Part shown: positions 1-64,000 of the stretch, piece after piece
Position numbering within the stretch: position 1 is the first letter of the stretch
Layout: every line of letters begins with the position of its first letter
The notes under the pieces: model-generated
What the model was told of the DNA's origin: nothing
The model's input: only the letters and a program-made list of their open reading frames with translations
Databases searched by the model: none
Assembly: GCF_000189755.2 (NCBI RefSeq)
Contig: NZ_KI912183.1
Location: forward strand, 870,257-934,256
Source of the DNA: Desulfotomaculum nigrificans DSM 574
GTDB lineage: Bacteria; Bacillota; Desulfotomaculia; Desulfotomaculales; Desulfotomaculaceae
Length of the DNA: 64,000 bases
Direction of reading: 5' to 3'
Translations under genes and position numbers: made by a program

Positions 1-69
1 AGGATTACCTACCGGTCCGCTCCCATTAATCGATGCTTCGTTCCCTTTATTTGGGTCCTTTATTTCCAC
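1..69 (-). CDS. nuoB: NADH-quinone oxidoreductase subunit B, N-terminal fragment cut by window edge
   Basis: Only the first 23 codons are present. A GTG at 69-67 opens a frame that stays open to the window edge and reads M-E-I-K-D-P-N-K-G-N-E-A and onward. It overlaps the last 10 bases of nuoA, and a GGAAGG sequence lies about 9 bases before the GTG. In nuo operons nuoB directly follows nuoA, so this is the expected gene. The visible part ends before the conserved Cys cluster that would prove identity, so the name rests on position and frame. Confidence 0.6.
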   Translation of the reverse strand, partial: MEIKDPNKGNEASINGSGPVGNP

Positions 70-413
70 TCTAACGCACCTTCCTTCCAGGCATACCAAA
101 GGCCCAGTACCAGGATAAATATAAAGATGAACATCTTAATCAGACCGGCCAAACCCAAGCCCTTAAAGGTCACTGCCCAGGGATAGAGATAAATAACCTC
201 AACATCAAAAATCACAAACATTAGTGCATAGGTAAAATACTGGTTTTTAAATTGCACCCAGGTGGGACCCTCTGTAGGTAGACCGCATTCATAAGGTTCC
301 TCTTTAAATCTGTTTTTACTGCGAGGGTGGATTAAAAAGCTGGTTAGGATACCTCCGGCCCCAAAGAGGATACCTACCACCATAAATACCGCAACCCCTA
401 CCCATTCCGACAT
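60..413 (-). CDS. nuoA: NADH-quinone oxidoreductase subunit A
   Basis: This is a small membrane subunit of respiratory complex I, which transfers electrons to quinone and pumps protons. The 117-residue product has three hydrophobic segments (about residues 5-27, 55-80 and 88-108). It carries the family signature, with FKEEPYECG in the loop after the first helix and FVIFDVEVIYLYPW in the second. I chose the ATG at 413 because GGGAGG lies 7 bases upstream; an earlier in-frame start at 446 lacks a comparable site. It is the first gene of an operon that continues into nuoB beyond the window edge. Confidence 0.95.
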   Translation of the reverse strand: MSEWVGVAVFMVVGILFGAGGILTSFLIHPRSKNRFKEEPYECGLPTEGPTWVQFKNQYFTYALMFVIFDVEVIYLYPWAVTFKGLGLAGLIKMFIFIFILVLGLWYAWKEGALEWK

Positions 414-562
414 AAACATCCCTCCCATGTTTTTTATGATTACCAACTGTTATTAAAAGCATGTTTTGTAGCAGCTGCCTTTATTTAGTAAAAATTTTCA
501 TCCCAGATTGCTAATGCAATAACTTCGCCAACACCTTGAGGCCATTTTCTCTTATATCTGTT

Positions 563-579
563 CTAATTCGAAGAATTAG
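563..579. promoter_or_regulatory. Inverted repeat upstream of nuoA
   Basis: CTAATTC-GAA-GAATTAG is a perfect 7-3-7 palindrome about 150 bases before nuoA. It could be an operator or an RNA hairpin in the nuo leader. No regulator can be assigned from the sequence. Confidence 0.3.
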
Positions 580-688
580 TGTTCCATGTTGAAACAGTCC
601 AACAAGTCAGAAATATTTGATTGCTCCAGTTGCGAACATTTTTGGTCTGCAAATCTAATTCTAAATTACTTTAGTTTAGCCACATTTT

Positions 689-706
689 CTGTGACATCTG
701 TCACAG
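689..706. promoter_or_regulatory. CRP/FNR-family-like binding site upstream of nuo
   Basis: CTGTGACA-TC-TGTCACAG is a perfect 8-2-8 palindrome that contains TGTGA-N6-TCACA, the textbook CRP-type consensus. It lies in the 370-base non-coding stretch between rnhB and nuoA, about 280 bases upstream of the nuoA start, so it would act on nuo. I could not find a convincing sigma-A promoter beside it. Apart from this site, the repeat at 563 and the rnhB terminator, I see nothing else in 414-785. Confidence 0.5.
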
Positions 707-727
707 GGTGGTAAACAAACGAAACAA

Positions 728-762
728 CAAAAAAGCAGACTATAGTTTCCTAATAGTCTGCT
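728..762 (-). terminator. Rho-independent terminator after rnhB
   Basis: On the minus strand AGCAGACTA and TAGTCTGCT form a 9-bp stem around an 11-base loop, followed by TTTTTTG. It lies 24 bases past the rnhB stop. Confidence 0.85.
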
Positions 763-785
763 CTCTTAATTAAAAAGTGAAACCA

Positions 786-1430
786 TTAATCAGTAAATAA
801 AACCTGTTGTTGGGCCCTGGCAAATATCTTTCTCAAGAATGTTCGGCGATGCAAGGGCGTGGCACCTAACTTTAATAAAGCTTCGATATGAGCTTTAGTA
901 GCATAACCTTTATGACTGGCAATGCCATAGTCCGGGTACATTTGATCCCATTCCATACACATACTGTCCCGGAATACCTTGGCTACTATGGAAGCAGCGG
1001 CAATACCATGGGAAACAGCGTCGCCGTGAATAATAGACTGTTGAGGTATATCCAGGTCTATGGACTCCGCATCAATTAAAAGGTAATCAGGGGTAACCTT
1101 ATGCCCTTCTTTACTTCTTAAGTTCATTACAGCTTGCTTCATAGCTAAACGGCTGGCCTGCCGGATGTTTATTTGATCGATCAGGTTGTTATCAACCTCG
1201 CCAATTCCCACTGCTAAAGCCTGGTCATAGATGTACCGGCACAAAGTTTCTCGTTTCTTGGGTGTAAGCTTTTTTGAATCATCTACACCTTCGATCAATA
1301 AACCCACCGGTAAAACCACTGCTGCGGCCACCACACTGCCTAATAGGGGGCCCCGGCCCACTTCATCGCAAAAGGCAACCAACTTTATACCCTGCTGCCA
1401 AAGTTTTTGTTCCAGTTCTAATGAAACCAC
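786..1430 (-). CDS. rnhB: Ribonuclease HII
   Basis: This enzyme cleaves the RNA strand of RNA-DNA hybrids and removes misincorporated ribonucleotides. The 214-residue product has the catalytic D22-E23 pair in the motif CDEVGRGPL, the DDSKKL segment, and the later acidic residue in LLIDAES; length is normal for the family. The start is GTG at 1430 with AGAGG about 9 bases upstream. It is the last gene of the rplS-lepB-rbgA-rnhB stretch, which matches the usual Firmicutes order, and a terminator follows it. Confidence 0.95.
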   Translation of the reverse strand: MVSLELEQKLWQQGIKLVAFCDEVGRGPLLGSVVAAAVVLPVGLLIEGVDDSKKLTPKKRETLCRYIYDQALAVGIGEVDNNLIDQINIRQASRLAMKQAVMNLRSKEGHKVTPDYLLIDAESIDLDIPQQSIIHGDAVSHGIAAASIVAKVFRDSMCMEWDQMYPDYGIASHKGYATKAHIEALLKLGATPLHRRTFLRKIFARAQQQVLFTD

Positions 1431-1451
1431 CTTTTTTACCTCTTTATTACG

Positions 1452-1490
1452 AAAATAAAAATCCCCTAGAATAGAATTCTATTCGCGGGG
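1452..1490 (-). terminator. Terminator between rbgA and rnhB
   Basis: CCCC(GC)GAATAG-AATTC-palindrome-GGGG folds into one long stem (1463-1490) and is followed on the minus strand by TTTTTATTTT. Some transcripts may read through into rnhB. Confidence 0.7.
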
Positions 1491-1508
1491 AAAATTACCT
1501 TCTTAATT

Positions 1509-2357
1509 TTAAGGTAAATCCAAAGTGTACCGACCTAAAAGACCTTCCCTGAACTCCTTGATTATCAGTTGGGCTGCTTTTAATTCATCCACCACACCCC
1601 CGGCCATCAACAGCCCCCGGCGGGCACCTATGTCCTGTAATAAGGTGGGTATATCCGGAGCCAGGTCAGTCAGCTTATATCGTACTTTAATTTGATCAGG
1701 ATTCTTTTCTGTTAACCACTGTAAAAGTTTTAAAGCAACTTCATAGAAGTTAAATACCTGCTCTTTAATCGCTCCGGTAACAGCTAATTTAAAACCTACC
1801 TCCGGATCTTCAAATTTTGGCCATAAGATACCCGGTGTATCTAAAAGTTCCAATGAACCGGCAACTTTAATCCACTGCTGCCCCTTGGTCACCCCTGGCA
1901 AATTCCCGGTTTTGGTGGCCTTACGTCCCACCAGGCGATTAATGAAGGAGGATTTACCCACATTTGGAATACCCAGCACCATACAGCGGGTAGCCCTGGG
2001 CCGACGACCCTTGGCTGCCAGTTTGGCCATTTGATCCGCCACCAGTAATGATGCCATTCTGGGTACCTCCTTTATCCCTTCCCCCTTAATGGTATCAATG
2101 GCAATAACTTTAACATTGGGCCGTTCCAGTTGTTTCTGCCACTGTTTAGTCAGGTTTGGATCAGCCAAATCACTTTTATTTAAAATAACCAACCGGGGTT
2201 TATTTCCCACTATTTGATCAATCATGGGGTTGCGACTGCTGACAGGGATACGGGCATCCAACAATTCAATTGCTGCATCCACTAGTTTTAACGCATCCTG
2301 GACCTGACGTTTGGCTTTGGCCATGTGTCCCGGAAACCATTGTATCTGAATATCCAC
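1509..2357 (-). CDS. rbgA: Ribosome biogenesis GTPase YlqF/RbgA
   Basis: This circularly permuted GTPase is needed for late assembly of the 50S ribosomal subunit. The 282-residue product opens with the family start IQWFPGHMAKA. The G4 motif LNKSD (about residues 60-64) comes before the G1 motif GIPNVGKSS (about 130-138) and the G3 motif DTPG, which is the permuted order. Its place beside ribosomal protein and 16S/50S maturation genes fits this role. The start is an ATG at 2357. Confidence 0.95.
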   Translation of the reverse strand: MDIQIQWFPGHMAKAKRQVQDALKLVDAAIELLDARIPVSSRNPMIDQIVGNKPRLVILNKSDLADPNLTKQWQKQLERPNVKVIAIDTIKGEGIKEVPRMASLLVADQMAKLAAKGRRPRATRCMVLGIPNVGKSSFINRLVGRKATKTGNLPGVTKGQQWIKVAGSLELLDTPGILWPKFEDPEVGFKLAVTGAIKEQVFNFYEVALKLLQWLTEKNPDQIKVRYKLTDLAPDIPTLLQDIGARRGLLMAGGVVDELKAAQLIIKEFREGLLGRYTLDLP

Positions 2358-2437
2358 TATAGTACCTCCATAAAAAATAAAGCTCTCGTAAGAGTTTCCC
2401 CAAAAATGGCCTCTTCGAAAGCTATAGCTGCAAAATT

Positions 2438-2995
2438 CTATTTTACCAGCCTGATTCTATCCAATGGCCAGTAAATTATTTCCGCCTTGCCAATTATCAA
2501 ATCCTTGCTAAGAAATCCCCAAACTCTACTATCATCACTGTTATTTCTATTATCTCCCATCATGAAGTAGTGACCCGGGGGAACTGTGCGGGGGCCAAAA
2601 TCTTGAAACTTTAATCCTTTGGGCAAATATTTCTCTTCCACTGGTTTATTGTTAACATATAAAACACTGTTCCTTATTTCTACCGTATCCCCACCCTTAG
2701 CAATCAGCCTTTTAACAAAATCACGGCTGGGGTCCAGAGGGAACTTAAAGACCACAACGTCACCCGGCTGGGGATCTCTCAGATGGTAGGTTACCTTACT
2801 GACAATGATCCGATCACCAATCATCAGGGTTGGTTCCATGGAGCCGGATGGAATAAAGAATGGTTCCAGTATAAACAGTCTAATCACAGCTGCCAATAAC
2901 ACTGCTATGACAACTGATTCCAACATCTCTCTAACAGCTGATTTTTTGGGCTTGCTGTTTTCCGCCACAGTTTGCTGTTGGTCTTGTTGGTCCAT
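2438..2995 (-). CDS. lepB: Signal peptidase I
   Basis: This membrane-bound protease removes signal peptides from exported proteins. The 185-residue product has one N-terminal membrane anchor (about residues 22-44). The catalytic Ser is S52 in PSGSMEPT and the general-base Lys is K95 in FVKRLIAKGG; the later GDNRNNSDDSR box is also present. The short N-terminal tail before the anchor is Gln-rich (DQQDQQQT). It lies downstream of rplS in the same direction, with an attenuator-like hairpin between them. Confidence 0.95.
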   Translation of the reverse strand: MDQQDQQQTVAENSKPKKSAVREMLESVVIAVLLAAVIRLFILEPFFIPSGSMEPTLMIGDRIIVSKVTYHLRDPQPGDVVVFKFPLDPSRDFVKRLIAKGGDTVEIRNSVLYVNNKPVEEKYLPKGLKFQDFGPRTVPPGHYFMMGDNRNNSDDSRVWGFLSKDLIIGKAEIIYWPLDRIRLVK

Positions 2996-3016
2996 TGTTA
3001 TCCCCCCAAAGCCAAA

Positions 3017-3038
3017 GGGGGACTGTAGCCAGTCCCCC
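3017..3038 (-). terminator. Hairpin between rplS and lepB
   Basis: GGGGGACTG-GCTA-CAGTCCCCC is a 9-bp GC-rich stem followed on the minus strand by TTTGGCTTT. It probably acts as a partial terminator behind rplS. Confidence 0.55.
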
Positions 3039-3046
3039 CCTTAATT

Positions 3047-3394
3047 TTAGCGATTGCTAAGCTCTTTAATGCGGGCTTTTTTACCACGCAGAGCACGCAG
3101 ATAGTAAAGTCTGGCTCTCCGCACTTTACCGCGACGAACCACTTCAATATGGTCAATTTTGGGTGAGTGCAAGGGGAAAGTCCTCTCTACCCCAACACCA
3201 TAGGAGACGCGTCTTACTGTAAAGGTCTCGCTAAGACCACCACCACGGCGGCGAATTACAACGCCCTCAAATACCTGAATGCGCTCGCGGTTACCTTCAA
3301 TAACCTTGTAGTGAACTTTAACAGTGTCACCAGGTCTAAATGCGGGAATGTCTTTCCTAATTTGCTCTTGCTCCAAAGATTGGACGAGGTTCAC
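3047..3394 (-). CDS. rplS: 50S ribosomal protein L19
   Basis: L19 sits at the interface of the 30S and 50S subunits. The 115-residue sequence begins [19 protein letters not shown] and contains [19 protein letters not shown] and the C-terminal RRAKLYYLR-like segment (here [18 protein letters not shown]), all diagnostic. It starts at GTG with GGGGG 8 bases upstream; an overlapping ATG is followed at once by a stop in another frame. It has its own promoter and a short leader upstream. Confidence 0.97.
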
Positions 3395-3499
3395 ATCTGT
3401 TACCCCCTTCCTCGCCTAGACGTTCGTACCTTCCCAAGGCAGCGGACCGCCCGTAATTCCAACAAGTCGAATTATATCATAATCTATTATTAGGGGCAA
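3395..3499 (-). promoter_or_regulatory. rplS promoter and 5' leader (possible L19 leader)
   Basis: TTGCCC (3499-3494) and TATAAT (3476-3471) are separated by 17 bases, a good sigma-A promoter on the minus strand. The roughly 70-base transcript leader is GC-rich and can pair with itself (GGGCGGTCCGCTGCC region). Bacilli carry an L19 autoregulatory leader at this place; whether this is the same structure needs a covariance-model search. Confidence 0.55.
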
Positions 3500-3520
3500 G
3501 ATTTTCTAAACAAAACCATA

Positions 3521-4273
3521 TTATAATTCTAACCCCTGTAATAATTCCAGTAGTTCCCGCAATACCTTTTTGTCCTCTTTAGATAGCTCCACACCTTTTA
3601 ACAGTTCCGGTCTCCGTTCCAAAGTCCGCAGCAGTGACTGGCGCCTGCGCCACCTGCGAATATTTTCATGGTGACCGGACAATAAAATATCCGGCACAGC
3701 CAGTCCCCTGTACTCCCTCGGTTTAGTGTAGTGGGGATATTCTAACAAACCATGATAAAAAGAATCTTCCTCGGCACTAGCTGCTTCCCCCAGCACACCG
3801 GGAATCATGCGGGACACTGCATCCACTACCACCATAGCGGGTAATTCCCCGCCGGTAAGTACATAATCACCAATGCTAATTTCATCGGTAATTAAGTTTT
3901 CTCTAACCCTCTCATCTATCCCTTCATAATGACCACAGACCAGAACCAAATGCTCTTCCCGGGCCAGTTCTTTAGCGTATTCCTGGGTAAATGGTTGCCC
4001 CTGGGGACACATCATAATCACCCGTCCCAGTTGGCCACCATGCATTTCCTTCAGGTGATCAAAACACTCAAACAACGGCTCGGGCATCATCACCATGCCT
4101 GCTCCGCCGCCGAAGGGTGTATCGTCCACCGTATGGTGTTTGTTACGGGAGTAATCTCGTATATTAATGGTATTGATTTCTATTAAATTTCTTTCCCTGG
4201 CCCGTTTAATAATACTGGCGTTAAAGGGGCTGACAAACATTTCAGGAAAAAGAGTAAGAATATCTATTTTCAT
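3521..4273 (-). CDS. trmD: tRNA (guanine-37 N1)-methyltransferase
   Basis: TrmD makes m1G37 in tRNAs, which prevents +1 frameshifting. The product (250 residues) starts [13 protein letters not shown] and has the knotted AdoMet-binding segment [13 protein letters not shown] and the GDYVLTGGE motif. I chose the ATG at 4273, with AAAGGTG about 6 bases upstream, over a GTG three codons earlier that has no proper site. It lies 11 bases after rimM, the usual rimM-trmD pair. Confidence 0.96.
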
Positions 4274-4284
4274 GGTTGTCACCT

Positions 4285-4794
4285 TTATATTAATCCCTCA
4301 GGTAATTCCACTTGCATTAACCCCGCGGGTACATCTATTTTCTTTACCACTGACTTAAGGGCTGGAATTAATATGTCCTTCCCCTGGTCTCTCTTCACCA
4401 CGTACACGTCATTGGCACCGGTACGCAACACATCAGCCACTTTCCCCAATTCCTGCCCCCGTTCATCTATTACCTTCAGTCCTACAATCTCAAAGATATA
4501 GTAACAGTCTTTGGGCAAATCTGTTAATTCGGTGCGGGGAACCTGCAGTAAACCACCTTTAAGCTTTTCAGCTTCACTCATATCCGCAACTTCATCAAAT
4601 TTAAGAATAATGAACTGCTTATGTTCCCAAGCCCGATTAATGGTTAACTGTCGGCGCTGGCCCTGCAATAACAAAAAAATTTTTTTGGTTTGCTTAAATC
4701 TCTCTGGGAAATCAGTGGTGGGCAGCACCCTCACCTCACCCCGAATTCCCTGGGTATTAACAATCTCTCCCACCGTTATGAATTCTTCTGCCAT
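4285..4794 (-). CDS. rimM: 16S rRNA processing protein RimM
   Basis: RimM assists maturation of the 30S head domain by binding ribosomal protein S19. The 169-residue product begins with the typical [19 protein letters not shown] segment and ends with the PRC-barrel portion, which contains [10 protein letters not shown] and [14 protein letters not shown]. Both domains are intact. It is preceded by ylqD with a 2-base gap and followed by trmD, so the three are almost certainly co-transcribed. Confidence 0.95.
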
Positions 4795-4796
4795 GC

Positions 4797-5210
4797 TTAA
4801 CCCTCCGGCTGTAAGGAGCGTATTTCGGCCACTTTGCCGTCCTCAAGGATAATCTCTACCCCCATCAATTGGCGCCAATCATCCCCAACCTTAACTTCCA
4901 CAATACTTTCCACCTTGCCTTGCACCACCTCGGAACCATTGACTAAACGTCCCACTTCCTTTATTTTGTCCAGTAATTTAGCCCGGGTATCCAGACGTCT
5001 TTGTTTCTCCTGCTCTAATTGAGCCAGGGCAGCCTCCGCCCCGGTGGGGTTTTTTTTAGCCAACTCATTTAACTTACGGGCCTGAAACTCCAGATGCTGC
5101 AGCTCTAATTCAACCTTGGACACAGTCTGCTGCAGTTCCGCAGCTAGATTTTTTTTATAATCATCAGTTACCCTAACTTTAACCAACACAGGGCGTGTAA
5201 TGGTTAACAA
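4797..5210 (-). CDS. ylqD: YlqD family coiled-coil protein
   Basis: This 137-residue protein sits between the KH protein and rimM, exactly where ylqD lies in Bacillus. Residues about 20-85 are strongly helical and charged (Glu, Lys, Gln, Leu rich), predicting a coiled coil. The rest is a small beta-rich tail with VGDDWRQLMGVEIILEDGKV. The biochemical function is unknown. Membership is judged from position and general sequence look, so the name is firmer than any role. Confidence 0.8.
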   Translation of the reverse strand: MLTITRPVLVKVRVTDDYKKNLAAELQQTVSKVELELQHLEFQARKLNELAKKNPTGAEAALAQLEQEKQRRLDTRAKLLDKIKEVGRLVNGSEVVQGKVESIVEVKVGDDWRQLMGVEIILEDGKVAEIRSLQPEG

Positions 5211-5242
5211 GACAAATTAACCCCCTATATATTGAAACCTAT

Positions 5243-5336
5243 CAAAGAAAACTTGGCTGGTGCCAAGCCCGTGGGCGCCGGCGGCAGCCTTAGTTGCCCT
5301 TGTGCATATCGGAAAGTTTATACTTTTCGATATGCG
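5243..5336. repeat. Dispersed two-hairpin repeat, copy 1
   Basis: This roughly 94-base non-coding segment is nearly identical to 56466-56560. It contains a short stem CTTGGC/GCCAAG (one change in this copy) and a 13-bp stem that starts GCATATCGGAAAG and closes with CTTTTCGATATGC. The copies differ in scattered positions, several of them inside stems. It lies inside the khpA-ylqD gap, so a mobile or repetitive extragenic element has entered an operon without breaking it. Confidence 0.85.
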
Positions 5337-5359
5337 AATAAAGGGGGCTGTTAGCCCCC
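5337..5359 (-). terminator. Hairpin after khpA
   Basis: GGGGGCT-AAC-AGCCCCC followed by TTTATTC on the minus strand. It probably reduces transcription from rpsP-khpA into ylqD-rimM-trmD. Confidence 0.65.
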
Positions 5360-5377
5360 TGCTTAATGTTATAAAGG

Positions 5378-5605
5378 TTAAACAATTTCCACTACAACCT
5401 TCTTACGCTGCTTGGTTGCCGCAGCCTTGACCACCGAACGAATGGCCCGGGCAATTCGCCCTTGCTTGCCAATCACTTTCCCCATATCTTCAGGTGCCAC
5501 TCTTAATTCGATAACTACAGATTTTTCTTTTTCCACCATAGTTATCTCTACTTTGTCCGGTTGATCCACCAGGGCCTTGGCCAGAATTTCAACCAGTTCT
5601 TTCAT
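5378..5605 (-). CDS. khpA: KH-domain RNA-binding protein KhpA (YlqC)
   Basis: This 75-residue protein consists of a single type II KH domain with the GxxG loop as GKQG in [18 protein letters not shown]. Such proteins bind RNA, often with KhpB, and affect cell division and small-RNA action. It lies between rpsP and ylqD, the standard place. The start is an ATG at 5605. Confidence 0.93.
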
Positions 5606-5629
5606 AGTTCTGGACCCTCCCTGCCAACC

Positions 5630-5899
5630 TTAGGCCTCATTGGTTTTGGCCTTACCGGGGATAATGCCGGCCTTAACAAACAAGGACTTGGCAGTATCTG
5701 AAAGTTGTGCACCATTCTTCAACCACTGTTGTGCTTTAGCCTCGTCAATTTTAACTACTGCTGGTTGCTTAACGGGGTCATAGTAACCAATTTCCTCAAT
5801 GAAGCGGCCATCCCGGGGAGAGCGGGAATCAGCCACAACTATACGGTAAAAGGGGTTTTTCTTAGCCCCCATACGTCTTAGGCGAATTTTAACTGCCAT
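5630..5899 (-). CDS. rpsP: 30S ribosomal protein S16
   Basis: S16 is an early-assembly protein of the small subunit. The 89-residue sequence has the signature [20 protein letters not shown], then [19 protein letters not shown], and is full length. It is 47 bases downstream of ffh, with an AGGAGGTG ribosome binding site before the ATG. It heads the rpsP-khpA-ylqD-rimM-trmD set. Confidence 0.98.
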
Positions 5900-5946
5900 G
5901 TTAGTACTTCACCTCCTTAAATAGGTTTAATATATTGTTTAAATGC

Positions 5947-7281
5947 CTAAAAGAAAGGCAACTTGGGCAACTTACGACCGCTTTTGGTCATACTGGCGAT
6001 TTGCTTCATCATTTTCCTGGTTTGTTCAAATTGCTTCAATAATTGATTGACGTCCTGCACCCTGGTGCCACTACCTCTGGCAATTCGTTTTTTCCGGCTG
6101 CCGTCAATACGCTCGGGATGCTGGCGCTCCCAGGGGGTCATGGAGTAAATAATGGCCTCTACCTGGGCCAGTTCCTTCTCATCGATTTGCTGATCCTTCA
6201 GTTGCTTGGTCAGCTTGTTCATGCCTGGAATCATGCTAAGCACTTGTTCCAAGGGACCCATCTTTTTAACCTGCTGCATTTGTTCCAGGAAATCTTCCAA
6301 GTTAAACTCCGCCTGGCGGATTTTCCTATTTAATTTGGCTGCTTGTTCAGCATCAAAGTTAGCCTGGGCTTTCTCAATTAAGGTAAGAACGTCCCCCATA
6401 CCTAGAATACGGTCGGCCATTCGGTCAGGGTGGAAGGGCTCCAATGCATCTAACTTCTCACCCATACCGGCAAATTTAATGGGACAACCGGTAACTTTAC
6501 GTACCGAAAGGGCCGCGCCGCCCCTGGCATCACCATCTAACTTGGTCATAATGATGCCGTCCAGACCTAATTTCTGGTTAAATGTATCAGCTACGTTAAC
6601 TGCTTCCTGTCCGGTCATAGCATCAACAACCAGCAAGATTTCATGGGGTTTTACACTGGCTTTAATGTTAGCCAACTCATCCATTAATTCTTCATTGATG
6701 TGCAGTCGACCGGCTGTATCAATGATGACAACATCTCTGCCGGTACTGTTGGCTTGTTCCACCGCCGCTTTGGCAATCTTAACCGGATCCTCTTGCCCCA
6801 GGGAAAATACCGGTATATTAAGCTGCTCGCCCAATACCTGTAATTGCTTAATGGCGGCGGGACGATAAATGTCACCGGCCACCAGCAACGGGCGACGACC
6901 CTGCTTGCTCAAAAGTTTAGCTAATTTACCGGCGGTGGTGGTTTTACCGGCACCCTGTAGACCCACCAGCATAATGATTGTAGGTGGTTTAGGAGATAAA
7001 TTAATTTTGGCCTGGGTCCCACCCAGCAATTCGGTGAGCTCGTCCTTAACAATTTTAATCACTTGCTGAGCCGGGCTCAAGCTTTCCAGCACATCTTGAC
7101 CAATGGCCCGCTCCTTCACATGGGCAACAAATTCTTTCACTACTTTGAAGTTGACGTCGGCTTCCAGCAGGGCCATTCTTACTTCCCGCATAGCCTGGTT
7201 AACGTCATCTTCCGTAAGGCGTCCTTTACCCTTAAGCGATTTAAAGATCTCTTCCAGGCGGTCACCTAGTCCCTTAAACAT
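5947..7281 (-). CDS. ffh: Signal recognition particle protein Ffh
   Basis: Ffh is the GTPase and signal-sequence-binding subunit of the SRP, which brings nascent membrane proteins to FtsY. The 444-residue product has the N domain (1-90), the G domain with P-loop GLQGAGKTTTAGKLA (about 107-121), DTAGR and TKLDGDARGGAALS, and a Met-rich M domain from about residue 300. Its receptor ftsY is in the same window at 15934. It follows ylxM by 34 bases. Confidence 0.98.
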   Translation of the reverse strand: MFKGLGDRLEEIFKSLKGKGRLTEDDVNQAMREVRMALLEADVNFKVVKEFVAHVKERAIGQDVLESLSPAQQVIKIVKDELTELLGGTQAKINLSPKPPTIIMLVGLQGAGKTTTAGKLAKLLSKQGRRPLLVAGDIYRPAAIKQLQVLGEQLNIPVFSLGQEDPVKIAKAAVEQANSTGRDVVIIDTAGRLHINEELMDELANIKASVKPHEILLVVDAMTGQEAVNVADTFNQKLGLDGIIMTKLDGDARGGAALSVRKVTGCPIKFAGMGEKLDALEPFHPDRMADRILGMGDVLTLIEKAQANFDAEQAAKLNRKIRQAEFNLEDFLEQMQQVKKMGPLEQVLSMIPGMNKLTKQLKDQQIDEKELAQVEAIIYSMTPWERQHPERIDGSRKKRIARGSGTRVQDVNQLLKQFEQTRKMMKQIASMTKSGRKLPKLPFF

Positions 7282-7315
7282 TACAGACGCCTCCCTTCAC
7301 TAAATGAGACAGATA

Positions 7316-7672
7316 TCAATTAAATTCTAACCGGGAACCTAATATTTGCTCTAGTTTTTCCTTAGCCAGGACTAACCCGTTGGGATCACTGCCGTCCTGG
7401 TAATGGGAAAGTAAATTTAGGACATCGCCAAGTGATTTATATTCCTCAGTAAATTTTCCGACTAAGCCTAATTTTTGTTCATAGTTCTCCAGGGTCTGCT
7501 CCGCCCTTTTCAGGGTATCATGCACAGCCTGCCTGGTGACAGCAAATTTCTCCGCAATCTCTCCCAGGGATAAATCATCCCCATAATATAATTCAATAAA
7601 CTTTTGTTGCCTCTCGGTTAAAAGGCTGCCATAAAAATCATATAAAAGATTGACTTTATGAATCTCTTTCAA
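7316..7672 (-). CDS. ylxM: YlxM family DNA-binding protein (SRP-associated)
   Basis: This 118-residue protein has a sigma-70 region-4-like helix-turn-helix (about residues 20-65) with LLTERQQKFIELYYGDDLSLGEIAEKF (shown here only in parts: LTERQQKFIELYY, then SLGEIAEKFAVTRQAVHD). YlxM genes almost always precede ffh, as here. The start is TTG at 7672 with GGGGGA 7 bases upstream. It heads the operon behind a strong promoter. Confidence 0.9.
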   Translation of the reverse strand: MKEIHKVNLLYDFYGSLLTERQQKFIELYYGDDLSLGEIAEKFAVTRQAVHDTLKRAEQTLENYEQKLGLVGKFTEEYKSLGDVLNLLSHYQDGSDPNGLVLAKEKLEQILGSRLEFN

Positions 7673-7734
7673 AGCTCAGTCCCCCTTGTCTCCCGCAAGT
7701 GGTATAAAGGACTTTCACTTTACACATATCAATA

Positions 7735-7763
7735 ATTTTACTTAAGACTCCACCCAATGTCAA
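7735..7763 (-). promoter_or_regulatory. Promoter of ylxM-ffh
   Basis: TTGACA (7763-7758), a 17-base spacer, then TAAAAT (7740-7735) on the minus strand: close to the sigma-A consensus. The leader to ylxM is about 60 bases. Confidence 0.75.
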
Positions 7764-7855
7764 GGCTTAAAACATTATATTACAATCTCTGGGCATTTGT
7801 AGGACTGGTTGTTAATATTATTTGGTAACGGAGTATATTTCAGGAGGTGGAAATC

Positions 7856-9271
7856 TTGCACCAATATGACTGTGCATGCGGTTGTCACGACCTTCTCACC
7901 CTTGAACAAGCCCTTGAACTGGACCAACGGCAAGTCAAGGATTTGCATAGCCAGTATTTAAACAAAAGCTTGGTAACCTTACTTAGTTTAATCAATTTTG
8001 ATACTCAATTTGTATCAGCCCGAGGTGTATCAGTTTATGATGCTCAGGGTAATGAATATCTGGACTTCCTTGGTGCCTACGGCGCCCTGAATTTGGGGCA
8101 CAATCATCCGGAGGTATTGGCGGTAATACAAAAGGTAAACTCTCTACCTAACCTGCTGCAGGCATCTATTAACGGCCTGGCCGGTGCCCTGGCCCATAAC
8201 CTGGCTCATTTAACCCCGGGTAATTTACAAAGAAGTTTTTTCTGTAACAGTGGTGCCGAAGCTGTAGAAGGTGCCCTGAAGTTGGCCAAAATTGCTACCG
8301 GTCGGCAAAAGTTTATTTATTGTCACAATTCCTTTCATGGTAAGACCTTTGGCGCTCTCTCGGTCACCGGTCGGGAAAAGTACCAGCAGCCCTTTAAACC
8401 ACTGATGGCCAACTGTGTAGGGGTACCCTACGGTGACCTCGACGCCCTAAAACATGAACTAATGACCAAGGAAGCGGCTGCCTTTATCGTCGAACCGCTG
8501 CAAGGAGAAGGGGGCATAATTGAACCGCCACCTGGTTATTTAGCACAGGCTAAGCGACTGTGTGCCCAATACGGTACCTTATTCATTGCTGATGAGGTAC
8601 AGACCGGCTTGGGCCGCACCGGCACCTTCTTTGCATGTGACGCAGAAGATATAGTGCCGGATATTCTTTGTATGGCTAAGTCCCTGGGTGGAGGCATCAT
8701 GCCCATAGGCGCCTATATCACCAGCGATGAAATATGGCGTAAAGCTTACGGCAGCATGGAAAAGGCCCTGCTGCACACTTCCACCTTTGGAGGTAACACT
8801 ATGGCCTGTGCCGCCGCCTTAAAAACCATAGATGTTATTATTAGAGACAACCTGTGCCAACAAGCAAAAGAAAAGGGAGATTATTTTATTGCTGAACTTA
8901 AAAAACTGAAGGAGAAGTATCCTTTATTACGGGAGGTTAGGGGTCGCGGTTTAATAATTGGCCTGGAGTTTCAACAACCGGTCTCCAGTAAAAAATACTC
9001 CTTTAAATTCACCATGAACCTGGTTAATAAGGTGCTGCAGGATTATGTGGGCAGCCTGGTAGCCGGTGAATTATTTAATAAGCATAGAATTATCACCGCG
9101 TATACCTTAAATAACCCCAATGTCATCAGACTGGAACCCCCGTTAATCGTAACAAAGGAACAACTTGACCGGGCCCTGGTAGCCATAGAGGACATTCTTA
9201 GCACTCATACTGGGTTGCTCAGCATGGTTGGTTCCGGGGCCAAAACGGTAATACAGAAAATTAAAGCCTAA
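7856..9271 (+). CDS. Class-III PLP aminotransferase, putrescine aminotransferase-like
   Basis: This PLP enzyme moves an amino group from an omega-amine such as putrescine to 2-oxoglutarate or pyruvate. The 471-residue product has the cofactor motifs NSGAEAVEGALKLA and FIADEVQTGLGRTG. K275 in CMAKSLGGGIMPIG is the Schiff-base lysine. I chose TTG at 7856 because AGGAGG ends 8 bases before it; the GTG at 7847 lies inside that site. The extreme N-terminus is Cys-rich (YDCACGCHD), unusual for the family. The gene stands alone, divergent from ylxM. The substrate is inferred from overall likeness to YgjG; ornithine-type substrates remain possible. Confidence 0.8.
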   Translation: MHQYDCACGCHDLLTLEQALELDQRQVKDLHSQYLNKSLVTLLSLINFDTQFVSARGVSVYDAQGNEYLDFLGAYGALNLGHNHPEVLAVIQKVNSLPNLLQASINGLAGALAHNLAHLTPGNLQRSFFCNSGAEAVEGALKLAKIATGRQKFIYCHNSFHGKTFGALSVTGREKYQQPFKPLMANCVGVPYGDLDALKHELMTKEAAAFIVEPLQGEGGIIEPPPGYLAQAKRLCAQYGTLFIADEVQTGLGRTGTFFACDAEDIVPDILCMAKSLGGGIMPIGAYITSDEIWRKAYGSMEKALLHTSTFGGNTMACAAALKTIDVIIRDNLCQQAKEKGDYFIAELKKLKEKYPLLREVRGRGLIIGLEFQQPVSSKKYSFKFTMNLVNKVLQDYVGSLVAGELFNKHRIITAYTLNNPNVIRLEPPLIVTKEQLDRALVAIEDILSTHTGLLSMVGSGAKTVIQKIKA

Positions 9272-9285
9272 TAGTTTTTCTTTGA

Positions 9286-9352
9286 GGTCAGCCTTCAGTC
9301 ATCAGCTGTCAGCCTAAAACAACTCTGGCGGCTGACAACTGACCACTTGACC
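9286..9352. repeat. Long imperfect palindrome between convergent genes
   Basis: Arms starting GGTCA and ending TGACC pair imperfectly over roughly 25 bases, with the best core being AGCTGTCAGCC against GGCTGACAACT. It lies between the aminotransferase and the convergent rRNA methyltransferase and could terminate both, but there is no clear T-run. It resembles a REP-like intergenic repeat. Confidence 0.5.
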
Positions 9353-9373
9353 CATAAGAAGTACTCATAAGCC

Positions 9374-10549
9374 CTACCACACCTGTAACACAACACACTT
9401 CAAATAATGGTTTTCCGGCATGGCTAACAGCATGGGGTGATCCTTGGCTTGGCGTCGTAGTTCCACCAACCTCAACTGCCGTCCCGCATCTCTGCCGGCA
9501 TCCATGACAACCTCTAAAAATATATCCTCTTTCATATGGTAGGAACAGGAACAGGTAATAAGAAAACCTCCGGGTGGTAGCAACTTCATACCCCTTAGAT
9601 TAATTTCCTTATATCCCCTAATGGCACCCTCAACGGCTTGGCGGGACTTGGTAAAGGCCGGTGGATCTAATATCACCACGTCAAACTTTTCACCGGCCTT
9701 TTCCATAGCCCTTAACTCGTCAAAGCTATTGGTCTCTTTAAAGGTACAAATATCACTATAACCGTTTAACCGGGCATTGACCCGGGCCACTTCCAAAGCC
9801 GGTGCCGCAATATCCAGGCCTAAAACCTCCCTGGCTCCAAACTTGGCGGCATACATGGAAAAGGTACCGGTGTGGCAGAAACAATCCAGCACCCGGCAGC
9901 CTTTAACTAATCCCTGTAAGGCCAGCCGGTTTTCCCGCTGATCCAGAAAATACCCGGTTTTTTGTCCACCTGCCAAATCCACCACAAAACGTATGCCATT
10001 CTCCTTAATTACCACCTTGGGATCAAAGGGTTCCCCGATAAAGCCAGTGGTAAGGGGTAGCCCTTCTAATTGTCGCACAGATACGTCATTACGCTCGTAT
10101 ATGCCTTTAGGCTGAATGATTTCTTGCAGTACTTTAACTATGGTGTCCTTATGGACATCAATCCCCAGGGCCAGGGTTTGCACCGCCAAATAATCGCCAA
10201 ATTTGTCCACTATTAAAGCCGGTAGAAAATCTGCTTCGCCAAAAACCACTCGGCAAGCATTACTGTCCCTCACCACATGCTGCCGGTACTGCCAGGCCGC
10301 CTGAATTCTCCGACGAAAGAATTCTTCGTTAATTTCTTCTTCAGGATCTCTGGTCATAATCCGGATCATAATTTGGGAGGCGGGATTTATATAACCTTTA
10401 CCTATGAATTTGTCCCGGTAATCCACTACTTCCACAATATCCCCGGGCGTAAAATCGCCGGTAATTTCCTTTACCTCGCTACGGTAAATCCAGGGATGAC
10501 CATTGGCAATCCGTTTTTGTTTTCCCTGATGTAAGATAACCTTGGCCAT
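9374..10549 (-). CDS. Class I AdoMet-dependent rRNA methyltransferase, RlmI-like
   Basis: The 391-residue product has an N-terminal PUA domain (about residues 1-75, with the family phrase NGHPWIYRSEV). A linker follows, and then a Rossmann methyltransferase with the AdoMet motif VLDCFCHTGTFSMYAAKFGA and motif IV DVVILDPPAFTKS. A later CSCSYHM segment supplies a possible catalytic Cys. These features match the RlmI family, which makes 5-methylcytosine in 23S rRNA; the exact target base here is not known. The gene is monocistronic behind mtaD's terminator. Confidence 0.88.
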   Translation of the reverse strand: MAKVILHQGKQKRIANGHPWIYRSEVKEITGDFTPGDIVEVVDYRDKFIGKGYINPASQIMIRIMTRDPEEEINEEFFRRRIQAAWQYRQHVVRDSNACRVVFGEADFLPALIVDKFGDYLAVQTLALGIDVHKDTIVKVLQEIIQPKGIYERNDVSVRQLEGLPLTTGFIGEPFDPKVVIKENGIRFVVDLAGGQKTGYFLDQRENRLALQGLVKGCRVLDCFCHTGTFSMYAAKFGAREVLGLDIAAPALEVARVNARLNGYSDICTFKETNSFDELRAMEKAGEKFDVVILDPPAFTKSRQAVEGAIRGYKEINLRGMKLLPPGGFLITCSCSYHMKEDIFLEVVMDAGRDAGRQLRLVELRRQAKDHPMLLAMPENHYLKCVVLQVW

Positions 10550-10611
10550 GCAATAATAACCTCCAATTAAACCATATTTTAGCTATTATCCCCAGTAAGG
10601 CCAGTCATTAA

Positions 10612-10647
10612 TAAAGAAAGAGGTGAGATTCTCTCTCTTCTCACCTC
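10612..10647 (-). terminator. Terminator of the MTA/SAH recycling operon
   Basis: GAGGTGAGA and TCTCACCTC form a 9-bp stem, followed on the minus strand by TTTCTTTATT, just past the mtaD stop. Confidence 0.8.
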
Positions 10648-10654
10648 TCCCGCC

Positions 10655-11959
10655 CTATGACTCATTGGCCAGTCTTTTCGCCCTTTGTTGAACTTCCGCC
10701 ATCACCTTTTCTTCATCAATGGTCAGTACCACCCGATCCAGCATTACCAGTTTACCGTCAATAATCACTGTCCTAATATCACTGGAGTTAGCGGCGTAGG
10801 CAATATTGGCCACCAGGTTATGCTGGGGACACATGTGCGGTTGTCTGGTATCTATTAAAATAATGTCCGCCCGCATGCCTTCCTTAATTAATCCTACCCG
10901 GTCGCCCAGGCCCAGGCACAGAGCTCCGTCAATGGTGGCCATCTGCAGGGTACGATAGGCAGGCAGTACCTCCGGGTTCATGGTGCTCACCTTTTGCAGG
11001 AAAGAACCGGCCCGCAGTTCCTCCAGCATGTCCAGGTTGTTGTTGCTGGCGGTACCATCGGTGCCTATTCCTACGGTGGCCCCCAGTTCTAAAAGTTGAG
11101 CCACCGGAGCAATACCACTGGCCAACTTCATGTTGCTCTGGGGATTATAGGCAATACCCATAGCCTTTTGAGCTAAAATTTCCATATCGGTCTGGTCCAA
11201 ATGAACACAATGGGCCGCTAAAACCGGAAACTTAAATAATCCCAGACTATCTAAATGTTGTACAGGAGTTTTCCCATATTGCTTTAGTATATCCTCAAAC
11301 TCAGTCCGAGTCTCGGCCACATGAATGTTTATGCCCACCTTAAGCTTAGCCGCTAAGTTCATTACCTTATCCAAATATTCCGGGGGACAGGTATATGGAG
11401 CATGGGGACCCAGCATTACAGTGATACGCCCTTCGGCTTTACCGTTCCACTCTTTTACCAGTTCCTCAGCATCAGCCAGTGCTCTCTGACCGGTGGGTGC
11501 CACTCCGATCATACCTCGGGACAATACCGCTCTCATACCTGTCTTTTCCACTACCTGGGCTACCATAGGCATAAAGTCATACATGTCACAAAAACAGGTA
11601 GTGCCGGACTTAATCATTTCCAAACAAGCCAACATGGTACCCCAGTAAATGTCCTCACTGGTTAACCTACCTTCAAAGGGCCAAATTTTATCAGTTAGCC
11701 ATTTCATTAATGGCATATCATCGGCATAACCCCGGAGTAAAGTCATGGCTGCATGGGTATGACAATTAATAAAGCCAGGCATAGCCACTTGCCCATCAGC
11801 CTCAATGACCTCATCCATGTCGAAGTAACCGGGTGCCGAACCAGGCAGTCCCACGTGAGTAATCCACCCGTCCTCCATTAAAATTTCACCGTTATCAATG
11901 ATGGCGTCCGGACCTTCCATGGTTAGGATGGTCGCCCCGCGGATAAGTAGTTTACTCAA
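10655..11959 (-). CDS. mtaD: 5-methylthioadenosine/S-adenosylhomocysteine deaminase
   Basis: This amidohydrolase deaminates MTA or SAH to the inosine analogues. The 434-residue product has the metal ligands HTH in FINCHTHAAMTLLRG, His in HVAETRTE, His in LAAHCVHLD and Asp in IGTDGTASNNN. The start is TTG at 11959 with AGGGGGA 7 bases upstream. It is the last gene of an operon with mtnP, mtnA, ahcY and a class II aldolase, so it handles the same by-products of AdoMet use. Confidence 0.93.
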   Translation of the reverse strand: MSKLLIRGATILTMEGPDAIIDNGEILMEDGWITHVGLPGSAPGYFDMDEVIEADGQVAMPGFINCHTHAAMTLLRGYADDMPLMKWLTDKIWPFEGRLTSEDIYWGTMLACLEMIKSGTTCFCDMYDFMPMVAQVVEKTGMRAVLSRGMIGVAPTGQRALADAEELVKEWNGKAEGRITVMLGPHAPYTCPPEYLDKVMNLAAKLKVGINIHVAETRTEFEDILKQYGKTPVQHLDSLGLFKFPVLAAHCVHLDQTDMEILAQKAMGIAYNPQSNMKLASGIAPVAQLLELGATVGIGTDGTASNNNLDMLEELRAGSFLQKVSTMNPEVLPAYRTLQMATIDGALCLGLGDRVGLIKEGMRADIILIDTRQPHMCPQHNLVANIAYAANSSDIRTVIIDGKLVMLDRVVLTIDEEKVMAEVQQRAKRLANES

Positions 11960-12000
11960 GGTTCATCCCCCTAAATTGACCCCGGGATCTCCGGTGATCG

Positions 12001-12660
12001 TTATTTTTTGGGCTGACCATATGACTCACGGTAAGCCCGGTATAACTTGGCTACATCGCCTTCCGGTAATATCACCGGTTTACCTAACGTGTTAGCCCAG
12101 GCATAAATACGAGCGCACTTTTCTACCACCTGGCAAATGGTAAAGGCCTCTTCTATGCTTCTGCCTACCCCCACCAAACCATGATTGGCCATTAACACAG
12201 CATTGCGCTGACCTAAAGCAGTTACCACATTTTGGGCCAACTCTGCGGTACCCGGTAATGCATAGGCCGCCACTTCCACTGGTCCACCCACCAGCATGGC
12301 CGCATCTTCCACCACCGGCTGGATGGGCTTTCTGGCCACGGCAAAGGCGCTGGCCACTTCACTATGGGTATGCACAATCCCGGCCACATCCTGTCTGGCC
12401 CGGTAAATGGATAAATGTAAAGGTGCTTCGCTGGAGGGTCTGCGTTCGCCGTCCATAACCTCTCCGGCCAAGTTTAAAACCACCATGTCTGCTGATTGGA
12501 TGCAGTTATAATCCATCCCGCTGGGTGTAATAACCACTACATTTTCTTCCGGCACCAAGGTGGAGAGGTTACCCCAGGTGCCAGCCACTAACCCGTACTC
12601 GATTAGTTTTTTACTCAACCGAGCTACCTTATCTTTGGCCCGCTCCACAGCTAATTTCAA
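12001..12660 (-). CDS. Class II aldolase/adducin family protein, candidate methylthioribulose-1-phosphate aldolase
   Basis: The 219-residue product has the class II aldolase pattern: GTWGNLS near the N-terminus, the zinc ligands in HTHSEVASAF, EDAAMLVGG and a later NHGLVGVG. The family includes fuculose-, rhamnulose- and methylthioribulose-phosphate enzymes. Its position between ahcY and mtaD and beside mtnA and mtnP suggests it splits 5-methylthioribulose-1-phosphate into dihydroxyacetone phosphate and a methylthio-aldehyde, as described for the DHAP shunt. The substrate is inferred from context only; MtnB dehydratase is the main alternative. Start is TTG at 12660. Confidence 0.8.
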   Translation of the reverse strand: MKLAVERAKDKVARLSKKLIEYGLVAGTWGNLSTLVPEENVVVITPSGMDYNCIQSADMVVLNLAGEVMDGERRPSSEAPLHLSIYRARQDVAGIVHTHSEVASAFAVARKPIQPVVEDAAMLVGGPVEVAAYALPGTAELAQNVVTALGQRNAVLMANHGLVGVGRSIEEAFTICQVVEKCARIYAWANTLGKPVILPEGDVAKLYRAYRESYGQPKK

Positions 12661-12674
12661 TATCCCTTCACCAC

Positions 12675-13931
12675 CTATGTGGCATGATTCCAGCTATTGA
12701 TATACGCTTCCTGTTCGGCAGTAAGGGTATCAATGTGCACGCCCAGGGAATTTAACTTTAATGTGGCTACCCGGTGGTCTATTTCCTTGGGTACCACATA
12801 TACCTTATTGGTTAAATTTTTAGCCTGCTCCAAAATATATCTGGCGCTTAATGCCTGCAAAGCAAAGGACATATCCATAATCTCCGCCGGGTGCCCGTCA
12901 CCGGCGGCCAGATTTACCAAGCGACCTTCAGCCAAGAGGTATAGTTTACGACCGTCTTTGAGAGTAAATTCTTCAATATCTTTCCGCACGATCCTGCGGG
13001 AGGTAGCCATGGCCACCAGATCCGGCTTATTTACCTCCACATCAAAGTGGCCGGCGTTGCACAGAATGGCTCCGTCTTTCATCAATTCATAATGCCGACC
13101 GGTAAACACATCTTTACAACCGGTAACAGTGATAAAAATATCGCCTAATCTGGCCGCTTCTAAACTATTCATCGGTTGGAACCCGTCCATGTAAGCTTCG
13201 ATGGCCTTCACCGGATCCACTTCGGTAACAATGACCTTGGCCCCTAAACCTTTGGCTCGCATAGCAACACCCTTGCCACACCAGCCATAACCGGCCACCA
13301 CCACTGTTTTACCGGCAGTGATTAAATTGGTGGTGCGCATAATGCCGGACCACACCGATTCACCGGTGCCGTAGCGATTGTCAAAAAGATATTTACAGTA
13401 GGCATCGTTAACAGCGATCATGGGGAATTTAAGTCCCCCTTGCTTTTCCAGGGCCCGCAGGCGTAAGACCCCGGTGGTGGTCTCTTCACAGCCCCCTAAA
13501 ATTTTAGCTGCTCGTTCAGTTCTTTCCGTATGCAGTAAATGAACCACATCCCCACCATCATCAATAACAATGTCCGGTTGGTCATCAATTAAATGCAATA
13601 GGTGATCTTTATATTCAGCATCGGTGGCGTTGTACCAGGAATAAACATTTATGCCGGACTGCACCAGAGCGGCGGCCACGTCATCCTGGGTAGACAGGGG
13701 ATTTGAGCCGGAGATAGATACCTCTGCCCCGCCGGCCTTAAGCACCTCAGCTAAATAAGCGGTTTTAGCTTCCAGGTGAATACACACCGCTATTCGGATA
13801 CCCTTAAAAGGTTGTTCCTGTTCAAATTGTTCCCTAATTACATTTAACACCGGCATGTGTTGACGGACCCAATCAATTTTAAGCCGACCAGCCGAAGCTA
13901 AAGAAATATCTCTAATTAGGCTTTTGGCCAT
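12675..13931 (-). CDS. ahcY: S-adenosylhomocysteinase
   Basis: This NAD-dependent enzyme reversibly splits SAH into adenosine and homocysteine, removing the inhibitor left by methyltransferases. The 418-residue product has the nucleotide motif [18 protein letters not shown], the catalytic-region phrase [11 protein letters not shown], and the C-terminal [19 protein letters not shown]. It is the shorter form common in archaea and many anaerobes. It lies 11 bases after mtnA in the same operon. Confidence 0.97.
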
Positions 13932-13942
13932 GTTTTATCCTC

Positions 13943-14983
13943 CTACTTATTGGGTTTGCAAATTTTAGCCAAGTTTTCTGTGTAAGGCGGATAAATGATA
14001 CCCATTTCCGTAATGATAGCCGTTACCAGTGAGTTAGGGGTAACATCAAAGGCTGGGTTCCACACCTGTACCCCGTCAGGAGCCATGGCCTGCCCCGCAT
14101 GATGAGTAACCTCTTTGGGATCACGTTCTTCAATGGGAATCTCCTCACCGCTAGATAGGGTCATGTCGATGGTAGAAAGGGGAGCTGCTACGTAAAAAGG
14201 AATCTTATGGTAATTTGCCAGTACAGCCACCCCGTAGGTACCAATTTTATTAGCCACATCACCGTTGGCCGTGATTCTGTCAGCACCTACAATGACACAA
14301 TCAACCTTCTTTTTGGCCATTAAATAACCGGCCATACCATCGGTAATCAAGGTAACCGGAATCCCCTCCTGCACCATCTCCCAAGCCGTTAAACGGGCCC
14401 CCTGCAGTAAAGGTCTGGTTTCATCCGCAAATACACTGACCTCTTTACCCTTTTCCTTGGCGGCCCGAATGACCCCCAGGGCAGTGCCGTAACCAGCCGT
14501 AGCCAAAGCACCGGCATTACAGTGGGTTAACACCCTGGCCCCATTGGGCAGCAGTTCCTGGCCAAATTCCCCCATTTTGCGGTTGCTTTGCACGTCCTCT
14601 TGATAAATGGCATGGGCTTCCTCCAGCATCACCCGGCGGATCTTCTCTACATCTTGCTCAGACGAGGTATTTACCCGCATCAGCATCCGGTCCAGGGCCC
14701 AGGCCAAATTGACCGCCGTGGGCCGGGTAGCCCGCAGTTCGCCGGCAATAGCCTCCAATTTTTCTAAAAACTCTTTTCGGTCGGTGGTATTGATTTGCTT
14801 TGCTCCCAGCACCAGACCATAGGCTGCCGCCGCGCCAATAGCCGGCGCTCCCCTAACGGCCAATCTTTTGATGGACTCTGCCACTGTGCGGTAATCGTAA
14901 CATTCGATATATTCCATGGTGCCTGGTAACTTAGTCTGATCCAGCAACCGGAGGTGGTCATTTTCCCAAATGATGGCATCCAT
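13943..14983 (-). CDS. mtnA: S-methyl-5-thioribose-1-phosphate isomerase
   Basis: MtnA converts methylthioribose-1-phosphate to methylthioribulose-1-phosphate. The 346-residue product has the RGAPAIGAAAAYG motif, the catalytic Cys in LTHCNAGALATAGYGTALG and the Asp in VIVGADRITANGDVANKIGT. It follows mtnP by 6 bases. It could also act on 5-deoxyribose-1-phosphate, as some MtnA proteins do. Confidence 0.96.
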   Translation of the reverse strand: MDAIIWENDHLRLLDQTKLPGTMEYIECYDYRTVAESIKRLAVRGAPAIGAAAAYGLVLGAKQINTTDRKEFLEKLEAIAGELRATRPTAVNLAWALDRMLMRVNTSSEQDVEKIRRVMLEEAHAIYQEDVQSNRKMGEFGQELLPNGARVLTHCNAGALATAGYGTALGVIRAAKEKGKEVSVFADETRPLLQGARLTAWEMVQEGIPVTLITDGMAGYLMAKKKVDCVIVGADRITANGDVANKIGTYGVAVLANYHKIPFYVAAPLSTIDMTLSSGEEIPIEERDPKEVTHHAGQAMAPDGVQVWNPAFDVTPNSLVTAIITEMGIIYPPYTENLAKICKPNK

Positions 14984-14989
14984 CAGAAA

Positions 14990-15781
14990 TCACTCCTTAT
15001 TAATTTTCTCCAGCGCATCCTGACAGAGACAATCTCTTTCCGGATCAATCAGACTAATGGCCCGCATGGCTAACTTACGCAGGTTTTCAGCGTTGGCCGC
15101 CATCACATCCAATACTTCCTGATGGGTTAACTTAGTGGGCGAAATGCCGGCAGCAAAGTTAGTCACCATGGAGATATTGGCGTAGCACATTTCCTTCTCC
15201 CGGGCTAAAACGACCTCTGGTACACTGGTCATGCCTACTAAATCGCCACCCAGCATTTTATACATGCGTATCTCCGCCGGTGTTTCAAAACGCGGTCCTT
15301 CAGCAGTAACGTAAGTACCACCCTGGTGGTAAGTTAAACCTAACTCGGCAGCAGCTTTAGCTAAAACCTGCCGCAGTTCCGGACAATAGGGATCAGTCAT
15401 ATCAATATGCACGACACCCTGGGGTCCACCCTCAAAGAAGGTATTCTTACGAGTCTTGGTAAAATCCAAAAATTGATCGGCAAAAACAAAATGACCCGGG
15501 GCCATCTTCTCATTTAGTGAGCCCACTGCAGCAGTGGCAAAGATACTTTTGACTCCTAACTCCTTCAGGGCAGCAATGTTGGCCCGGTAGTTTACCAGGT
15601 GCGGTGGCACCGAATGCCCGGCCCCGTGGCGGTTTAAAAAGGCCACTGATTTTCCCTGGTAATCACCAATCTTTAAGCTCACATCCCCGTAAGGGGTGCT
15701 TACCATCTCATCTCTGATATTAGTTAAAATATTGGGGTCGTATACACCCGTTCCGCCAATAATAGCTATCCGAACTGACAC
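14990..15781 (-). CDS. mtnP: S-methyl-5-thioadenosine phosphorylase
   Basis: MtnP phosphorolyses MTA to adenine and methylthioribose-1-phosphate. The 263-residue product has IGGTGVYDP near the N-terminus, RHGAGHSVPPHLVNYRAN and EGPRFETPAEIRMYK. I chose GTG at 15781, which has GGGGG 6 bases upstream; the earlier ATG at 15817 would add a foreign-looking N-terminus without a site. It is the first gene of the MTA/SAH operon, whose order is mtnP, mtnA, ahcY, aldolase, mtaD. Confidence 0.95.
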   Translation of the reverse strand: MSVRIAIIGGTGVYDPNILTNIRDEMVSTPYGDVSLKIGDYQGKSVAFLNRHGAGHSVPPHLVNYRANIAALKELGVKSIFATAAVGSLNEKMAPGHFVFADQFLDFTKTRKNTFFEGGPQGVVHIDMTDPYCPELRQVLAKAAAELGLTYHQGGTYVTAEGPRFETPAEIRMYKMLGGDLVGMTSVPEVVLAREKEMCYANISMVTNFAAGISPTKLTHQEVLDVMAANAENLRKLAMRAISLIDPERDCLCQDALEKINKE

Positions 15782-15892
15782 AATGATCCCCCGTTTCACC
15801 AAATTATAAAATAGCATGGTTTATACCAACCTCAAATATTCTCCCCATTGGAGTTAATTTCCTCCAACGGTAAAGAATTTTCAACATCAGAC

Positions 15893-15921
15893 CAAAAAAA
15901 CAACCATCGCATAGCGATGGT
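15893..15921 (-). terminator. Terminator after ftsY
   Basis: ACCATCGC-TAT-GCGATGGT followed on the minus strand by TGTTTTTTT, just past the ftsY stop. It separates the smc-ftsY block from the mtnP operon. Confidence 0.9.
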
Positions 15922-15933
15922 CAGAGTGCCCTG

Positions 15934-16863
15934 CTATTCATCTTCCTTATTTAAACCATACAGAGCAGCTATGAAGTCCTTTGGATTAAAGGGTCGCAAG
16001 TCATCCATCCGCTCACCGATACCAATCAACTTGACCGGAATGGCCATTTCTGTAACAATGGCGGTTATTACACCGCCCTTGGCGGTACCATCCAATTTGG
16101 TCAGGGCAATACCGGTAACGTTAACCGCCTCACTGAATATTTTGGCCTGGCTTAAAGCATTTTGACCGGTGGTGGCATCCAATACCAACAATACCTCATG
16201 GGGTGCCCCGGGCATTTCCCTGGCAATGATCCGGTGCACCTTTCTTAACTCCTCCATCAAGTGACCCTTGTTGTGCAAGCGTCCGGCAGTATCAATCAAT
16301 AACACATCCGCCTTCCGGGAACGGGCGGCATGTACCGCATCGTAAGCCACCGCACCGGGATCTGCCCCTTCCTGGTGTTTGATGATATCTACCCCTACCC
16401 GGTCAGCCCAAATTTCCAATTGGTCAATGGCCGCTGCTCGGAAGGTGTCGCCGGCAGCCAGCAGTACCTTTTTACCCTGTTCCTTATAATTGTGAGCCAT
16501 CTTACCAATGGTAGTGGTTTTACCTACACCGTTCACCCCCACCACCATAATCACGGTGGGACCATCGGGGTTGGTGTTGATGGGTGAAATTTTATCCCCC
16601 ATCAGGTATTCCAGCTCTTCCTGAAAAATATCTTTCAAACGGGCGGGATCCTGGACGTTTCTGGCTTTTACCCCCTTACGGACCCGCTCCACCAGGGTCA
16701 TGGCCGTTTGCACACCTACATCAGCCTGAATTAATACTTCCTCCAGGTCCTCATAAAGCTCTTCATCAATTCCCTTACGACCGGTAAATACCTGATCAAT
16801 CTTCTCTACGAAAGTCTCCCGGGTCTTGGCTAAACTTTCCTTTAAACGGCTAAAGAAGCCCAC
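15934..16863 (-). CDS. ftsY: Signal recognition particle receptor FtsY
   Basis: FtsY is the membrane-associated GTPase that receives SRP-bound ribosomes. The 309-residue product has an NG domain with the P-loop [31 protein letters not shown] and [11 protein letters not shown]. It lacks a long acidic N-terminal A domain, as is usual in Firmicutes. The start is GTG at 16863, preceded by GGGAGG. It has its own promoter behind smc. Confidence 0.97.
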
Positions 16864-16919
16864 TGTGCAAACCTCCCACTTCTAATTAACATATCTCTCC
16901 GACTTACAGCCTGTCCCTA

Positions 16920-16948
16920 ATATAATGCCAAAATTATGGCTATGTCAA
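16920..16948 (-). promoter_or_regulatory. Promoter of ftsY
   Basis: TTGACA (16948-16943), 17-base spacer, TTATAT (16925-16920) on the minus strand, about 60 bases before the ftsY GTG. Confidence 0.7.
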
Positions 16949-17008
16949 CCATTTGAAAAGTGAGAGGTGAGGTAGGTTCAATTGATATCCGGTTAAGTGC
17001 CGGGTTAA

Positions 17009-20000
17009 TTAAGCCAGTTTTTTAGCCTCTTTATTACCCTTGTCACCCAAGGACATGGACAATACTCTGGTTACCCCGGTTTCATCCATAGTTACTCCAT
17101 AAAGGGATTGGGCCCGTTCCATGGTTCCTTTGCGGTGACTTATAACAATAAATTGTACCTCATCGGAGGCCCGCACCAGGTAATCAGCAAACCGCTTTAC
17201 GTTAGCCTCATCCAGGGATGCCTCTATCTCATCCAACACACAAAAGGGGCTGGGCTTGTACTGTAGGATGGCAAACAGTAAGGCAATGGCCGTTAGTGCC
17301 CTTTCACCACCGGACAGTAAAGACAGCGGTTGATTTTTCTTACCCGGTGGCCGAGCCGTAATCTCAATGCCACAGGTCAGGGCATCCTCATCAGTGAGTG
17401 TCATAGTTGCCCCGCCCCCACCAAATAGCTGTTGAAATACTTCATTAAAATTCTTGTTAATGGCCGTAAAGGCAATCTGAAATTGGCTGCCCATTAACCG
17501 GTTTATCTCACTTATTAACTGTTCTAACGAATGAATACTTTCCTCCAGATCCTTTTTCTGGTTGAGAAGGAAGTTATATCGCTCGGTTACCTCGGCATAC
17601 TCTGCCTCGGCCCCGGCATTTACCGGGCCCAGGGCCTCTATTTGCTGCTTAAGGTGGGCCATGGTGTGACGGGCTTGCTTTTTATTAACTGCCGGTACAA
17701 TATCTAACTGGTCCGGGTTATCAATACCATTTTCCTCAAGTCGAGTCATTAAAACATCCAACTCTGTCTGCACCCGTGTTTGCTGGAGTTCCAGATTGTG
17801 TAGACGCTGGCTGGTTTGCAGCCACTGTTCCTGTAATTCCTCCAGTTGGGCTTGCAGTTGTTTAACTGTTTCGGCCGCAGCATCCCGTTGCTGTTGTTTA
17901 TCTGCCAACTCTGCCACCGCTAAAGCCTTTACCTGTTCTAACCGCTGCAGTTCCTGAACCAATTGGCTCTGTTGGGTGGACAACTCCTGCTTTCGTTCTG
18001 CCAGTTGGAGCAGCGCCTGCTTGGAAGTTTCTTGGGACACCCGTTTACTGGCCAATTCTTGTTCCAACCGCCCAATTATTTTTTCCAGGCCTAATTGTGC
18101 CTGGCGCAGCTCAGCCTGCCGCACATTTTCCTGGTGCATGGTTTGCTCCAGCGCTGCTTTATTTTCTCTGGCCACCGCTAGCTCTTTTTGGGTAATATTT
18201 ATGGTATCCTGCAGCTTATTTAATTGCTCTTCGGCGGCAGCCAGTTCATGGCCGGCTTTATCAGCAACCTCCGACCAATTTTTAATCTCCTGTAACACAT
18301 TAGTTAATTCCCACTGGTTTTCCTGGTCACGGTTCTTGCTCCGGTTAATATCCTCAGCGGTTTTTTGCACTTCCATGTCCGCCGCCTGTATCTCCAGATC
18401 CAAGGCCACAACTGCTTCCTGTAAAGCATGTAATTTACTGGCTAATTCCTGCTGGATATTTTGACTCGCCGCTAATTTTTCACTGTACTCCTTAACCTGA
18501 AGATGAAGTTCCCGCACTTCTTTGGCCAATTCATCACGTTCCCGACGGGTGTGTAGCATGCTTCCGGCATTACGTACCGGACCTCCACCGGACAATGACC
18601 CGCCTGGATGAAAAAGTTCACCGGTCAAGGTCACCAGGCGTAACCGCTGTTGCATATGCCTGGCCACGGTAATGGCATTTTCCAGACTATCAACCACCAC
18701 CAGGCGGCCTAACAGTAATTCAACCACCGGTCGATATTTGTCGGCAACTTCCACCAAATTGGCAGCTAAACCAATTACCCCGGGTAACTTCAAGGCCCTT
18801 TTTTCCCACTCCCCCGGGGGTGATGGGCGTAATGAATCCAGGGGTAAAAAGGTGGCCCGTCCCAGGTTGGACTTTTTTAAATAGTGAATGGCCTCTTTGG
18901 CCTGGGCTGAGGTTTCCGTCACCAGGTTCTGCAGGGCTCCCCCCAGGGCTGCTTCGATGGCTGTTTCTAACCCCACCGGAACCCTGATCAAATCGGCCAC
19001 AGCGCCACATATACCTGTTAAGCCGCCACCTCCGGCACTGGCGATTTTTAACAATTCCCTCACCGGTCGCATAAAACCGCTGTGAGAGTTCAGATTTTCC
19101 TCCAATACCTTTAACCTGGAATGTTTGGCCACCATCAATTCCTTGGTTGAGGCCAGTTTGGATTGGACTTCTGTTACTTCATGCTGTTTTTGTTTTAGCT
19201 CTGATTCTATTTGCGATTTTTGGCTGGTTAGTTCCAGCTTCCTTTGTTTGAGATCCGCTAACTTTTCCCTGGCGGTTTCAAGTACCAGACCCAGTTCCCT
19301 TTCCCGGGTGGCCGCTTCTGCTGTCATTCGGCGCAGATGATTAAGTCTTTGGTTAAAGTGCTCCAACCTGTCCGTCGCTTGATTTTTGGTACTGCGGTGA
19401 TTGGCAATAACATTTAACTGATCGATTAAATCTGCATTTAGATTATCCAGTTGCTCTTGCCTAAAATGGATTTCCTGTGTCAACTGTTCAAGTTTCAGAT
19501 TATCGGTAGCCCTTTGCTTAGCTTGAGCCCGCTTAATTTGAGCTAACTTCTCCCGCTCGGCAGCTAATTCCACAGCTATTTCTTGTTCCGATTGCAGGTT
19601 CTCGGCCAGTACCTGTTCCAATCGCCGGGCATCCAAATCAGCATGATTAATTTGCTCATTAACTAAGGACAGTTTGTTTTTGACTTTATCTATGGTTGTA
19701 TCCAGTGCCAGGGTATTTTCCTTGACCTCAGCCAGGATATTCTCTATGGCCTGCAACTTCGCCCGGGCCGCCGCCAGATTTTCCTCAACAACGGTTTTTT
19801 CAGTATCAGACTCAGCTTGAATTTCGGTTAACTGCTCATTAATTTCCCGTAATTTGGCGTTTAGGTCTTCCCAATCCCTTTTAAACAATGACAGCTCAAT
19901 GTGATGCAATTCCTTTTGCAGCCGGTTAAATTGCCGGGCTTTTTCTGCCTGTAAGGACAGTGGTTCAATACGATCGGCCAGTTCATGAATGATGTCGGAA

Positions 20001-20572
20001 ATTCTGTTAAGATCTTGCTGAGCCGCCGTCAATTTACGCTCAGCCTCTTCTTTACGATGACGATATTTAACAATACCAGCGGCTTCTTCAATCACAGAAC
20101 GCCTTTCTTCCGGCCGGCTGCTCAATATTTCATCTACTTTTCCTTGCCCTATAAGTGAGTAGGCCCCGCGGCCTAAACCGGTATCCATAAAAAGTGCTTG
20201 GATATCTTTAAGCCTACAGGGCACCTTGTTAATTAAATATTCACTTTCACCCGAACGGTAGAGTCGCCGGGAAACAGATATCTCCTCATAGGGTAAGGGA
20301 AATAACTTATTAGCATTGTCCAGGGTTAAGGTAACCTCTGCCATACCCACGGGTTTACGCTTGTCACTGCCGGCAAAAATAACATCCTCCATCCGGGAAC
20401 CCCGCAGGGAAGAAGCCCGCTGCTCACCTAAACACCAGCTAATGGCATCGGAAATGTTACTTTTGCCACTGCCATTGGGACCCACCACAACGGTTAAACC
20501 CGGGTTCAACTCCAACTTGATCCGGTCAGCAAAGGACTTAAATCCCTGGATGTCCAATCTTTTTAAACACAA
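17009..20572 (-). CDS. smc: Chromosome segregation protein SMC
   Basis: SMC forms the condensin-like complex with ScpA and ScpB and organises the chromosome. The 1187-residue product has the N-terminal head with Walker A GPNGSGKSN (about 32-40), two long coiled coils rich in Gln, Glu and Leu, and a glycine-rich hinge around residues 500-680. The C-terminal head has LSGGERALTAIALL and Walker B FCVLDEIEASLDEANV. It starts with GTG at 20572 and follows rnc, the common rnc-smc-ftsY order. Confidence 0.98.
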   Translation of the reverse strand: MCLKRLDIQGFKSFADRIKLELNPGLTVVVGPNGSGKSNISDAISWCLGEQRASSLRGSRMEDVIFAGSDKRKPVGMAEVTLTLDNANKLFPLPYEEISVSRRLYRSGESEYLINKVPCRLKDIQALFMDTGLGRGAYSLIGQGKVDEILSSRPEERRSVIEEAAGIVKYRHRKEEAERKLTAAQQDLNRISDIIHELADRIEPLSLQAEKARQFNRLQKELHHIELSLFKRDWEDLNAKLREINEQLTEIQAESDTEKTVVEENLAAARAKLQAIENILAEVKENTLALDTTIDKVKNKLSLVNEQINHADLDARRLEQVLAENLQSEQEIAVELAAEREKLAQIKRAQAKQRATDNLKLEQLTQEIHFRQEQLDNLNADLIDQLNVIANHRSTKNQATDRLEHFNQRLNHLRRMTAEAATRERELGLVLETAREKLADLKQRKLELTSQKSQIESELKQKQHEVTEVQSKLASTKELMVAKHSRLKVLEENLNSHSGFMRPVRELLKIASAGGGGLTGICGAVADLIRVPVGLETAIEAALGGALQNLVTETSAQAKEAIHYLKKSNLGRATFLPLDSLRPSPPGEWEKRALKLPGVIGLAANLVEVADKYRPVVELLLGRLVVVDSLENAITVARHMQQRLRLVTLTGELFHPGGSLSGGGPVRNAGSMLHTRRERDELAKEVRELHLQVKEYSEKLAASQNIQQELASKLHALQEAVVALDLEIQAADMEVQKTAEDINRSKNRDQENQWELTNVLQEIKNWSEVADKAGHELAAAEEQLNKLQDTINITQKELAVARENKAALEQTMHQENVRQAELRQAQLGLEKIIGRLEQELASKRVSQETSKQALLQLAERKQELSTQQSQLVQELQRLEQVKALAVAELADKQQQRDAAAETVKQLQAQLEELQEQWLQTSQRLHNLELQQTRVQTELDVLMTRLEENGIDNPDQLDIVPAVNKKQARHTMAHLKQQIEALGPVNAGAEAEYAEVTERYNFLLNQKKDLEESIHSLEQLISEINRLMGSQFQIAFTAINKNFNEVFQQLFGGGGATMTLTDEDALTCGIEITARPPGKKNQPLSLLSGGERALTAIALLFAILQYKPSPFCVLDEIEASLDEANVKRFADYLVRASDEVQFIVISHRKGTMERAQSLYGVTMDETGVTRVLSMSLGDKGNKEAKKLA

Positions 20573-20602
20573 TGCTTCCTGCCCCCTGTGGCGAAACCCT
20601 TG

Positions 20603-21343
20603 TTATTCAGCAACTCCGGACGGCTTGGGTCCGGTGTGTTTGAGAGCATCCAGACGGTTAAAGGCATCCTTGGCGGCTTGCTGCTCAGCCTCCTTCTTGG
20701 AATGCCCGCTACCTTGACCAATAATCTGCCCCCGGTAGATAACTCCGGCGGTGAAGACCTTGTCATGATCCGGCCCGGTCTCTTTCATAATCACATAACT
20801 TACAGGGTCTGGAGAATTCTGTTGCAACCTCTCCTGCAGTTCTGTTTTATAGTCACGATCCAGTCTCCCGGCCACCACATCGGTAATAATTGGATTTAAT
20901 TGTTCCAGTACAAACTTCCGGGCCGCCTCTAAGCCATGATCTAAATAAATGGCCCCTAACAGCGCTTCGAAGGCATCGGCCAGGATGGATGGCCGCTCCC
21001 TGCCGCCGGAGCGTTCCTCGCCACGCCCCATGCGCAGGCAACGGCCCAGATCCAATCCCCGGGCTACTTTGGCTAAAGAAGGCTCGCAGACCGAAGCGGC
21101 CCGCATTTTGGTAAGTTCTCCTTCAGTACGATCAGGAAACCTTTGATAGAGATATTCACTAATCAATAACTCTAAAACCGCGTCCCCTAAAAACTCTAAG
21201 CGCTGGTTGTGATGCAATCCTTGTCCCCTACTTTCATGGACACAGGAGCTATGTGTTAAGGCCTGGGTCAGCAAAGAAGGATTTGACCACTCAAACCCAA
21301 TTTTTGCTTTAAGGCGATTAACATATTCATCGAGCTTAGACAA
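20603..21343 (-). CDS. rnc: Ribonuclease III
   Basis: RNase III cuts double-stranded RNA in rRNA precursors and regulatory duplexes. The 246-residue product has the signature RLEFLGDAVLELLISEYLY (catalytic acidic residues), the second acidic patch in ILADAFEALLGAIYLD and a C-terminal double-stranded-RNA-binding domain with GSGHSKKEAEQQAAKDA. The start is a TTG at 21343. It lies 17 bases downstream of fabF, so it probably belongs to the fab transcript. Confidence 0.97.
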   Translation of the reverse strand: MSKLDEYVNRLKAKIGFEWSNPSLLTQALTHSSCVHESRGQGLHHNQRLEFLGDAVLELLISEYLYQRFPDRTEGELTKMRAASVCEPSLAKVARGLDLGRCLRMGRGEERSGGRERPSILADAFEALLGAIYLDHGLEAARKFVLEQLNPIITDVVAGRLDRDYKTELQERLQQNSPDPVSYVIMKETGPDHDKVFTAGVIYRGQIIGQGSGHSKKEAEQQAAKDAFNRLDALKHTGPKPSGVAE

Positions 21344-21359
21344 ATCTCATCACCCGGAT

Positions 21360-22601
21360 CTAAGGTTTAAATTTCCTGAAGGCCAAAGTTACGTTATGGC
21401 CGCCAAATCCGAAGGAGTTAGAAATAGCCACTTCCACATTCATCTGACGGGCCTGGTTAGGTACAAAATCCAGATCACAGGCCGGGTCAGGATTTTCGTA
21501 ATTGATGGTTGGGGGAACAATACCATCCCGGATGGCCATAATACTGACCACGCTTTCAATGGCACCGGCTGCCCCCAGCATATGACCGGTCATGGACTTG
21601 GTGGAGCTTACTGCCAGTTTTTTAGCATGCGCTCCGAATACTTTTTTGATGGCTCCCACCTCAGCCGCATCCCCCACTGGTGTAGAAGTGCCATGAGCAT
21701 TTATATATTGCACATCTTCCGGCTGGAGGCCGGCATCCGCCAAGGATAGTTGCATGGCCCGGGCAGCACCGGAGCCTTCCGGATCAGGGGCAGTAATATG
21801 GTATGCATCGCAGGAACTGCCGTAACCCACGATTTCACCATAGATGTGGGCCCCCCGGCGCTGGGCGTGTTCCAGAGTCTCTAAAACCAGCATAGCGGAA
21901 CCTTCACCCATGACAAAACCATCCCGGGCAGCATCAAAGGGCCGGCTGGCCTTGGTGGGCTCATCATTATTGGTGGACATCGCCTTCATGGCGCAGAAGC
22001 CAGCCACGGCCAGGGGTGTAATGGGCGCCTCGGTACCACCGGTAATAACAATATCAGCATTACCCCGTTGCAGCAGTTTAAAGGCATCACCAATGGCATT
22101 GCCGCTGGAAGCACAAGCAGTAAGGGTGGTTATGTTAGGTCCCCTTAAGCCGAATTTGATGGCTACCTGACCGGCGGCCATGTTGGCAATCATCATAGGT
22201 ACAAAGAAGGGACTGATGCGGTTAGGCCCCCGATTTACCAGGACTTTGCATTGATCCTCAAAAGTCTCCATCCCGCCAATACCGGAGCCCACAATGACAC
22301 CGGTGCGATCCCTATCAATGGCATCAAGATCTAGTCCCGCATCCTCAATGGCCATACCGGCGGCCACCACCGCAAACTGAGCAAAACGATCCATGCGGCG
22401 GGCTTCCTTTTTATCTATAAATTGAGAGAAGTCAAATTCTTTAACCTCACCCGCAATTTGTGTGCTGTAATCGGACGGGTCGAACCTGGTTATCCTGGCA
22501 ATACCGGAAACGCCAGAAGTTAAGGCCTTCCAGAAATTTTCCAGTCCGGTACCAACTGGTGAGATAACACCGATACCGGTTATGACAACCCGTTGTGACA
22601 A
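21360..22601 (-). CDS. fabF: 3-oxoacyl-ACP synthase II
   Basis: FabF elongates acyl-ACP by condensation with malonyl-ACP in the cytosol. The 413-residue product has the active-site Cys in [17 protein letters not shown] and the two His residues in [11 protein letters not shown] and [13 protein letters not shown]. The start is TTG at 22601 with AAGGAGG 8 bases before it. A transcription attenuator lies between acpP and fabF. Confidence 0.97.
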
Positions 22602-22622
22602 AGTAGTTTCCTCCTTACATTT

Positions 22623-22661
22623 TGAAAAAAGTCCCGGTAAGATTGAACTCCCGGGACTTTT
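22623..22661 (-). terminator. Attenuator between acpP and fabF
   Basis: AAAAGTCCCGG and CCGGGACTTTT form an 11-bp stem, continued on the minus strand by TTTTTTC. Position right behind acpP suggests partial termination to make more ACP than FabF. Confidence 0.85.
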
Positions 22662-22669
22662 ACCATTAA

Positions 22670-22900
22670 TTACTGGCGGTCCTGGATATATTTAACAGCA
22701 TCGCCAACAGTGCGAATTTTCTCCGCTTCTTCATCGGGAATTTCTAAACCAAATTCTTCTTCTAAAGCCATTACTAATTCCACGATGTCCAGGGAGTCAG
22801 CGCCCAGATCATCAACAAAGGATGCCTCCATGGTTACATCATCTTCATCAACACCCAATTGATCTACAATAATAGCTTTAACCTTATCAAAAGTGGCCAA
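22670..22900 (-). CDS. acpP: Acyl carrier protein
   Basis: ACP carries growing acyl chains on a phosphopantetheine arm. The serine for that arm is in [21 protein letters not shown] place the start at TTG 22900 (product [17 protein letters not shown] and onward, 76 residues), because AAGGGGGTG lies about 6 bases upstream and this gives the normal family length. The ATG at 22936 would add 12 unrelated residues. Confidence 0.95.
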
Positions 22901-22943
22901 AACATTCACCCCCTTCCGGGAATACTCTAAATTCATAGTAAAA

Positions 22944-23687
22944 CTAAATTGTTAAGCCACCATCCACCGCAATTACCTGTCCGGTTATGTAACCGCAGAA
23001 GTCACTGGCCAGGAAAGCAACCAGGCTAGCTACATCTTCGGGACGACCCAGACGGTTAAGGGCAATGGAGGAAGTCAACTTTTCTTTGGCCTCGGTGCTC
23101 AAATGTTCAGTCATATCAGTGGTGATAAAACCGGGGGCTACGGCATTTACTGTAATATTCCGGGGCCCCAGTTCCTTGGCCATAGTCTTGGTCAGGCCAA
23201 TGAGGCCGGCCTTGGCTGCAGCATAGTTGGCCTGGCCCGGGTTACCGTAAATACCAACCACTGAGGAAACATTAATTATCCGACCATAACGGGCTTTCAC
23301 CATGGGTTTGGCCACAGCCTTGATGGTATTAAAGGCAGATTTGAGATTAACTGCCAATACAGTATCCCAGTCCTCTTCCTTCATCCTAAGAATTAAATTA
23401 TCCCTGGTTATCCCGGCGTTATTCACCAAGATATCCACCTTGCCAAACTCGGCTATGGTGGCCTCAACCATTTGTTGAACTTCCTGGGTATTAGATACAT
23501 CAGCCCGATGTACCAGAGCCCGCCGTCCCAGTTGGCGAATGGCGGCAGCGGTTTCTTCCGCCGCCTCGGACCGGCCGGCATAGTTTACAACAATATCGGC
23601 CTGAGCTCCAGCCATGGCCAGGGCAATGGCTTTGCCAATTCCTCGGGAAGCTCCAGTGACTATGGCAACTTTGCCATTCAGAAACAT
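22944..23687 (-). CDS. fabG: 3-oxoacyl-ACP reductase
   Basis: FabG is the NADPH-dependent reductase of the elongation cycle. The 247-residue product has the cofactor motif [20 protein letters not shown], and the catalytic Tyr/Lys in [13 protein letters not shown]. The ATG at 23687 has AAGGAGG 9 bases upstream and gives [12 protein letters not shown], the canonical start. A longer frame reaching into fabD is not the real N-terminus. It begins 2 bases after the fabD stop. Confidence 0.97.
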
Positions 23688-23688
23688 T

Positions 23689-24633
23689 TTAGCCAACCTC
23701 CTTGAACTGTGCAAGGACTTTTTCCAAGCTTGCCAAATCCTCCACGTTGTGGGTGGCAATGTCCTTGTTAATTTTCTTAACCAAACCACATAAAACCTTC
23801 CCGGGACCTATTTCTACCATGGTATCAATCCCATCTTGGGCCAGCTTGGCGATACTGTCTTCCCACAACACCGCCCCGTAGACTTGTTTGGCCAAAGAGT
23901 CTCTGATTTCGCCAGCATTAGTTACATACCGGGCGCTGACATTGGCCATCACCGGTGTTTGCGGGTCCTTTATTTCCACTTCCGCCAGTACTTGGGCCAA
24001 TCTTTCGCCGGCGGGACGCATTAAGCTGGAATGAAATGGCCCGCTGACGGCTAATTCAATAACCCTTTTCGCCCCCGCTTGGCGGCAAAGCTCCATAGCC
24101 CGTTGTAAGGCTCCCTTTTGCCCGGCAATAACCACCTGACCAGGGCAGTTAAAGTTTACCGGTTCAATAACCCCACTGGCCGCCGCTTCCTGACAGCAGG
24201 CAATCACTTTAGCCCGGTCAAGACCCAACACCGCGGCCATACCGCCAGAGCCAATGGGGGCTGCCTCTTGCATAAACTGGCCACGTTGGCGCACCACCCT
24301 GATGGCGTCGGCAAATTTGATGGCCCCGGCGGCCACTAAAGCGGAGTATTCACCCAGGCTGTGACCCGCCACAGCCTCCGGTCGCAAGCCACATTCCTGC
24401 GTCAAAACTCGTAAAGCAGCGATACTGACAGCCAAGATAGCCGGTTGAGTATTGGCCGTTTTATTTAATTCCTCGGCCGGCCCCTCAAAACATAGTTTAG
24501 TTAGACCAAAGTTAAGAGCGTCATCTGCTTCTTCTAAGGTCTGTCGACAAACAGTAAAGTTTTTATATAACTCCTGACCCATACCCACATACTGTGAGCC
24601 CTGGCCAGGAAATATAAAAGCACATTTAGACAA
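23689..24633 (-). CDS. fabD: Malonyl-CoA:ACP transacylase
   Basis: FabD loads malonyl groups on ACP. The 314-residue product has FPGQGSQYVGMG at the start, the nucleophile motif GHSLGEYSALV, and the later His in AVSGPFHSSLM. It lies 3 bases after fabK and overlaps nothing, in a tight fab operon. Confidence 0.97.
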   Translation of the reverse strand: MSKCAFIFPGQGSQYVGMGQELYKNFTVCRQTLEEADDALNFGLTKLCFEGPAEELNKTANTQPAILAVSIAALRVLTQECGLRPEAVAGHSLGEYSALVAAGAIKFADAIRVVRQRGQFMQEAAPIGSGGMAAVLGLDRAKVIACCQEAAASGVIEPVNFNCPGQVVIAGQKGALQRAMELCRQAGAKRVIELAVSGPFHSSLMRPAGERLAQVLAEVEIKDPQTPVMANVSARYVTNAGEIRDSLAKQVYGAVLWEDSIAKLAQDGIDTMVEIGPGKVLCGLVKKINKDIATHNVEDLASLEKVLAQFKEVG

Positions 24634-24636
24634 TAT

Positions 24637-25584
24637 CTAGAACTCCCTTCCGCCTAACCGTTGTAAGACCTTTTCTGCGCCGGTCACGATGTCCTGAATA
24701 ATGTCCGCGGCAGGTTCAATCTTTTTAATCATGGCACAAACTTGTCCGGCCATTACGGATCCATTCTGCACATCTCCCTCCACCATGGCCAAACGCAGTT
24801 TGCCTACACCTAATTTTTCCAGTTCTTCCACAGGCGCACCCTGCCGCTCTTTTTCTTCAAACTGCTTGGCTAACTTATTACGAACAATCCGCACCGGGTG
24901 ACCGGTAGTGCGGCCGGTGACCACCGTATCGCGATCTTTAGCTTTGATTAATACTTCCTTGACATTATTATGGATGGTGCATTCGGTGGCGCACATAAAC
25001 CGGGTACCCATTTGTACACCCTGGGCCCCCAGGGCCAGGGCAGCTACCAACCCCCTGCCGTCAAAGATCCCGCCGGCGGCAATTACCGGGATGTTAACAG
25101 CATCCACCACCTGCGGCACCAGCGGCATGGTGGCCAGCTCACCAACATGCCCGCCGGACTCGCCGCCCTCGGCAATTACTGCATCTACCCCGGCCTTAGC
25201 CATCCGCTGGGCCAGAGCTACTGAGGGGATAACCGGAATAACTTTGGTACCAACTTCCTTCAAGCCGGGAATATACTTGCCCGGATTACCGGCACCGGTG
25301 GTTACTACCGGTACCCGCTCATCCACAATTAATTGCATTATTTGATCTACATAGGGGGACATCAACATGACGTTTACGCCAAAGGGCTTGTTAGTTAGAC
25401 TTTTGACTTTCTTTATCTGTTCTTGTAACCATTCCGGAGGAGCTTGACCTGAACCGATGATGCCCAGACCACCGGCTTCCGATACAGCGGCCACTAGTTC
25501 AGCGGTGGCAACCCAGGCCATGCCACCCTGTAAAATAGGGTATTCAATACCTAGTAAATCACATAATTTAGTATGCAGCTTCAC
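24637..25584 (-). CDS. fabK: Enoyl-ACP reductase II (FMN-dependent)
   Basis: FabK is the flavin enoyl reductase that replaces FabI in many Firmicutes. The 315-residue product has ILQGGMAWVATAELVAAVS, a GNPGKY phosphate-binding segment, AEGGESGGHVGE and GGIFDGRGLVAALALGAQGV. It could on sequence alone be a nitronate monooxygenase, but its place between fabH and fabD points to FabK. I chose GTG at 25584, with GGGGAGGGG 5 bases upstream; its first bases overlap the fabH stop. Confidence 0.92.
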   Translation of the reverse strand: MKLHTKLCDLLGIEYPILQGGMAWVATAELVAAVSEAGGLGIIGSGQAPPEWLQEQIKKVKSLTNKPFGVNVMLMSPYVDQIMQLIVDERVPVVTTGAGNPGKYIPGLKEVGTKVIPVIPSVALAQRMAKAGVDAVIAEGGESGGHVGELATMPLVPQVVDAVNIPVIAAGGIFDGRGLVAALALGAQGVQMGTRFMCATECTIHNNVKEVLIKAKDRDTVVTGRTTGHPVRIVRNKLAKQFEEKERQGAPVEELEKLGVGKLRLAMVEGDVQNGSVMAGQVCAMIKKIEPAADIIQDIVTGAEKVLQRLGGREF

Positions 25585-26594
25585 TCTTTCCCCTCCCCTA
25601 AACTCCACTTTAGAACAATTGCTCCTGAGGTCAAGCCGGCTCCAAAGGCCACCATCACAATGTTGTCTCCGGCCTTGACTCGTCCTGATTTTACCGCTTC
25701 ATCCAAAGCCAGCGGGATGGATGCGGTGGATGTGTTGCCATAACGGTCTACATTTACTACCACTTTGTCCATGGACAACTTTAATTTTTTAGCCGCATGC
25801 TCGATAATTCGGATATTGGCCTGGTGTGGTATTAATAAATCTATATCAGATAATGCCAAGCCTGCCGCCTTAACAATGTTAGCGGCTTCCTCTTCCATCA
25901 CTTTTACGGCATAACGGAAAACTTCCCGGCCCTGCATATGGATATAATGCAGTTTTTTCTCCACGGTTAAAGGACTGGCAGGCATCCTGCTGCCGCCGGC
26001 CGGCATGGATAAATATTTCCAGCCCGCTCCCTCGGCTGCTAATTTGCTGGCCAGAATACCTTCACCCGGGGCCACCGGACCTAACACTACCGCTCCGGCC
26101 CCATCACCAAATAACACGCAGGTGTTGCGGTCTTCCCAGTTGGTAACTTTAGAAAGATTATCGGCCCCAATTACCAATACCCGTTTCATGGACCCGGTGG
26201 CAACAAATTGACTGCCAACGGTAAGGGCATAGACAAACCCGGTACAGCCGGCTTCTATATCAAAAGCCCCGGCATTAACAGCCCCCAGTTGATCCTGTAC
26301 TAAACAGGCACTGGCGGGAAAGGGCATATCTTTGGTACAAGTGGCCAAGATGATTAAGTCCAGTTCCTCCGGCTTTACCCCGGCATGTGCCAGGGCCCGG
26401 CGGGCAGCTTTAACCGCCAGTTCTGATGTTGATTCTTCCGGGTCGGCAATTCTTCTTTCTTTAATACCGGTGCGAGAGGTGATCCATTCGTCACTTGTAT
26501 CAACCATCTTTTCTAAATCTTTATTGGTCAGTATCCGTTCAGGAACATAACTTCCAACGCCTATTATGCCGGCCTGGACCAGGTTGCTGGACAT
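25581..26594 (-). CDS. fabH: 3-oxoacyl-ACP synthase III
   Basis: FabH starts fatty-acid synthesis by condensing an acyl-CoA with malonyl-ACP. The 337-residue product has the catalytic Cys in DIEAGCTGFVYALTVG, His in LIPHQANIRIIEHAAKKL and Asn in DRYGNTSTASIPLAL. It starts directly after plsX and overlaps fabK by 4 bases. Confidence 0.97.
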   Translation of the reverse strand: MSSNLVQAGIIGVGSYVPERILTNKDLEKMVDTSDEWITSRTGIKERRIADPEESTSELAVKAARRALAHAGVKPEELDLIILATCTKDMPFPASACLVQDQLGAVNAGAFDIEAGCTGFVYALTVGSQFVATGSMKRVLVIGADNLSKVTNWEDRNTCVLFGDGAGAVVLGPVAPGEGILASKLAAEGAGWKYLSMPAGGSRMPASPLTVEKKLHYIHMQGREVFRYAVKVMEEEAANIVKAAGLALSDIDLLIPHQANIRIIEHAAKKLKLSMDKVVVNVDRYGNTSTASIPLALDEAVKSGRVKAGDNIVMVAFGAGLTSGAIVLKWSLGEGKE

Positions 26595-27599
26595 TTAATC
26601 CGTTACCCCCTTGCTGCTTTCTGTCTCTAATTTTTCCTTAATGGCCTGCACCAAACCTTGCTCCACAGTTTCCTTGGCCACCCGGACAGCATTTCTGATG
26701 GCCCGGGCCCGGGAACTGCCATGGCTGATTACAGAAACTCCATTGACACCCAATAACGGTGCTCCGCCATACTCGGCATAATCAAGACGACGTTTGAGAC
26801 TACTCATAATATGTACCATTCTCTCACGCCCGATAATATCTTCAAGTCTGCCCAATTCTTGCTTAAACATCCCCATTAAACTTAAGGCCAGACCTTCGGC
26901 TGATTTAAGCACCACATTACCCACAAATCCGTCACAAACTACCACGTCACTACCACCGAGGAAAATATCTCTACCCTCAATGTTGCCAGTAAAATTAATA
27001 TCTGATTCCTTTAATATCTTGTAGCTGGCCAGGGTAAGTTCATCACCTTTGGTTTCCTCGGCCCCGATATTTAATAGACCAACCCTGGGAGAAGGTAGCC
27101 CTAAGATTTTTTCTGCATATAATGAACCCATAATGGCAAATTGCTTTAAATGTTGAGGTTTGCAATCCACGTTGGCCCCCACATCCAACAGAGCCACAAC
27201 ACCTTCCATGGTGGGTAATAGGGTACTGATGGCAGGCCTTTCCACTCCCGCAATGCGGCCTAAAATAAACAGTGAAGAAGCCATTTGGGCACCGGTGCTG
27301 CCGGCGGAAACCACGGCATCAGCCGCTCCTTCCTTAACCAATTGCGTGGCCACCACAATGGACGAATTTTTCTTTTTGCGCACAGCACTGACAGGGTGCT
27401 CATCCATCCTTACCACTTCCGGGGCATGGACCACAGAAACTAACCCGCCCACATCATTACCATCCATTTCCTTCATTATCCTATCCTGATCGCCCACCAG
27501 GATAATGTGCACACCTAGTTCCTGGGCTGCATCGATGGCGCCCCGCACAATCTCCATCTGCGCATGATCGCCGCCCATGGCATCTAAAGCTATTTTCAT
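26595..27599 (-). CDS. plsX: Phosphate acyltransferase PlsX
   Basis: PlsX makes acyl-phosphate from acyl-ACP for phospholipid synthesis. The 334-residue product starts MKIALDAMGGDHA and contains SAGSTGAQMASSLFILGRI and CDGFVGNVVLKSAEG, all family hallmarks. The start codon overlaps the fapR stop by one base (TAATG), so translation is probably coupled. Confidence 0.97.
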   Translation of the reverse strand: MKIALDAMGGDHAQMEIVRGAIDAAQELGVHIILVGDQDRIMKEMDGNDVGGLVSVVHAPEVVRMDEHPVSAVRKKKNSSIVVATQLVKEGAADAVVSAGSTGAQMASSLFILGRIAGVERPAISTLLPTMEGVVALLDVGANVDCKPQHLKQFAIMGSLYAEKILGLPSPRVGLLNIGAEETKGDELTLASYKILKESDINFTGNIEGRDIFLGGSDVVVCDGFVGNVVLKSAEGLALSLMGMFKQELGRLEDIIGRERMVHIMSSLKRRLDYAEYGGAPLLGVNGVSVISHGSSRARAIRNAVRVAKETVEQGLVQAIKEKLETESSKGVTD

Positions 27600-28171
27600 T
27601 AAGAATTCTCCTCCTCATCCAGGGCAAATACTGTAAAGGTTCCCTCAAACACAATTGATTCTTTAACCATAGATACAACTTTAACGATGTATCTGTTTTC
27701 TTCCTGGCTATGAATTTGTGCCCTAGCTATAACCTGATCGCCAGCTTTCACAGGATGTTTAAACACCACTCTGGCTGAGCCGGTTAAGGCTACTTCAGCA
27801 TCAATAATCGCCACAGCAAGGGAATTGGCTTGGGCAAACAGGTGGTGGCCCCTGGCTACCAAATTTTTGCGAAAAGTCATTTCCGGAGTAATTTTAAGCC
27901 GGGAAACCCCGAATTGGCCAACCACAATATTTAACAGTTCGCCAAATAACTCGTCACTACCCAGTGAACGTACCGGAGAGTTACCTTGTAACGCCGTCTT
28001 CATTCGCTCACGTAATTCAGGGATACTTAGCTCTGCCCGGTCCAACCGGATGGTTTGAATGCTAACTCCCAACAACCTGGCCAAATCTTCATCTTTGAGC
28101 AGTGGGTTACCGGCAAGGTAATGAGTTAATTTTTTTTGCCTTTGACTTTTGCTACTGCTACTCCTAGCCAT
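27599..28171 (-). CDS. fapR: Fatty acid and phospholipid biosynthesis repressor FapR
   Basis: FapR represses fab/pls genes and is released by malonyl-CoA. The 190-residue product has an N-terminal helix-turn-helix (about residues 20-50, LARLLGVSIQTIRLDRAEL) and a C-terminal hot-dog fold (from about 80) that binds malonyl-CoA. I chose the ATG at 28171 with GGTGG 8 bases upstream; an ATG at 28192 abuts the operator and has no site. The perfect operator on its own promoter means the whole fab operon is probably autoregulated. Confidence 0.94.
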   Translation of the reverse strand: MARSSSSKSQRQKKLTHYLAGNPLLKDEDLARLLGVSIQTIRLDRAELSIPELRERMKTALQGNSPVRSLGSDELFGELLNIVVGQFGVSRLKITPEMTFRKNLVARGHHLFAQANSLAVAIIDAEVALTGSARVVFKHPVKAGDQVIARAQIHSQEENRYIVKVVSMVKESIVFEGTFTVFALDEEENS

Positions 28172-28194
28172 TTTCGCGACCACCGTGCACATTT

Positions 28195-28211
28195 TTAGTA
28201 CCTGGTACTAA
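28195..28211. promoter_or_regulatory. FapR operator
   Basis: TTAGTACC-T-GGTACTAA is a perfect 8-1-8 palindrome and agrees, as I recall it, with the FapR box of bacilli. It starts at the last base of the -10 box and covers the likely transcription start, so binding would block initiation. Confidence 0.88.
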
Positions 28212-28239
28212 TTATAACCATAAACTTATCACAGTGCAA
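28211..28239 (-). promoter_or_regulatory. Promoter of the fapR-plsX-fab operon
   Basis: TTGCAC (28239-28234), 17-base spacer, TATAAT (28216-28211) on the minus strand. The FapR box follows at once. Confidence 0.85.
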
Positions 28240-28265
28240 ACTTTTTTCCAACTTTTTCCCATAAA

Positions 28266-28299
28266 AAGTAAAAACCCTTTCTCACAGGAGAAAGGGTTT
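28266..28299 (-). terminator. Terminator after rpmF
   Basis: AAACCCTTTCTC-CTGT-GAGAAAGGGTTT, a 12-bp stem, followed on the minus strand by TTACTTTTT. It isolates the DUF177-rpmF pair from fapR. Confidence 0.9.
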
Positions 28300-28310
28300 A
28301 CCTTCTTAAA

Positions 28311-28493
28311 TTACTTATCAGCCGCAACAACTTCGCGGTTTTTGTAGTAACCACACTCAGGGCAAAGATGATGCGGTTGGATTAAAGCATGGCACTGTGG
28401 GCAGGCCACCAGGCTGGGGGCTTCTAACTTCATGTTCATAGCCCGGCGCTGTCTTCCCCGATGCTTAGCAAGTTTCCTTTTCGGTACACCCAT
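28311..28493 (-). CDS. rpmF: 50S ribosomal protein L32
   Basis: The 60-residue product begins MGVPKRKLAKHRGRQRRA and has a zinc ribbon with CPQC and CPEC, the C+ form of L32. It follows the DUF177 gene by 29 bases, the standard yceD-rpmF pair found before plsX operons. Confidence 0.97.
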   Translation of the reverse strand: MGVPKRKLAKHRGRQRRAMNMKLEAPSLVACPQCHALIQPHHLCPECGYYKNREVVAADK

Positions 28494-28522
28494 TGCTTAC
28501 ACCCCCTTTAAAGAGTAAAAAC

Positions 28523-29029
28523 TTATTGTTGTAATTTCTTTAGAATTGCCAATCTGGGGTCAATTACTTCATTTTGGCAATTACATTGCTTTAAATTCAG
28601 GTTGGTTCCACACTGGGGGCAAAGGCCCCGGCAATCAGGGGAACAAACCAATCTCATGGGCAGTTCCATAAGCAGTGACTTGATCACTTCCGGCTCAATA
28701 TCAATGACATCTCCATGGAATGTAATTAATTCGTCATCCCCGGCTTGATTAAAACCTTCATTTTCCTGGGTGTAGGTTTCCTCCAGCGGAGCCTGAACCT
28801 TTAGCTCAAAGGGTTCCATGCACTTGGCACAGTTGGTGGAAACGGTTGCTTTAACTAAACCCTTGACCAGGAATAAATTGTTCCGGTTCACTACTTCCCC
28901 GGTTACTTCCACGGGGCTGACAAAATTAAGCTCCTGGCCGTTCATTTCGACAGTCTCTAAGCCTTTGGAGATATTAAAAGTAAAACTTGAGCCAGGCGCA
29001 TTTTTAAGCCGAAGTATGTTGATTTTCAC
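28523..29029 (-). CDS. yceD: DUF177 (YceD) protein, linked to 23S rRNA/L32 metabolism
   Basis: The 168-residue product has the DUF177 core with TNCAKCMEPFEL and a C-terminal Cys-rich tail (CSPDCRGLCPQCGTN and CNC) that probably binds zinc. YceD proteins affect 23S rRNA accumulation and are nearly always beside rpmF, as here. The molecular action is not established. Confidence 0.88.
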   Translation of the reverse strand: MKINILRLKNAPGSSFTFNISKGLETVEMNGQELNFVSPVEVTGEVVNRNNLFLVKGLVKATVSTNCAKCMEPFELKVQAPLEETYTQENEGFNQAGDDELITFHGDVIDIEPEVIKSLLMELPMRLVCSPDCRGLCPQCGTNLNLKQCNCQNEVIDPRLAILKKLQQ

Positions 29030-29062
29030 TGGTTTTGGTCACCTCAATGTTTAACAAAACTC

Positions 29063-29091
29063 ATTATATAAAGCAGGTAATTATTTGTCAA
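29063..29091 (-). promoter_or_regulatory. Promoter of yceD-rpmF
   Basis: TTGACA (29091-29086), 17-base spacer, TATAAT (29068-29063) on the minus strand: a consensus sigma-A promoter. Confidence 0.88.
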
Positions 29092-29249
29092 GGAGAATTA
29101 CTGTATAATGGTAAACTCCTTTCATACCGATCTTTCTAATAGTTTTCCCGTTAAAAAATTGGTGTTAACCAGACATGAAAAAACCGGTATGTCATATTGT
29201 TTGCTGTAGTAGTTATTTTATAGGATGTTTAAGTTAAAAGGTGATTAGC

Positions 29250-30503
29250 TTGCTACCAAAAAGAATTATTATCGCCGACTTAAATAAACGAGAAATAACC
29301 TCTCTGCTTTGGACCGGCCTGGCCGTTTGTTTTGTGGTGGCCATGATTTTACAGCCCAAGGCAGTATTTGATGGTGCCAGTACAGGTCTTAAAGCCTGGT
29401 GGTACATTGTTTTTCCTTCCCTGCTGCCCTTTTTTATTGCCTCCGAATTACTTATGAGTTTTGGCCTGGTGAGATTTATGGGGGTTTTGCTGGAACCGGT
29501 AATGCGCCCTCTCTTTAATGTCCCCGGCGCTGGCGCCTTTGTGATGGTAATTGGCTTTACCAGCGGTTTTCCCATCGGCAGTATGGTAACTGCCCAGCTA
29601 CACCGACAGGGGTTATGTACCAGGATCGAGGCTGAACGTTTAATGAGTTTTACCAACAATTCAAGCCCTTTATTCATGCTGGTGGCCGTATCTGTAGGTA
29701 TGTTTGGTCGTCCTGAACTGGGGGTGGTCATTGCCGGTGCTCATTATTTAGCTAATATCGTATTAGGATTATTACTGCGATTTTACGGACGCCATGACCG
29801 GGAATATATAAAGCCTCCGGCCAACGGTGATTTTTTGTTAAAAAGGGCCTGTCAAGTTTTAATTCAACATGTGCGCCAGGAGCAACGGGCCCTGGGTAAG
29901 TTAGTGGGGGATGCGGTAACCTCATCCATTGCTAAGTTATTGAATATCGGTGGTTTTATTATTTTATTTGCCGTGATTATTAAATTACTTACCCAAGTCG
30001 GATTTATTAAGTGGTTAGCTGCAGTTTTTGGTATGGTGCTGGTTCCTTTGGGCTTTAATCCGGAGATTTTAACTGCTCTGGCCAGCGGCTTTTTTGAAAT
30101 GACCATTGGCACCAAATTAGCTTCGGAAGCGGCGGCACCGGAGCTGCAGAGATTAATGGCAGTGGCCCTGATCCTGGGTTGGAGTGGCTTATCAGTCCAT
30201 GCCCAGGCGGCCAGTATGATTGCGGAGACCAACATTCGTATGGGTATTTTTATTATCACCAGGGTAGCCCATGGATTACTGGCCGCCTTGTTTACCTGGT
30301 TGCTTTATCAACCCGAAAAGGTCACCAGCATGTTGGCTTTACCGGCCCTCTCCTTAGCAGGAAGTTATTCTCCTCATTCTACCCTTACAATCATCGCCGG
30401 TTCCTTTGGGATTATGGTTAGTGCCATCATACTTTTATTCCTATTGGCAGTGTTGCTGCAGCTTTGCACATTATTATGTAAGTTAGTCTTACGCCTTTAT
30501 TAG
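29250..30503 (+). CDS. ylbJ: Sporulation integral membrane protein YlbJ
   Basis: YlbJ is a mother-cell membrane protein needed for spore cortex formation in bacilli. The 417-residue product has about eight hydrophobic segments and the nucleoside-recognition (gate) domain, with AWWYIVFPSLLPFFIASELL-type sequence near residues 50-70 and GFTSGFPIGSMVTAQL. I chose TTG at 29250, with AAGGTG about 6 bases upstream; the GTG at 29241 lies inside that site. GTCATATT at 29192 looks like a sigma-E -35 element, but I see no matching -10. Confidence 0.92.
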   Translation: MLPKRIIIADLNKREITSLLWTGLAVCFVVAMILQPKAVFDGASTGLKAWWYIVFPSLLPFFIASELLMSFGLVRFMGVLLEPVMRPLFNVPGAGAFVMVIGFTSGFPIGSMVTAQLHRQGLCTRIEAERLMSFTNNSSPLFMLVAVSVGMFGRPELGVVIAGAHYLANIVLGLLLRFYGRHDREYIKPPANGDFLLKRACQVLIQHVRQEQRALGKLVGDAVTSSIAKLLNIGGFIILFAVIIKLLTQVGFIKWLAAVFGMVLVPLGFNPEILTALASGFFEMTIGTKLASEAAAPELQRLMAVALILGWSGLSVHAQAASMIAETNIRMGIFIITRVAHGLLAALFTWLLYQPEKVTSMLALPALSLAGSYSPHSTLTIIAGSFGIMVSAIILLFLLAVLLQLCTLLCKLVLRLY

Positions 30504-30556
30504 CCAAACCAAAAAATATTTTAGCTTATCCAGCTGGTCAGAGAGGTATTACTGCC

Positions 30557-30616
30557 ATGTATGTGGAAAAAACTAAGGAAAATTATACTAAAAAGATGGA
30601 ACATAGAAAAAGGTGA
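30557..30616 (+). CDS. Possible 19-codon leader peptide before the acyl-CoA ligase
   Basis: ATG at 30557 opens a frame MYVEKTKENYTKKMEHRKR that stops inside the ribosome binding site of the next gene; GAGAGG lies 10 bases upstream. Lys and Glu dominate. It could couple translation to the ligase, or be chance. Confidence 0.3.
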   Translation: MYVEKTKENYTKKMEHRKR

Positions 30617-30621
30617 GGTCA

Positions 30622-32727
30622 ATGGCAGGCTTAACCCCCCTATTAACACCCAGGACAGTGGCCATTGTCGGTGCGTCTAAGACACCCGGAGAACTAGGCA
30701 ATGTAGTCCTGAAAAACGTTATCGGCTATGGTTTTACCGGTGGAATTTTTCCGGTCACTTCAGCAGAACAAGAAATTGAAGGAATCATTTGTTATAAAAC
30801 CGTACGGGATATCCCGGCCCAGGTGGACTTGGCCGTTATTTGTGTCTCAGCCCCCAATTGTCCGGCGGTGGTTGAAGAATGTGGCCAGGTTGGTATTAAA
30901 AACATTGTGGTTGTTTCGGGTGGATTTAAGGAGATAGGCCCCGAAGGCTTGGAACTGGAGAAAAAACTGCTTTCTGCTTGTCATAAATACGGTATTAGTA
31001 TGGTGGGGCCTAATTGTGTAGGAATTATGAATACCCACGTGCCCGTTAACGCATCTTGTTCCTCAGTATTTCCCTATCAGGGTGACATTGCTTTTATCTC
31101 CCAGAGCAGCGCTATGTTAACATCAATCATAGACTGGTCTAAATCAAACCACCTTGGGTTTAGCCAGGTCATTGGTTTGGGCAACAAAGCACATCTGGAC
31201 GAGGCTGACTTTATTGAGGCCATTGCCAAAGACCCCATGACCAAGGTAATTCTTTGTTATATAGAAGATGTAAATAATGGCAAACATTTTTTGGAAGTAG
31301 TTACCCGGGTGGCTAAACAAAAACCAGTGATTATTCTCAAATCCGGCAGCAGTCAGGCCGGTGCCCAAGCAGTTTCTTCTCACACAGGCGAACTGGCCGG
31401 CAGTGATTTGGCTTATGAAACAGCCTTTACCCAGGCAGGTATTCTAAGGGCCCGCAGCATGACAGAACTGTTTGATCTGGCTGTTTGTTTTTCCTATCAG
31501 CCGGTTCCCCAGGGTGACCGGGTGGCTATTGTGACCAACGCTGGTGGTCCGGGTATTGTTACAGTAGATGCTATTGAAAATTCCGGCTTGATGGTGGCTC
31601 GCTTTGACAAGGAGACATTGGATGCCCTGCGAGCCAATCTACCCACCCAGGCCAACATTTATAATCCGGTGGATGTATTGGGTGATGCCCAATCTGATCG
31701 TTACGGTTTTGCTTTAGAAACAGTTTTAAAGGACCCATATGTAGACAGTGTGGTGGTTCTGGTTTGTCCTACCACTGCTACTGACCCGGAAAATATCGCC
31801 CAAACCATTATTGATCTTAATCAAAAGTATCCCCACAAGCCAATTCTGGCCGTTTACATGGGTGGCGCAGTCTTAGCTGAAAGTGCAAAAATTTTAGCCA
31901 GGGCCAGGATTCCGGTATTTACCTTCCCGGAACCGGCCGTAAACTCCCTGGCGGGCATGGTCAAATATGCCCGCATTGCCGAAACTAATACCCAGGGTGA
32001 AGAGATTATTTTGGACGATGTTGACCAAAACAAGGTCAAAGCTGTTTTCTACGATGTCATTAGGGATGGGCGTAGCGTACTGCTGGGTAGTGAGGCAGCG
32101 GCTGTAGCTGAAGCCTATGGTATACCGGCGGCTCCTATCAAATTGTCCACCAGTCCTGATGAAGCTGTGGCCTTGGCGGAAAAAATGGGTTATCCGGTGG
32201 TACTTAAAGTGGCTTCTCCCAAGATAATGCATAAAACAGACGTAGGTGGAGTAAAAATTGGCCTGACTAATTCTGACCAGGTACGGGATGCTTTTATTGA
32301 AATTATGGAGAATGTTCAGCGTTATCTGCCTAACGTCATCCCTTACGGCATTGAAGTGAGTAAAATGATGCCTAAAGGTACCGAATTAATTGTTGGTATG
32401 ACTAAAGATGTGCAGTTTGGTCCCTTAATTGCCTTCGGCTTAGGGGGTATGTACGTCAACTTACTCAAAGACGTTTCCTTCCGCTTAGCCAAAGGACTTA
32501 CCCGGGAAGAAATCCAGGCTATGATCTCTGAAACCAAGGCCTTTACCCTGCTCCGGGGTTACCGCGGGGAAAGACCTGCTGATATGATCAGCCTAATAGA
32601 CATGGTGGCTCGCACTGCCAAATTGGTGACCGATTTCCCCGAAATCAGCGAAATGGATATTAACCCGTTATTCGCCTATGAAGATGGTGTCTCAGCTCTG
32701 GATATTAAGATCACCATACAGATATAG
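30622..32727 (+). CDS. ADP-forming acyl-CoA (acetyl-CoA) synthetase, single-chain
   Basis: This enzyme interconverts an acyl-CoA plus ADP and phosphate with the free acid, CoA and ATP. The roughly 701-residue product has a CoA-binding domain (VAIVGASKTPGELGNVVLKN at the start), a ligase domain and a C-terminal ATP-grasp domain (from about 480). The likely phospho-accepting His is in SSHTGELAGSDLAYE (about residue 254). I chose ATG 30622, with AAGGTG 6 bases upstream. It is followed by a P-loop/DRTGG protein with which such ligases are often paired. The acid used (acetate, propionate, others) cannot be told. Confidence 0.88.
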   Translation: MAGLTPLLTPRTVAIVGASKTPGELGNVVLKNVIGYGFTGGIFPVTSAEQEIEGIICYKTVRDIPAQVDLAVICVSAPNCPAVVEECGQVGIKNIVVVSGGFKEIGPEGLELEKKLLSACHKYGISMVGPNCVGIMNTHVPVNASCSSVFPYQGDIAFISQSSAMLTSIIDWSKSNHLGFSQVIGLGNKAHLDEADFIEAIAKDPMTKVILCYIEDVNNGKHFLEVVTRVAKQKPVIILKSGSSQAGAQAVSSHTGELAGSDLAYETAFTQAGILRARSMTELFDLAVCFSYQPVPQGDRVAIVTNAGGPGIVTVDAIENSGLMVARFDKETLDALRANLPTQANIYNPVDVLGDAQSDRYGFALETVLKDPYVDSVVVLVCPTTATDPENIAQTIIDLNQKYPHKPILAVYMGGAVLAESAKILARARIPVFTFPEPAVNSLAGMVKYARIAETNTQGEEIILDDVDQNKVKAVFYDVIRDGRSVLLGSEAAAVAEAYGIPAAPIKLSTSPDEAVALAEKMGYPVVLKVASPKIMHKTDVGGVKIGLTNSDQVRDAFIEIMENVQRYLPNVIPYGIEVSKMMPKGTELIVGMTKDVQFGPLIAFGLGGMYVNLLKDVSFRLAKGLTREEIQAMISETKAFTLLRGYRGERPADMISLIDMVARTAKLVTDFPEISEMDINPLFAYEDGVSALDIKITIQI

Positions 32728-32767
32728 CTAACCGGCGTTACACAAAACAATTTTGTGAGGTGTTACC

Positions 32768-33817
32768 ATGAAAAACCTATACATTATGGGTTCCGCAGGT
32801 AGTGGTAAAACAGCCATGGCAGTGGGACTGGCTTTAAAATTTAAACAGGAAGGCCTCCGGATAAACTATTTTAAGCCTGTTGGTATTTCTACAACCACCG
32901 GCAAACCGGATGAGGATGCCGTACTAATGAAGGAAATATTGGCCATGAAAACTCCCTTGGAAGTTATTGTACCCACCACTGCCAGCCCTTTCTACTTATC
33001 TCGGGGTAACCGCTCAGCGGAGTTGTTGGGGATTATTCGCGATGCCTATAATACCATTGCCAGTGAATCAGATATTGTGATTATTGATAGTGCCATTTTC
33101 CCCCATATAATGGGTACCATTGGTTTAGATGCACCTTCCCTGGCTTATGAATTGAAGGCAAACGTCTTATACCTAATTAACGTCAAAAATGATTACAGTT
33201 TGGATCAGACCGTATTTTTTAATAACTACATTCGCTGCAAAGGTGTACCTGTATTGGGGAACATTTTTACCCACGTACCAAGGCCAATTTGGGCTAAAAT
33301 TGAAGGGGTTTATAAGCCTTTATTGGATGAGAACGGTTTCCGCACCCTGGGCATTGTTCCTCGCATCACCGAGTTATCTTCACCCTCGGTGGCTCAGGTT
33401 TATGAGTTATTAGGGGGGGAACTTTTAACCGGTGAACAACACCTTGATTTGCTGGTGGAAGATATCATGGTGGGCGCCATGACCATTGAAAGTGCTTTAA
33501 CCTTTATGCGCCGGTCCAACAACAAAGTGTTTATTACCGGTGGGGACCGGGCTGATATGGCTTTAGCGGCCTTGGAAACCAGCACTGCTGCCATTATTCT
33601 CACCGGCGGACTGTATCCGGATGTGAAAGTTATCAGCCGAGCCATGGAAAAAGGGGTCCCGGTACTGCTGGTTCATTACGATACTTATACAACCATTGAA
33701 AAACTGAGTGAGTTAACCGGACGGATTACCGCCAATGACAAAGAAAGTATTAAAAAGGCTGTAGATAATGTAGAACGTTACTGCGACTGGAAAACCATAT
33801 TAAACAGTCTAAGGTAG
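32768..33817 (+). CDS. P-loop NTPase with DRTGG domain (phosphotransacetylase-regulator-like)
   Basis: The 349-residue product has an N-terminal dethiobiotin-synthetase-like P-loop domain with GSAGSGKTAMAVGLALKF, and a DRTGG domain from about residue 215 (VGAMTIESALTFMRR and FITGGDRADMALAAL). The same pair of domains forms the N-terminal part of some phosphotransacetylases, but the catalytic PTA domain is absent here. It lies 40 bases after the ADP-forming ligase; a role in regulating acyl-CoA metabolism is plausible but unproven. Confidence 0.8.
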   Translation: MKNLYIMGSAGSGKTAMAVGLALKFKQEGLRINYFKPVGISTTTGKPDEDAVLMKEILAMKTPLEVIVPTTASPFYLSRGNRSAELLGIIRDAYNTIASESDIVIIDSAIFPHIMGTIGLDAPSLAYELKANVLYLINVKNDYSLDQTVFFNNYIRCKGVPVLGNIFTHVPRPIWAKIEGVYKPLLDENGFRTLGIVPRITELSSPSVAQVYELLGGELLTGEQHLDLLVEDIMVGAMTIESALTFMRRSNNKVFITGGDRADMALAALETSTAAIILTGGLYPDVKVISRAMEKGVPVLLVHYDTYTTIEKLSELTGRITANDKESIKKAVDNVERYCDWKTILNSLR

Positions 33818-33824
33818 GAAAATA

Positions 33825-33865
33825 GGAAAAAAGGATGGCAAGATTTCTTGCCATCCTTTAGTTTA
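33825..33865. terminator. Bidirectional terminator
   Basis: AAAGGATGGCAAG-ATTT-CTTGCCATCCTTT is a 13-bp stem. The plus side continues TAGTTTATTT and the minus side TTTCC after TTT, so it serves the two convergent transcription units. Confidence 0.85.
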
Positions 33866-33889
33866 TTTAATTGTTATCCAGTTAGCTAG

Positions 33890-34330
33890 CTACCTTCTCA
33901 GTTCAGCCCGGCCCTGTTGAATCTCCGTTATAATCTTTTCAAACCGCTCCTCCAGCCCCTGTAAGATTTCATCAGCGTATTCCCGGGCACCTTGGCGAAT
34001 TTGAGCAGCTACATCCTCAGCCTTTTTAATTGTTTCAGCGGCAATTTGCTCGGCTTGTTTTACAATTTCACTGTTGTCTGCCCTTTTTTCAATTTCACGC
34101 TGGACATCTTCCAACATGCGCTGGGCCTCTTTCTTAGATTCTGCAAGTACCTTTTCTCTTTCCTTCATCAACCATTTGGCCTGGCGAATTTCTTCAGGTA
34201 GCGAGGTACGGATGCGATCGAGGTAGTCCAGAAGTCGGTTCTCGTCTACCATTATTCTTTTAGACAACGGAACCCTGGGGCTCTCCTCAATTAGTTCTTC
34301 CAGTTCGTTCAGAACATTAAAGAGCTCCAT
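33890..34330 (-). CDS. Coiled-coil protein of unknown function, coaD neighbour
   Basis: The 146-residue product is almost wholly helical and charged, with heptad-like Glu/Lys/Leu/Ala patterns from residue 1 to the end. It has a short N-terminal segment ELFNVLNELEELIEESPRVP followed by a conserved-looking basic PLSKRIMVDENRLLDYLD. It resembles ATP-synthase-stalk-like or DivIVA-like coiled coils only in general style. It lies 17 bases after coaD, so it is probably co-transcribed with rsmD-coaD. No function can be assigned. Confidence 0.8.
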   Translation of the reverse strand: MELFNVLNELEELIEESPRVPLSKRIMVDENRLLDYLDRIRTSLPEEIRQAKWLMKEREKVLAESKKEAQRMLEDVQREIEKRADNSEIVKQAEQIAAETIKKAEDVAAQIRQGAREYADEILQGLEERFEKIITEIQQGRAELRR

Positions 34331-34347
34331 GTTTTATCCCTCCCTGG

Positions 34348-34836
34348 TTATTTTACATAACCAAATTTTTCTTTTAATCTTTGGGCCACAAGATCGGGAA
34401 CCATAGCACTTAAACACCCGTTGTATGAGGCAACTTCTTTAACAACCGTAGAACTAATAAATGAATACTCTGCCTTGGTCATTAAATAAACAGTTTCTAA
34501 TTCGGGTGCTAACTTTTTGTTGGTTAAAGCAAAAACAAATTCACCTTCAAAATCGGTAATGGCTCTGATGCCACGCACAATTACACAGGCCCCTTGCTTC
34601 AGGGCATAGTTCACGGTTAGCCCATCAAAAGAATCCACTATCACATTGGGATATTTGGATAAAATATTTTCCAGCATGTCCATTCTTTCTTCAATGGTGA
34701 AGAGAGGCGCTTTCTTTTGGGGATTTATCGCTACCGCCACAATAAGGCGGTCAAAAAGCACCGTGGCCCGTTCAATAATGTCCAAATGGCCGTTAGTGAT
34801 GGGATCAAAGCTACCGGGGTACACGCCAATTCGCAT
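34348..34836 (-). CDS. coaD: Phosphopantetheine adenylyltransferase
   Basis: CoaD makes dephospho-CoA from phosphopantetheine and ATP. The 162-residue product begins with the nucleotidyl-transferase motif YPGSFDPITNGHLDIIERA and contains VRGIRAITDFEGEF and the SSTVVKEVA segment. The ATG is 2 bases past the rsmD stop, the common rsmD-coaD pair. Confidence 0.97.
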   Translation of the reverse strand: MRIGVYPGSFDPITNGHLDIIERATVLFDRLIVAVAINPQKKAPLFTIEERMDMLENILSKYPNVIVDSFDGLTVNYALKQGACVIVRGIRAITDFEGEFVFALTNKKLAPELETVYLMTKAEYSFISSTVVKEVASYNGCLSAMVPDLVAQRLKEKFGYVK

Positions 34837-34838
34837 AT

Positions 34839-35402
34839 CTATCCTCCTGGGCTGTCGTATCTATAGAATGTCAATGCTGTATCTCCGTATTTTTCACGCC
34901 GATAAGCGGCCAGCCTTCCTACCAGATCAGGTGGTAGGTCTGACTTATTACTCTCAACCACTAACGTTCCATGTGGGCTGAGCAGCCCCTGGCGTTCAAT
35001 ACCTTCCATAGTGGGTACCTCATGGCCGTGTTTATATGGTGGATCGATAAAGATTAAATCAAATACTTCCTTTTTCTTACCCAGCGTCTGGATAGCCCGC
35101 TGCACATCCAGCACCAGCACCTGTGCCTTTTCGCTAAATCCACAAAGTTTCAGATTATTTAAAATTATGGTAGCGGCACTGCGGTCCTTTTCCACTAAAA
35201 CAGCCCTGGCGGCACCCCTACTCAGAGCCTCAATGGCCACGGCACCAGTACCACTGAACAAATCCAAAAACTTACTGTCTGGAACTTGGTGTGCCAGAAT
35301 ATTAAACAAAGCCTCCCTAACTCTGTCCGTGGTCGGTCTGGTGGACATTCCTTTAGGGCTTTTAAGGGTGCGTCCTCTGGCAGAACCAGCAATGATGCGC
35401 AA
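34839..35402 (-). CDS. rsmD: 16S rRNA (guanine-966 N2)-methyltransferase
   Basis: The 187-residue product starts MRIIAGSARGRTLKSPKGM, has the AdoMet motif FLDLFSGTGAVAIEALSRGA and the catalytic motif FDLIFIDPPYKHG. RsmD acts on the assembled 30S particle. It heads the rsmD-coaD-coiled-coil set. Confidence 0.95.
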   Translation of the reverse strand: MRIIAGSARGRTLKSPKGMSTRPTTDRVREALFNILAHQVPDSKFLDLFSGTGAVAIEALSRGAARAVLVEKDRSAATIILNNLKLCGFSEKAQVLVLDVQRAIQTLGKKKEVFDLIFIDPPYKHGHEVPTMEGIERQGLLSPHGTLVVESNKSDLPPDLVGRLAAYRREKYGDTALTFYRYDSPGG

Positions 35403-35498
35403 GCCTGAGATTCCCTTCCTTAATTGGTTTACAATACCTTTTGCTATTATAGCATAAGCCGCAAAAAAAATCGAATTGTTTACTTAAAGTTACTATTT

Positions 35499-35528
35499 GT
35501 ATAAATGAACCCCGACGGGTACAGGATA
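35499..35528 (+). promoter_or_regulatory. Candidate forespore (sigma-G-like) promoter of gpr
   Basis: GTATA (35499-35503), an 18-base spacer and CAGGATA (35522-35528) fit the sigma-G pattern partly. The gpr gene is forespore-expressed in bacilli, which supports the reading, but the -10 match is weak. Confidence 0.35.
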
Positions 35529-35586
35529 TATTGGAGACATTGGAAAAATTGCTAAAAACAGTAATGTTACACGGGAGGTTAAAACA

Positions 35587-36573
35587 TTGGATTTCAATTT
35601 TTTTAAACAAAATAATATTAATGTAGACCTGGCTGTGGAGGCCCATGAAATAGTTCGCGGCCAAACGGGGCAAGAGATTCCCGGATGTCGGATGGATAAG
35701 GAGACTTATACTAATGCCACAGTAACTATTGTCCATATAGAAGAAAAATACGCCGAGGAAATCATGGGCAAACCCCGGGGCACCTATATTACCATTGAAG
35801 CCCCGGCCATTCGTGAAAATAACCGGCAGGCCCACCAGGATATAGTGGAAGTGTTGGGAAAACAGTTAGCCAGCCTGTTTAACCTGCCTGAACATGCCAA
35901 TGTTCTGGTGGTGGGCCTGGGTAACTGGAACGCCACCCCGGATGCCCTGGGGCCTAAAGTGGTAGGCATGACCCTGGTAACCAGGCACATGTACCATTAC
36001 GCACCCGAAGAAATCAGAGGCGGCATGCGCTCGGTAAGTGCCCTGGCCCCGGGCGTGCTGGGTATCACCGGAATTGAAACGGCCGAGATTATTAAAGGTG
36101 TGGTTGACCGGGTAAAACCCGAACTGATAATCGCCGTCGATTCCCTGGCCTCCCGGGCCGTAGAACGCATAGGCACCACCATCCAACTGGCCGACACCGG
36201 CATTAGTCCTGGTTCGGGTATCGGAAATAAACGGACCGGTATTAACAAAGAAACTATGGGCATTCCCGTAATCGCCATCGGAGTACCCACGGTGGTACAC
36301 GCTGCGGTTATCGCCGGGGAGACCCTGGACCGGTTGGTGGAAACCACTAAGAATGATCCTAATCTTTTGGCCATCTCACAAAAAATGAATAGCCAGGAAT
36401 TTCAGTCCATCGTCAATGAGGTTTTGAAGCCCTATACATCCGGCCAATTAGTGGTGACCCCAAAAGAAATTGACCAACTTATTCAAAATACGGCCACCAT
36501 CATTGCCGGCGGCATTTCCCTGGCCCTGCACCCGGCCATCAGCATCCAAGAATTTGCCAATTACTTGCACTAA
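35587..36573 (+). CDS. gpr: Spore germination protease GPR
   Basis: GPR degrades small acid-soluble spore proteins when spores germinate. The 328-residue product has the conserved DLAVEAHEIVRGQTGQEIPG near the N-terminus, where the pro-form is cut, then VVGLGNWNATPDALGP and AVDSLASRA. The TTG at 35587 has GGGAGG 8 bases upstream. The neighbour on the other strand (36570-36767) looks like a small spore protein and could be a substrate. Confidence 0.97.
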   Translation: MDFNFFKQNNINVDLAVEAHEIVRGQTGQEIPGCRMDKETYTNATVTIVHIEEKYAEEIMGKPRGTYITIEAPAIRENNRQAHQDIVEVLGKQLASLFNLPEHANVLVVGLGNWNATPDALGPKVVGMTLVTRHMYHYAPEEIRGGMRSVSALAPGVLGITGIETAEIIKGVVDRVKPELIIAVDSLASRAVERIGTTIQLADTGISPGSGIGNKRTGINKETMGIPVIAIGVPTVVHAAVIAGETLDRLVETTKNDPNLLAISQKMNSQEFQSIVNEVLKPYTSGQLVVTPKEIDQLIQNTATIIAGGISLALHPAISIQEFANYLH

Positions 36574-36767
36574 ACCAGTCCTTTGGGATTAAACCGGGCA
36601 AAATTGCCATGATCGGTCTTGGTCAAGGTGTCGGCACCGGTGGTTGGCTGGGTTAAACCAATTTTATTGCCCTCATCCACCGAACCAACCTCCTGGGCCA
36701 CTTCAAAACGTAGTTTGTCATCCGCCCTTTTAAGTAAAAGATTTTTTTGTTCATTTTGATTGACCAT
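36570..36767 (-). CDS. Small hydrophilic protein, candidate small acid-soluble spore protein
   Basis: This 65-residue protein has a stretch LRFEVAQEVG that resembles the LKYEIASEFG motif where GPR cuts alpha/beta-type spore proteins. Its Gly/Asn/Thr-rich remainder includes GLTQPTTGADTLTKTD. The C-terminal SASP half is not clearly present, so this is a divergent member at best. Its stop codon overlaps the gpr stop tail to tail. AGGAGG lies 9 bases before the ATG at 36767 (a TTG one codon earlier is also possible). The pairing with the SASP protease is the main support. Confidence 0.6.
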   Translation of the reverse strand: MVNQNEQKNLLLKRADDKLRFEVAQEVGSVDEGNKIGLTQPTTGADTLTKTDHGNFARFNPKGLV

Positions 36768-36862
36768 CAATCTGCACCTCCTGGGGTTATTATTTTGCCA
36801 CCGCTGGGTGCCATACCAAGTAAATCTTAACAGTTATGAAGTGGCTGAAAGCTACTAACTAA

Positions 36863-36898
36863 AACAACTTAGGCGTGGCCATTTTAAATGCCACGCCT
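36863..36898 (-). terminator. Terminator after recG
   Basis: AGGCGTGGC and GCCACGCCT form a 9-bp stem right behind the recG stop, followed on the minus strand by AAGTTGTTTTAG. Confidence 0.75.
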
Positions 36899-38956
36899 TT
36901 AACTAATCTCTGCATATTTTACAAAGTTAGGGAAACGGCTAATAAACCTCTTTAACAACTGCTGGTGCTGACTTAACCGCAAATCCGGGTCCTGGGCCAA
37001 TAACTGGGCCGCCTCTTTTCGGGCCTGCGCTACTTCCCGGCGATCACGCACCAAATCAGCAATTTTAAAATTAGGTAAACCAGATTGCCGGGTGCCAAAA
37101 AATTCCCCCGGACCTCTTAATTTTAAATCCTCCTCCGCCAAAACAAACCCATCCTGGGTGCGGCACATGGCCTTAATTCGCTCCTGGGCTTCTTTGGTGG
37201 TGGGGTTAGCCACCAGGATGCAGTAAGATTGCTGGCTGCCCCGCCCCACCCGGCCCCTCAATTGGTGAAGTTGGGCTAACCCAAACCGCTGGGCATCCCA
37301 AATTACCATCACGGTAGCATTGGGAACGTCAACCCCCACTTCAATAACGGTGGTGGAAACCAATACATCGAGACTTCCCTGCCGGAAGGCAGTCATGACA
37401 GATTCCTTTTCGTTAGCTTTCATTCTGCCATGTAATAAACCTACCCGGCAGCTAGGCAATGCCTTTTGCAATCGCTCAAATAAATCAATGGCGGCCTGCG
37501 TGTCCAGTTTTTCGGATTCCTCCACCAGGGGACACACTACGTAGGATTGTCTGCCCTGGTCTGCTTGTTGCCGGATCAGTCCCACTGCTTTACCTGCCTG
37601 AGCCAGGGTAAGGTGGTAAGTTTTAATGTCCTGTCTACCCGGCGGCAACTCATCAATAACGGAAACATCTAAATCCCCATACAGGGTTAAAGCCAGGGTG
37701 CGAGGAATGGGAGTGGCCGTCATAACCAGCATATCCGGCCGGTACCCCTTATCCAGCAGGGCTGCCCGCTGGCGCACCCCAAACCGGTGCTGCTCATCAA
37801 CCACCACCAGACCAAGATTCTTAAATTGTACCTGCTCATAAATTAAGGCATGGGTTCCCACCACCACCGGGATAACCCCGTTGGCAATGTCCGCCAATAC
37901 TTGCTGGCGCCCCCTTTTGCTACTGCCGGTCAGTAAAGCTACTTTAATGCCCAGTGGTTCCAAAAATTCCTTGATACTGCGGGCATGCTGCTCAGCCAGC
38001 AGTTCGGTGGGAGCCATCAAGCTGCCCTGCAGTCCGGACTCAGCAGCCCGACACAGGGCCAGGGCCGCCACCACCGTCTTGCCCGCCCCCACATCCCCCT
38101 GTAACAGGCGGTTCATGGGATGGGGTCCTTGTAGGTCGGACTCAATTTCCTGCCAGACCCTTTGTTGTGCTGCAGTCAGGCTAAAGGGTAAGTTTTGCAG
38201 TAGTTGCCCGGTTAGCCGGCCCTGGTTATAGCGGTGCATTTTGGGCTGCCGGGTAAGGTAGCTTCTTTGCAAGCCCAGACCAAGTTGGAACAAAAATAAT
38301 TCCTCCAAAATAAACCGCTTCCTGGCCCGCTGGCAAGACTCCATGTCCCTGGGAAAATGTATATTATACAAAGCCTCAGGTAAACAAGGTAGGTTGTACC
38401 GGTCTAAAATTTTATCCGGTAAAAATTCCGGCACCTGGGTGCCTATCTGGTCCAGAGCAAATTTAATAATGCTCCTTAAAAACCGCTGGCTGACATTTTC
38501 CGTGGCCGGGTAAATGGGCACAATCCTGCCGCTATGTAATCCTTCGTCTCCGTCCAATAATTCATGGTCAGTTACATGCACCTGGGGCAAACCAAAGTTT
38601 CTATCTATTTTGCCGGTGATTAACAACTTTTTACCAGTGGTATATTGTTTCTTGATATAGGGTTGATTAAACCAAACGGCATAAAAGGTAGCTGCACCGT
38701 CCTGCAGGGCCAGTTTAGTGATGGTTAAGCCCCGCCTGGGCTTGGTCTCCGATCCGCCAATGACCGTACCCTTAACCGTGGCCATTTCCCCGTGGGCAAA
38801 GGAATGAGCAGGCCTAATCAGACTGCGGTCATGATATTCTCTGGGGAAATGATATAACAAATCCTCAATGGTGATGATGCCTAACCTTTCCAGCTGCTTA
38901 GACCGGCTGGGTCCCACCCCTTTGAGAAATTGTACCGGTCTTTGCACGTCCAGCAT
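36899..38956 (-). CDS. recG: ATP-dependent DNA helicase RecG
   Basis: RecG remodels stalled replication forks and branched DNA. The 685-residue product has the wedge/OB domain at the N-terminus (FLKGVGPSRSKQLERLGI), helicase motif I GDVGAGKTVVAALAL, the DEQH box VVDEQHRFG and motif VI QLRGRVGRG. I chose ATG at 38956, with GGAGG 8 bases upstream, over a GTG five codons earlier. Confidence 0.97.
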   Translation of the reverse strand: MLDVQRPVQFLKGVGPSRSKQLERLGIITIEDLLYHFPREYHDRSLIRPAHSFAHGEMATVKGTVIGGSETKPRRGLTITKLALQDGAATFYAVWFNQPYIKKQYTTGKKLLITGKIDRNFGLPQVHVTDHELLDGDEGLHSGRIVPIYPATENVSQRFLRSIIKFALDQIGTQVPEFLPDKILDRYNLPCLPEALYNIHFPRDMESCQRARKRFILEELFLFQLGLGLQRSYLTRQPKMHRYNQGRLTGQLLQNLPFSLTAAQQRVWQEIESDLQGPHPMNRLLQGDVGAGKTVVAALALCRAAESGLQGSLMAPTELLAEQHARSIKEFLEPLGIKVALLTGSSKRGRQQVLADIANGVIPVVVGTHALIYEQVQFKNLGLVVVDEQHRFGVRQRAALLDKGYRPDMLVMTATPIPRTLALTLYGDLDVSVIDELPPGRQDIKTYHLTLAQAGKAVGLIRQQADQGRQSYVVCPLVEESEKLDTQAAIDLFERLQKALPSCRVGLLHGRMKANEKESVMTAFRQGSLDVLVSTTVIEVGVDVPNATVMVIWDAQRFGLAQLHQLRGRVGRGSQQSYCILVANPTTKEAQERIKAMCRTQDGFVLAEEDLKLRGPGEFFGTRQSGLPNFKIADLVRDRREVAQARKEAAQLLAQDPDLRLSQHQQLLKRFISRFPNFVKYAEIS

Positions 38957-39043
38957 AAAAATTACCTCCACAAGTTTGCTATCAAAAAAATTATAGCATG
39001 GCAGTATTTGCCTTCATAGGCATGTTTATTACTAAAATTCCGT

Positions 39044-39071
39044 TTGATTTTACCTTTATTTATGGTATACT
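39044..39071 (+). promoter_or_regulatory. Promoter of rpmB
   Basis: TTGATT (39044-39049), 16-base spacer, TATACT (39066-39071), about 70 bases before the rpmB ATG. Confidence 0.7.
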
Positions 39072-39138
39072 ATCCTAGTGAGATTGTGGAGGAATATTGA
39101 GACATATAGTGTTTTGTGTCGTTAAAGGAGGTGTAACA

Positions 39139-39327
39139 ATGGCCAAGTGCGAGGTTTGCGGTAAGGGTATTACCGTTGGTATTAAACTTAGCCACTCCCA
39201 CATTAGAACTAAACGGACCTGGTCCCCCAACCTGCAAAGGGTAAAAGCTATCGTTGATGGTTCCCCTAAGCGGATTATGGTGTGCACTCGTTGTCTGCGG
39301 AGTGGAAAAGTGCAGCGGGCTATTTAG
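39139..39327 (+). CDS. rpmB: 50S ribosomal protein L28
   Basis: The 62-residue product begins MAKCEVCGKGITVG and has NLQRVKAIVDGSPKRIMVCTRC in parts; the CEVC and CTRC pairs form the zinc-binding version of L28. AAAGGAGG lies 7 bases before the ATG at 39139. The same frame is open further upstream, but without a site. It stands alone between its own promoter and terminator. Confidence 0.96.
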   Translation: MAKCEVCGKGITVGIKLSHSHIRTKRTWSPNLQRVKAIVDGSPKRIMVCTRCLRSGKVQRAI

Positions 39328-39367
39328 TTGCACCGTTCATCTGATAGAGTATAACTTTCCCAACATA

Positions 39368-39389
39368 AACGGCCTGCTGGCCGTTTTTT
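39368..39389 (+). terminator. Terminator after rpmB
   Basis: AACGGCC-TGCT-GGCCGTT followed by TTTT. Confidence 0.88.
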
Positions 39390-39403
39390 ACATTTATATA
39401 CAA

Positions 39404-39435
39404 TTTATAAGCCCGGGAGGAGCTATCTCCCGGGC
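39404..39435 (-). terminator. Terminator after ribH
   Basis: GCCCGGGAG-ATAGCTC-CTCCCGGGC, a 9-bp GC-rich stem, followed on the minus strand by TTATAAATT. It ends the riboflavin operon. Confidence 0.7.
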
Positions 39436-39445
39436 TGTTTTATAT

Positions 39446-39910
39446 CTAAAACTCTTTCATTAGATTAGCCATTTCCAGCGCGGTGGTGGCGGCATCCCAA
39501 CCCTTATTACCAGCCTTAGTGCCGGCCCGCTCGATGGCCTGTTCTATGGTATCAGCGGTAATGACGCCGAAAATCACCGGCAGATCGGTATCCAAGCCTA
39601 CTTTAGCCACACCCTTAGAAACCTCCGCCGCCACATAATCAAAGTGTGGGGTGGCCCCACGAATAACAGCCCCCAGGCAAATTACGGCATCATAACGTTT
39701 AGTGGTAGCCATTTTCTTAGCCACCAGAGGAATTTCAAATGCCCCCGGCACCCAGGCAATTTCCACATCATTCTCATCTACACCGTGACGTTTTAAAGCA
39801 TCCAGGGCCCCACTTAATAACTTGTTGGTAATAAATTCATTAAAACGACCTACCACAATTCCAAACTTTAGCCCTTGTCCTACTAAATGTCCTTCAAATA
39901 CTCGCGGCAT
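39446..39910 (-). CDS. ribH: 6,7-dimethyl-8-ribityllumazine synthase
   Basis: RibH makes lumazine, the last intermediate before riboflavin. The 154-residue product has [40 protein letters not shown] and the C-terminal [13 protein letters not shown]. The ATG at 39910 has TAGGAGG 8 bases upstream; a TTG seven codons earlier would start inside that site. It is the last gene of ribD-ribE-ribBA-ribH. Confidence 0.97.
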
Positions 39911-39947
39911 TGGTTTCTTCCTCCTATACAATAATTTTTATGATTTA

Positions 39948-41180
39948 TTACTCATTAACCGGTTTCTTACTTTGATCTACCAGGGTCAACATATGGCCCA
40001 GCTTACACTTCTTAGTTCTTAAATATTTAGCATTAGCTTTGCCAGCAGCAATTTCAATGGGTACCCGGTCTACCACGGTAAGACCATATCCCTCTAAACC
40101 GGCAATTTTTCTGGGGTTATTGGTTAACAGGCGAATTTTAGTTAGGCCCAGGTCAGCTAAAATTTGTGCCCCGATACCGTAATCCCTCAGGTCGGCCGGG
40201 AAGCCCAGGGCCAGGTTAGCCTCCACTGTGTCGGCCCCCATCTCCTGCAGTTTATAAGCCCGGAGTTTATTCATCAGGCCGATACCGCGGCCTTCCTGCC
40301 GCATATATAACAGAACGCCAACCCCTTCTTTTTCAATAGTCTCCAGGGCTTTAGCCAGTTGTTCGCCACAATCACAACGCTGGGATCCAAATACATCTCC
40401 GGTCAAGCACTCTGAGTGCACCCGTACCAAGGGAGCCTCCACACTGGCTAAGTCTCCCTTGACCATGGCGATATGACCTTTGCCATCCAGCAAACTTTCA
40501 TACCCTACGGCCGTAAAGTCACCATACTTGGTGGGCATCTTAACTGCTTCCACCCGTCTGATAAATTTTTCGTGCTTTCGCCGGTATTTAATAAGGTCGG
40601 CAATAGTGACTATTTTTAAGTTATGGGTCTGGCAATATTCCATTAGCTCCGGTACTCTGGCCATGGTGCCATCGTCTTTCATGATTTCGCATATAACGGC
40701 GGCGGGCTTGAGTCCGGCCAGTCTGGCTAAATCCACTGAGGCCTCGGTGTGACCGCTTCTTACTAAAACACCACCCTCCTTGTACCTGAGCGGAAAAATG
40801 TGTCCCGGGCGGCGTAAATCCTCCGGTTTGGTGGCAGGATCAATAATCTTTTTCACCGTGAGGGCCCGCTCAACAGCAGAAATGCCGGTGGTGCACTCCT
40901 TGGCATCCACAGAAACGGTAAAAGCTGTGCCGTTAGGATCAGTATTATTGGTAACCATGGCGGGTAGTTCCAGTTCATCAAGGCGCTCACCATAAATGGG
41001 CAAGCAAATTAAGCCACGGCCGTAAGTGGCCATGAAGTTGATGCCCTCGGTTGTAACCTTTTCCGCCGCCATCACTAGATCGCCCTCGTTTTCTCTATCT
41101 TCATCGTCCACCACCACGACCATTTTACCTTCCCGAATATCTTCAATGGCTTCTTCAATGGTATTAAATTTAAAAGTCAT
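39948..41180 (-). CDS. ribBA: Bifunctional 3,4-dihydroxy-2-butanone-4-phosphate synthase / GTP cyclohydrolase II
   Basis: This fusion makes both branch precursors of riboflavin. The RibB half (residues 1-200) has [19 protein letters not shown] and [14 protein letters not shown]. The RibA half (from about 210) has the zinc-binding [21 protein letters not shown] and [19 protein letters not shown] in parts. The total of 410 residues is normal for the fusion. Confidence 0.97.
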
Positions 41181-41194
41181 GTCCGTTCCCCTCC

Positions 41195-41845
41195 TTATAA
41201 AAACCCGTTACTGGCCAAGAATTCTAAACTTATTTTATTTGTCACAGGTTGTTCCTGACGTCCTTGCATTAGTCGTTCGATATATTTCCCCAGAATGTCC
41301 GCTTCCAGATTCACCGTTTCCCCTATTTTTTTGCCTCCCAGTACTGTGGCATGGGCAGTGTGGGGAATTAAGGATACCTGAAATTTGTTCTGGTCAAAAT
41401 CCACCACTGTTAAACTGGTTCCATCAATGGCCACTGACCCCTTTTTAATGATATACTTCATCACCTGGGGCGGTGCTTCGATGGTTACCAGGGTGGCAAT
41501 ATCTTGTCGTTCCAGAGCCACAATGGTTCCTACACCATCCACGTGACCGGATACCAGGTGACCTCCCAATCGATCCCCCAACCTGAGGGCCCGCTCCAGG
41601 TTAACCTTGCTGCCCGGCCGCAGCTCCCTTAGATTGGTCTTGGCCAGAGTTTCAGCCATGACATCGGCGGTAAAAGCGCCATCACCAAAGGTTGTCACGG
41701 TAAGACAAACACCGTTAACGGCTATGCTATCACCGACTTTCACATCAGCTAAAACCTTGGCGGCCAGAATATGTAATTTAGCCGAATCCGGTCCCTTAGT
41801 GATACCTTTTAATGTGCCAATCTCTTCAACTATTCCGGTAAAGAT
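41195..41845 (-). CDS. ribE: Riboflavin synthase alpha subunit, apparently starting at ATC
   Basis: This enzyme dismutates two lumazines to riboflavin. The 216-residue product has two barrel repeats, with VNGVCLTV in the first and IDGTSLTVV in the second. The conserved N-terminus (M)[11 protein letters not shown] is fully encoded, but its first codon, at 41845-41843, is ATC. A TGA lies three codons upstream in the same frame. The first standard start downstream is GTG at 41743, which would remove 34 essential residues. AAGGGG lies about 9 bases before the ATC, and the gene overlaps ribD by 16 bases. So it begins at ATC, is coupled to ribD, or carries a one-base change. Confidence 0.93.
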
Positions 41846-42957
41846 ATTGTGTCACCCCTTTCTGAGGTATATCCCGTAATTAAAATGTCCTCACCTACCC
41901 GCTGGAGGGAAACATTATATAATTTGGTGGCATCATTTAACGACATGATACCGGCACCCCTGACTGGTCCCGGGGCCGCATCCCCACCGATAATTTTAGG
42001 AGCTAAAAACCAGGCTACTTTATCCACAATACCGGCGGCCAATGCTGAACCATTGATCTTTCCGCCACCCTCAATTAAAACGCTGGTAATTTGCCTTTGG
42101 CCCAGCAATTCCATTAACTTAACCAGGTCCACCCGGGGACCCTGGCCGGGTACTACCAACACTTCAGCACCGGCGGCCATTAAGCTGGCCCTGCGCTCGG
42201 CCGGTGCCGCTTCGGTGGTGGCAATAATGGTATGGGCGGCTGATTGTTGAATCAGCACCCTGGCGCTGGTGGGTGTGCGGGCGGTGCTGTCAACCACCAC
42301 GCGAATGGGATCTTTGCCCCGACCTTCAGGTAACCTGGTGGTCAGGGCAGGATCATCGGCCAAAATTGTATTAACCCCCACCAAAATGGCATCGTAAATA
42401 TCTCTCAGTCGGTGTCCCTCTGTTCTGGCCGCGGCACCGGTAATCCACTTGGATTCGCCGGTGGCAGTGGCAATTTTACCGTCCAGGCTGGTGGCTGCCT
42501 TTAAGACCACAAATGGCCGTCCGGTGGTAATATATTTGATAAAGATCTCGTTTAGTTGCCGGGCCTCTGATTCCAAAACGCCAACCTGCACCTCTACTCC
42601 CGCGTCCCTTAATATAGCTAAACCTTTACCTGCCACCAGAGGATTGGGATCGGTCATGGCCGCCACTACCCTTTTTACCCCGGCCTTTAATAAGGCCTCG
42701 GTGCAGGGCCCCGTTCTGCCATGATGACAGCAGGGCTCTAGAGTCACATAAACTGTGGCGCCCCTGGCCTGTTCCCCGGCATCGGCTAAAGCCACCACTT
42801 CCGCATGGGCAGTACCGGCCTTAGCATGCCACCCCTGGCCCACCACTTGCCCGTCCTTTACCACCACGGCTCCCACCATGGGATTAGGACTGGTGCGCCC
42901 CCTGGCCTTGCGGGCCAGTTCGAGGGCCATCTGCATGAAATGTTTATCTTGGTCCAA
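41830..42957 (-). CDS. ribD: Bifunctional diaminohydroxyphosphoribosylaminopyrimidine deaminase / 5-amino-6-uracil reductase
   Basis: The N-terminal deaminase (residues 1-145) has the zinc motif HAEVVALADAG and PCCHHGRTGPC. The C-terminal reductase has ATSLDGKIATATGESKWITG and LIEGGGKINGSAL. The 375-residue length is normal. It is the first gene after the FMN riboswitch and its terminator. Confidence 0.97.
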   Translation of the reverse strand: MDQDKHFMQMALELARKARGRTSPNPMVGAVVVKDGQVVGQGWHAKAGTAHAEVVALADAGEQARGATVYVTLEPCCHHGRTGPCTEALLKAGVKRVVAAMTDPNPLVAGKGLAILRDAGVEVQVGVLESEARQLNEIFIKYITTGRPFVVLKAATSLDGKIATATGESKWITGAAARTEGHRLRDIYDAILVGVNTILADDPALTTRLPEGRGKDPIRVVVDSTARTPTSARVLIQQSAAHTIIATTEAAPAERRASLMAAGAEVLVVPGQGPRVDLVKLMELLGQRQITSVLIEGGGKINGSALAAGIVDKVAWFLAPKIIGGDAAPGPVRGAGIMSLNDATKLYNVSLQRVGEDILITGYTSERGDTISLPE

Positions 42958-43022
42958 TGAACTTCATCTCCGCTGGAAAAAATTTAAACCCCGGGCAAAC
43001 CCCAGGGTTTAATGACAATAGG

Positions 43023-43053
43023 AGAAAAACCTAACAAAAAAAGTTTTGTCAGG
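43023..43053 (-). terminator. FMN-riboswitch terminator
   Basis: CCTGACAAAA and TTTTGTTAGG form a 10-bp stem (one G-U pair), followed by TTTTTCTCC on the minus strand, between the riboswitch and ribD. FMN binding would favour it and shut the operon. Confidence 0.85.
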
Positions 43054-43063
43054 AAACCAAGCA

Positions 43064-43187
43064 ACCACCTTCTCCCATCCAGACTTTAACTGTCGGCCCT
43101 GGCTTTTCACCAGATCTGCCCCTGCGGGCTCGCGGGCTCGGCCTACGCCATACCGCCGGTAAGGAATTTCACCTAACCCTGAAGGTT
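43064..43187 (-). promoter_or_regulatory. FMN riboswitch (RFN element)
   Basis: On the minus strand the conserved blocks occur in order: GGGTTAGGTGAAATTCC, ACCGGCGGTA, AGCCCGCGAGCCC, GGCAGATCTGGTG, GCCGACAGT and GATGGGAGAAGG. These match the RFN element that senses flavin mononucleotide. It sits upstream of ribD and is followed by a terminator, so transcription attenuation is expected. Confidence 0.97.
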
Positions 43188-43210
43188 AACTAATTTATTT
43201 AATTAAGATC

Positions 43211-43240
43211 ATTATATTCCTGAATTTGTTCGCATGTCAA
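43211..43240 (-). promoter_or_regulatory. Promoter of the riboflavin operon
   Basis: TTGACA (43240-43235), 18-base spacer, TATAAT (43216-43211) on the minus strand, just ahead of the RFN element. Confidence 0.85.
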
Positions 43241-43339
43241 CCGACAATTCTAAGGATACACTCAGATACAACAGTTTTTCTTAGTAACAACAACCCGATT
43301 TTATAAAATTATTATTTGCATATCCAGTTAAAAAATGAA

Positions 43340-43367
43340 TGACATAAAACTAAAAGTATAATATACT
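43340..43367 (+). promoter_or_regulatory. Promoter of the heavy-metal operon
   Basis: TGACAT (43340-43345), 16-base spacer, TATACT (43362-43367), directly before an inverted repeat. Confidence 0.6.
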
Positions 43368-43371
43368 ATAG

Positions 43372-43395
43372 TTAAACGTTTGCTTAATCGTTTAT
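43372..43395. promoter_or_regulatory. Candidate metal-repressor operator
   Basis: TTAAACG and CGTTTAT are inverted arms (6 of 7 pair) around a 10-base centre, placed between the -10 box and the ribosome binding site of the ArsR-family gene. This is where such repressors bind their own promoters. Confidence 0.5.
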
Positions 43396-43406
43396 ATGAG
43401 GTGATT

Positions 43407-43766
43407 ATGTTGTCCAACGAAACTTGCCAAGAATACTGTTTCCATGAAGACATCGTAAACCGGTTAAGGCCTGTGGCCGAAGAAGCTGCTAAACTGGCTC
43501 CCATATTTAAAGCTTTATCCGATGAAACCAGGGTCAAAATAATCTATGCCCTGGCCCAGGCAGAGTTATGTGTTTGCGATATTGCAGAGTTGACTGGTTG
43601 CACACTGCCGGCTGTTTCTCACCACCTGAGAATTCTTCGCAACATTGGCCTGGCTAAAAGTCGTAAAGAAGGTAAGTTTATTTACTATAACATTGACGAC
43701 CATCATGTTTCGCAAATTATTAATGCGGCCTTTGCACACCTGAGGGAGGGAAGGCATCATGAGTAG
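43407..43766 (+). CDS. ArsR/SmtB-family metal-responsive repressor (CadC/CmtR-like)
   Basis: The 119-residue product has a winged helix-turn-helix (about residues 30-95) with FKALSDETRVKIIYAL, the metal-type ELCVCDIAEL motif and LPAVSHHLRILRNIGLAKSRKEG. N-terminal Cys residues (ETCQEYC) plus CVC suggest a soft-metal thiolate site for Cd, Pb or Zn. The ATG at 43407 follows GAGGTG. It overlaps the P-type ATPase by 8 bases, so it is its regulator. Confidence 0.93.
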   Translation: MLSNETCQEYCFHEDIVNRLRPVAEEAAKLAPIFKALSDETRVKIIYALAQAELCVCDIAELTGCTLPAVSHHLRILRNIGLAKSRKEGKFIYYNIDDHHVSQIINAAFAHLREGRHHE

Positions 43767-45945
43767 CGCCGCTTTTCTGGAATTCCGCCTGGAAGGTTTA
43801 TCCTGCGCTGATTGCGCCGCCAAATTGGAGCGTAACATTGCTGCTTTACCCGGCGTAGAACAGGCCAAATTGAATTTTGCTGCAGCCAAACTTACGGTTC
43901 GCGGTGACGTACAAGCAAGCCTGATTATTGATGAGGCCAGGCGGGACGGTGTCCGGGCTATTCCGGCCCACCAAGACCGGGAGGCGGACCAGATAGCATT
44001 CTGGAAAAAACACCATAGGGCCATTTTCAGTGGTCTTGCCGGTATCCTGGTGGCTACCGGGTGGTTGGTTCATTATGCCTTGGGTATGGAAAGTTGGGCC
44101 AAGCTGTTATACACAGCCACTATAGCCGTGGGAGGCTATGCTGTAGGCAAAAAAGCTTTAGTATCCTTAGGCCGCCACCGGTTGGATATGAACGTTTTAA
44201 TGAGTATCGCGGTGATCGGAGCCGTCTTAATTGGAGAATGGAGCGAGGGTGCCACGGTAGCCTTCTTATTCTCGGTCAGTGAAGCCTTAGAATCCTACAC
44301 CATGGATAAAGCCCGCAACTCCATTCGTAACTTAATGAATCTGGCCCCGGATACGGCGATAGTCATCAGGAACGGCCAGGAAATCCAATTGCCGGTCAAA
44401 GACGTGATCATCGGGGATATGCTGGTGGTACGCCCCGGCGAGAAAATTGCTATGGACGGCATTATTACTAATGGACATTCATCCATTAACCAGGCCACCA
44501 TTACCGGGGAATCAGTACCGGTGGATCGTGGCCCGGGAGGCGAAGTCTATGCCGGTACCATCAACGGCGAAGGCAGTTTAATGGTCAGGGTGACTAAACT
44601 AGTGCAGGATAACACCATCTCTCGGATCATCCACTTGGTGGAAGAAGCCCAAGGCCAGCGGGCTCCGTCCCAGGCCTTTGTTGACCGCTTTGCCGCCGTC
44701 TATACGCCGGTGGTGATAACTTTGGCGGCATTAATTGTGGTAATTCCTCCCCTGCTTTTAAACCAGCCCTGGGCACCATGGATTTACCGGGGTTTAGCCC
44801 TGCTGGTGGTGGCCTGTCCCTGTGCGCTGGTTATCTCAACGCCGGTGGCCATCGTTTCGGCCATTGGCAATGCCGCCAGGCACGGTGTGTTAATCAAAGG
44901 GGGCATTCATCTAGAAGAAGTAAGCCGCCTTAGGGCCTTAGCCTTTGATAAAACCGGCACCTTGACCAAGGGTTTACCGGAGGTCACTCAGGTGATACCT
45001 GCTGACCATATTAGCGAAAGCGAATTACTTACTATAGCCGGGGCGGTGGAACATCATTCAGAGCACCCCCTGGCTCGGGCTATCGTGGCTAAAACCAGGG
45101 ATATAAATATTTACCCAACCCCGGCGGAAAACTTCCAGGCCTTAACTGGGCTAGGCGCCCGGGCCACGGTAAATGGACAAAATATTCTGGTGGGTAGCCC
45201 GCGTTTACTCGAACAAAACGGTATTAATATTGCCGGGTGGCAGGAAGCACTGGCCTCCCTTTTCTCCCTGGGTAACACAGTTGTTATGGTGGCCAGAGAA
45301 AAAGAAGTGTTGGGTTGTATTGGGTTGGCTGATCGGGTTCGCCCCATGGCCGCAGATTCTGTGGCTAAACTTAGTAAATTAGGTATATCTCCGCTGATTA
45401 TGTTGACCGGTGATAACCGGCAGACCGCTGAAGTGATTGCAGCCCAGGCCGGAATTGATGATTTCCGGGCTAACTTGCTACCTCAGGATAAAGTTGCAGA
45501 AATTAAGAAGATGCGCCAAGAACTTGGTTTTATCGGTATGGTGGGTGATGGTATTAACGATGCCCCGGCCCTGGCAGCAGCCAACGTCGGTATCGCCATG
45601 GGCGGGGCCGGTAGTGATGCTGCCCTGGAAACTGCTGACCTGGTGTTAATGGGAGATGATTTAAGTAAACTTCCCTTTACCGTTCGTATGGCTCGGTCTG
45701 CCATGCAAGTAATTAAACAGAATATTACCTTTGCCATAGGGATTAAGCTGCTGGCTGTTTTAGCAGTATTTCCCGGTTGGTTGACTCTATGGCTGGCTAT
45801 ACTGGCTGATATGGGGGCAACCATTATGGTAACCCTCAACAGCATCAGATTAGTGGGCATTAAACCGGACGGCGGGTCAGATTTTACCATTGATCCTGTC
45901 CCTGGTTGTGGTGGTAATAAGCCTGATCCGGCCACAGGTGGCTGA
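43759..45945 (+). CDS. cadA: Heavy-metal-exporting P1B-type ATPase (CadA-like)
   Basis: This pump uses ATP to expel divalent soft metals such as Cd, Zn or Pb. The 728-residue product has an N-terminal HMA domain with GLSCADCAAKLE and eight predicted membrane helices. The metal-binding CPC is at C353-P-C355 in ACPCALVIS. The phosphorylated D397 is in DKTGTLTKG, and GDGINDAPALAAANVGIAMG is also present. The CPC motif with a CadC-like partner favours Cd/Zn over Cu. A short Gly/Pro tail follows the last helix. Confidence 0.94.
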   Translation: MSSAAFLEFRLEGLSCADCAAKLERNIAALPGVEQAKLNFAAAKLTVRGDVQASLIIDEARRDGVRAIPAHQDREADQIAFWKKHHRAIFSGLAGILVATGWLVHYALGMESWAKLLYTATIAVGGYAVGKKALVSLGRHRLDMNVLMSIAVIGAVLIGEWSEGATVAFLFSVSEALESYTMDKARNSIRNLMNLAPDTAIVIRNGQEIQLPVKDVIIGDMLVVRPGEKIAMDGIITNGHSSINQATITGESVPVDRGPGGEVYAGTINGEGSLMVRVTKLVQDNTISRIIHLVEEAQGQRAPSQAFVDRFAAVYTPVVITLAALIVVIPPLLLNQPWAPWIYRGLALLVVACPCALVISTPVAIVSAIGNAARHGVLIKGGIHLEEVSRLRALAFDKTGTLTKGLPEVTQVIPADHISESELLTIAGAVEHHSEHPLARAIVAKTRDINIYPTPAENFQALTGLGARATVNGQNILVGSPRLLEQNGINIAGWQEALASLFSLGNTVVMVAREKEVLGCIGLADRVRPMAADSVAKLSKLGISPLIMLTGDNRQTAEVIAAQAGIDDFRANLLPQDKVAEIKKMRQELGFIGMVGDGINDAPALAAANVGIAMGGAGSDAALETADLVLMGDDLSKLPFTVRMARSAMQVIKQNITFAIGIKLLAVLAVFPGWLTLWLAILADMGATIMVTLNSIRLVGIKPDGGSDFTIDPVPGCGGNKPDPATGG

Positions 45946-45978
45946 GGTTGTTAAAAATCCCGGTTCGGGGTTATGCTA

Positions 45979-46015
45979 AGTCCCGCTTCGCTAAATGCGA
46001 AGCGGGACTTTTTTT
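45979..46015 (+). terminator. Terminator of the heavy-metal operon
   Basis: AGTCCCGCTTCGC-TAAAT-GCGAAGCGGGACT, a 13-bp stem, followed by TTTTTT. Confidence 0.95.
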
Positions 46016-46040
46016 GTGGTCCATAAACTGGCAGGCAATT

Positions 46041-46081
46041 AAAGGTGTCATAATTGAACATCTTTCCATAATGTGTATTAT
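46041..46081 (+). promoter_or_regulatory. Promoter with overlapping inverted repeat upstream of the GDT1 pair
   Basis: TTGAAC (46054-46059), 16-base spacer, TATTAT (46076-46081). AAAGGTGT (46041-46048) and ACATCTTT (46058-46065) are inverted arms (7 of 8) around the -35 box, a plausible operator. No riboswitch is seen on this side of the genes. Confidence 0.45.
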
Positions 46082-46123
46082 ACCGTCAACCCAGGTTAAG
46101 GCCGGTTAAGGGGAGGTGAACTA

Positions 46124-46450
46124 TTGAGAAACGCTTCTCTCAAACTTTTTTTATCTACCTTAGGTATCGTGTTCCTATCTGAGATGGGGGATAAGACTCA
46201 GATAACCACGATGCTGTTGGCCGGGGCAAAACCTCTTTATGTGATCTACGTTGCCTTGGGGTCAGCCATGGCCCTAATTTGCACTTCGTTTATTGAGGTG
46301 CTCATTGGCTCCCATATCGTAGCCAGATACTTGAAGCCAGCAACCATCAAGGTAGCCTCGGGCTTTGCCTTTTTAATTTTAGGCCTGCTGCTAATTTTGG
46401 GCGTCATAGGAGCCGATGAAATAAATACACTGAAAGGATCAATCTTATGA
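46124..46450 (+). CDS. TMEM165/GDT1 family half-transporter, first copy
   Basis: This 108-residue membrane protein has three hydrophobic helices and the family motif SEMGDKTQ near residue 20. GDT1 proteins export manganese or exchange cations. The usual protein has two such halves; here each half is a separate gene. The TTG start at 46124 follows GGGGAGG by 7 bases. It overlaps the next gene by 4 bases, so the two halves probably form a heterodimer. Confidence 0.88.
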   Translation: MRNASLKLFLSTLGIVFLSEMGDKTQITTMLLAGAKPLYVIYVALGSAMALICTSFIEVLIGSHIVARYLKPATIKVASGFAFLILGLLLILGVIGADEINTLKGSIL

Positions 46451-46803
46451 GCATGAAATTCTTTGCTTGGCTAACAACTTATGTGCTGATTATATTGTGT
46501 GAGCTAGGTGATAAAACCCAGGTTGCTGTGTTGATGCTCTCAAGCAATCACCCTGGTAAAAAGTGGCTGATTCTGGGGGCCAGCGCTTTGGCCCTTAGTT
46601 GTTGTGTACTAATTGAAGTTACCGTGGGTGCCACCTTGGCCAGATATATCGGCCCCCAAATCATTAATAAAGCTACTGGCTGGGTATTTCTATTTGTTGG
46701 CCTTTACACTTTGGGTTCCCATTTTAATATCCGGCAAAAAATTTTTCCTCGGCAGCAAAAAGTTAATAACCATGATATTACCCCTAACTTTATGGACCGT
46801 TAA
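46447..46803 (+). CDS. TMEM165/GDT1 family half-transporter, second copy
   Basis: The 118-residue product has three hydrophobic helices and the second family motif CELGDKTQ near residue 19. With the first copy it would supply both E-x-G-D-K-T motifs needed for a manganese-transporting pore. A short basic tail follows. Its 3' end faces a manganese riboswitch on the opposite strand. A weak hairpin GGACC-GTTAA-GGTCC with TCTTTTTATTT at 46794-46820 may terminate it. Confidence 0.88.
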   Translation: MSMKFFAWLTTYVLIILCELGDKTQVAVLMLSSNHPGKKWLILGASALALSCCVLIEVTVGATLARYIGPQIINKATGWVFLFVGLYTLGSHFNIRQKIFPRQQKVNNHDITPNFMDR

Positions 46804-46837
46804 GGTCCTCTTTTTATTTAATCAGGATATAATAAAA

Positions 46838-46980
46838 GACCTTTACTTCAATAATAGATTTATTGAAGTAAAGGTCTCGCTGCCAAGGACTTACAGTCAT
46901 CTTGTCAATAAGACCGGGCTTTCGGCCAGTGTGTCGATCTTATTGGCTTACTCTCGTAAGCTAGCTACTCCCCTTTAACT
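46838..46980 (-). promoter_or_regulatory. yybP-ykoY manganese riboswitch with terminator, oriented against the GDT1 genes
   Basis: Read on the minus strand, the element starts TTAAAGGGGAGTAGC, has GATCGACACACTGG and ends CCTTGGCAGCGAGACCTTTA, the conserved blocks of the yybP-ykoY family, which senses Mn2+. The 3' aptamer strand continues into a perfect 17-bp hairpin (46876-46838) followed by TTTTATTATAT, a terminator that overlaps the aptamer's closing stem. This is the normal ON-switch layout. But no minus-strand gene follows: the transcript would run antisense into the GDT1 genes. The structure is judged by eye. Confidence 0.85.
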
Positions 46981-47042
46981 ATTTCATTTTGTTATACTTT
47001 ATGCTTTACCCGTCCCATGTGTTACCCCGGTTAAAAATTTTT

Positions 47043-47082
47043 TAATAAAAAAAGTCACAAGCCTATAAAGGTTTGTGACTTT
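47043..47082 (-). terminator. Terminator after ackA
   Basis: AAGTCACAAACC-TTTATA-GGCTTGTGACTT, a 12-bp stem with one G-U pair, followed on the minus strand by TTTTTATT. Confidence 0.9.
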
Positions 47083-47090
47083 GACTCTTA

Positions 47091-48287
47091 CTACCTAGTG
47101 GCCAATACTTTGGTTTCTCTGGCAATCATTAACTCCTCATTGGTGGGAACCACCATGGCGGTAATAGGTGAACCGGGCTTACTAATAATAACTTCCTTAC
47201 CCCGAGAGTTATTCTTTTCTTCATCAATCTCCAGTCCGGTATAAGCCAGACCCTTTAATACTCTGGCTCTCATGTCCTTGGAGTTTTCACCGATACCTCC
47301 GGTGAACACCACCACATCCAGACCGCCCAGAGCAGCAGTAAAGGCACCAATCCATTTATTGATACTATAGGCAAACATGCTTAAGGCTAGTTCTGCCCGT
47401 TCATTCCCTTGGTTAGCGGCATCCTCTAAATCCCTGAAGTCACTGCTGATACCGGAAATACCTAACACACCGCTTTGTTTATTTAATAGGTTGTTAGTTT
47501 CATCAATGCTTAAGTTCTCTTTTTCCATTAAGAAAGTAACAATGGCTGGGTCAATGTCACCGGTACGGGTACCCATAGGTAAACCTGCTAAAGGAGTGAA
47601 GCCCATGGTGGTATCAACGGAAACTCCATTCCCTACAGCCGTGATACTGGAACCATTACCCAGGTGGCAAACAATAATTTTTAATTCTTCTACCGACTTA
47701 CCCAGTATTTCTGCCGCCCGACCAGATACATATTTATGTGAAGTACCGTGAAATCCATACTTACGGATCTTATACTTTTCATAATATTGGTAAGGTATAC
47801 CATACATGAAGGCATGTTTAGGTATGGACTGGTGGAAGGCCGTATCAAAGACCGCCACATGTGGAATGCCGGGTAATATTTCACGGCAGGTTTTAATGCC
47901 TACTACGTTTGGTGGATTATGTAGAGGCGCCAGATCTGATAACTCTTCTAACACTTTGATTAATTCATCATTAATCAAAACAGATTTATTAAATTCTTCA
48001 CCGCCATGCACCACCCGGTGCCCCACAGCCTTAATCATAGAGATATCGCTGATTGCACCATAGGTTTGGTCGGTAATACATTTTAAAATGGTTTCCAGAG
48101 CCACCTTATGGTTGGGTAGATCCTGTTCTAGCACCAGTTCCTTACCCGCCTGGGACTCCTGCTTGATTCTGGAACCGGCAATCCCAATCCTTTCCGCCAG
48201 TCCGGAAAGCAATACCGTCTCTTGCTCCATGTCCATCAATTTATATTTAATTGAGGAACTGCCGCAGTTAACTACCAGGATAAGCAA
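47091..48287 (-). CDS. ackA: Acetate kinase
   Basis: AckA makes ATP from acetyl phosphate and ADP (or the reverse). The 398-residue product opens with LILVVNCGSSSIKYKLMD, and has HRVVHGGEEF, FDTAFHQSIP, HLGNGSSITAV and VFTGGIGENS. I chose TTG at 48287 with AGGAGG 8 bases upstream, giving the normal family length; an ATG 12 codons earlier has no site. It follows pduL, which supplies the acyl-phosphate. Confidence 0.96.
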   Translation of the reverse strand: MLILVVNCGSSSIKYKLMDMEQETVLLSGLAERIGIAGSRIKQESQAGKELVLEQDLPNHKVALETILKCITDQTYGAISDISMIKAVGHRVVHGGEEFNKSVLINDELIKVLEELSDLAPLHNPPNVVGIKTCREILPGIPHVAVFDTAFHQSIPKHAFMYGIPYQYYEKYKIRKYGFHGTSHKYVSGRAAEILGKSVEELKIIVCHLGNGSSITAVGNGVSVDTTMGFTPLAGLPMGTRTGDIDPAIVTFLMEKENLSIDETNNLLNKQSGVLGISGISSDFRDLEDAANQGNERAELALSMFAYSINKWIGAFTAALGGLDVVVFTGGIGENSKDMRARVLKGLAYTGLEIDEEKNNSRGKEVIISKPGSPITAMVVPTNEELMIARETKVLATR

Positions 48288-48336
48288 AGACTTTTCCTCC
48301 TTTAAATTAAAAGCCAATGTCATATCTAAAGGCTAT

Positions 48337-48984
48337 TTATTTTACCAGTTCTGAAATATGACCATGAATTTTGTAAGCAAAGACGGTGTCACCGTTTCTT
48401 AAACCTACTGCGTTGCCTTCATCGGTATCAACGTGCATTTCCAACTTAAACTTGTCACTTACCCGCACCAGCACATCCCCAAAGATAATTCCTCGGGGGC
48501 CCTTAGCTCTTACATAAATGCGGTCGCCGTCCTCCAAACCGTATTTTTCAGCATCAGAGGTATGCATGTGAATGTGTCTGGCAGCAATGATGGCGCCTTC
48601 TTTTAATGTAATAGATCCCACGGGTCCAACTAAAGTAACAGAGGCTGAACCGGCTAAATCTCCTGAATCTCTTAAAGGAGCTCTAATACCCAATTTAAAG
48701 CAATCAGATATGGACAGTTCTACTTGGCTCTGTTTGCGCAGGGGGCCCAGGACTCTAACCTTTTCAATTACCCCTTTGGGTCCTACCACAGTTAGTGTTT
48801 CCTCACAAGCATACTGACCTGGTTGGGAAAGATCTTTGTATTTTTTTAGTTCATAACCAGGACCAAATAAGATATCCACATGCTCCTGGCTCAAATGAAT
48901 GTGACGAGCAGAGATTCCTACAGGAACTGGGATAGCAGTAATTTCATCCGGGTTAACACGGGTGGTTAAGGTTTCATTTCCCAT
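48337..48984 (-). CDS. pduL: Phosphate acyltransferase of the PduL family
   Basis: PduL converts acyl-CoA to acyl phosphate, replacing the unrelated Pta. The 215-residue product has two zinc-binding His motifs, ISARHIHLS (about residue 25) and AARHIHMHTSDAE, and the GDRIYVRAKGPRG barrel segment. No N-terminal encapsulation peptide typical of microcompartment PduL is evident. Together with ackA it forms an acetate (or propionate) energy pathway. Confidence 0.93.
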   Translation of the reverse strand: MGNETLTTRVNPDEITAIPVPVGISARHIHLSQEHVDILFGPGYELKKYKDLSQPGQYACEETLTVVGPKGVIEKVRVLGPLRKQSQVELSISDCFKLGIRAPLRDSGDLAGSASVTLVGPVGSITLKEGAIIAARHIHMHTSDAEKYGLEDGDRIYVRAKGPRGIIFGDVLVRVSDKFKLEMHVDTDEGNAVGLRNGDTVFAYKIHGHISELVK

Positions 48985-49506
48985 TTCTTCACACTTCCCT
49001 TTTGTAAATTTTTATGTAAACACTTATTTGAAATCCTTTTGTCATAATTGGTTCCTATTTACATATATCATAATTTCTAATTACACAAAAGGCAGTTTTT
49101 CGTTTAAATTCGAGCTATATAGCTAAAATTGTAGAAAAACTCCCTTCATATTATATGTTTTCTTTTTGTCACCCAAAGAAAACAAGGAAAGTTTTTCTAT
49201 ACGACGGTAAATAAGGCATGATGTTCATACCATTAGTTTGTGAATGCTTAAGTCGCAAAATAGGATTTACGAATTTTAAAATACCGCCCTTTTCCGCCCA
49301 ATCATGATTTTACCGATTTTAAACATTCTTTTCAAGGGAACTTAAAAAGTCGATTGATTTAAAATCCCTATAATATTCTAAAATATCCTAAAACGATACT
49401 CGTTGACGGTAATCGAATACCGGCATAATTGGCGACCATTAATGATTGAATTAAGAAGGAATAACGAAAAGCCCGCAACCCTAAACTCGATAACAAGCCA
49501 TAATCC
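48985..49506. other. AT-rich intergenic stretch with a nested hairpin
   Basis: I see no open reading frame with a credible start here. The only clear structure is at 49132-49199: an outer stem TAGAAAAACTCCCTT / AAGGAAAGTTTTTCTA enclosing an inner perfect stem GTTTTCTTT / AAAGAAAAC. It might be an RNA element or the relic of a small transposable element. The pduL promoter must lie in the first part but is not obvious. Confidence 0.4.
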
Positions 49507-49537
49507 AAACCCCTGCCGTGATACCAGCAGGGGTTTT
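49507..49537 (+). terminator. Terminator-like hairpin without an upstream gene
   Basis: AAACCCCTGC-CGTGATACCA-GCAGGGGTTT followed by TC: a 10-bp stem. No gene ends just before it on either strand. Confidence 0.45.
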
Positions 49538-49560
49538 CATTGATTCTATCTAAAGCACAA

Positions 49561-49848
49561 TTGATGGATTATAGGTTATTTGCACAGCCTCGTAATGTCC
49601 GGTGAATCGAACGTAAACAATCGGAAATGGTAAGACATGGTTTGCGAAAAGCCAGATATATTGGTCAAGCTAAAATAAGATTACAAGCATATCTGATCGC
49701 TACATTAGTCGAACTTCAAACGCTTGTGGAAATTGTCAATGGAACAAAATGCCAAAGTACTATCACAAGCTGTATAGGATCATTGCACCAAGTTAAATGT
49801 CAGATATTAGTAAATTGGGAGCTGATATTTCTAAAAAAGTATCATTAA
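49561..49848 (+). pseudogene. Transposase remnant (IS1182/IS5-type C-terminal end)
   Basis: The frame contains IERKQSEMVRHGLRKARY and then GQAKIRLQAYLIATLVEL, which resemble the C-terminal end of DDE transposases with the HGLRRARYRG...AKVRIQ pattern. A TGA stop lies in frame at 49603-49605, just before the first of these, and no N-terminal part or catalytic residues remain. It is a dead fragment. Confidence 0.7.
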
Positions 49849-49919
49849 AGCTCAAAAATTAAAAAATATTACTATTACTGGAAAAATAATGTAATTTTTA
49901 CTTGAGTAAGATAAAATTA

Positions 49920-49942
49920 GAGGGCATTTTTTCAACACCCTC
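49920..49942. repeat. Possible insertion-sequence end
   Basis: GAGGG and CCCTC flank a 13-base centre with CATTTTTTCAACA. The reverse reading GAGGGTGTTGAAAAAATG looks like a transposon terminus and lies about 70 bases beyond the transposase remnant. No matching left end was found. Between 49849 and 50081 I see nothing else. Confidence 0.3.
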
Positions 49943-50085
49943 CTAGCCTGTTCTCTGCCACAATATCAATAAATAGTCACCACATCCCACCTGATGACCT
50001 CAAAAACAGAGGCCCGGTTCTAGAGTTTAATGTGTTGCCAATAACCTTCTAAGCCACCATTTAGGTGAGTTAAAAATTAACATAA

Positions 50086-50123
50086 AATAAAGCTGACCTA
50101 GCAAGCAATAGGTCAGCTTTATT
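50086..50123 (-). terminator. Terminator after tRNA-Pro
   Basis: AATAAAGCTGACCTA and TAGGTCAGCTTTATT form a 15-bp stem; on the minus strand TTATG follows a T-rich arm. It is symmetrical and could work on both strands. Confidence 0.8.
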
Positions 50124-50134
50124 TTTTAGACTGG

Positions 50135-50208
50135 TCGGGATGACAGGACTTGAACCTGCGGCCTCACGGTCCCGAACCGTGCGCTCTACCAAACTGAGCT
50201 ACATCCCG
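50135..50208 (-). tRNA. tRNA-Pro (anticodon CGG)
   Basis: The minus strand reads CGGGATGTAGCTCAGTTTGG at the 5' end, then an anticodon arm CACGG-TTCGGGA-CCGTG (anticodon CGG, codon CCG) and the T arm GCAGGTTCAAGTCCTGT, closing with CATCCCG plus discriminator A. The 3' CCA is not encoded. Confidence 0.96.
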
Positions 50209-50400
50209 ATAATTTCGTCAGTTCTTGTGACAAAGTATATTATGCCCGATGGTTAATCTTTTGTCAAGAAAATTTTACCCACTCCCTAGATTTTGCTTAT
50301 TACATTATCTTGAAGCACTTGTTTTAAGGCATTTTCCCGCATAATGTCGACTTAATTGCAGATAATACCTGTAAAGATTGTTCCCACAGGGGGGATCTAT

Positions 50401-50661
50401 TTGCGTAAAAATGTGGGCACTGCAGAAAGAATTTTTCGCTTTACTTTTGCCATTGCATTTTTATCTATGGGTGTATTCAAACTTTTTAGCCCCGCCTGGT
50501 CTACCTTTTTTACCATCCTGGGCCTGGAAGTTCTGGTGGTGTCGCTCATTGGTTATAGCCCCCTGTATGCTTTATTAGGATTTTCTACTCATAATCCTAG
50601 ATTGGCGGTTAAAGAGGAGGCCGAAATGTGGACAGTCGGCAAGCCGGATTCGGAGAAGTAG
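50401..50661 (+). CDS. DUF2892-type small membrane protein
   Basis: The 86-residue product starts RKNVGTAERIFRFTFAIAFL after the initiator and has two hydrophobic helices (about 12-30 and 40-58), then a hydrophilic tail. The opening NVGTAER is typical of the DUF2892/YgaP-like membrane domain. I chose TTG at 50401, with AGGGGGG about 6 bases upstream. Function unknown. Confidence 0.75.
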   Translation: MRKNVGTAERIFRFTFAIAFLSMGVFKLFSPAWSTFFTILGLEVLVVSLIGYSPLYALLGFSTHNPRLAVKEEAEMWTVGKPDSEK

Positions 50662-50712
50662 TGAACAACTTGTTTAATATGCTTGTAGATCCTTTGGAGG
50701 GAGGTGATCCAA

Positions 50713-50904
50713 GTGGTAAACACCAACAATCCAGCGGAACTAGAAAATTGCATCGAAAACGCTCAAAAATGCATGATGGACATAGGGAAAATCATTGACC
50801 AACTTCCCGCTAATGCCAGTCAAAAGAGCCAGCTTTCCCAACTATGTAAAAAAACAGGAGTATTGCTTGAAGAAGCAAAACAACGCTGTGAACAACTGTT
50901 TTAA
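50713..50904 (+). CDS. Small helical protein of unknown function
   Basis: The 63-residue product is predicted all-helical, with heptad-like hydrophobic spacing and four Cys (CIENAQKCMM, LCKKTG, RCEQLF). GGAGGTGAT, a full match to the anti-Shine-Dalgarno, ends 4 bases before the GTG at 50713. I do not recognise a family. It lies between the DUF2892 gene and a small zinc-ribbon gene in the same direction. Confidence 0.7.
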   Translation: MVNTNNPAELENCIENAQKCMMDIGKIIDQLPANASQKSQLSQLCKKTGVLLEEAKQRCEQLF

Positions 50905-50970
50905 TGTAATTTTTAAAAATATGGCTGAAATAATTGTTCAGCAGCCTGTGTCCTTTTAGGAGGCACCAAA

Positions 50971-51096
50971 ATGCTGAAGTGCTGTGTTTGTGGCAAAGAA
51001 GACCAAGAATCCCGGATGATTTGGGACGAGGAAATGGATAACAGTTACTGTGAAAACTGTTACCTAAAGGAAAACTCAAAAGAAATAAGCAGCTAA
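50971..51096 (+). CDS. 41-residue zinc-ribbon protein
   Basis: The product has CCVCGKEDQ near the N-terminus and CENC later (CVC-GK and CENC knuckles), a likely four-Cys zinc site with a middle of acidic residues. AGGAGG lies 7 bases before the ATG. A hairpin (51108-51135) follows. Too short to assign to a family; regulators and small accessory proteins of this form are common in Firmicutes. Confidence 0.75.
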   Translation: MLKCCVCGKEDQESRMIWDEEMDNSYCENCYLKENSKEISS

Positions 51097-51107
51097 TCGA
51101 GTAGAGT

Positions 51108-51135
51108 AACGCCGTAGTAATTTTGCTACGGCGTT
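51108..51135 (+). terminator. Hairpin after the zinc-ribbon gene
   Basis: AACGCCGTAG-TAATTTTG-CTACGGCGTT, a perfect 10-bp stem. The T-run expected on the plus strand is missing; the group II intron end begins 8 bases later and may have displaced it. Confidence 0.65.
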
Positions 51136-51142
51136 AGCCTCC

Positions 51143-51214
51143 GGGTAGAAGGGCTGCGCAATTCGCAGCCCATACCCCCGCAGAACCAGCCGTGCGGATT
51201 TCCCGCAGTAGCTC
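51143..51214 (-). mobile_element. Group II intron 3' end (domains V and VI)
   Basis: On the minus strand GAGCTACTGCGGGAAATCCG and onward folds as a domain V-like hairpin, then GGGTATGGGCTGCG-AATT-CGCAGCCC followed by TTCTACCC looks like domain VI with the branch-point bulge. It lies just after the maturase remnant, as in an intact intron. Confidence 0.7.
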
Positions 51215-51228
51215 TTTCAGGAATTGAT

Positions 51229-51591
51229 TCACAGCATTGCGTAAGATTTCATACTCCCAAATGGGATTCTTATCTTGGGCCGCAATAACGGGAACGTTTT
51301 TTTAATTTCATTGTATTTATCCCAAGTTATGTAACCCTTCCAGCTTCGGCTGCACAACATTTTCCGCCAGTATTCTTCAACTCTGCAGTATACCCTGAGC
51401 AGTGATTTGCGGTTTCCACCCATTCCATAGTAGTTGTAGTGTCCTCTGAGCATTTCGTTGATTTTATCCGCCTGGTCTTTTATTGCCCAGTGCCGGATTT
51501 CCTTCATTTTATCCGTTATTTTCCGGATACTACTTTTTAATCTGCTCTTTTCTGTCTTTCTACCTACCATGAAATTGCCTTTTCTTGAACC
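51229..51591 (-). pseudogene. ltrA: Group II intron reverse transcriptase/maturase, C-terminal remnant
   Basis: The frame reads SRKGNFMVGRKTEKSRLKSS and, later, LRGHYNYYGMGGNRKSL and YWRKMLCSRSWKGYITWDKY, the maturase (X) domain of group II intron proteins. The reverse-transcriptase domain with its YADD motif is gone, and two stops lie just upstream. No HNH endonuclease follows, which fits the class C (group IIC) type. Confidence 0.85.
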
Positions 51592-51837
51592 TACCCCGAT
51601 TTATTAGACACAGAAAACGCACAATACCTAGTTCTATCGTATTATAGCTTATTATTTTATTTGTTTTCCGCACAGGTTTACCTCTAGGGCGTACAATCGC
51701 TGGCGGTGGAAAACATTGATCCTGTTACGCTGCCTTGATAGCTTCCATCGGTACTTTATATTTCGGTTTTAGAATACCTCAATGTATTCAAATATAGCAT
51801 CTTTGGCATCTGCTCGCGTTTTGAACCTTCTGCCATA
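51592..51837 (-). mobile_element. IS3-family transposase fragment inside the intron
   Basis: The minus strand encodes LYGRRFKTRADAKDAIFEY followed by IEVF and a stop, then NR, where functional IS3-type OrfB proteins continue FYNRxRRHSALG. Downstream, TGTGTCTAATAAATCGGGG resembles an IS terminus. It is a dead remnant that replaced the middle of the group II intron. Confidence 0.65.
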
Positions 51838-52126
51838 CAACCAAACAGGATGATATCGGGCTTCCCCGGTTAAGTCTGCTTGCCTGAACTTGAATCCATC
51901 CGTCCTAACCTATCGGGTTGTCCGGCTATTGGGCTTTCCCATAATATGCAAGGTTACCCACCTGATCGGCCAACCCAGGTTCGCTTTCGCTATGTTCTAA
52001 GTTCTTCCTTCAGCTTCTTCAGACCCCACCGTTGCCAGTGACGCCCTTGCCTACAGGTTTGTCTTCCCGCTGGTTGGGCGACAGGGTTTCTTTCAACCCA
52101 TCGCTCGGCAGACATGCCGGGCGCAC
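51838..52126 (-). mobile_element. Group II intron 5' segment (domain I part)
   Basis: The minus strand begins GTGCGCCCGGCATG, the usual group II 5' end, and continues with GGGCGTCACTGGCAACGG and other intron-like blocks. The 5' boundary lies directly behind the rplT terminator (T-run then TAT). Group IIC introns are known to insert after terminator stems, so the location fits. The intron is no longer complete. Confidence 0.65.
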
Positions 52127-52130
52127 ATAG

Positions 52131-52159
52131 AAAAAAGCATGGTTATTAACCCATGCTTT
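52131..52159 (-). terminator. Terminator of infC-rpmI-rplT
   Basis: AAAGCATGG-GTTAATAA-CCATGCTTT then TTT on the minus strand, right after rplT. Confidence 0.9.
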
Positions 52160-52186
52160 AGTTTGGATCTGCTATATGTTTTTAAA

Positions 52187-52543
52187 TTAAGCTAAGTTGC
52201 TTTTGGCCACTTGTACCAGTTGGCTGAAGGCTTGGGCATCATTAACGGCCAGGTCGGCCAGCATTTTACGGTTTACTTCTACACCGGCCTTTTTCAGACC
52301 ATTGATAAATTTGCTGTAGGACATTCCGTTCATGCGGGCAGCGGCATTAATCCGGGCGATCCAGAGCTTACGGAAGTCACGTTTTTTCTGCCGGCGGTCT
52401 CTGTAAGCATAAAATAGAGCCTTCATAACCGCCTGGTTAGCTACTCTGTATAGTTTGCTGCGGGAACCTCTGTAACCCTTTGCCAGCTTAAGAATTTTTC
52501 TGTGTCTATTACGGGAAACCACACTGCTTTTAGCCCGTGGCAT
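52187..52543 (-). CDS. rplT: 50S ribosomal protein L20
   Basis: The 118-residue product has the signature start [38 protein letters not shown] and [19 protein letters not shown] in parts, all L20-specific. L20 binds 23S rRNA and, in Firmicutes, represses its own operon through the leader at 53340. Last gene of infC-rpmI-rplT. Confidence 0.98.
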
Positions 52544-52583
52544 GATGATTACCTCCTTCTATATAACGACAGTATTTCAAATC

Positions 52584-52778
52584 TTAGTAGGGCAGCAGTC
52601 TGCGCAGACGACCGGCATCGGCCTCGGCAATAATTAAAGACTTGCGCAGGTTGCGCTTACGTTTAGCAGTCTTTTTACCAAGGATGTGGCTGTGAAAAGC
52701 GTGCCAACCACGAATTTTACCACTGGCAGTTTTCTTAAATCTTTTTGCAGCCCCACGGTGAGTTTTGATTTTAGGCAT
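52584..52778 (-). CDS. rpmI: 50S ribosomal protein L35
   Basis: The 64-residue product has [20 protein letters not shown] and the basic core [14 protein letters not shown]. It follows infC by 16 bases and precedes rplT by 40. Confidence 0.98.
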
Positions 52779-52794
52779 CTAGGGCAACTCCTTT

Positions 52795-53316
52795 CTAGTC
52801 CTGCTTTTCATTTTTGGGTGCTAAGATCATAATCATGTTCTTTCCTTCAAGCTTAGGCTGCCTTTCCACGGTGCAGAGGTCTTTTAAATCTTCGGCCAAT
52901 TTGTTTAATAAATTTTGACCCAGTTCGGTATGAACGATTTCTCTGCCCCGGAACATAATCGTAGCCTTTACCTTATCGCCATCTTTTAAAAAACGCTCGG
53001 CGTGTTTAACCTTGACCTGGTAGTCATGTTCCTCAATACGGGGACGCAGCTTAACTTCCTTAACCTGAATAATGCGCTGTTTTTTCTTGGCCTCTTTTTC
53101 CCGTTTACTTTGCTCATATTTGAATTTACCAAAATCCATAATCCGGCAAACCGGGGGTTTGGCCTGAGGAGCCACTTCAACCAGATCTAACTGGCGTTCC
53201 TCGGCAATACGAAGGGCATCTCTTACGGACATAATACCCAGCTGATTATTATCCGCATCTATTACCCGTACTTCGCGGGCCCGAATTTCTTCATTGATGC
53301 GTTGATCTTTGGAAAT
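52795..53316 (-). CDS. infC: Translation initiation factor IF-3, starting at ATT
   Basis: IF-3 prevents premature subunit joining and checks start codons. The 173-residue product begins (M)SKDQRINEEIRAREVRVID, with the start codon ATT at 53316-53314, preceded by GGAGGTGAT. A TGA lies three codons upstream in frame. ATT starts are the known autoregulatory feature of infC. The C-terminal domain has KVKATIMFRGREIVHTELG. A start at the internal ATG 53232 would lose 28 conserved residues. Confidence 0.97.
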   Translation of the reverse strand: MSKDQRINEEIRAREVRVIDADNNQLGIMSVRDALRIAEERQLDLVEVAPQAKPPVCRIMDFGKFKYEQSKREKEAKKKQRIIQVKEVKLRPRIEEHDYQVKVKHAERFLKDGDKVKATIMFRGREIVHTELGQNLLNKLAEDLKDLCTVERQPKLEGKNMIMILAPKNEKQD

Positions 53317-53339
53317 ACCTGATCACCTCCATAGGTAAT

Positions 53340-53487
53340 TTAATTGAAATAAATAAAAGCGGGCGAAACCACCCGCTTTTTAGACGCACTGTTACTAACA
53401 TGTCGTACATCGTAACCTTACTAACCTGAGGCGTAAGGTGAGAAGCGGATGCTTCTACTTATTAAATACTATTAATTTGTCAACACT
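53340..53487 (-). promoter_or_regulatory. infC leader, probable ribosomal protein L20 leader
   Basis: The roughly 170-base leader contains AGAAGC-ATCC-GCTTCT followed by CACCTTACGCC, and ends in a terminator AAAAGCGGG-TGGTTTCG-CCCGCTTTT with ATTTATTT (53348-53380). This matches the arrangement of the L20-binding attenuator upstream of infC in low-GC Gram-positives. Identity is by motif and position. Confidence 0.75.
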
Positions 53488-53493
53488 TTTGGT

Positions 53494-53522
53494 ATTCTAC
53501 CACAGTCTGCCTGAGCAGTCAA
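53494..53522 (-). promoter_or_regulatory. Promoter of infC-rpmI-rplT
   Basis: TTGACT (53522-53517), 17-base spacer, TAGAAT (53499-53494) on the minus strand. Confidence 0.8.
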
Positions 53523-53584
53523 GGTTTTCTCAATATTCGATGTTCAAAAATAGATGTTGCATAGGGGTATTTCCTTGTTGATCT

Positions 53585-55495
53585 TTAAAAAATCGTCTTG
53601 TTCTTAATTTCATCCTCAATCTTAGCAATGAATTCGTCCATCTTAACGGCTCCGATGTCTCCTTTACCCCGCTGGCGTACAGCCACAGTGCCGTTTTCCA
53701 TCTCCCGGTCACCGATGACCAGCATATAGGGTATCTTTTGGGTCTGGGCTTCCCTGATCTTATAGTTGATTTTCTCATTCCGGGCATCCAGTTCAACTCG
53801 GATATCCATGGCATCAAGTTTTTGCACCAACTCCCGGGCATAGTCGTGGTGCTTATCGGTGATGGGCAGCACCTTTACCTGCACCGGAGCCAACCAAACA
53901 GGGAAAGCACCGGCAAAGTGCTCAGTTAAAATACCAATGAACCTTTCTATGCTGCCGAATACCACCCGGTGGATCATAACCGGACGATGCTTCTGCCCGT
54001 CTTCTCCCACGTAGGTCAAGTCAAATTTCTCGGGCATCTGGAAATCCAACTGAATGGTACCGCATTGCCAGGTACGGCCCAAGCTGTCAGTCAGGTGGAA
54101 GTCAATTTTCGGCCCGTAGAAAGCACCGTCACCCTCGTTAACCTTATAAGGCATATTTTTAGCTTCCAGAGCATCCTGCAGGGACCTGGTGGCCAATTCC
54201 CAAATCTCATCAGAACCCATTGATTTTTCCGGACGGGTGGATAATTCCACATGATAACTTAAGCCAAAGGTTTTATAAAAATATTCAAAGAGATCGATAA
54301 CGCCAATTATTTCATCTTTAATTTGACTGGGCAGCATAAAGATATGGGCATCGTCCTGGGTGAAGCAGCGCACCCGCATTAATCCATGCAGGGCACCGGA
54401 AAGTTCATGCCGGTGTACCAGACCCAATTCAGCCAGTCTCAAAGGCAGGTCACGGTAACTATGCATTCTGGTCTTGTAAACCAGGATGCTGCCTGGACAG
54501 TTCATGGGTTTAACGGCATAATCGGCGTCATCAATTTTGGTGAAATACATATTTTCCTTGTAATGGGCCCAGTGCCCGGATTGCTCCCACAGGCTCCGAT
54601 TAAGAATAATCGGAGTGCGGATTTCCTGGTAGCCCCGCTTCTTGTGCTCCCGGCGCCAGAAATTTTCTAATTCATTACGCAGCACCATACCCTTGGGATG
54701 GAAGAAGGGAAAACCGGGACCTTCATCCTGAATGCTGAATAAATCTAACTCCTGCCCTAGCTTACGGTGGTCACGGCGCTTGGCTTCCTCAATGCGAAAC
54801 AGATGCTCGTCCAACAGTGCCTTTTTGGGGAAGGAGGTACCGTAAATACGCTGCAGCATTTTGTTTTTCTCGCTGCCCCGCCAGTAAGCACCAGCAATGT
54901 TCATCAGTTTAATGCTCTTTAAGCGCCCGGTGGACGGTACATGAGGACCAGCGCACAGATCAGTGAAATCCCCTTGCTTATAACAGGAAATTACCGCGTC
55001 TTCCGGCAGGTCATTAATTAACTCCACCTTATAAATTTCGCCCGCTTTACCAAAACGCTCCAGGGCCTCCTCCCGGGAGATTTCCACCCGTTCAAAGGGC
55101 AGGTCTTCTTTAATGATCTTATTCATCTCAGCTTCAATTTGCTCCAGTTCGGCAGGAGTAAAGGGGCGATCTACATCAAAGTCGTAATAGAAACCATCTT
55201 GAATGGCCGGACCAATGGCCAGCTTGGTATCCGGGAACAGCCGCTTGACAGCCTGGGCCAGCACGTGGGCGGTGCTGTGCCGGTAAACATGACGGCCCTC
55301 TTCATCGTTAAAGGTGAGCAATTCCAGCGTGGCGTCTTCTTTAATGGGATAACTCAAATCCACCGTACGGCCGTTAACCTTTCCGACCAGAGCTTCCCGG
55401 GCCAACCCCTGGCTAATACTTTTAGCTACTTCCAATACAGTAGTTCCGGCAGGATATTCCCTTACTGAACCATCCTTTAGTGTAACTTTAACCAT
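53585..55495 (-). CDS. thrS: Threonyl-tRNA synthetase
   Basis: The 636-residue product has the TGS domain (1-60), the editing domain with HSTAHVLAQAVKRLFP, the class II catalytic core with KPMNCPGSILVYKTRMHSYRD and motif 3 GSIERFIGILTEH, and a C-terminal anticodon-binding domain. The first His pair and the CYKQGDFTDLCAGPH segment keep editing of Ser-tRNA(Thr). A T-box directly upstream regulates it. Confidence 0.98.
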   Translation of the reverse strand: MVKVTLKDGSVREYPAGTTVLEVAKSISQGLAREALVGKVNGRTVDLSYPIKEDATLELLTFNDEEGRHVYRHSTAHVLAQAVKRLFPDTKLAIGPAIQDGFYYDFDVDRPFTPAELEQIEAEMNKIIKEDLPFERVEISREEALERFGKAGEIYKVELINDLPEDAVISCYKQGDFTDLCAGPHVPSTGRLKSIKLMNIAGAYWRGSEKNKMLQRIYGTSFPKKALLDEHLFRIEEAKRRDHRKLGQELDLFSIQDEGPGFPFFHPKGMVLRNELENFWRREHKKRGYQEIRTPIILNRSLWEQSGHWAHYKENMYFTKIDDADYAVKPMNCPGSILVYKTRMHSYRDLPLRLAELGLVHRHELSGALHGLMRVRCFTQDDAHIFMLPSQIKDEIIGVIDLFEYFYKTFGLSYHVELSTRPEKSMGSDEIWELATRSLQDALEAKNMPYKVNEGDGAFYGPKIDFHLTDSLGRTWQCGTIQLDFQMPEKFDLTYVGEDGQKHRPVMIHRVVFGSIERFIGILTEHFAGAFPVWLAPVQVKVLPITDKHHDYARELVQKLDAMDIRVELDARNEKINYKIREAQTQKIPYMLVIGDREMENGTVAVRQRGKGDIGAVKMDEFIAKIEDEIKNKTIF

Positions 55496-55517
55496 GTTAA
55501 CTTCTCCTTTTAATATA

Positions 55518-55745
55518 AAATAAAACCCGCCCCTGAAATCTCAGGGACGGGGATAATCCGCGGTTCCACCCTGGTTGGAGCATCATTGCTCCCACCTCTT
55601 AGGCGCTAACGGTGCCCACCGGTTTACTTACTAGTTTCAGTAAACAGCTCCAGGGTGGTTTTCAGGCAGCGGCATCGGGAAAGGCTTGCAGCCGGTGGCC
55701 TTTCCTCTCTGAACGATCGGACTGACTTACTCGTCCCCTTCATAG
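55518..55745 (-). promoter_or_regulatory. Threonine T-box riboswitch
   Basis: On the minus strand the leader begins with GGACGAGTAAGTC, has AGAGAGG (AG bulge), and a specifier segment CTGAAAACCACCCTGGAG, where ACC is a Thr codon. The T-box AGGGTGGAACCGCGG follows, then a terminator CCCCGTCCCTGA / TCAGGGGCGGG with TTTTATTTT (55552-55525). Uncharged tRNA(Thr) would favour the antiterminator and switch thrS on. Confidence 0.97.
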
Positions 55746-55770
55746 CAAGATATATTAATAAACTGCAATA

Positions 55771-55799
55771 ATTATAGTTAGATTAACGAAAGTTGTCAA
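55771..55799 (-). promoter_or_regulatory. Promoter of thrS
   Basis: TTGACA (55799-55794), 17-base spacer, TATAAT (55776-55771) on the minus strand. The -35 box overlaps the last codons of the DUF445 gene. Confidence 0.88.
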
Positions 55800-56425
55800 G
55801 TTGTTAGAAAAACAATACCCACTTGCACCAAACCAATGAGAAAGCCCAGCACCCCGCCAATGATTTCAATGTGTTTCAATTCCTTGGCTGCCACTTTAAG
55901 AATTATATTTTCCAGGTGGGCAATTTCATAAGCATTCATTTTGTCCTCCACCAACTGGGCCAGGCTAATCTTTTCCACCACACTGCCACTGGCCTGGTCG
56001 ATAATTTGCCGGATCATTTGGGGCATTTGCTTGTTCAGCATGTCCCCCAGCATTTCCAAAATCACCGTGCGTACGGTGGTTGGCACCCATACGGGCATAC
56101 GTTCCTCCACCATGGCCCGGATGGAATTATTCGCCGTGTGAGTAATCTGATTTAAAACCTCCGGGGACTTCATCTGATCCAGTAAGTCTTCCACTTTTAA
56201 GAGTTCCTTTTCTACCACTTCCCCGATACTCCTGGCCAGCTCGGCCCGCCGCTTCGGCACTACCCCCTGAATAGCCCAGGGTAAGCCCAGTATGTGAATA
56301 GGTTCATAAGGCTTAAATATTGCTTTAACAGCAATTAGGTTAGTCACCCAGCCAATAAATGCGCCGATTACAGGTATCAGTATTATACTCCACCAATTCA
56401 CCTTACTATCCTCCCCACTCGTCAA
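55796..56425 (-). CDS. DUF445 (YheB-like) membrane protein
   Basis: The 209-residue product has an N-terminal hydrophobic helix (about 14-34, with IGAFIGWVTNLIAVKAIF), a long amphipathic middle and a C-terminal hydrophobic segment GGVLGFLIGLVQVGIVFL. This is the DUF445 layout; B. subtilis YheB is related. Proteins of this family are suspected to sit in the spore or cell membrane. It is beside thrS and ytxC, a typical sporulation-linked setting. Confidence 0.82.
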   Translation of the reverse strand: MTSGEDSKVNWWSIILIPVIGAFIGWVTNLIAVKAIFKPYEPIHILGLPWAIQGVVPKRRAELARSIGEVVEKELLKVEDLLDQMKSPEVLNQITHTANNSIRAMVEERMPVWVPTTVRTVILEMLGDMLNKQMPQMIRQIIDQASGSVVEKISLAQLVEDKMNAYEIAHLENIILKVAAKELKHIEIIGGVLGFLIGLVQVGIVFLTT

Positions 56426-56465
56426 TTAACGACATAACTATATCAAATTGTCCCCTAAGGTGCAA

Positions 56466-56560
56466 CAAAGAAAACTTGGCTGGCGCCAAGCCCTTGGGCG
56501 CCCGGCGGCAGCCTTAGTTGCCCTTGTGCATATCGGGAAGATTATGCTTTCCGTTATGCC
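56466..56560. repeat. Dispersed two-hairpin repeat, copy 2
   Basis: Nearly identical to 5243-5336 over about 95 bases. The first stem CTTGGC-TGGC-GCCAAG is perfect here. The second stem GCATATCGGGAAG / CTTTCCGTTATGC has two imperfect pairs. Like copy 1 it lies between two minus-strand genes (ytxC and DUF445) in the same orientation. Confidence 0.85.
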
Positions 56561-56562
56561 AA

Positions 56563-56590
56563 AAACAAAACCGCCGGCTGGCGGCGGTTT
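56563..56590 (-). terminator. Terminator after ytxC
   Basis: AAACCGCC-GCCAGCC-GGCGGTTT followed by TGTTTTT on the minus strand. Confidence 0.88.
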
Positions 56591-56591
56591 G

Positions 56592-57485
56592 TTACTGTTG
56601 ATTTTTCTGACATAATTTACAGCCACTACATACGGAAACCCGGTCGGTAAACACATGTTTAATGGTTTCCATAGCTGTATCCGGTTTATTCGGGGAGACA
56701 CCGTGAAAAACTATCTTATTTGGAGCAATGGTAATCAGTGCGCTGATAAGTAAGTCTTCATAATTGATCTCGTTATCAATCACATCTAAAATGTAACCCT
56801 CTAGAAACTCGCTGCTAATGGGTACGTTATTTTCGTCGTAAAGCTTGTATACGCCCCGCTGGTTTACTAAAACATTTACTAAGTTAACCTTTGGTTCTTG
56901 CATCTCCACAAAATATTGGAGTAGTTGGATAAATTCCCGATATTCCCTATCCATGAGGAATTCATCCACAGCCTGATCCACCGTTTCCTTAATATCATTA
57001 ATATACTCTTTTAAACGGAAACGAATAAAGCCATCGATAACAATACTATCATTTTGTCCTAAATAATCCACCAGCTTTTTTATAATATAATTCTTGCGGT
57101 CCAGCCGGTCCATCTGACCAGGTATGTTTTTTTCGCCATTGGTATATTGCAGGCAATATTGGAAGATGGTCTGTTTCTCTCCTTCATTAAAATAATAGTA
57201 ATTTTCCCTGATTATTTCTGCTAACATGGCCTTTTCCCAATGGTTGAGTATCAAATCTGATATAATATCTGCTACAAAGTGCCTAAATAATAACTCATCA
57301 TCAAGCTGTCTACCACCCTGCACAGTTCCATTGAAGTCACACGATATGAATGTAATGTTACCTACCGGGTTTTCCCTGAGGTTAACATAAATATCATTAC
57401 CTTCATTAAAGCGTAATTTCCGGCCAAGTCTATCCTTTAACCAATCTATGTGCTGGGTGGCGCCTATTGAGAGACATTGCGGCAT
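56592..57485 (-). CDS. ytxC: Sporulation-associated protein YtxC
   Basis: The 297-residue protein fits the YtxC family, found near thrS in spore formers. It has a long helical centre rich in Tyr, Asp and Asn (for example IIKKLVDYLGQNDSIVIDGF) and a C-terminal zinc-like tail VCSGCKLCQKNQQ with three Cys. The precise role is unknown. I prefer ATG at 57485; a GTG at 57497 is also possible. A sporulation-type promoter candidate lies at 57513. Confidence 0.8.
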   Translation of the reverse strand: MPQCLSIGATQHIDWLKDRLGRKLRFNEGNDIYVNLRENPVGNITFISCDFNGTVQGGRQLDDELLFRHFVADIISDLILNHWEKAMLAEIIRENYYYFNEGEKQTIFQYCLQYTNGEKNIPGQMDRLDRKNYIIKKLVDYLGQNDSIVIDGFIRFRLKEYINDIKETVDQAVDEFLMDREYREFIQLLQYFVEMQEPKVNLVNVLVNQRGVYKLYDENNVPISSEFLEGYILDVIDNEINYEDLLISALITIAPNKIVFHGVSPNKPDTAMETIKHVFTDRVSVCSGCKLCQKNQQ

Positions 57486-57512
57486 CTCCCATATCACCCC
57501 TTCCCATACTAC

Positions 57513-57542
57513 TAGTATATGAGAGCCTATTTTTTTGTATAC
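57513..57542 (-). promoter_or_regulatory. Candidate mother-cell (sigma-K-like) promoter of ytxC
   Basis: CATATACTA (57521-57513) matches CATA-NNN-TA, with AC 15 bases upstream (58th base of GTATAC at 57537), near the sigma-K spacing of 16. It is about 30 bases before ytxC, whose product is sporulation-linked. Confidence 0.4.
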
Positions 57543-57691
57543 TGGGGCAAAAATGGCGAAAAAATCAATTTATCCGGTGCTATTTGCAGTATAAGCAGAA
57601 AACAGTGTTGCTATCCCATGTAAAAATTAAGGTCTCATCCTGACTATGGATAATTGGGGATTAAATATATTAAAAAAATTTTATTTTTTAT

Positions 57692-58690
57692 TTACTTCTG
57701 GGTGATATAGCCTATTACCACCAGCAACACAACAATCAGTGCCACTAAAGGCAACCAGTTGGTTCCAGATTTAACCTTCGCTGGCGTTTCCGGAGCAGTT
57801 CTGGCCAGTGCTGCGGCAGCCGCCTGCTCTTCTCTAACATTAAGCTCTATTTTGGATAAATCCTGTTTGGGTTGGGATTTTTCCTCGGTGGTACAGCTTT
57901 TAGGTACAAATGGAATAACATTATTAGCTTTACGTTTGGTTTTCCTTGGAAAAGGCCCCAGAATGTCAGGGCTGTTGGGTAGATCTATATAACTGTATTT
58001 TACCGGGACCTGCTGTTTTACTCCCTGATAGGGAACCGACACAACAAAGGTTATACAACTTTCCGGAACAAAGGCGACACTAACGGCCTTTGCTTTTTTA
58101 GTTAGTGTTGGTCCACCTATTATATCGGGTACCGGCCAAGAGCAGTGGGGATAAACATTTGTCATTGGCCGTGGATTAGCCTTATTCACAGCCACATATG
58201 GCTTGGCAACGGTGTCAGTAACACAACTGGACGGTACAAACTTTCCCTGTTTATTTTCATGGGCAATTCTTCTCTTGGTGCTCGGAGGTCCATAGTACAT
58301 CGGATTTGGTGTAACCGTTGCTTTTTTCTTACCGGTAAAAAGGGCCACCGGAGTAAGGGAGTCGGTTAGGCAACTACTCGGGACAAAGGGTTGCCCTGAA
58401 AACCGGCGGCGTCTGATTCTTGTGGGTTGATAGGTGGCAGCACAACAGCTACCCTGTTTTGGTTTCTCGGTGCCTATCCTTACAGCATAAGCCAGAGACA
58501 CCTGATCATGAATACAACTGGCATCTACAAAAGCCTGACCTTGTACCTTAACCTTTCTTTTAAGCATTGAAGTAAAATCCGGAACAGTTAGTATATCGGA
58601 AGTTATCCTGGATACAATGATACTCTTATGGTTATTACCTGCCAGGGATTTCGTTTTATACTTCCCGTTTTTCCTTCTCTTTTTAGCCAA
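57692..58690 (-). CDS. Tail-anchored protein with five FVPxSC repeats, unrecognised family
   Basis: The 332-residue protein has a basic N-terminus (AKKRRKNGKYKTK). Five degenerate repeats of about 50 residues follow, each centred on F-V-P-x-S-C-x-T (first copy FVDASC). In the numbering that starts three residues earlier their Cys are 62, 110, 159, 215 and 269. The C-terminus is one membrane helix (about residues 313-331). Linkers carry DIL-G-P and Lys/Arg-rich blocks. I chose TTG at 58690, AAGGGG 7 bases upstream. I recognise no family; the neighbours (ytxC, DUF445) suggest a spore or envelope role. Confidence 0.88.
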   Translation of the reverse strand: MAKKRRKNGKYKTKSLAGNNHKSIIVSRITSDILTVPDFTSMLKRKVKVQGQAFVDASCIHDQVSLAYAVRIGTEKPKQGSCCAATYQPTRIRRRRFSGQPFVPSSCLTDSLTPVALFTGKKKATVTPNPMYYGPPSTKRRIAHENKQGKFVPSSCVTDTVAKPYVAVNKANPRPMTNVYPHCSWPVPDIIGGPTLTKKAKAVSVAFVPESCITFVVSVPYQGVKQQVPVKYSYIDLPNSPDILGPFPRKTKRKANNVIPFVPKSCTTEEKSQPKQDLSKIELNVREEQAAAAALARTAPETPAKVKSGTNWLPLVALIVVLLVVIGYITQK

Positions 58691-58870
58691 AAAAACCACC
58701 CCTTTCTTTTGGCCATGAACACCTCATTTACAGACATTATATTAATGACACTAGCTAAAGATTTTTGTTTTTAAAATTTTCAGAATTATAAATATTTAAT
58801 TTGTTTTAGCCAGATAAACACCAATTAACCAATAGTGTAATATTATGGGAAAAAAGAGGTGTTTACTGAT

Positions 58871-59122
58871 ATGTTTGCAGAGATTGAGGAAATAAAAAAA
58901 CAATGTGAGGAAGAAATCATCAGCTTACAAAGGCAAATTTACATGGCTAAAAGGAGTCTTTTCTTCCGTTGGGATTCCAAGGCCATTATCCAGCAGGCGG
59001 AGGCTAAAGTGGAAAAAATTCAGGAACTATTAGTTAAATTAGAGGGTCTTACCGATCAAATAGTCCCCGTGGTAAATGATATTAAAGAGATTATCGGTTA
59101 CAAAAAAGCTAAACAGATGTAA
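58871..59122 (+). CDS. Small coiled-coil protein of unknown function
   Basis: The 83-residue product is helical throughout with heptad-like charged residues (EIEEIKKQCEEEIISLQRQI and, later, AEAKVEKIQELLVKLEGL). I chose ATG at 58871, which has AAGAGGTG 9 bases upstream; the GTG at 58859 lies inside that site. It is divergent from the FVPxSC gene and may share a regulatory region with it. No family recognised. Confidence 0.75.
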   Translation: MFAEIEEIKKQCEEEIISLQRQIYMAKRSLFFRWDSKAIIQQAEAKVEKIQELLVKLEGLTDQIVPVVNDIKEIIGYKKAKQM

Positions 59123-59160
59123 AAAAATAAAACTTCCGGCCCTTCGGAAGTTACTTTGTT
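59121..59160. terminator. Bidirectional terminator
   Basis: AACTTCCG-GCCCTT-CGGAAGTT; the minus strand continues TTATTTTTTT and the plus strand ACTTTGTT. It serves the coiled-coil gene and the 24-residue gene facing it. Confidence 0.85.
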
Positions 59161-59233
59161 AAACGACTTTAGTGAAGTAAATAATTGCTGCTATCACTAA
59201 AAATGCGACTCCAATCATAAACTTTCTATCCAT
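59159..59233 (-). CDS. 24-residue single-helix membrane peptide
   Basis: ATG at 59233 has AGGAGGG about 6 bases upstream and encodes MDRKFMIGVAFL, then VIAAIIYFTKVV: a short basic N-terminus and one membrane helix. It ends at a strong terminator. Peptides of this style (such as SpoVM) occur in spore formers, but no identity is claimed. Confidence 0.65.
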   Translation of the reverse strand: MDRKFMIGVAFLVIAAIIYFTKVV

Positions 59234-59416
59234 ACTTAACCCTCCTGGTACACCTTGTCCAATAAATTATATCATATCTTCCGGTTAACCGGATATCATT
59301 ATAGAGGAATTAACTAATCTTTGGCGAATTTTCAGGGTAAACAAAGGAGGTTAGTAACAGCTACCTTATTTCCGACAAACCTTAATAAAACATGACAAAT
59401 ATAATATAATAAATTT

Positions 59417-60082
59417 ATGGAACTATTAACTATAAGCAAAGCGGCAAAGAAATTAGGTGTACATCCGAACAGCCTGCGCAACTGGGAGAAGCAAGGCTTG
59501 ATTAAGCCTGTCCGTTTACCTGGCGGTCAGCGCCGGTACTCCATGGACGAACTCAACAGGCTTTTGCAGTCCGGTCAATTAACTGATAGTCAAGAAGCAG
59601 TTGTGCTTTACGCCCGGGTATCCACTAAAAAGCAGGCCGATGCGGGCAACCTGGACCGGCAGATGGAACGGTTGCGCCAATATGCCCGAGAACGCAAATT
59701 TAACGTCAAAGCGGAATTAACGGACGTAGCCAGCGGTTTAAACCAAAAACGCCGCGGTCTGACAAACGTGCTCAAGTTGGCCGAGCGGGGTGAGTACAAA
59801 AAACTAATTATCGAATATCCCGACCGGCTGGCCCGGTTCGGGTATTCGTACATTGAGCGGCATTTAAGGTACTGTGGCGTAGAGATCGTAGCCACAGCTG
59901 AAAAAGAGCCGGAAGACGCACAATCCGAATTGGTCAGGGACTTATTGGCAATAGTCACGTCTTTTTCGGCCCGGCTGTATGGCGCCAGGGGCGGGAAGAA
60001 GGTCAGGCAGGGTTTTCGGGAACTGATAGCGGAGGCATCTCAAAGTGAAAAAACGGAAGAACAACAAGAAGAAGCCGACTAA
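59417..60082 (+). CDS. tnpA: IS607-type serine recombinase TnpA
   Basis: The 221-residue product has a MerR-like helix-turn-helix at residues 5-45 (LTISKAAKKLGVHPNSLRNW) and a serine resolvase domain with catalytic S69 in LYARVSTKKQ, then GLNQKRRGL and IVEYPDRLARFG-like IIEYPDRLARFG. This is the IS607 arrangement. No Shine-Dalgarno is evident before the ATG. It overlaps tnpB by 38 bases. Confidence 0.95.
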   Translation: MELLTISKAAKKLGVHPNSLRNWEKQGLIKPVRLPGGQRRYSMDELNRLLQSGQLTDSQEAVVLYARVSTKKQADAGNLDRQMERLRQYARERKFNVKAELTDVASGLNQKRRGLTNVLKLAERGEYKKLIIEYPDRLARFGYSYIERHLRYCGVEIVATAEKEPEDAQSELVRDLLAIVTSFSARLYGARGGKKVRQGFRELIAEASQSEKTEEQQEEAD

Positions 60083-61754
60083 GACTGACAACGACATAAG
60101 CTGCACCGTCTGCGGCGAATTTTTTCCAGAGGTCTACCCTGCCTTCCGCTCTCAAAAGTGGAGCCGCGGGATGGAGGACCCATTAGACACCGAGATGCGT
60201 CTGTTCTGCTCCTGCACCCGCTGGGCCTTCAACCGGTTACAGGAAGATAATTCCCGCCAAGAGCTAAAGAAGCAAGGTCAAGGAACATTCGGCATAAACT
60301 CCCGCTATTGCGACGACGCCATACTGAAGGCCAGAGCCGTAATTGAATCGCAAACAGAGCTGCTTGAATTGGAGATCGAAGAAACAGAAGCAAAGTTAGT
60401 CCGTGCCAAGAAGAAACTCAGTTGGGCAGAAAAAGACCTGGACAGGGCTGTTAAAGCAAACAATACGGCTAAAATCGAGGACTTTAAGCACACCGTACAC
60501 GGCCGCAAAGCCAGGGTAAAAAAGCTGGCTGACAAGCTGGACGAGCTAAAGGTCCACCATGACAACGGCACCATACCAAAAGTAATTTTCGGAGGCCGTT
60601 CTCTGTGGAAGCGAGTGTGCAGAGGCAGGGTTTCGAGAGAAGAATGGCGGCAGGCCCGGCAGGACAGGCTGTACGCCCGCGGCGACGAGACCAAAGGAGG
60701 CAACCCGAATCTCAAAATAAGCTGGCATAATGGAGAGTTCACCCTGTCTGTGACCATCTCTCACCTGTCCGAACAGAAAGGGACAGACAAGAAGGGTAGA
60801 CCCATAATGACCAGGGCCCCCCGGGTAACGGGCAAGCTCTGGCTGCCTGAGAAGCACCGGCAAAAAGTGCCGGAGCTGCTCTTATCAGGTGTGCCTTACA
60901 CTGTGGAGCTAATCAAAGGTAGGGACAGCCGGTATAGGGTGCACATCACCTTTGCCGTTACAGCCCCCGTTTTAGTGACCAACCCCAACCAGGGTTACCT
61001 GGGTGCAGACACCAACCCCGACGGAGCAGCGCTGGCCAACGTCGGTTACACCGGACAGCCCGCGCCCTGGCCGGAAGGTTTCACCGCACCCTATCCGAAA
61101 GCACTGCACAAATTCGCCGGGGAATTTCAGATAACCATGCACCCGAACGGGTTTCTTTACATCAAGGTACCCGAATTGTCCTACAGCCGGGGCTTCCGGC
61201 GCACGTACTTAATTGGCGTGCTTGCCAAAGTAGTGGTGGACACAGCTAAAACTTTAGGCAAACCCATCGCTTTAGAGAGCCTGGACTTCGGCAAAGACCG
61301 TTTTGACACCAACCGGAAATTCAACCGCATGGCGGCCAATTTTCCGTTCAAGAAGATGGTCGGGGCCGTCATCCGTAAAGCCTTCAAACAAGGCGTCGGT
61401 GTAAAGCAAGTCTGGCCGGCGCACACGTCCACCATCGGCTATTACAAATACATGGAGCGTTACGGCATAACTATCCACCACGCCGCGGCATTGGTCGTCG
61501 CCCGCCGGGCAATCGGTTTCAAAGAGTACATAACCAAAGAATTAAAGCAGAAAGTTCAGGCCGTCAAAGAGAAACTGAGTCAAAAGGTAAATTCCTTGCC
61601 TGGGGAAGGAAGAGGGATGACCCGAAAGGTGAAGCAACTCTTCAAGCGGCTGGACGGAAAGATTTCTGTACACAACGGTTTGACCCGTTACAAACAGGAA
61701 TCGTTTCACTCTGTCTGGCATGACTTGAAACACCTTGCTTTATCAAGTAGGTGA
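60045..61754 (+). CDS. tnpB: TnpB-family RNA-guided nuclease-like protein, large variant
   Basis: The 569-residue protein is longer than typical TnpB (about 400). It has an N-terminal Cys pair set (SCTVCGEFF and FCSCTRW), a coiled coil at about 95-170, then a RuvC-like fold with D322 in GADTNPDG and E411 in ALESLDF. The late motif reads ITIHHAAALVVARRA, where canonical TnpB has DRDVNAAxNIARR: the third catalytic Asp appears as H478. The zinc finger usually placed just before that motif is absent. The start is GTG at 60045, GGAGG 9 bases upstream. Whether it cuts DNA is unclear. Confidence 0.88.
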   Translation: MKKRKNNKKKPTKTDNDISCTVCGEFFPEVYPAFRSQKWSRGMEDPLDTEMRLFCSCTRWAFNRLQEDNSRQELKKQGQGTFGINSRYCDDAILKARAVIESQTELLELEIEETEAKLVRAKKKLSWAEKDLDRAVKANNTAKIEDFKHTVHGRKARVKKLADKLDELKVHHDNGTIPKVIFGGRSLWKRVCRGRVSREEWRQARQDRLYARGDETKGGNPNLKISWHNGEFTLSVTISHLSEQKGTDKKGRPIMTRAPRVTGKLWLPEKHRQKVPELLLSGVPYTVELIKGRDSRYRVHITFAVTAPVLVTNPNQGYLGADTNPDGAALANVGYTGQPAPWPEGFTAPYPKALHKFAGEFQITMHPNGFLYIKVPELSYSRGFRRTYLIGVLAKVVVDTAKTLGKPIALESLDFGKDRFDTNRKFNRMAANFPFKKMVGAVIRKAFKQGVGVKQVWPAHTSTIGYYKYMERYGITIHHAAALVVARRAIGFKEYITKELKQKVQAVKEKLSQKVNSLPGEGRGMTRKVKQLFKRLDGKISVHNGLTRYKQESFHSVWHDLKHLALSSR

Positions 61755-62030
61755 CCCCGTTTAGCCGGAGTACGGGAACAACCGGTAGGCCGCATCTAAC
61801 AGATTGCGGGAAGCAGAGCCGCAAGGCTTTTGCTGGACGGTCAACGCAAGACGGAAACCCCGTGGTTTTCCATATGGCCGCGTTTTGCGCCCGTAAAGCA
61901 CTGTTTTTCCGTCCGGGTGAGACTCCCGGGGCCGAGGCCCCCTGTCACCCCAGGGAAAATTTTTCATGGAGGTGTAAAGCCTGGTCATGGGGGGCCGGGT
62001 TTACAAAAATCTAACTTATTGTTAGGTATT
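61755..62030 (+). ncRNA. Structured, guide-RNA-like (omega/reRNA) tail of the IS607 element
   Basis: The roughly 275 bases downstream of tnpB are non-coding and GC-rich, with several stems: CCCGT/ACGGG, AGCC-GCAA-GGCT, GGAAACC/GGTTTTCC and GGGGCC-GA-GGCCCC. TnpB proteins work with an RNA copied from the 3' end of their gene into the right flank, and this stretch fits that role. The boundary with the guide is not visible, so the right end is approximate. Confidence 0.55.
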
Positions 62031-62057
62031 GTGAACTTTTTTGAACCAGGGTAAGCA

Positions 62058-62144
62058 ATGGATTGGGGAACTATCGGGTCCTTTTTAGCAGTGGCCGTTT
62101 TGGTGATACTTTTCCTGCGTATTGTTGGTAAAGGTGGGGGCTGA
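62058..62144 (+). CDS. 28-residue single-helix membrane peptide
   Basis: The frame encodes MDWGTIGSFLAVAV, then LVILFLRIVGKGGG: one membrane helix with a Gly-rich basic tail. The site CCAGGG lies about 7 bases upstream. It is followed by an inverted repeat and a good terminator, which supports a real transcription unit. Function unknown. Confidence 0.5.
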   Translation: MDWGTIGSFLAVAVLVILFLRIVGKGGG

Positions 62145-62161
62145 GGTCGCTGTTAACTACA

Positions 62162-62178
62162 TTGTACCGGTGGTACAA
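62162..62178. repeat. Perfect inverted repeat
   Basis: TTGTACC-GGT-GGTACAA, a 7-3-7 palindrome between the 28-residue gene and its terminator. Role unknown. Confidence 0.4.
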
Positions 62179-62186
62179 ACTTATCC

Positions 62187-62214
62187 AAAGCACCGTGATT
62201 GCGGTGCTTTTTCA
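62187..62214 (+). terminator. Terminator after the 28-residue gene
   Basis: AAAGCACCG-TGATTG-CGGTGCTTT followed by TTCATTTT. Confidence 0.9.
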
Positions 62215-62331
62215 TTTTGGAAAATTGCAAAATGACATATTCCTACACATTTCCCAAATTAGGACTTTCAAGGACGGCGATGGGGTGGTTATAATGCTTA
62301 AGTTTAAATAATATGGCACCAAATGGGCACC

Positions 62332-62367
62332 AAAAAACCTCCGGAGGATTAAGTAAATCCTTGGAGG
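62332..62367 (-). terminator. Terminator after tRNA-Val(CAC)
   Basis: CCTCC..GGATT-TACTT-AATCC..GGAGG forms an interrupted stem followed by TTTTTT on the minus strand. Confidence 0.75.
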
Positions 62368-62379
62368 CCTTGAAATTAC

Positions 62380-62454
62380 TGGTGGGCGAGATTGGTATCG
62401 AACCAACGACCTTCTGCGTGTGAAGCAGACGTTCTCCCACTGAACTACTCGCCC
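62380..62454 (-). tRNA. tRNA-Val (anticodon CAC)
   Basis: The minus strand reads GGGCGAGTAGTTCAGTGGG, an anticodon arm TCTGC-TTCACAC-GCAGA (anticodon CAC, codon GTG), the T arm GTTGGTTCGATACCAAT, then CTCGCCC-A-CCA. The CCA is encoded. Confidence 0.96.
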
Positions 62455-62624
62455 AATACTTTACAAAATTCATTTTACATGCTTTAGTTCAAAATGTCAA
62501 AGACGTTGGGTATTTCCTTATTTATGTTAGCAAGAATTACCTGATTAATCAAGTCATCATTGTTCTTGATGGACAAACTTTCTATTAAAAAAGATTCTCC
62601 TTCAGGTAATAAGCAGGCACCAAA

Positions 62625-62659
62625 CAAAATTCTCCGGGGAATTCTTAAAAACCCCGGAG
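62625..62659 (-). terminator. Terminator after tRNA-Val(GAC)
   Basis: CTCCGGGG-TTTTTAAGAATT-CCCCGGAG then AATTTTGTTT on the minus strand. Confidence 0.8.
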
Positions 62660-62671
62660 GCTTGAAATTAC

Positions 62672-62746
62672 TGGTGGGCGAGAGAAGAATTGAACTTCCG
62701 ACCTTCTGCGTGTCAAGCAGACGTTCTCCCACTGAACTACCCGCCC
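62672..62746 (-). tRNA. tRNA-Val (anticodon GAC)
   Basis: The minus strand reads GGGCGGGTAGTTCAGTGGG, an anticodon arm TCTGC-TTGACAC-GCAGA (anticodon GAC, codons GTC/GTT), the T arm GGAAGTTCAATTCTTCT, then CTCGCCC-A-CCA. One acceptor pair is G-U. It is a near copy of the neighbouring tRNA-Val(CAC). Confidence 0.96.
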
Positions 62747-62900
62747 ATTTGCATTTTATATTATGGCCGAAGTAGCGAAAAAAGTCAAGCACCTCTATTT
62801 AAAATCTGCAGACTTAATCTAAACGGTTCATTGTAAAATTAAATGCAACAGGTAAAATACAGCAAAAAAATAAACAACCATAGTGAGAAATCATGTATGA

Positions 62901-63986
<1,086 letters not shown>

Positions 63987-64000
63987 GCTCTCTTGAGGGT

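Follow-up and report, generated by a model that had tools for sequence, protein, structure and literature searches.

A minus-strand manganese riboswitch convergent with a split GDT1 gene pair in Desulfotomaculum nigrificans, and a candidate antisense role for its reversed relatives

The yybP-ykoY riboswitch is the textbook ON switch for Mn2+ exporters, and within this class it is the P1-closed form of the aptamer that Mn2+ stabilises. In one review, yybP-ykoY is reported to control a UPF0016 (GDT1) member in 328 of the 333 screened strains having one, and the family has been described as including split GDT1 pairs (PMC7380456). As far as the accessible text of a 2023 PLoS One in silico survey extends, antisense-acting SAM (ubiG) and B12 (pocR) riboswitches are established, and five antisense-acting yybP-ykoY copies are counted among 1,907, without enrichment (PMC9943018). 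The same text describes one antisense yybP-ykoY riboswitch in Carboxydocella thermautotrophica 019, where it adjoins the 3' end of the Mn2+ transporter gene CFE_2050 (PMC9943018). The first-pass annotation of the DNA analysed here had known of no described case of a manganese riboswitch pointing backwards at a transporter gene, a statement that the survey's entry on C. thermautotrophica overturns. Comparative evidence from sequence supports the antisense reading that this annotation had offered, and does not support the claim to a first case; what would be new with respect to the accessible survey text is the GDT1 pair as target, the conserved module and a subtype found only in antisense.

The window is the whole stretch of 64,000 nt from Desulfotomaculum nigrificans DSM 574 to which all coordinates refer, and the locus comprises the following features:

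43759-45945, plus strand: heavy-metal P-type ATPase gene (Pfam), a syntenic anchor that is directly convergent with ackA in relatives without the module (empty sites)
46124-46450, plus strand: GDT1a, a half-size GDT1/UPF0016 protein of 108 aa (Pfam PF01169, E 8.6e-19)
46447-46803, plus strand: GDT1b, a half-size GDT1/UPF0016 protein of 118 aa (PF01169, E 9.2e-18), whose 3' end faces the riboswitch
46794-46820, plus strand: weak terminator-like hairpin of the GDT1 operon, 5 bp with a T-rich tail
46867-46979, minus strand: yybP-ykoY (Mn2+) aptamer of the antisense-associated subtype, with UCGACACACUGG...CCCGG in P3/L3 (RF00080, invariant columns, covarying pairs, subtype motif)
47047-47079, minus strand: terminator of ackA, GTCACAAACC-tttata-GGCTTGTGAC-TTTTTTT, which divides ackA transcription from the riboswitch
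47091-48323, minus strand: ackA (acetate kinase), upstream neighbour of the riboswitch and syntenic anchor (Pfam, orthologues)

The plus-strand GDT1 pair that had been described from the letters alone, with its 3' ends facing a minus-strand riboswitch, is borne out by PF01169 matches at an E of about 1e-18 for both ORFs. The two genes, the start of GDT1b overlapping the stop of GDT1a, encode three-span proteins that each carry the E-x-G-D-K/R-S/T motif (EMGDKT and ELGDKT), and between the GDT1b stop and the end of the riboswitch terminator lie 33 bases. No riboswitch was detected ahead of GDT1a with RF00080 at E values up to 5. The riboswitch converges on the 3' end of a ligand-related gene and has no sense gene downstream: from the riboswitch to ribD, the only minus-strand ORFs of at least 60 aa run opposite the P-type ATPase and arsR genes, and among the smaller ones past the terminator none is well supported and none is common to the window and G108, a second genome with the same module. 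Since ackA ends at its own terminator (47079-47047), the riboswitch requires its own transcription start; we infer a promoter ahead of it, where a consensus scan revealed no good sigma-70 promoter. Elsewhere in the window, the FMN riboswitch before ribD (43063-43190, minus strand), an L20 leader (53345-53466, minus strand) and a T-box (55540-55752, minus strand) are ordinary cis elements, and a group II intron RNA match (51875-52041, minus strand) is followed by a 113-aa ORF (51229-51570, minus strand) resembling a C-terminal maturase piece.

The minus-strand yybP-ykoY element of the first-pass annotation was recovered by the RF00080 search that the annotation had proposed: in a 1.3-kb search the model scores 29.5 bits (E 6.3e-6) over 46985-46820 of the minus strand, and the same match has an E of 3.5e-6 in a search of the whole 3.05-Mb genome. 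The score lies below the gathering cut-off of 45 bits, and the default Rfam scan does not return the window aptamer. This cut-off is uninformative here, because it is attained by only three of the 28 copies in the order (RF00080 matches in 60 relatives), the 25 that stay below it including sense-oriented leaders. In an alignment of 31 sequences of the clade, the window copy keeps all 20 invariant columns, and the GGGGAGUAGC loop, the CA in L3, the GG and the AGCGAGACC closing strand that make up the core are all present. Two-sided (compensatory) changes occur at 15 of the 23 pairs among these 31 aptamers; the covarying P3 is intact in the window copy, where P1, P3 and lower P3 have been preserved through compensatory A-U/G-C changes. 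In addition, the fold energy of the 166-nt RNA is 6.7 SD better than that of dinucleotide shuffles. The idea that the invariant metal-binding A of L3 had become G in the window copy was rejected: the invariant CA is retained in the alignment, and the G that did change has a complementary C as its partner. Conservation confirms a yybP-ykoY (Mn2+) aptamer with its terminator on the minus strand, convergent with the GDT1 pair. The two other riboswitches of this class in the genome have the usual orientation, ahead of HtpX and TerC genes.

The expression platform is formed by three elements:

46972-46976, minus strand: 5' strand of P1 (AAAGG), which pairs with 46870-46874 in the aptamer fold
46870-46874, minus strand: 3' strand of P1 (CCUUU), common to the 5' arm of the terminator, in which the minimum-energy fold places it
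46836-46878, minus strand: intrinsic terminator, a 19-bp stem followed by a U-rich tract at 46835-46826 (TTTTATTAT)

It had previously been stated that the aptamer is overlapped by a 17-bp terminator with a T-run; the overlap and the T-run stand, while the stem proves to be 19 bp long. Its 5' arm holds the 3' strand of P1, as in a P1-controlled platform with a terminator, and the unliganded minimum-energy fold of the window copy is the terminator. When P1 is forced during folding, the base of the terminator dissolves, so that its lower half is lost and the U-tract is left unpaired. P1 and the terminator contend for one strand both in the window copy and in another four reversed copies, and the terminator fold is better by 11-18 kcal/mol without ligand; the overlap of P1 and terminator is also present in sense-oriented leaders of the order. 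Given that Mn2+ favours the P1-closed aptamer and that P1 and the terminator are mutually exclusive, this would therefore be an ON platform, at which Mn2+ should permit read-through.

The same module of GDT1a, GDT1b and a reversed riboswitch is found in another family of the order (G108, locus L055), where the riboswitch ends about 30 bases from GDT1b and the gene beyond it is alanine racemase-like and not ackA. The window and G108 are sisters in a concatenated GDT1a and GDT1b tree (support 0.80), and their aptamers are reciprocal best matches among about 170. The module appears to have been inherited or transferred as a unit, and the layout has outlasted a divergence of GDT1b to 56% identity over the matched part, which is evidence against a dead relic. 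Loci with a GDT1 pair number 18, from nine of the 113 genomes of the order (that of the window included) and nine more in the phylum sample; a sense riboswitch stands at none of them and a reversed one at two (window and G108), so that the arrangement is conserved through L055 at only 2/18 loci. The proposal of the first-pass annotation that the genes had been inverted relative to their riboswitch finds no support in these 18 loci. A scan of a large genome collection with the GDT1b alignment retrieved mainly remote GDT1 proteins, and Rfam gave no new riboswitch case at the two closest Firmicutes loci from that scan. In other genomes, genes for DtxR/MntR-type regulators adjoin split GDT1 pairs, in convergent or codirectional orientation, at L050, L051, L053, L149, L151 and L152, two of them being confirmed by Pfam.

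The geometry recurs in other parts of the phylum. A clade model (R1), built with the window copy, L055 and L155 included, has matches in 223 of 399 phylum genomes, and the downstream gene was classed for 142 of its best matches, fetched with 1.5 kb flanks. Most of these 142 precede sense genes from a few recurring families. Those among them that are reversed and opposed by a substantial gene face mntH/Nramp in two lineages (G257 and G116) and a feoB-like gene with FeoB-C and Gate domains in G379 (L240), according to Pfam, and these are the only convergent neighbours that are not transposases; in G162, a second species of the genus of G116, the mntH layout is seen again. These copies opposite mntH and feoB-like genes, together with the G108 module, argue for the other alternative of the first-pass annotation, that of antisense control. 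Transposases face the riboswitch at L216 (G227) and L260 (G471), where insertion elements part yybP-ykoY riboswitches from genes. At L240, Mn2+ control of iron transport via antisense RNA is a putative possibility.

The reversed aptamers also share a sequence subtype. TCGACA[TC]NCTGG together with CCCGG across P3 occurs in all five of them (window, G108, G257, G116 and G379), and the motif (UCGACAYNCUGG, P3/L3) occurs in none of the 139 other aptamers (Fisher P 2e-9); it was first noticed in the window and G108, and without those two the counts are 3/3 versus 0/139. Written as a DNA pattern, the subtype is GGRGTAG-N(8-60)-TCGACAYNCTGG-N-CCCGG, and the reversed riboswitch of G162 carries the UCGACA motif as well. 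The difference from the sense type (UCAACAUACUGG...CCUGG) is a single covarying pair, and therefore the subtype looks like a mark of descent and not a new ligand site. Among about 170 aptamers, the three nearest relatives of the window copy are all reversed; the nucleotide tree of all aptamers is too poorly resolved to speak for or against a single clade of the reversed copies. The reversed aptamers look related, so they would not represent five independent origins.

With regard to the local history, ackA is directly followed by the convergent P-type ATPase gene in G007 and G008, which constitute empty sites (L036, L041), and a search of nine further genomes of the family revealed no GDT1 pair; therefore, GDT1a, GDT1b and the riboswitch are an insertion at this locus in the window's genome, and a recent one to judge by these sites. 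A nucleotide search of 60 relatives gave no match to the region. In other species of the genus, ackA is followed by a conserved ORF about 20 codons long, M(F)TKHWMLRETAHCKEGC(x)(x) (L036, L038, L039, L040, L041, L042). This ORF has a strong GGAGGTGA ribosome-binding site, and its copies differ by many synonymous changes; the window lacks it and has the riboswitch in its place.

The mechanism that we propose would begin with an RNA initiated upstream of 46980. Without Mn2+, this RNA would stop at the 19-bp terminator (46836), short of the 3' end of GDT1b. Once Mn2+ is bound, P1 would keep the CCUUU strand and the terminator would be blocked; RNA polymerase would then continue antisense across GDT1b and GDT1a, and antisense transcription, by collision or duplex formation, would reduce GDT1ab expression. 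Read-through antisense to GDT1, permitted by Mn2+ through the mutual exclusion of P1 and terminator and lowering GDT1ab at high Mn2+, is the most likely outcome predicted by the folding model. Overall, we give somewhat better than even chances to a working Mn2+ riboswitch that drives antisense RNA and Mn2+-dependent repression of GDT1ab, the sign being the weakest step; the presence of a riboswitch at so few of the GDT1-pair loci (2/18) and the lack of a good sigma-70 promoter by consensus scan both stand against it.

As to the sign, most GDT1 proteins that have been characterised clear Mn2+ out of the cytosol (reviewed in PMC7380456), and turning GDT1ab down at high Mn2+ would thus look like the wrong response, except if the split pair takes Mn2+ up or transports a different ion. 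Under the proposed mechanism, Mn2+ would lower expression of the split pair, as for an importer gene, whereas the full-length GDT1 exporters behind sense riboswitches are turned up. A different role for the split pair would fit with the absence of sense riboswitches from all 18 loci, in contrast to the sense control that the review gives for 328 of 333 UPF0016-bearing strains, and with the DtxR/MntR-type genes adjoining it in several genomes. Nramp is absent from the window genome and G108, but also from members of the genus without the GDT1 pair, so its absence alone is no evidence for an import role. For mntH (Nramp) and feoB-like genes, which are importers by family, the case would be simple: Mn2+ would produce antisense RNA and uptake would drop.

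Antisense control might also have the opposite sign, with read-through or duplex formation stabilising or de-repressing GDT1ab, e.g., by protection of the mRNA 3' end, to give a Mn2+-induced exporter. That would agree with the lowering of cytosolic Mn2+ by most characterised GDT1 proteins and with the full-length GDT1 genes of the order that stand behind sense ON riboswitches (L003-L006), and the geometry alone leaves the sign unfixed; however, the same subtype in the same geometry opposes the mntH and feoB-like importers, and the described antisense riboswitches repress, which makes this alternative unlikely. A similarly low probability is assigned to a free-standing regulatory RNA, either terminated (about 145 nt) or read-through, that would act in trans or bear a small ORF next to an incidental neighbour. 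In its favour are the missing downstream sense gene, the B12 riboswitch RNA acting in trans that is known from Listeria, and the presence of small minus-strand ORFs (27 aa at 46773); yet the window and G108 do not have the same small ORFs downstream, and an incidental neighbour would not explain why all convergent non-transposase neighbours are Mn or Fe transport genes.

It is quite improbable that the riboswitch is a functionless relic, left over after loss or inversion of the gene that once lay downstream of it. Orphaning does happen, since 2/142 phylum matches face transposases (G227, G471), and the locus is a recent insertion, the other members of the genus that were searched lacking the module, with ackA and the ATPase gene directly adjacent in G007/G008. 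Against this, the terminator stem is perfect over 19 bp, P3 and the core residues are intact, the same module with sister GDT1 genes persists in a second family, and 0/18 GDT1-pair loci have a riboswitch in sense orientation. Finally, a chance match to the Rfam model, with no riboswitch at all, is suggested by nothing but the 29.5-bit score under the curated cut-off, has a negligible probability and is already refuted by conservation, considering the in-place E of about 5e-6, the invariant columns (20/20), the covarying P3, the overlap of terminator and P1, and the homologue at the same place in G108.

Beyond repression of GDT1ab by Mn2+ through antisense RNA, which remains our preferred reading, we put forward tentatively, as a proposal that falls short of an even chance, that a Mn2+ riboswitch lineage has become specialised for antisense action, with its own subtype, positioned behind mntH, feoB-like and split GDT1 genes, turning Mn2+ into a gene-off signal each time even though its aptamer-terminator unit is an ON switch. 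If true, the split GDT1 pair would be used at low Mn2+, possibly in uptake, against the usual export role of the family. A subtype that occurs only reversed, behind Mn/Fe transporter genes, would show an OFF circuit evolving from a turned-round ON switch, and its motif would provide a sequence signature for finding antisense circuits. The direct prediction is that expression of the split GDT1 transporter should fall, not rise, with Mn2+.

Several known systems resemble this locus in part. At CFE_2050 of C. thermautotrophica, as given in the accessible survey text, a Mn2+ riboswitch is convergent with the 3' end of a Mn2+ transport gene, like in the window, but the opposed gene is Nramp/mntH instead of a split GDT1 pair; analogy with the type strain (G162), in which mntH is the opposed gene, suggests that CFE_2050 of strain 019 is likewise mntH. 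The SAM riboswitch of ubiG-mccBA in Clostridium acetobutylicum, as presented in that text (PMC9943018), also bears a terminator, lies downstream of and convergent with an operon and yields antisense read-through; it is an OFF switch producing antisense RNA at low ligand, whereas the window copy would be an ON platform producing it at high Mn2+. Similarly, the pocR B12 riboswitch of Listeria is located at the 3' end of a ligand-related gene and yields antisense RNA, according to the same accessible text (PMC9943018), but it is an OFF switch for another ligand and its target is a regulator, while that of the window would be a transporter. The canonical yybP-ykoY leaders (GDT1, TerC, P-type ATPase, HtpX, CaCA exchanger) share with the window copy the aptamer core and the P1/terminator platform, but they stand ahead of their genes in sense orientation and carry UCGACAYNCUGG in 0/139 cases.
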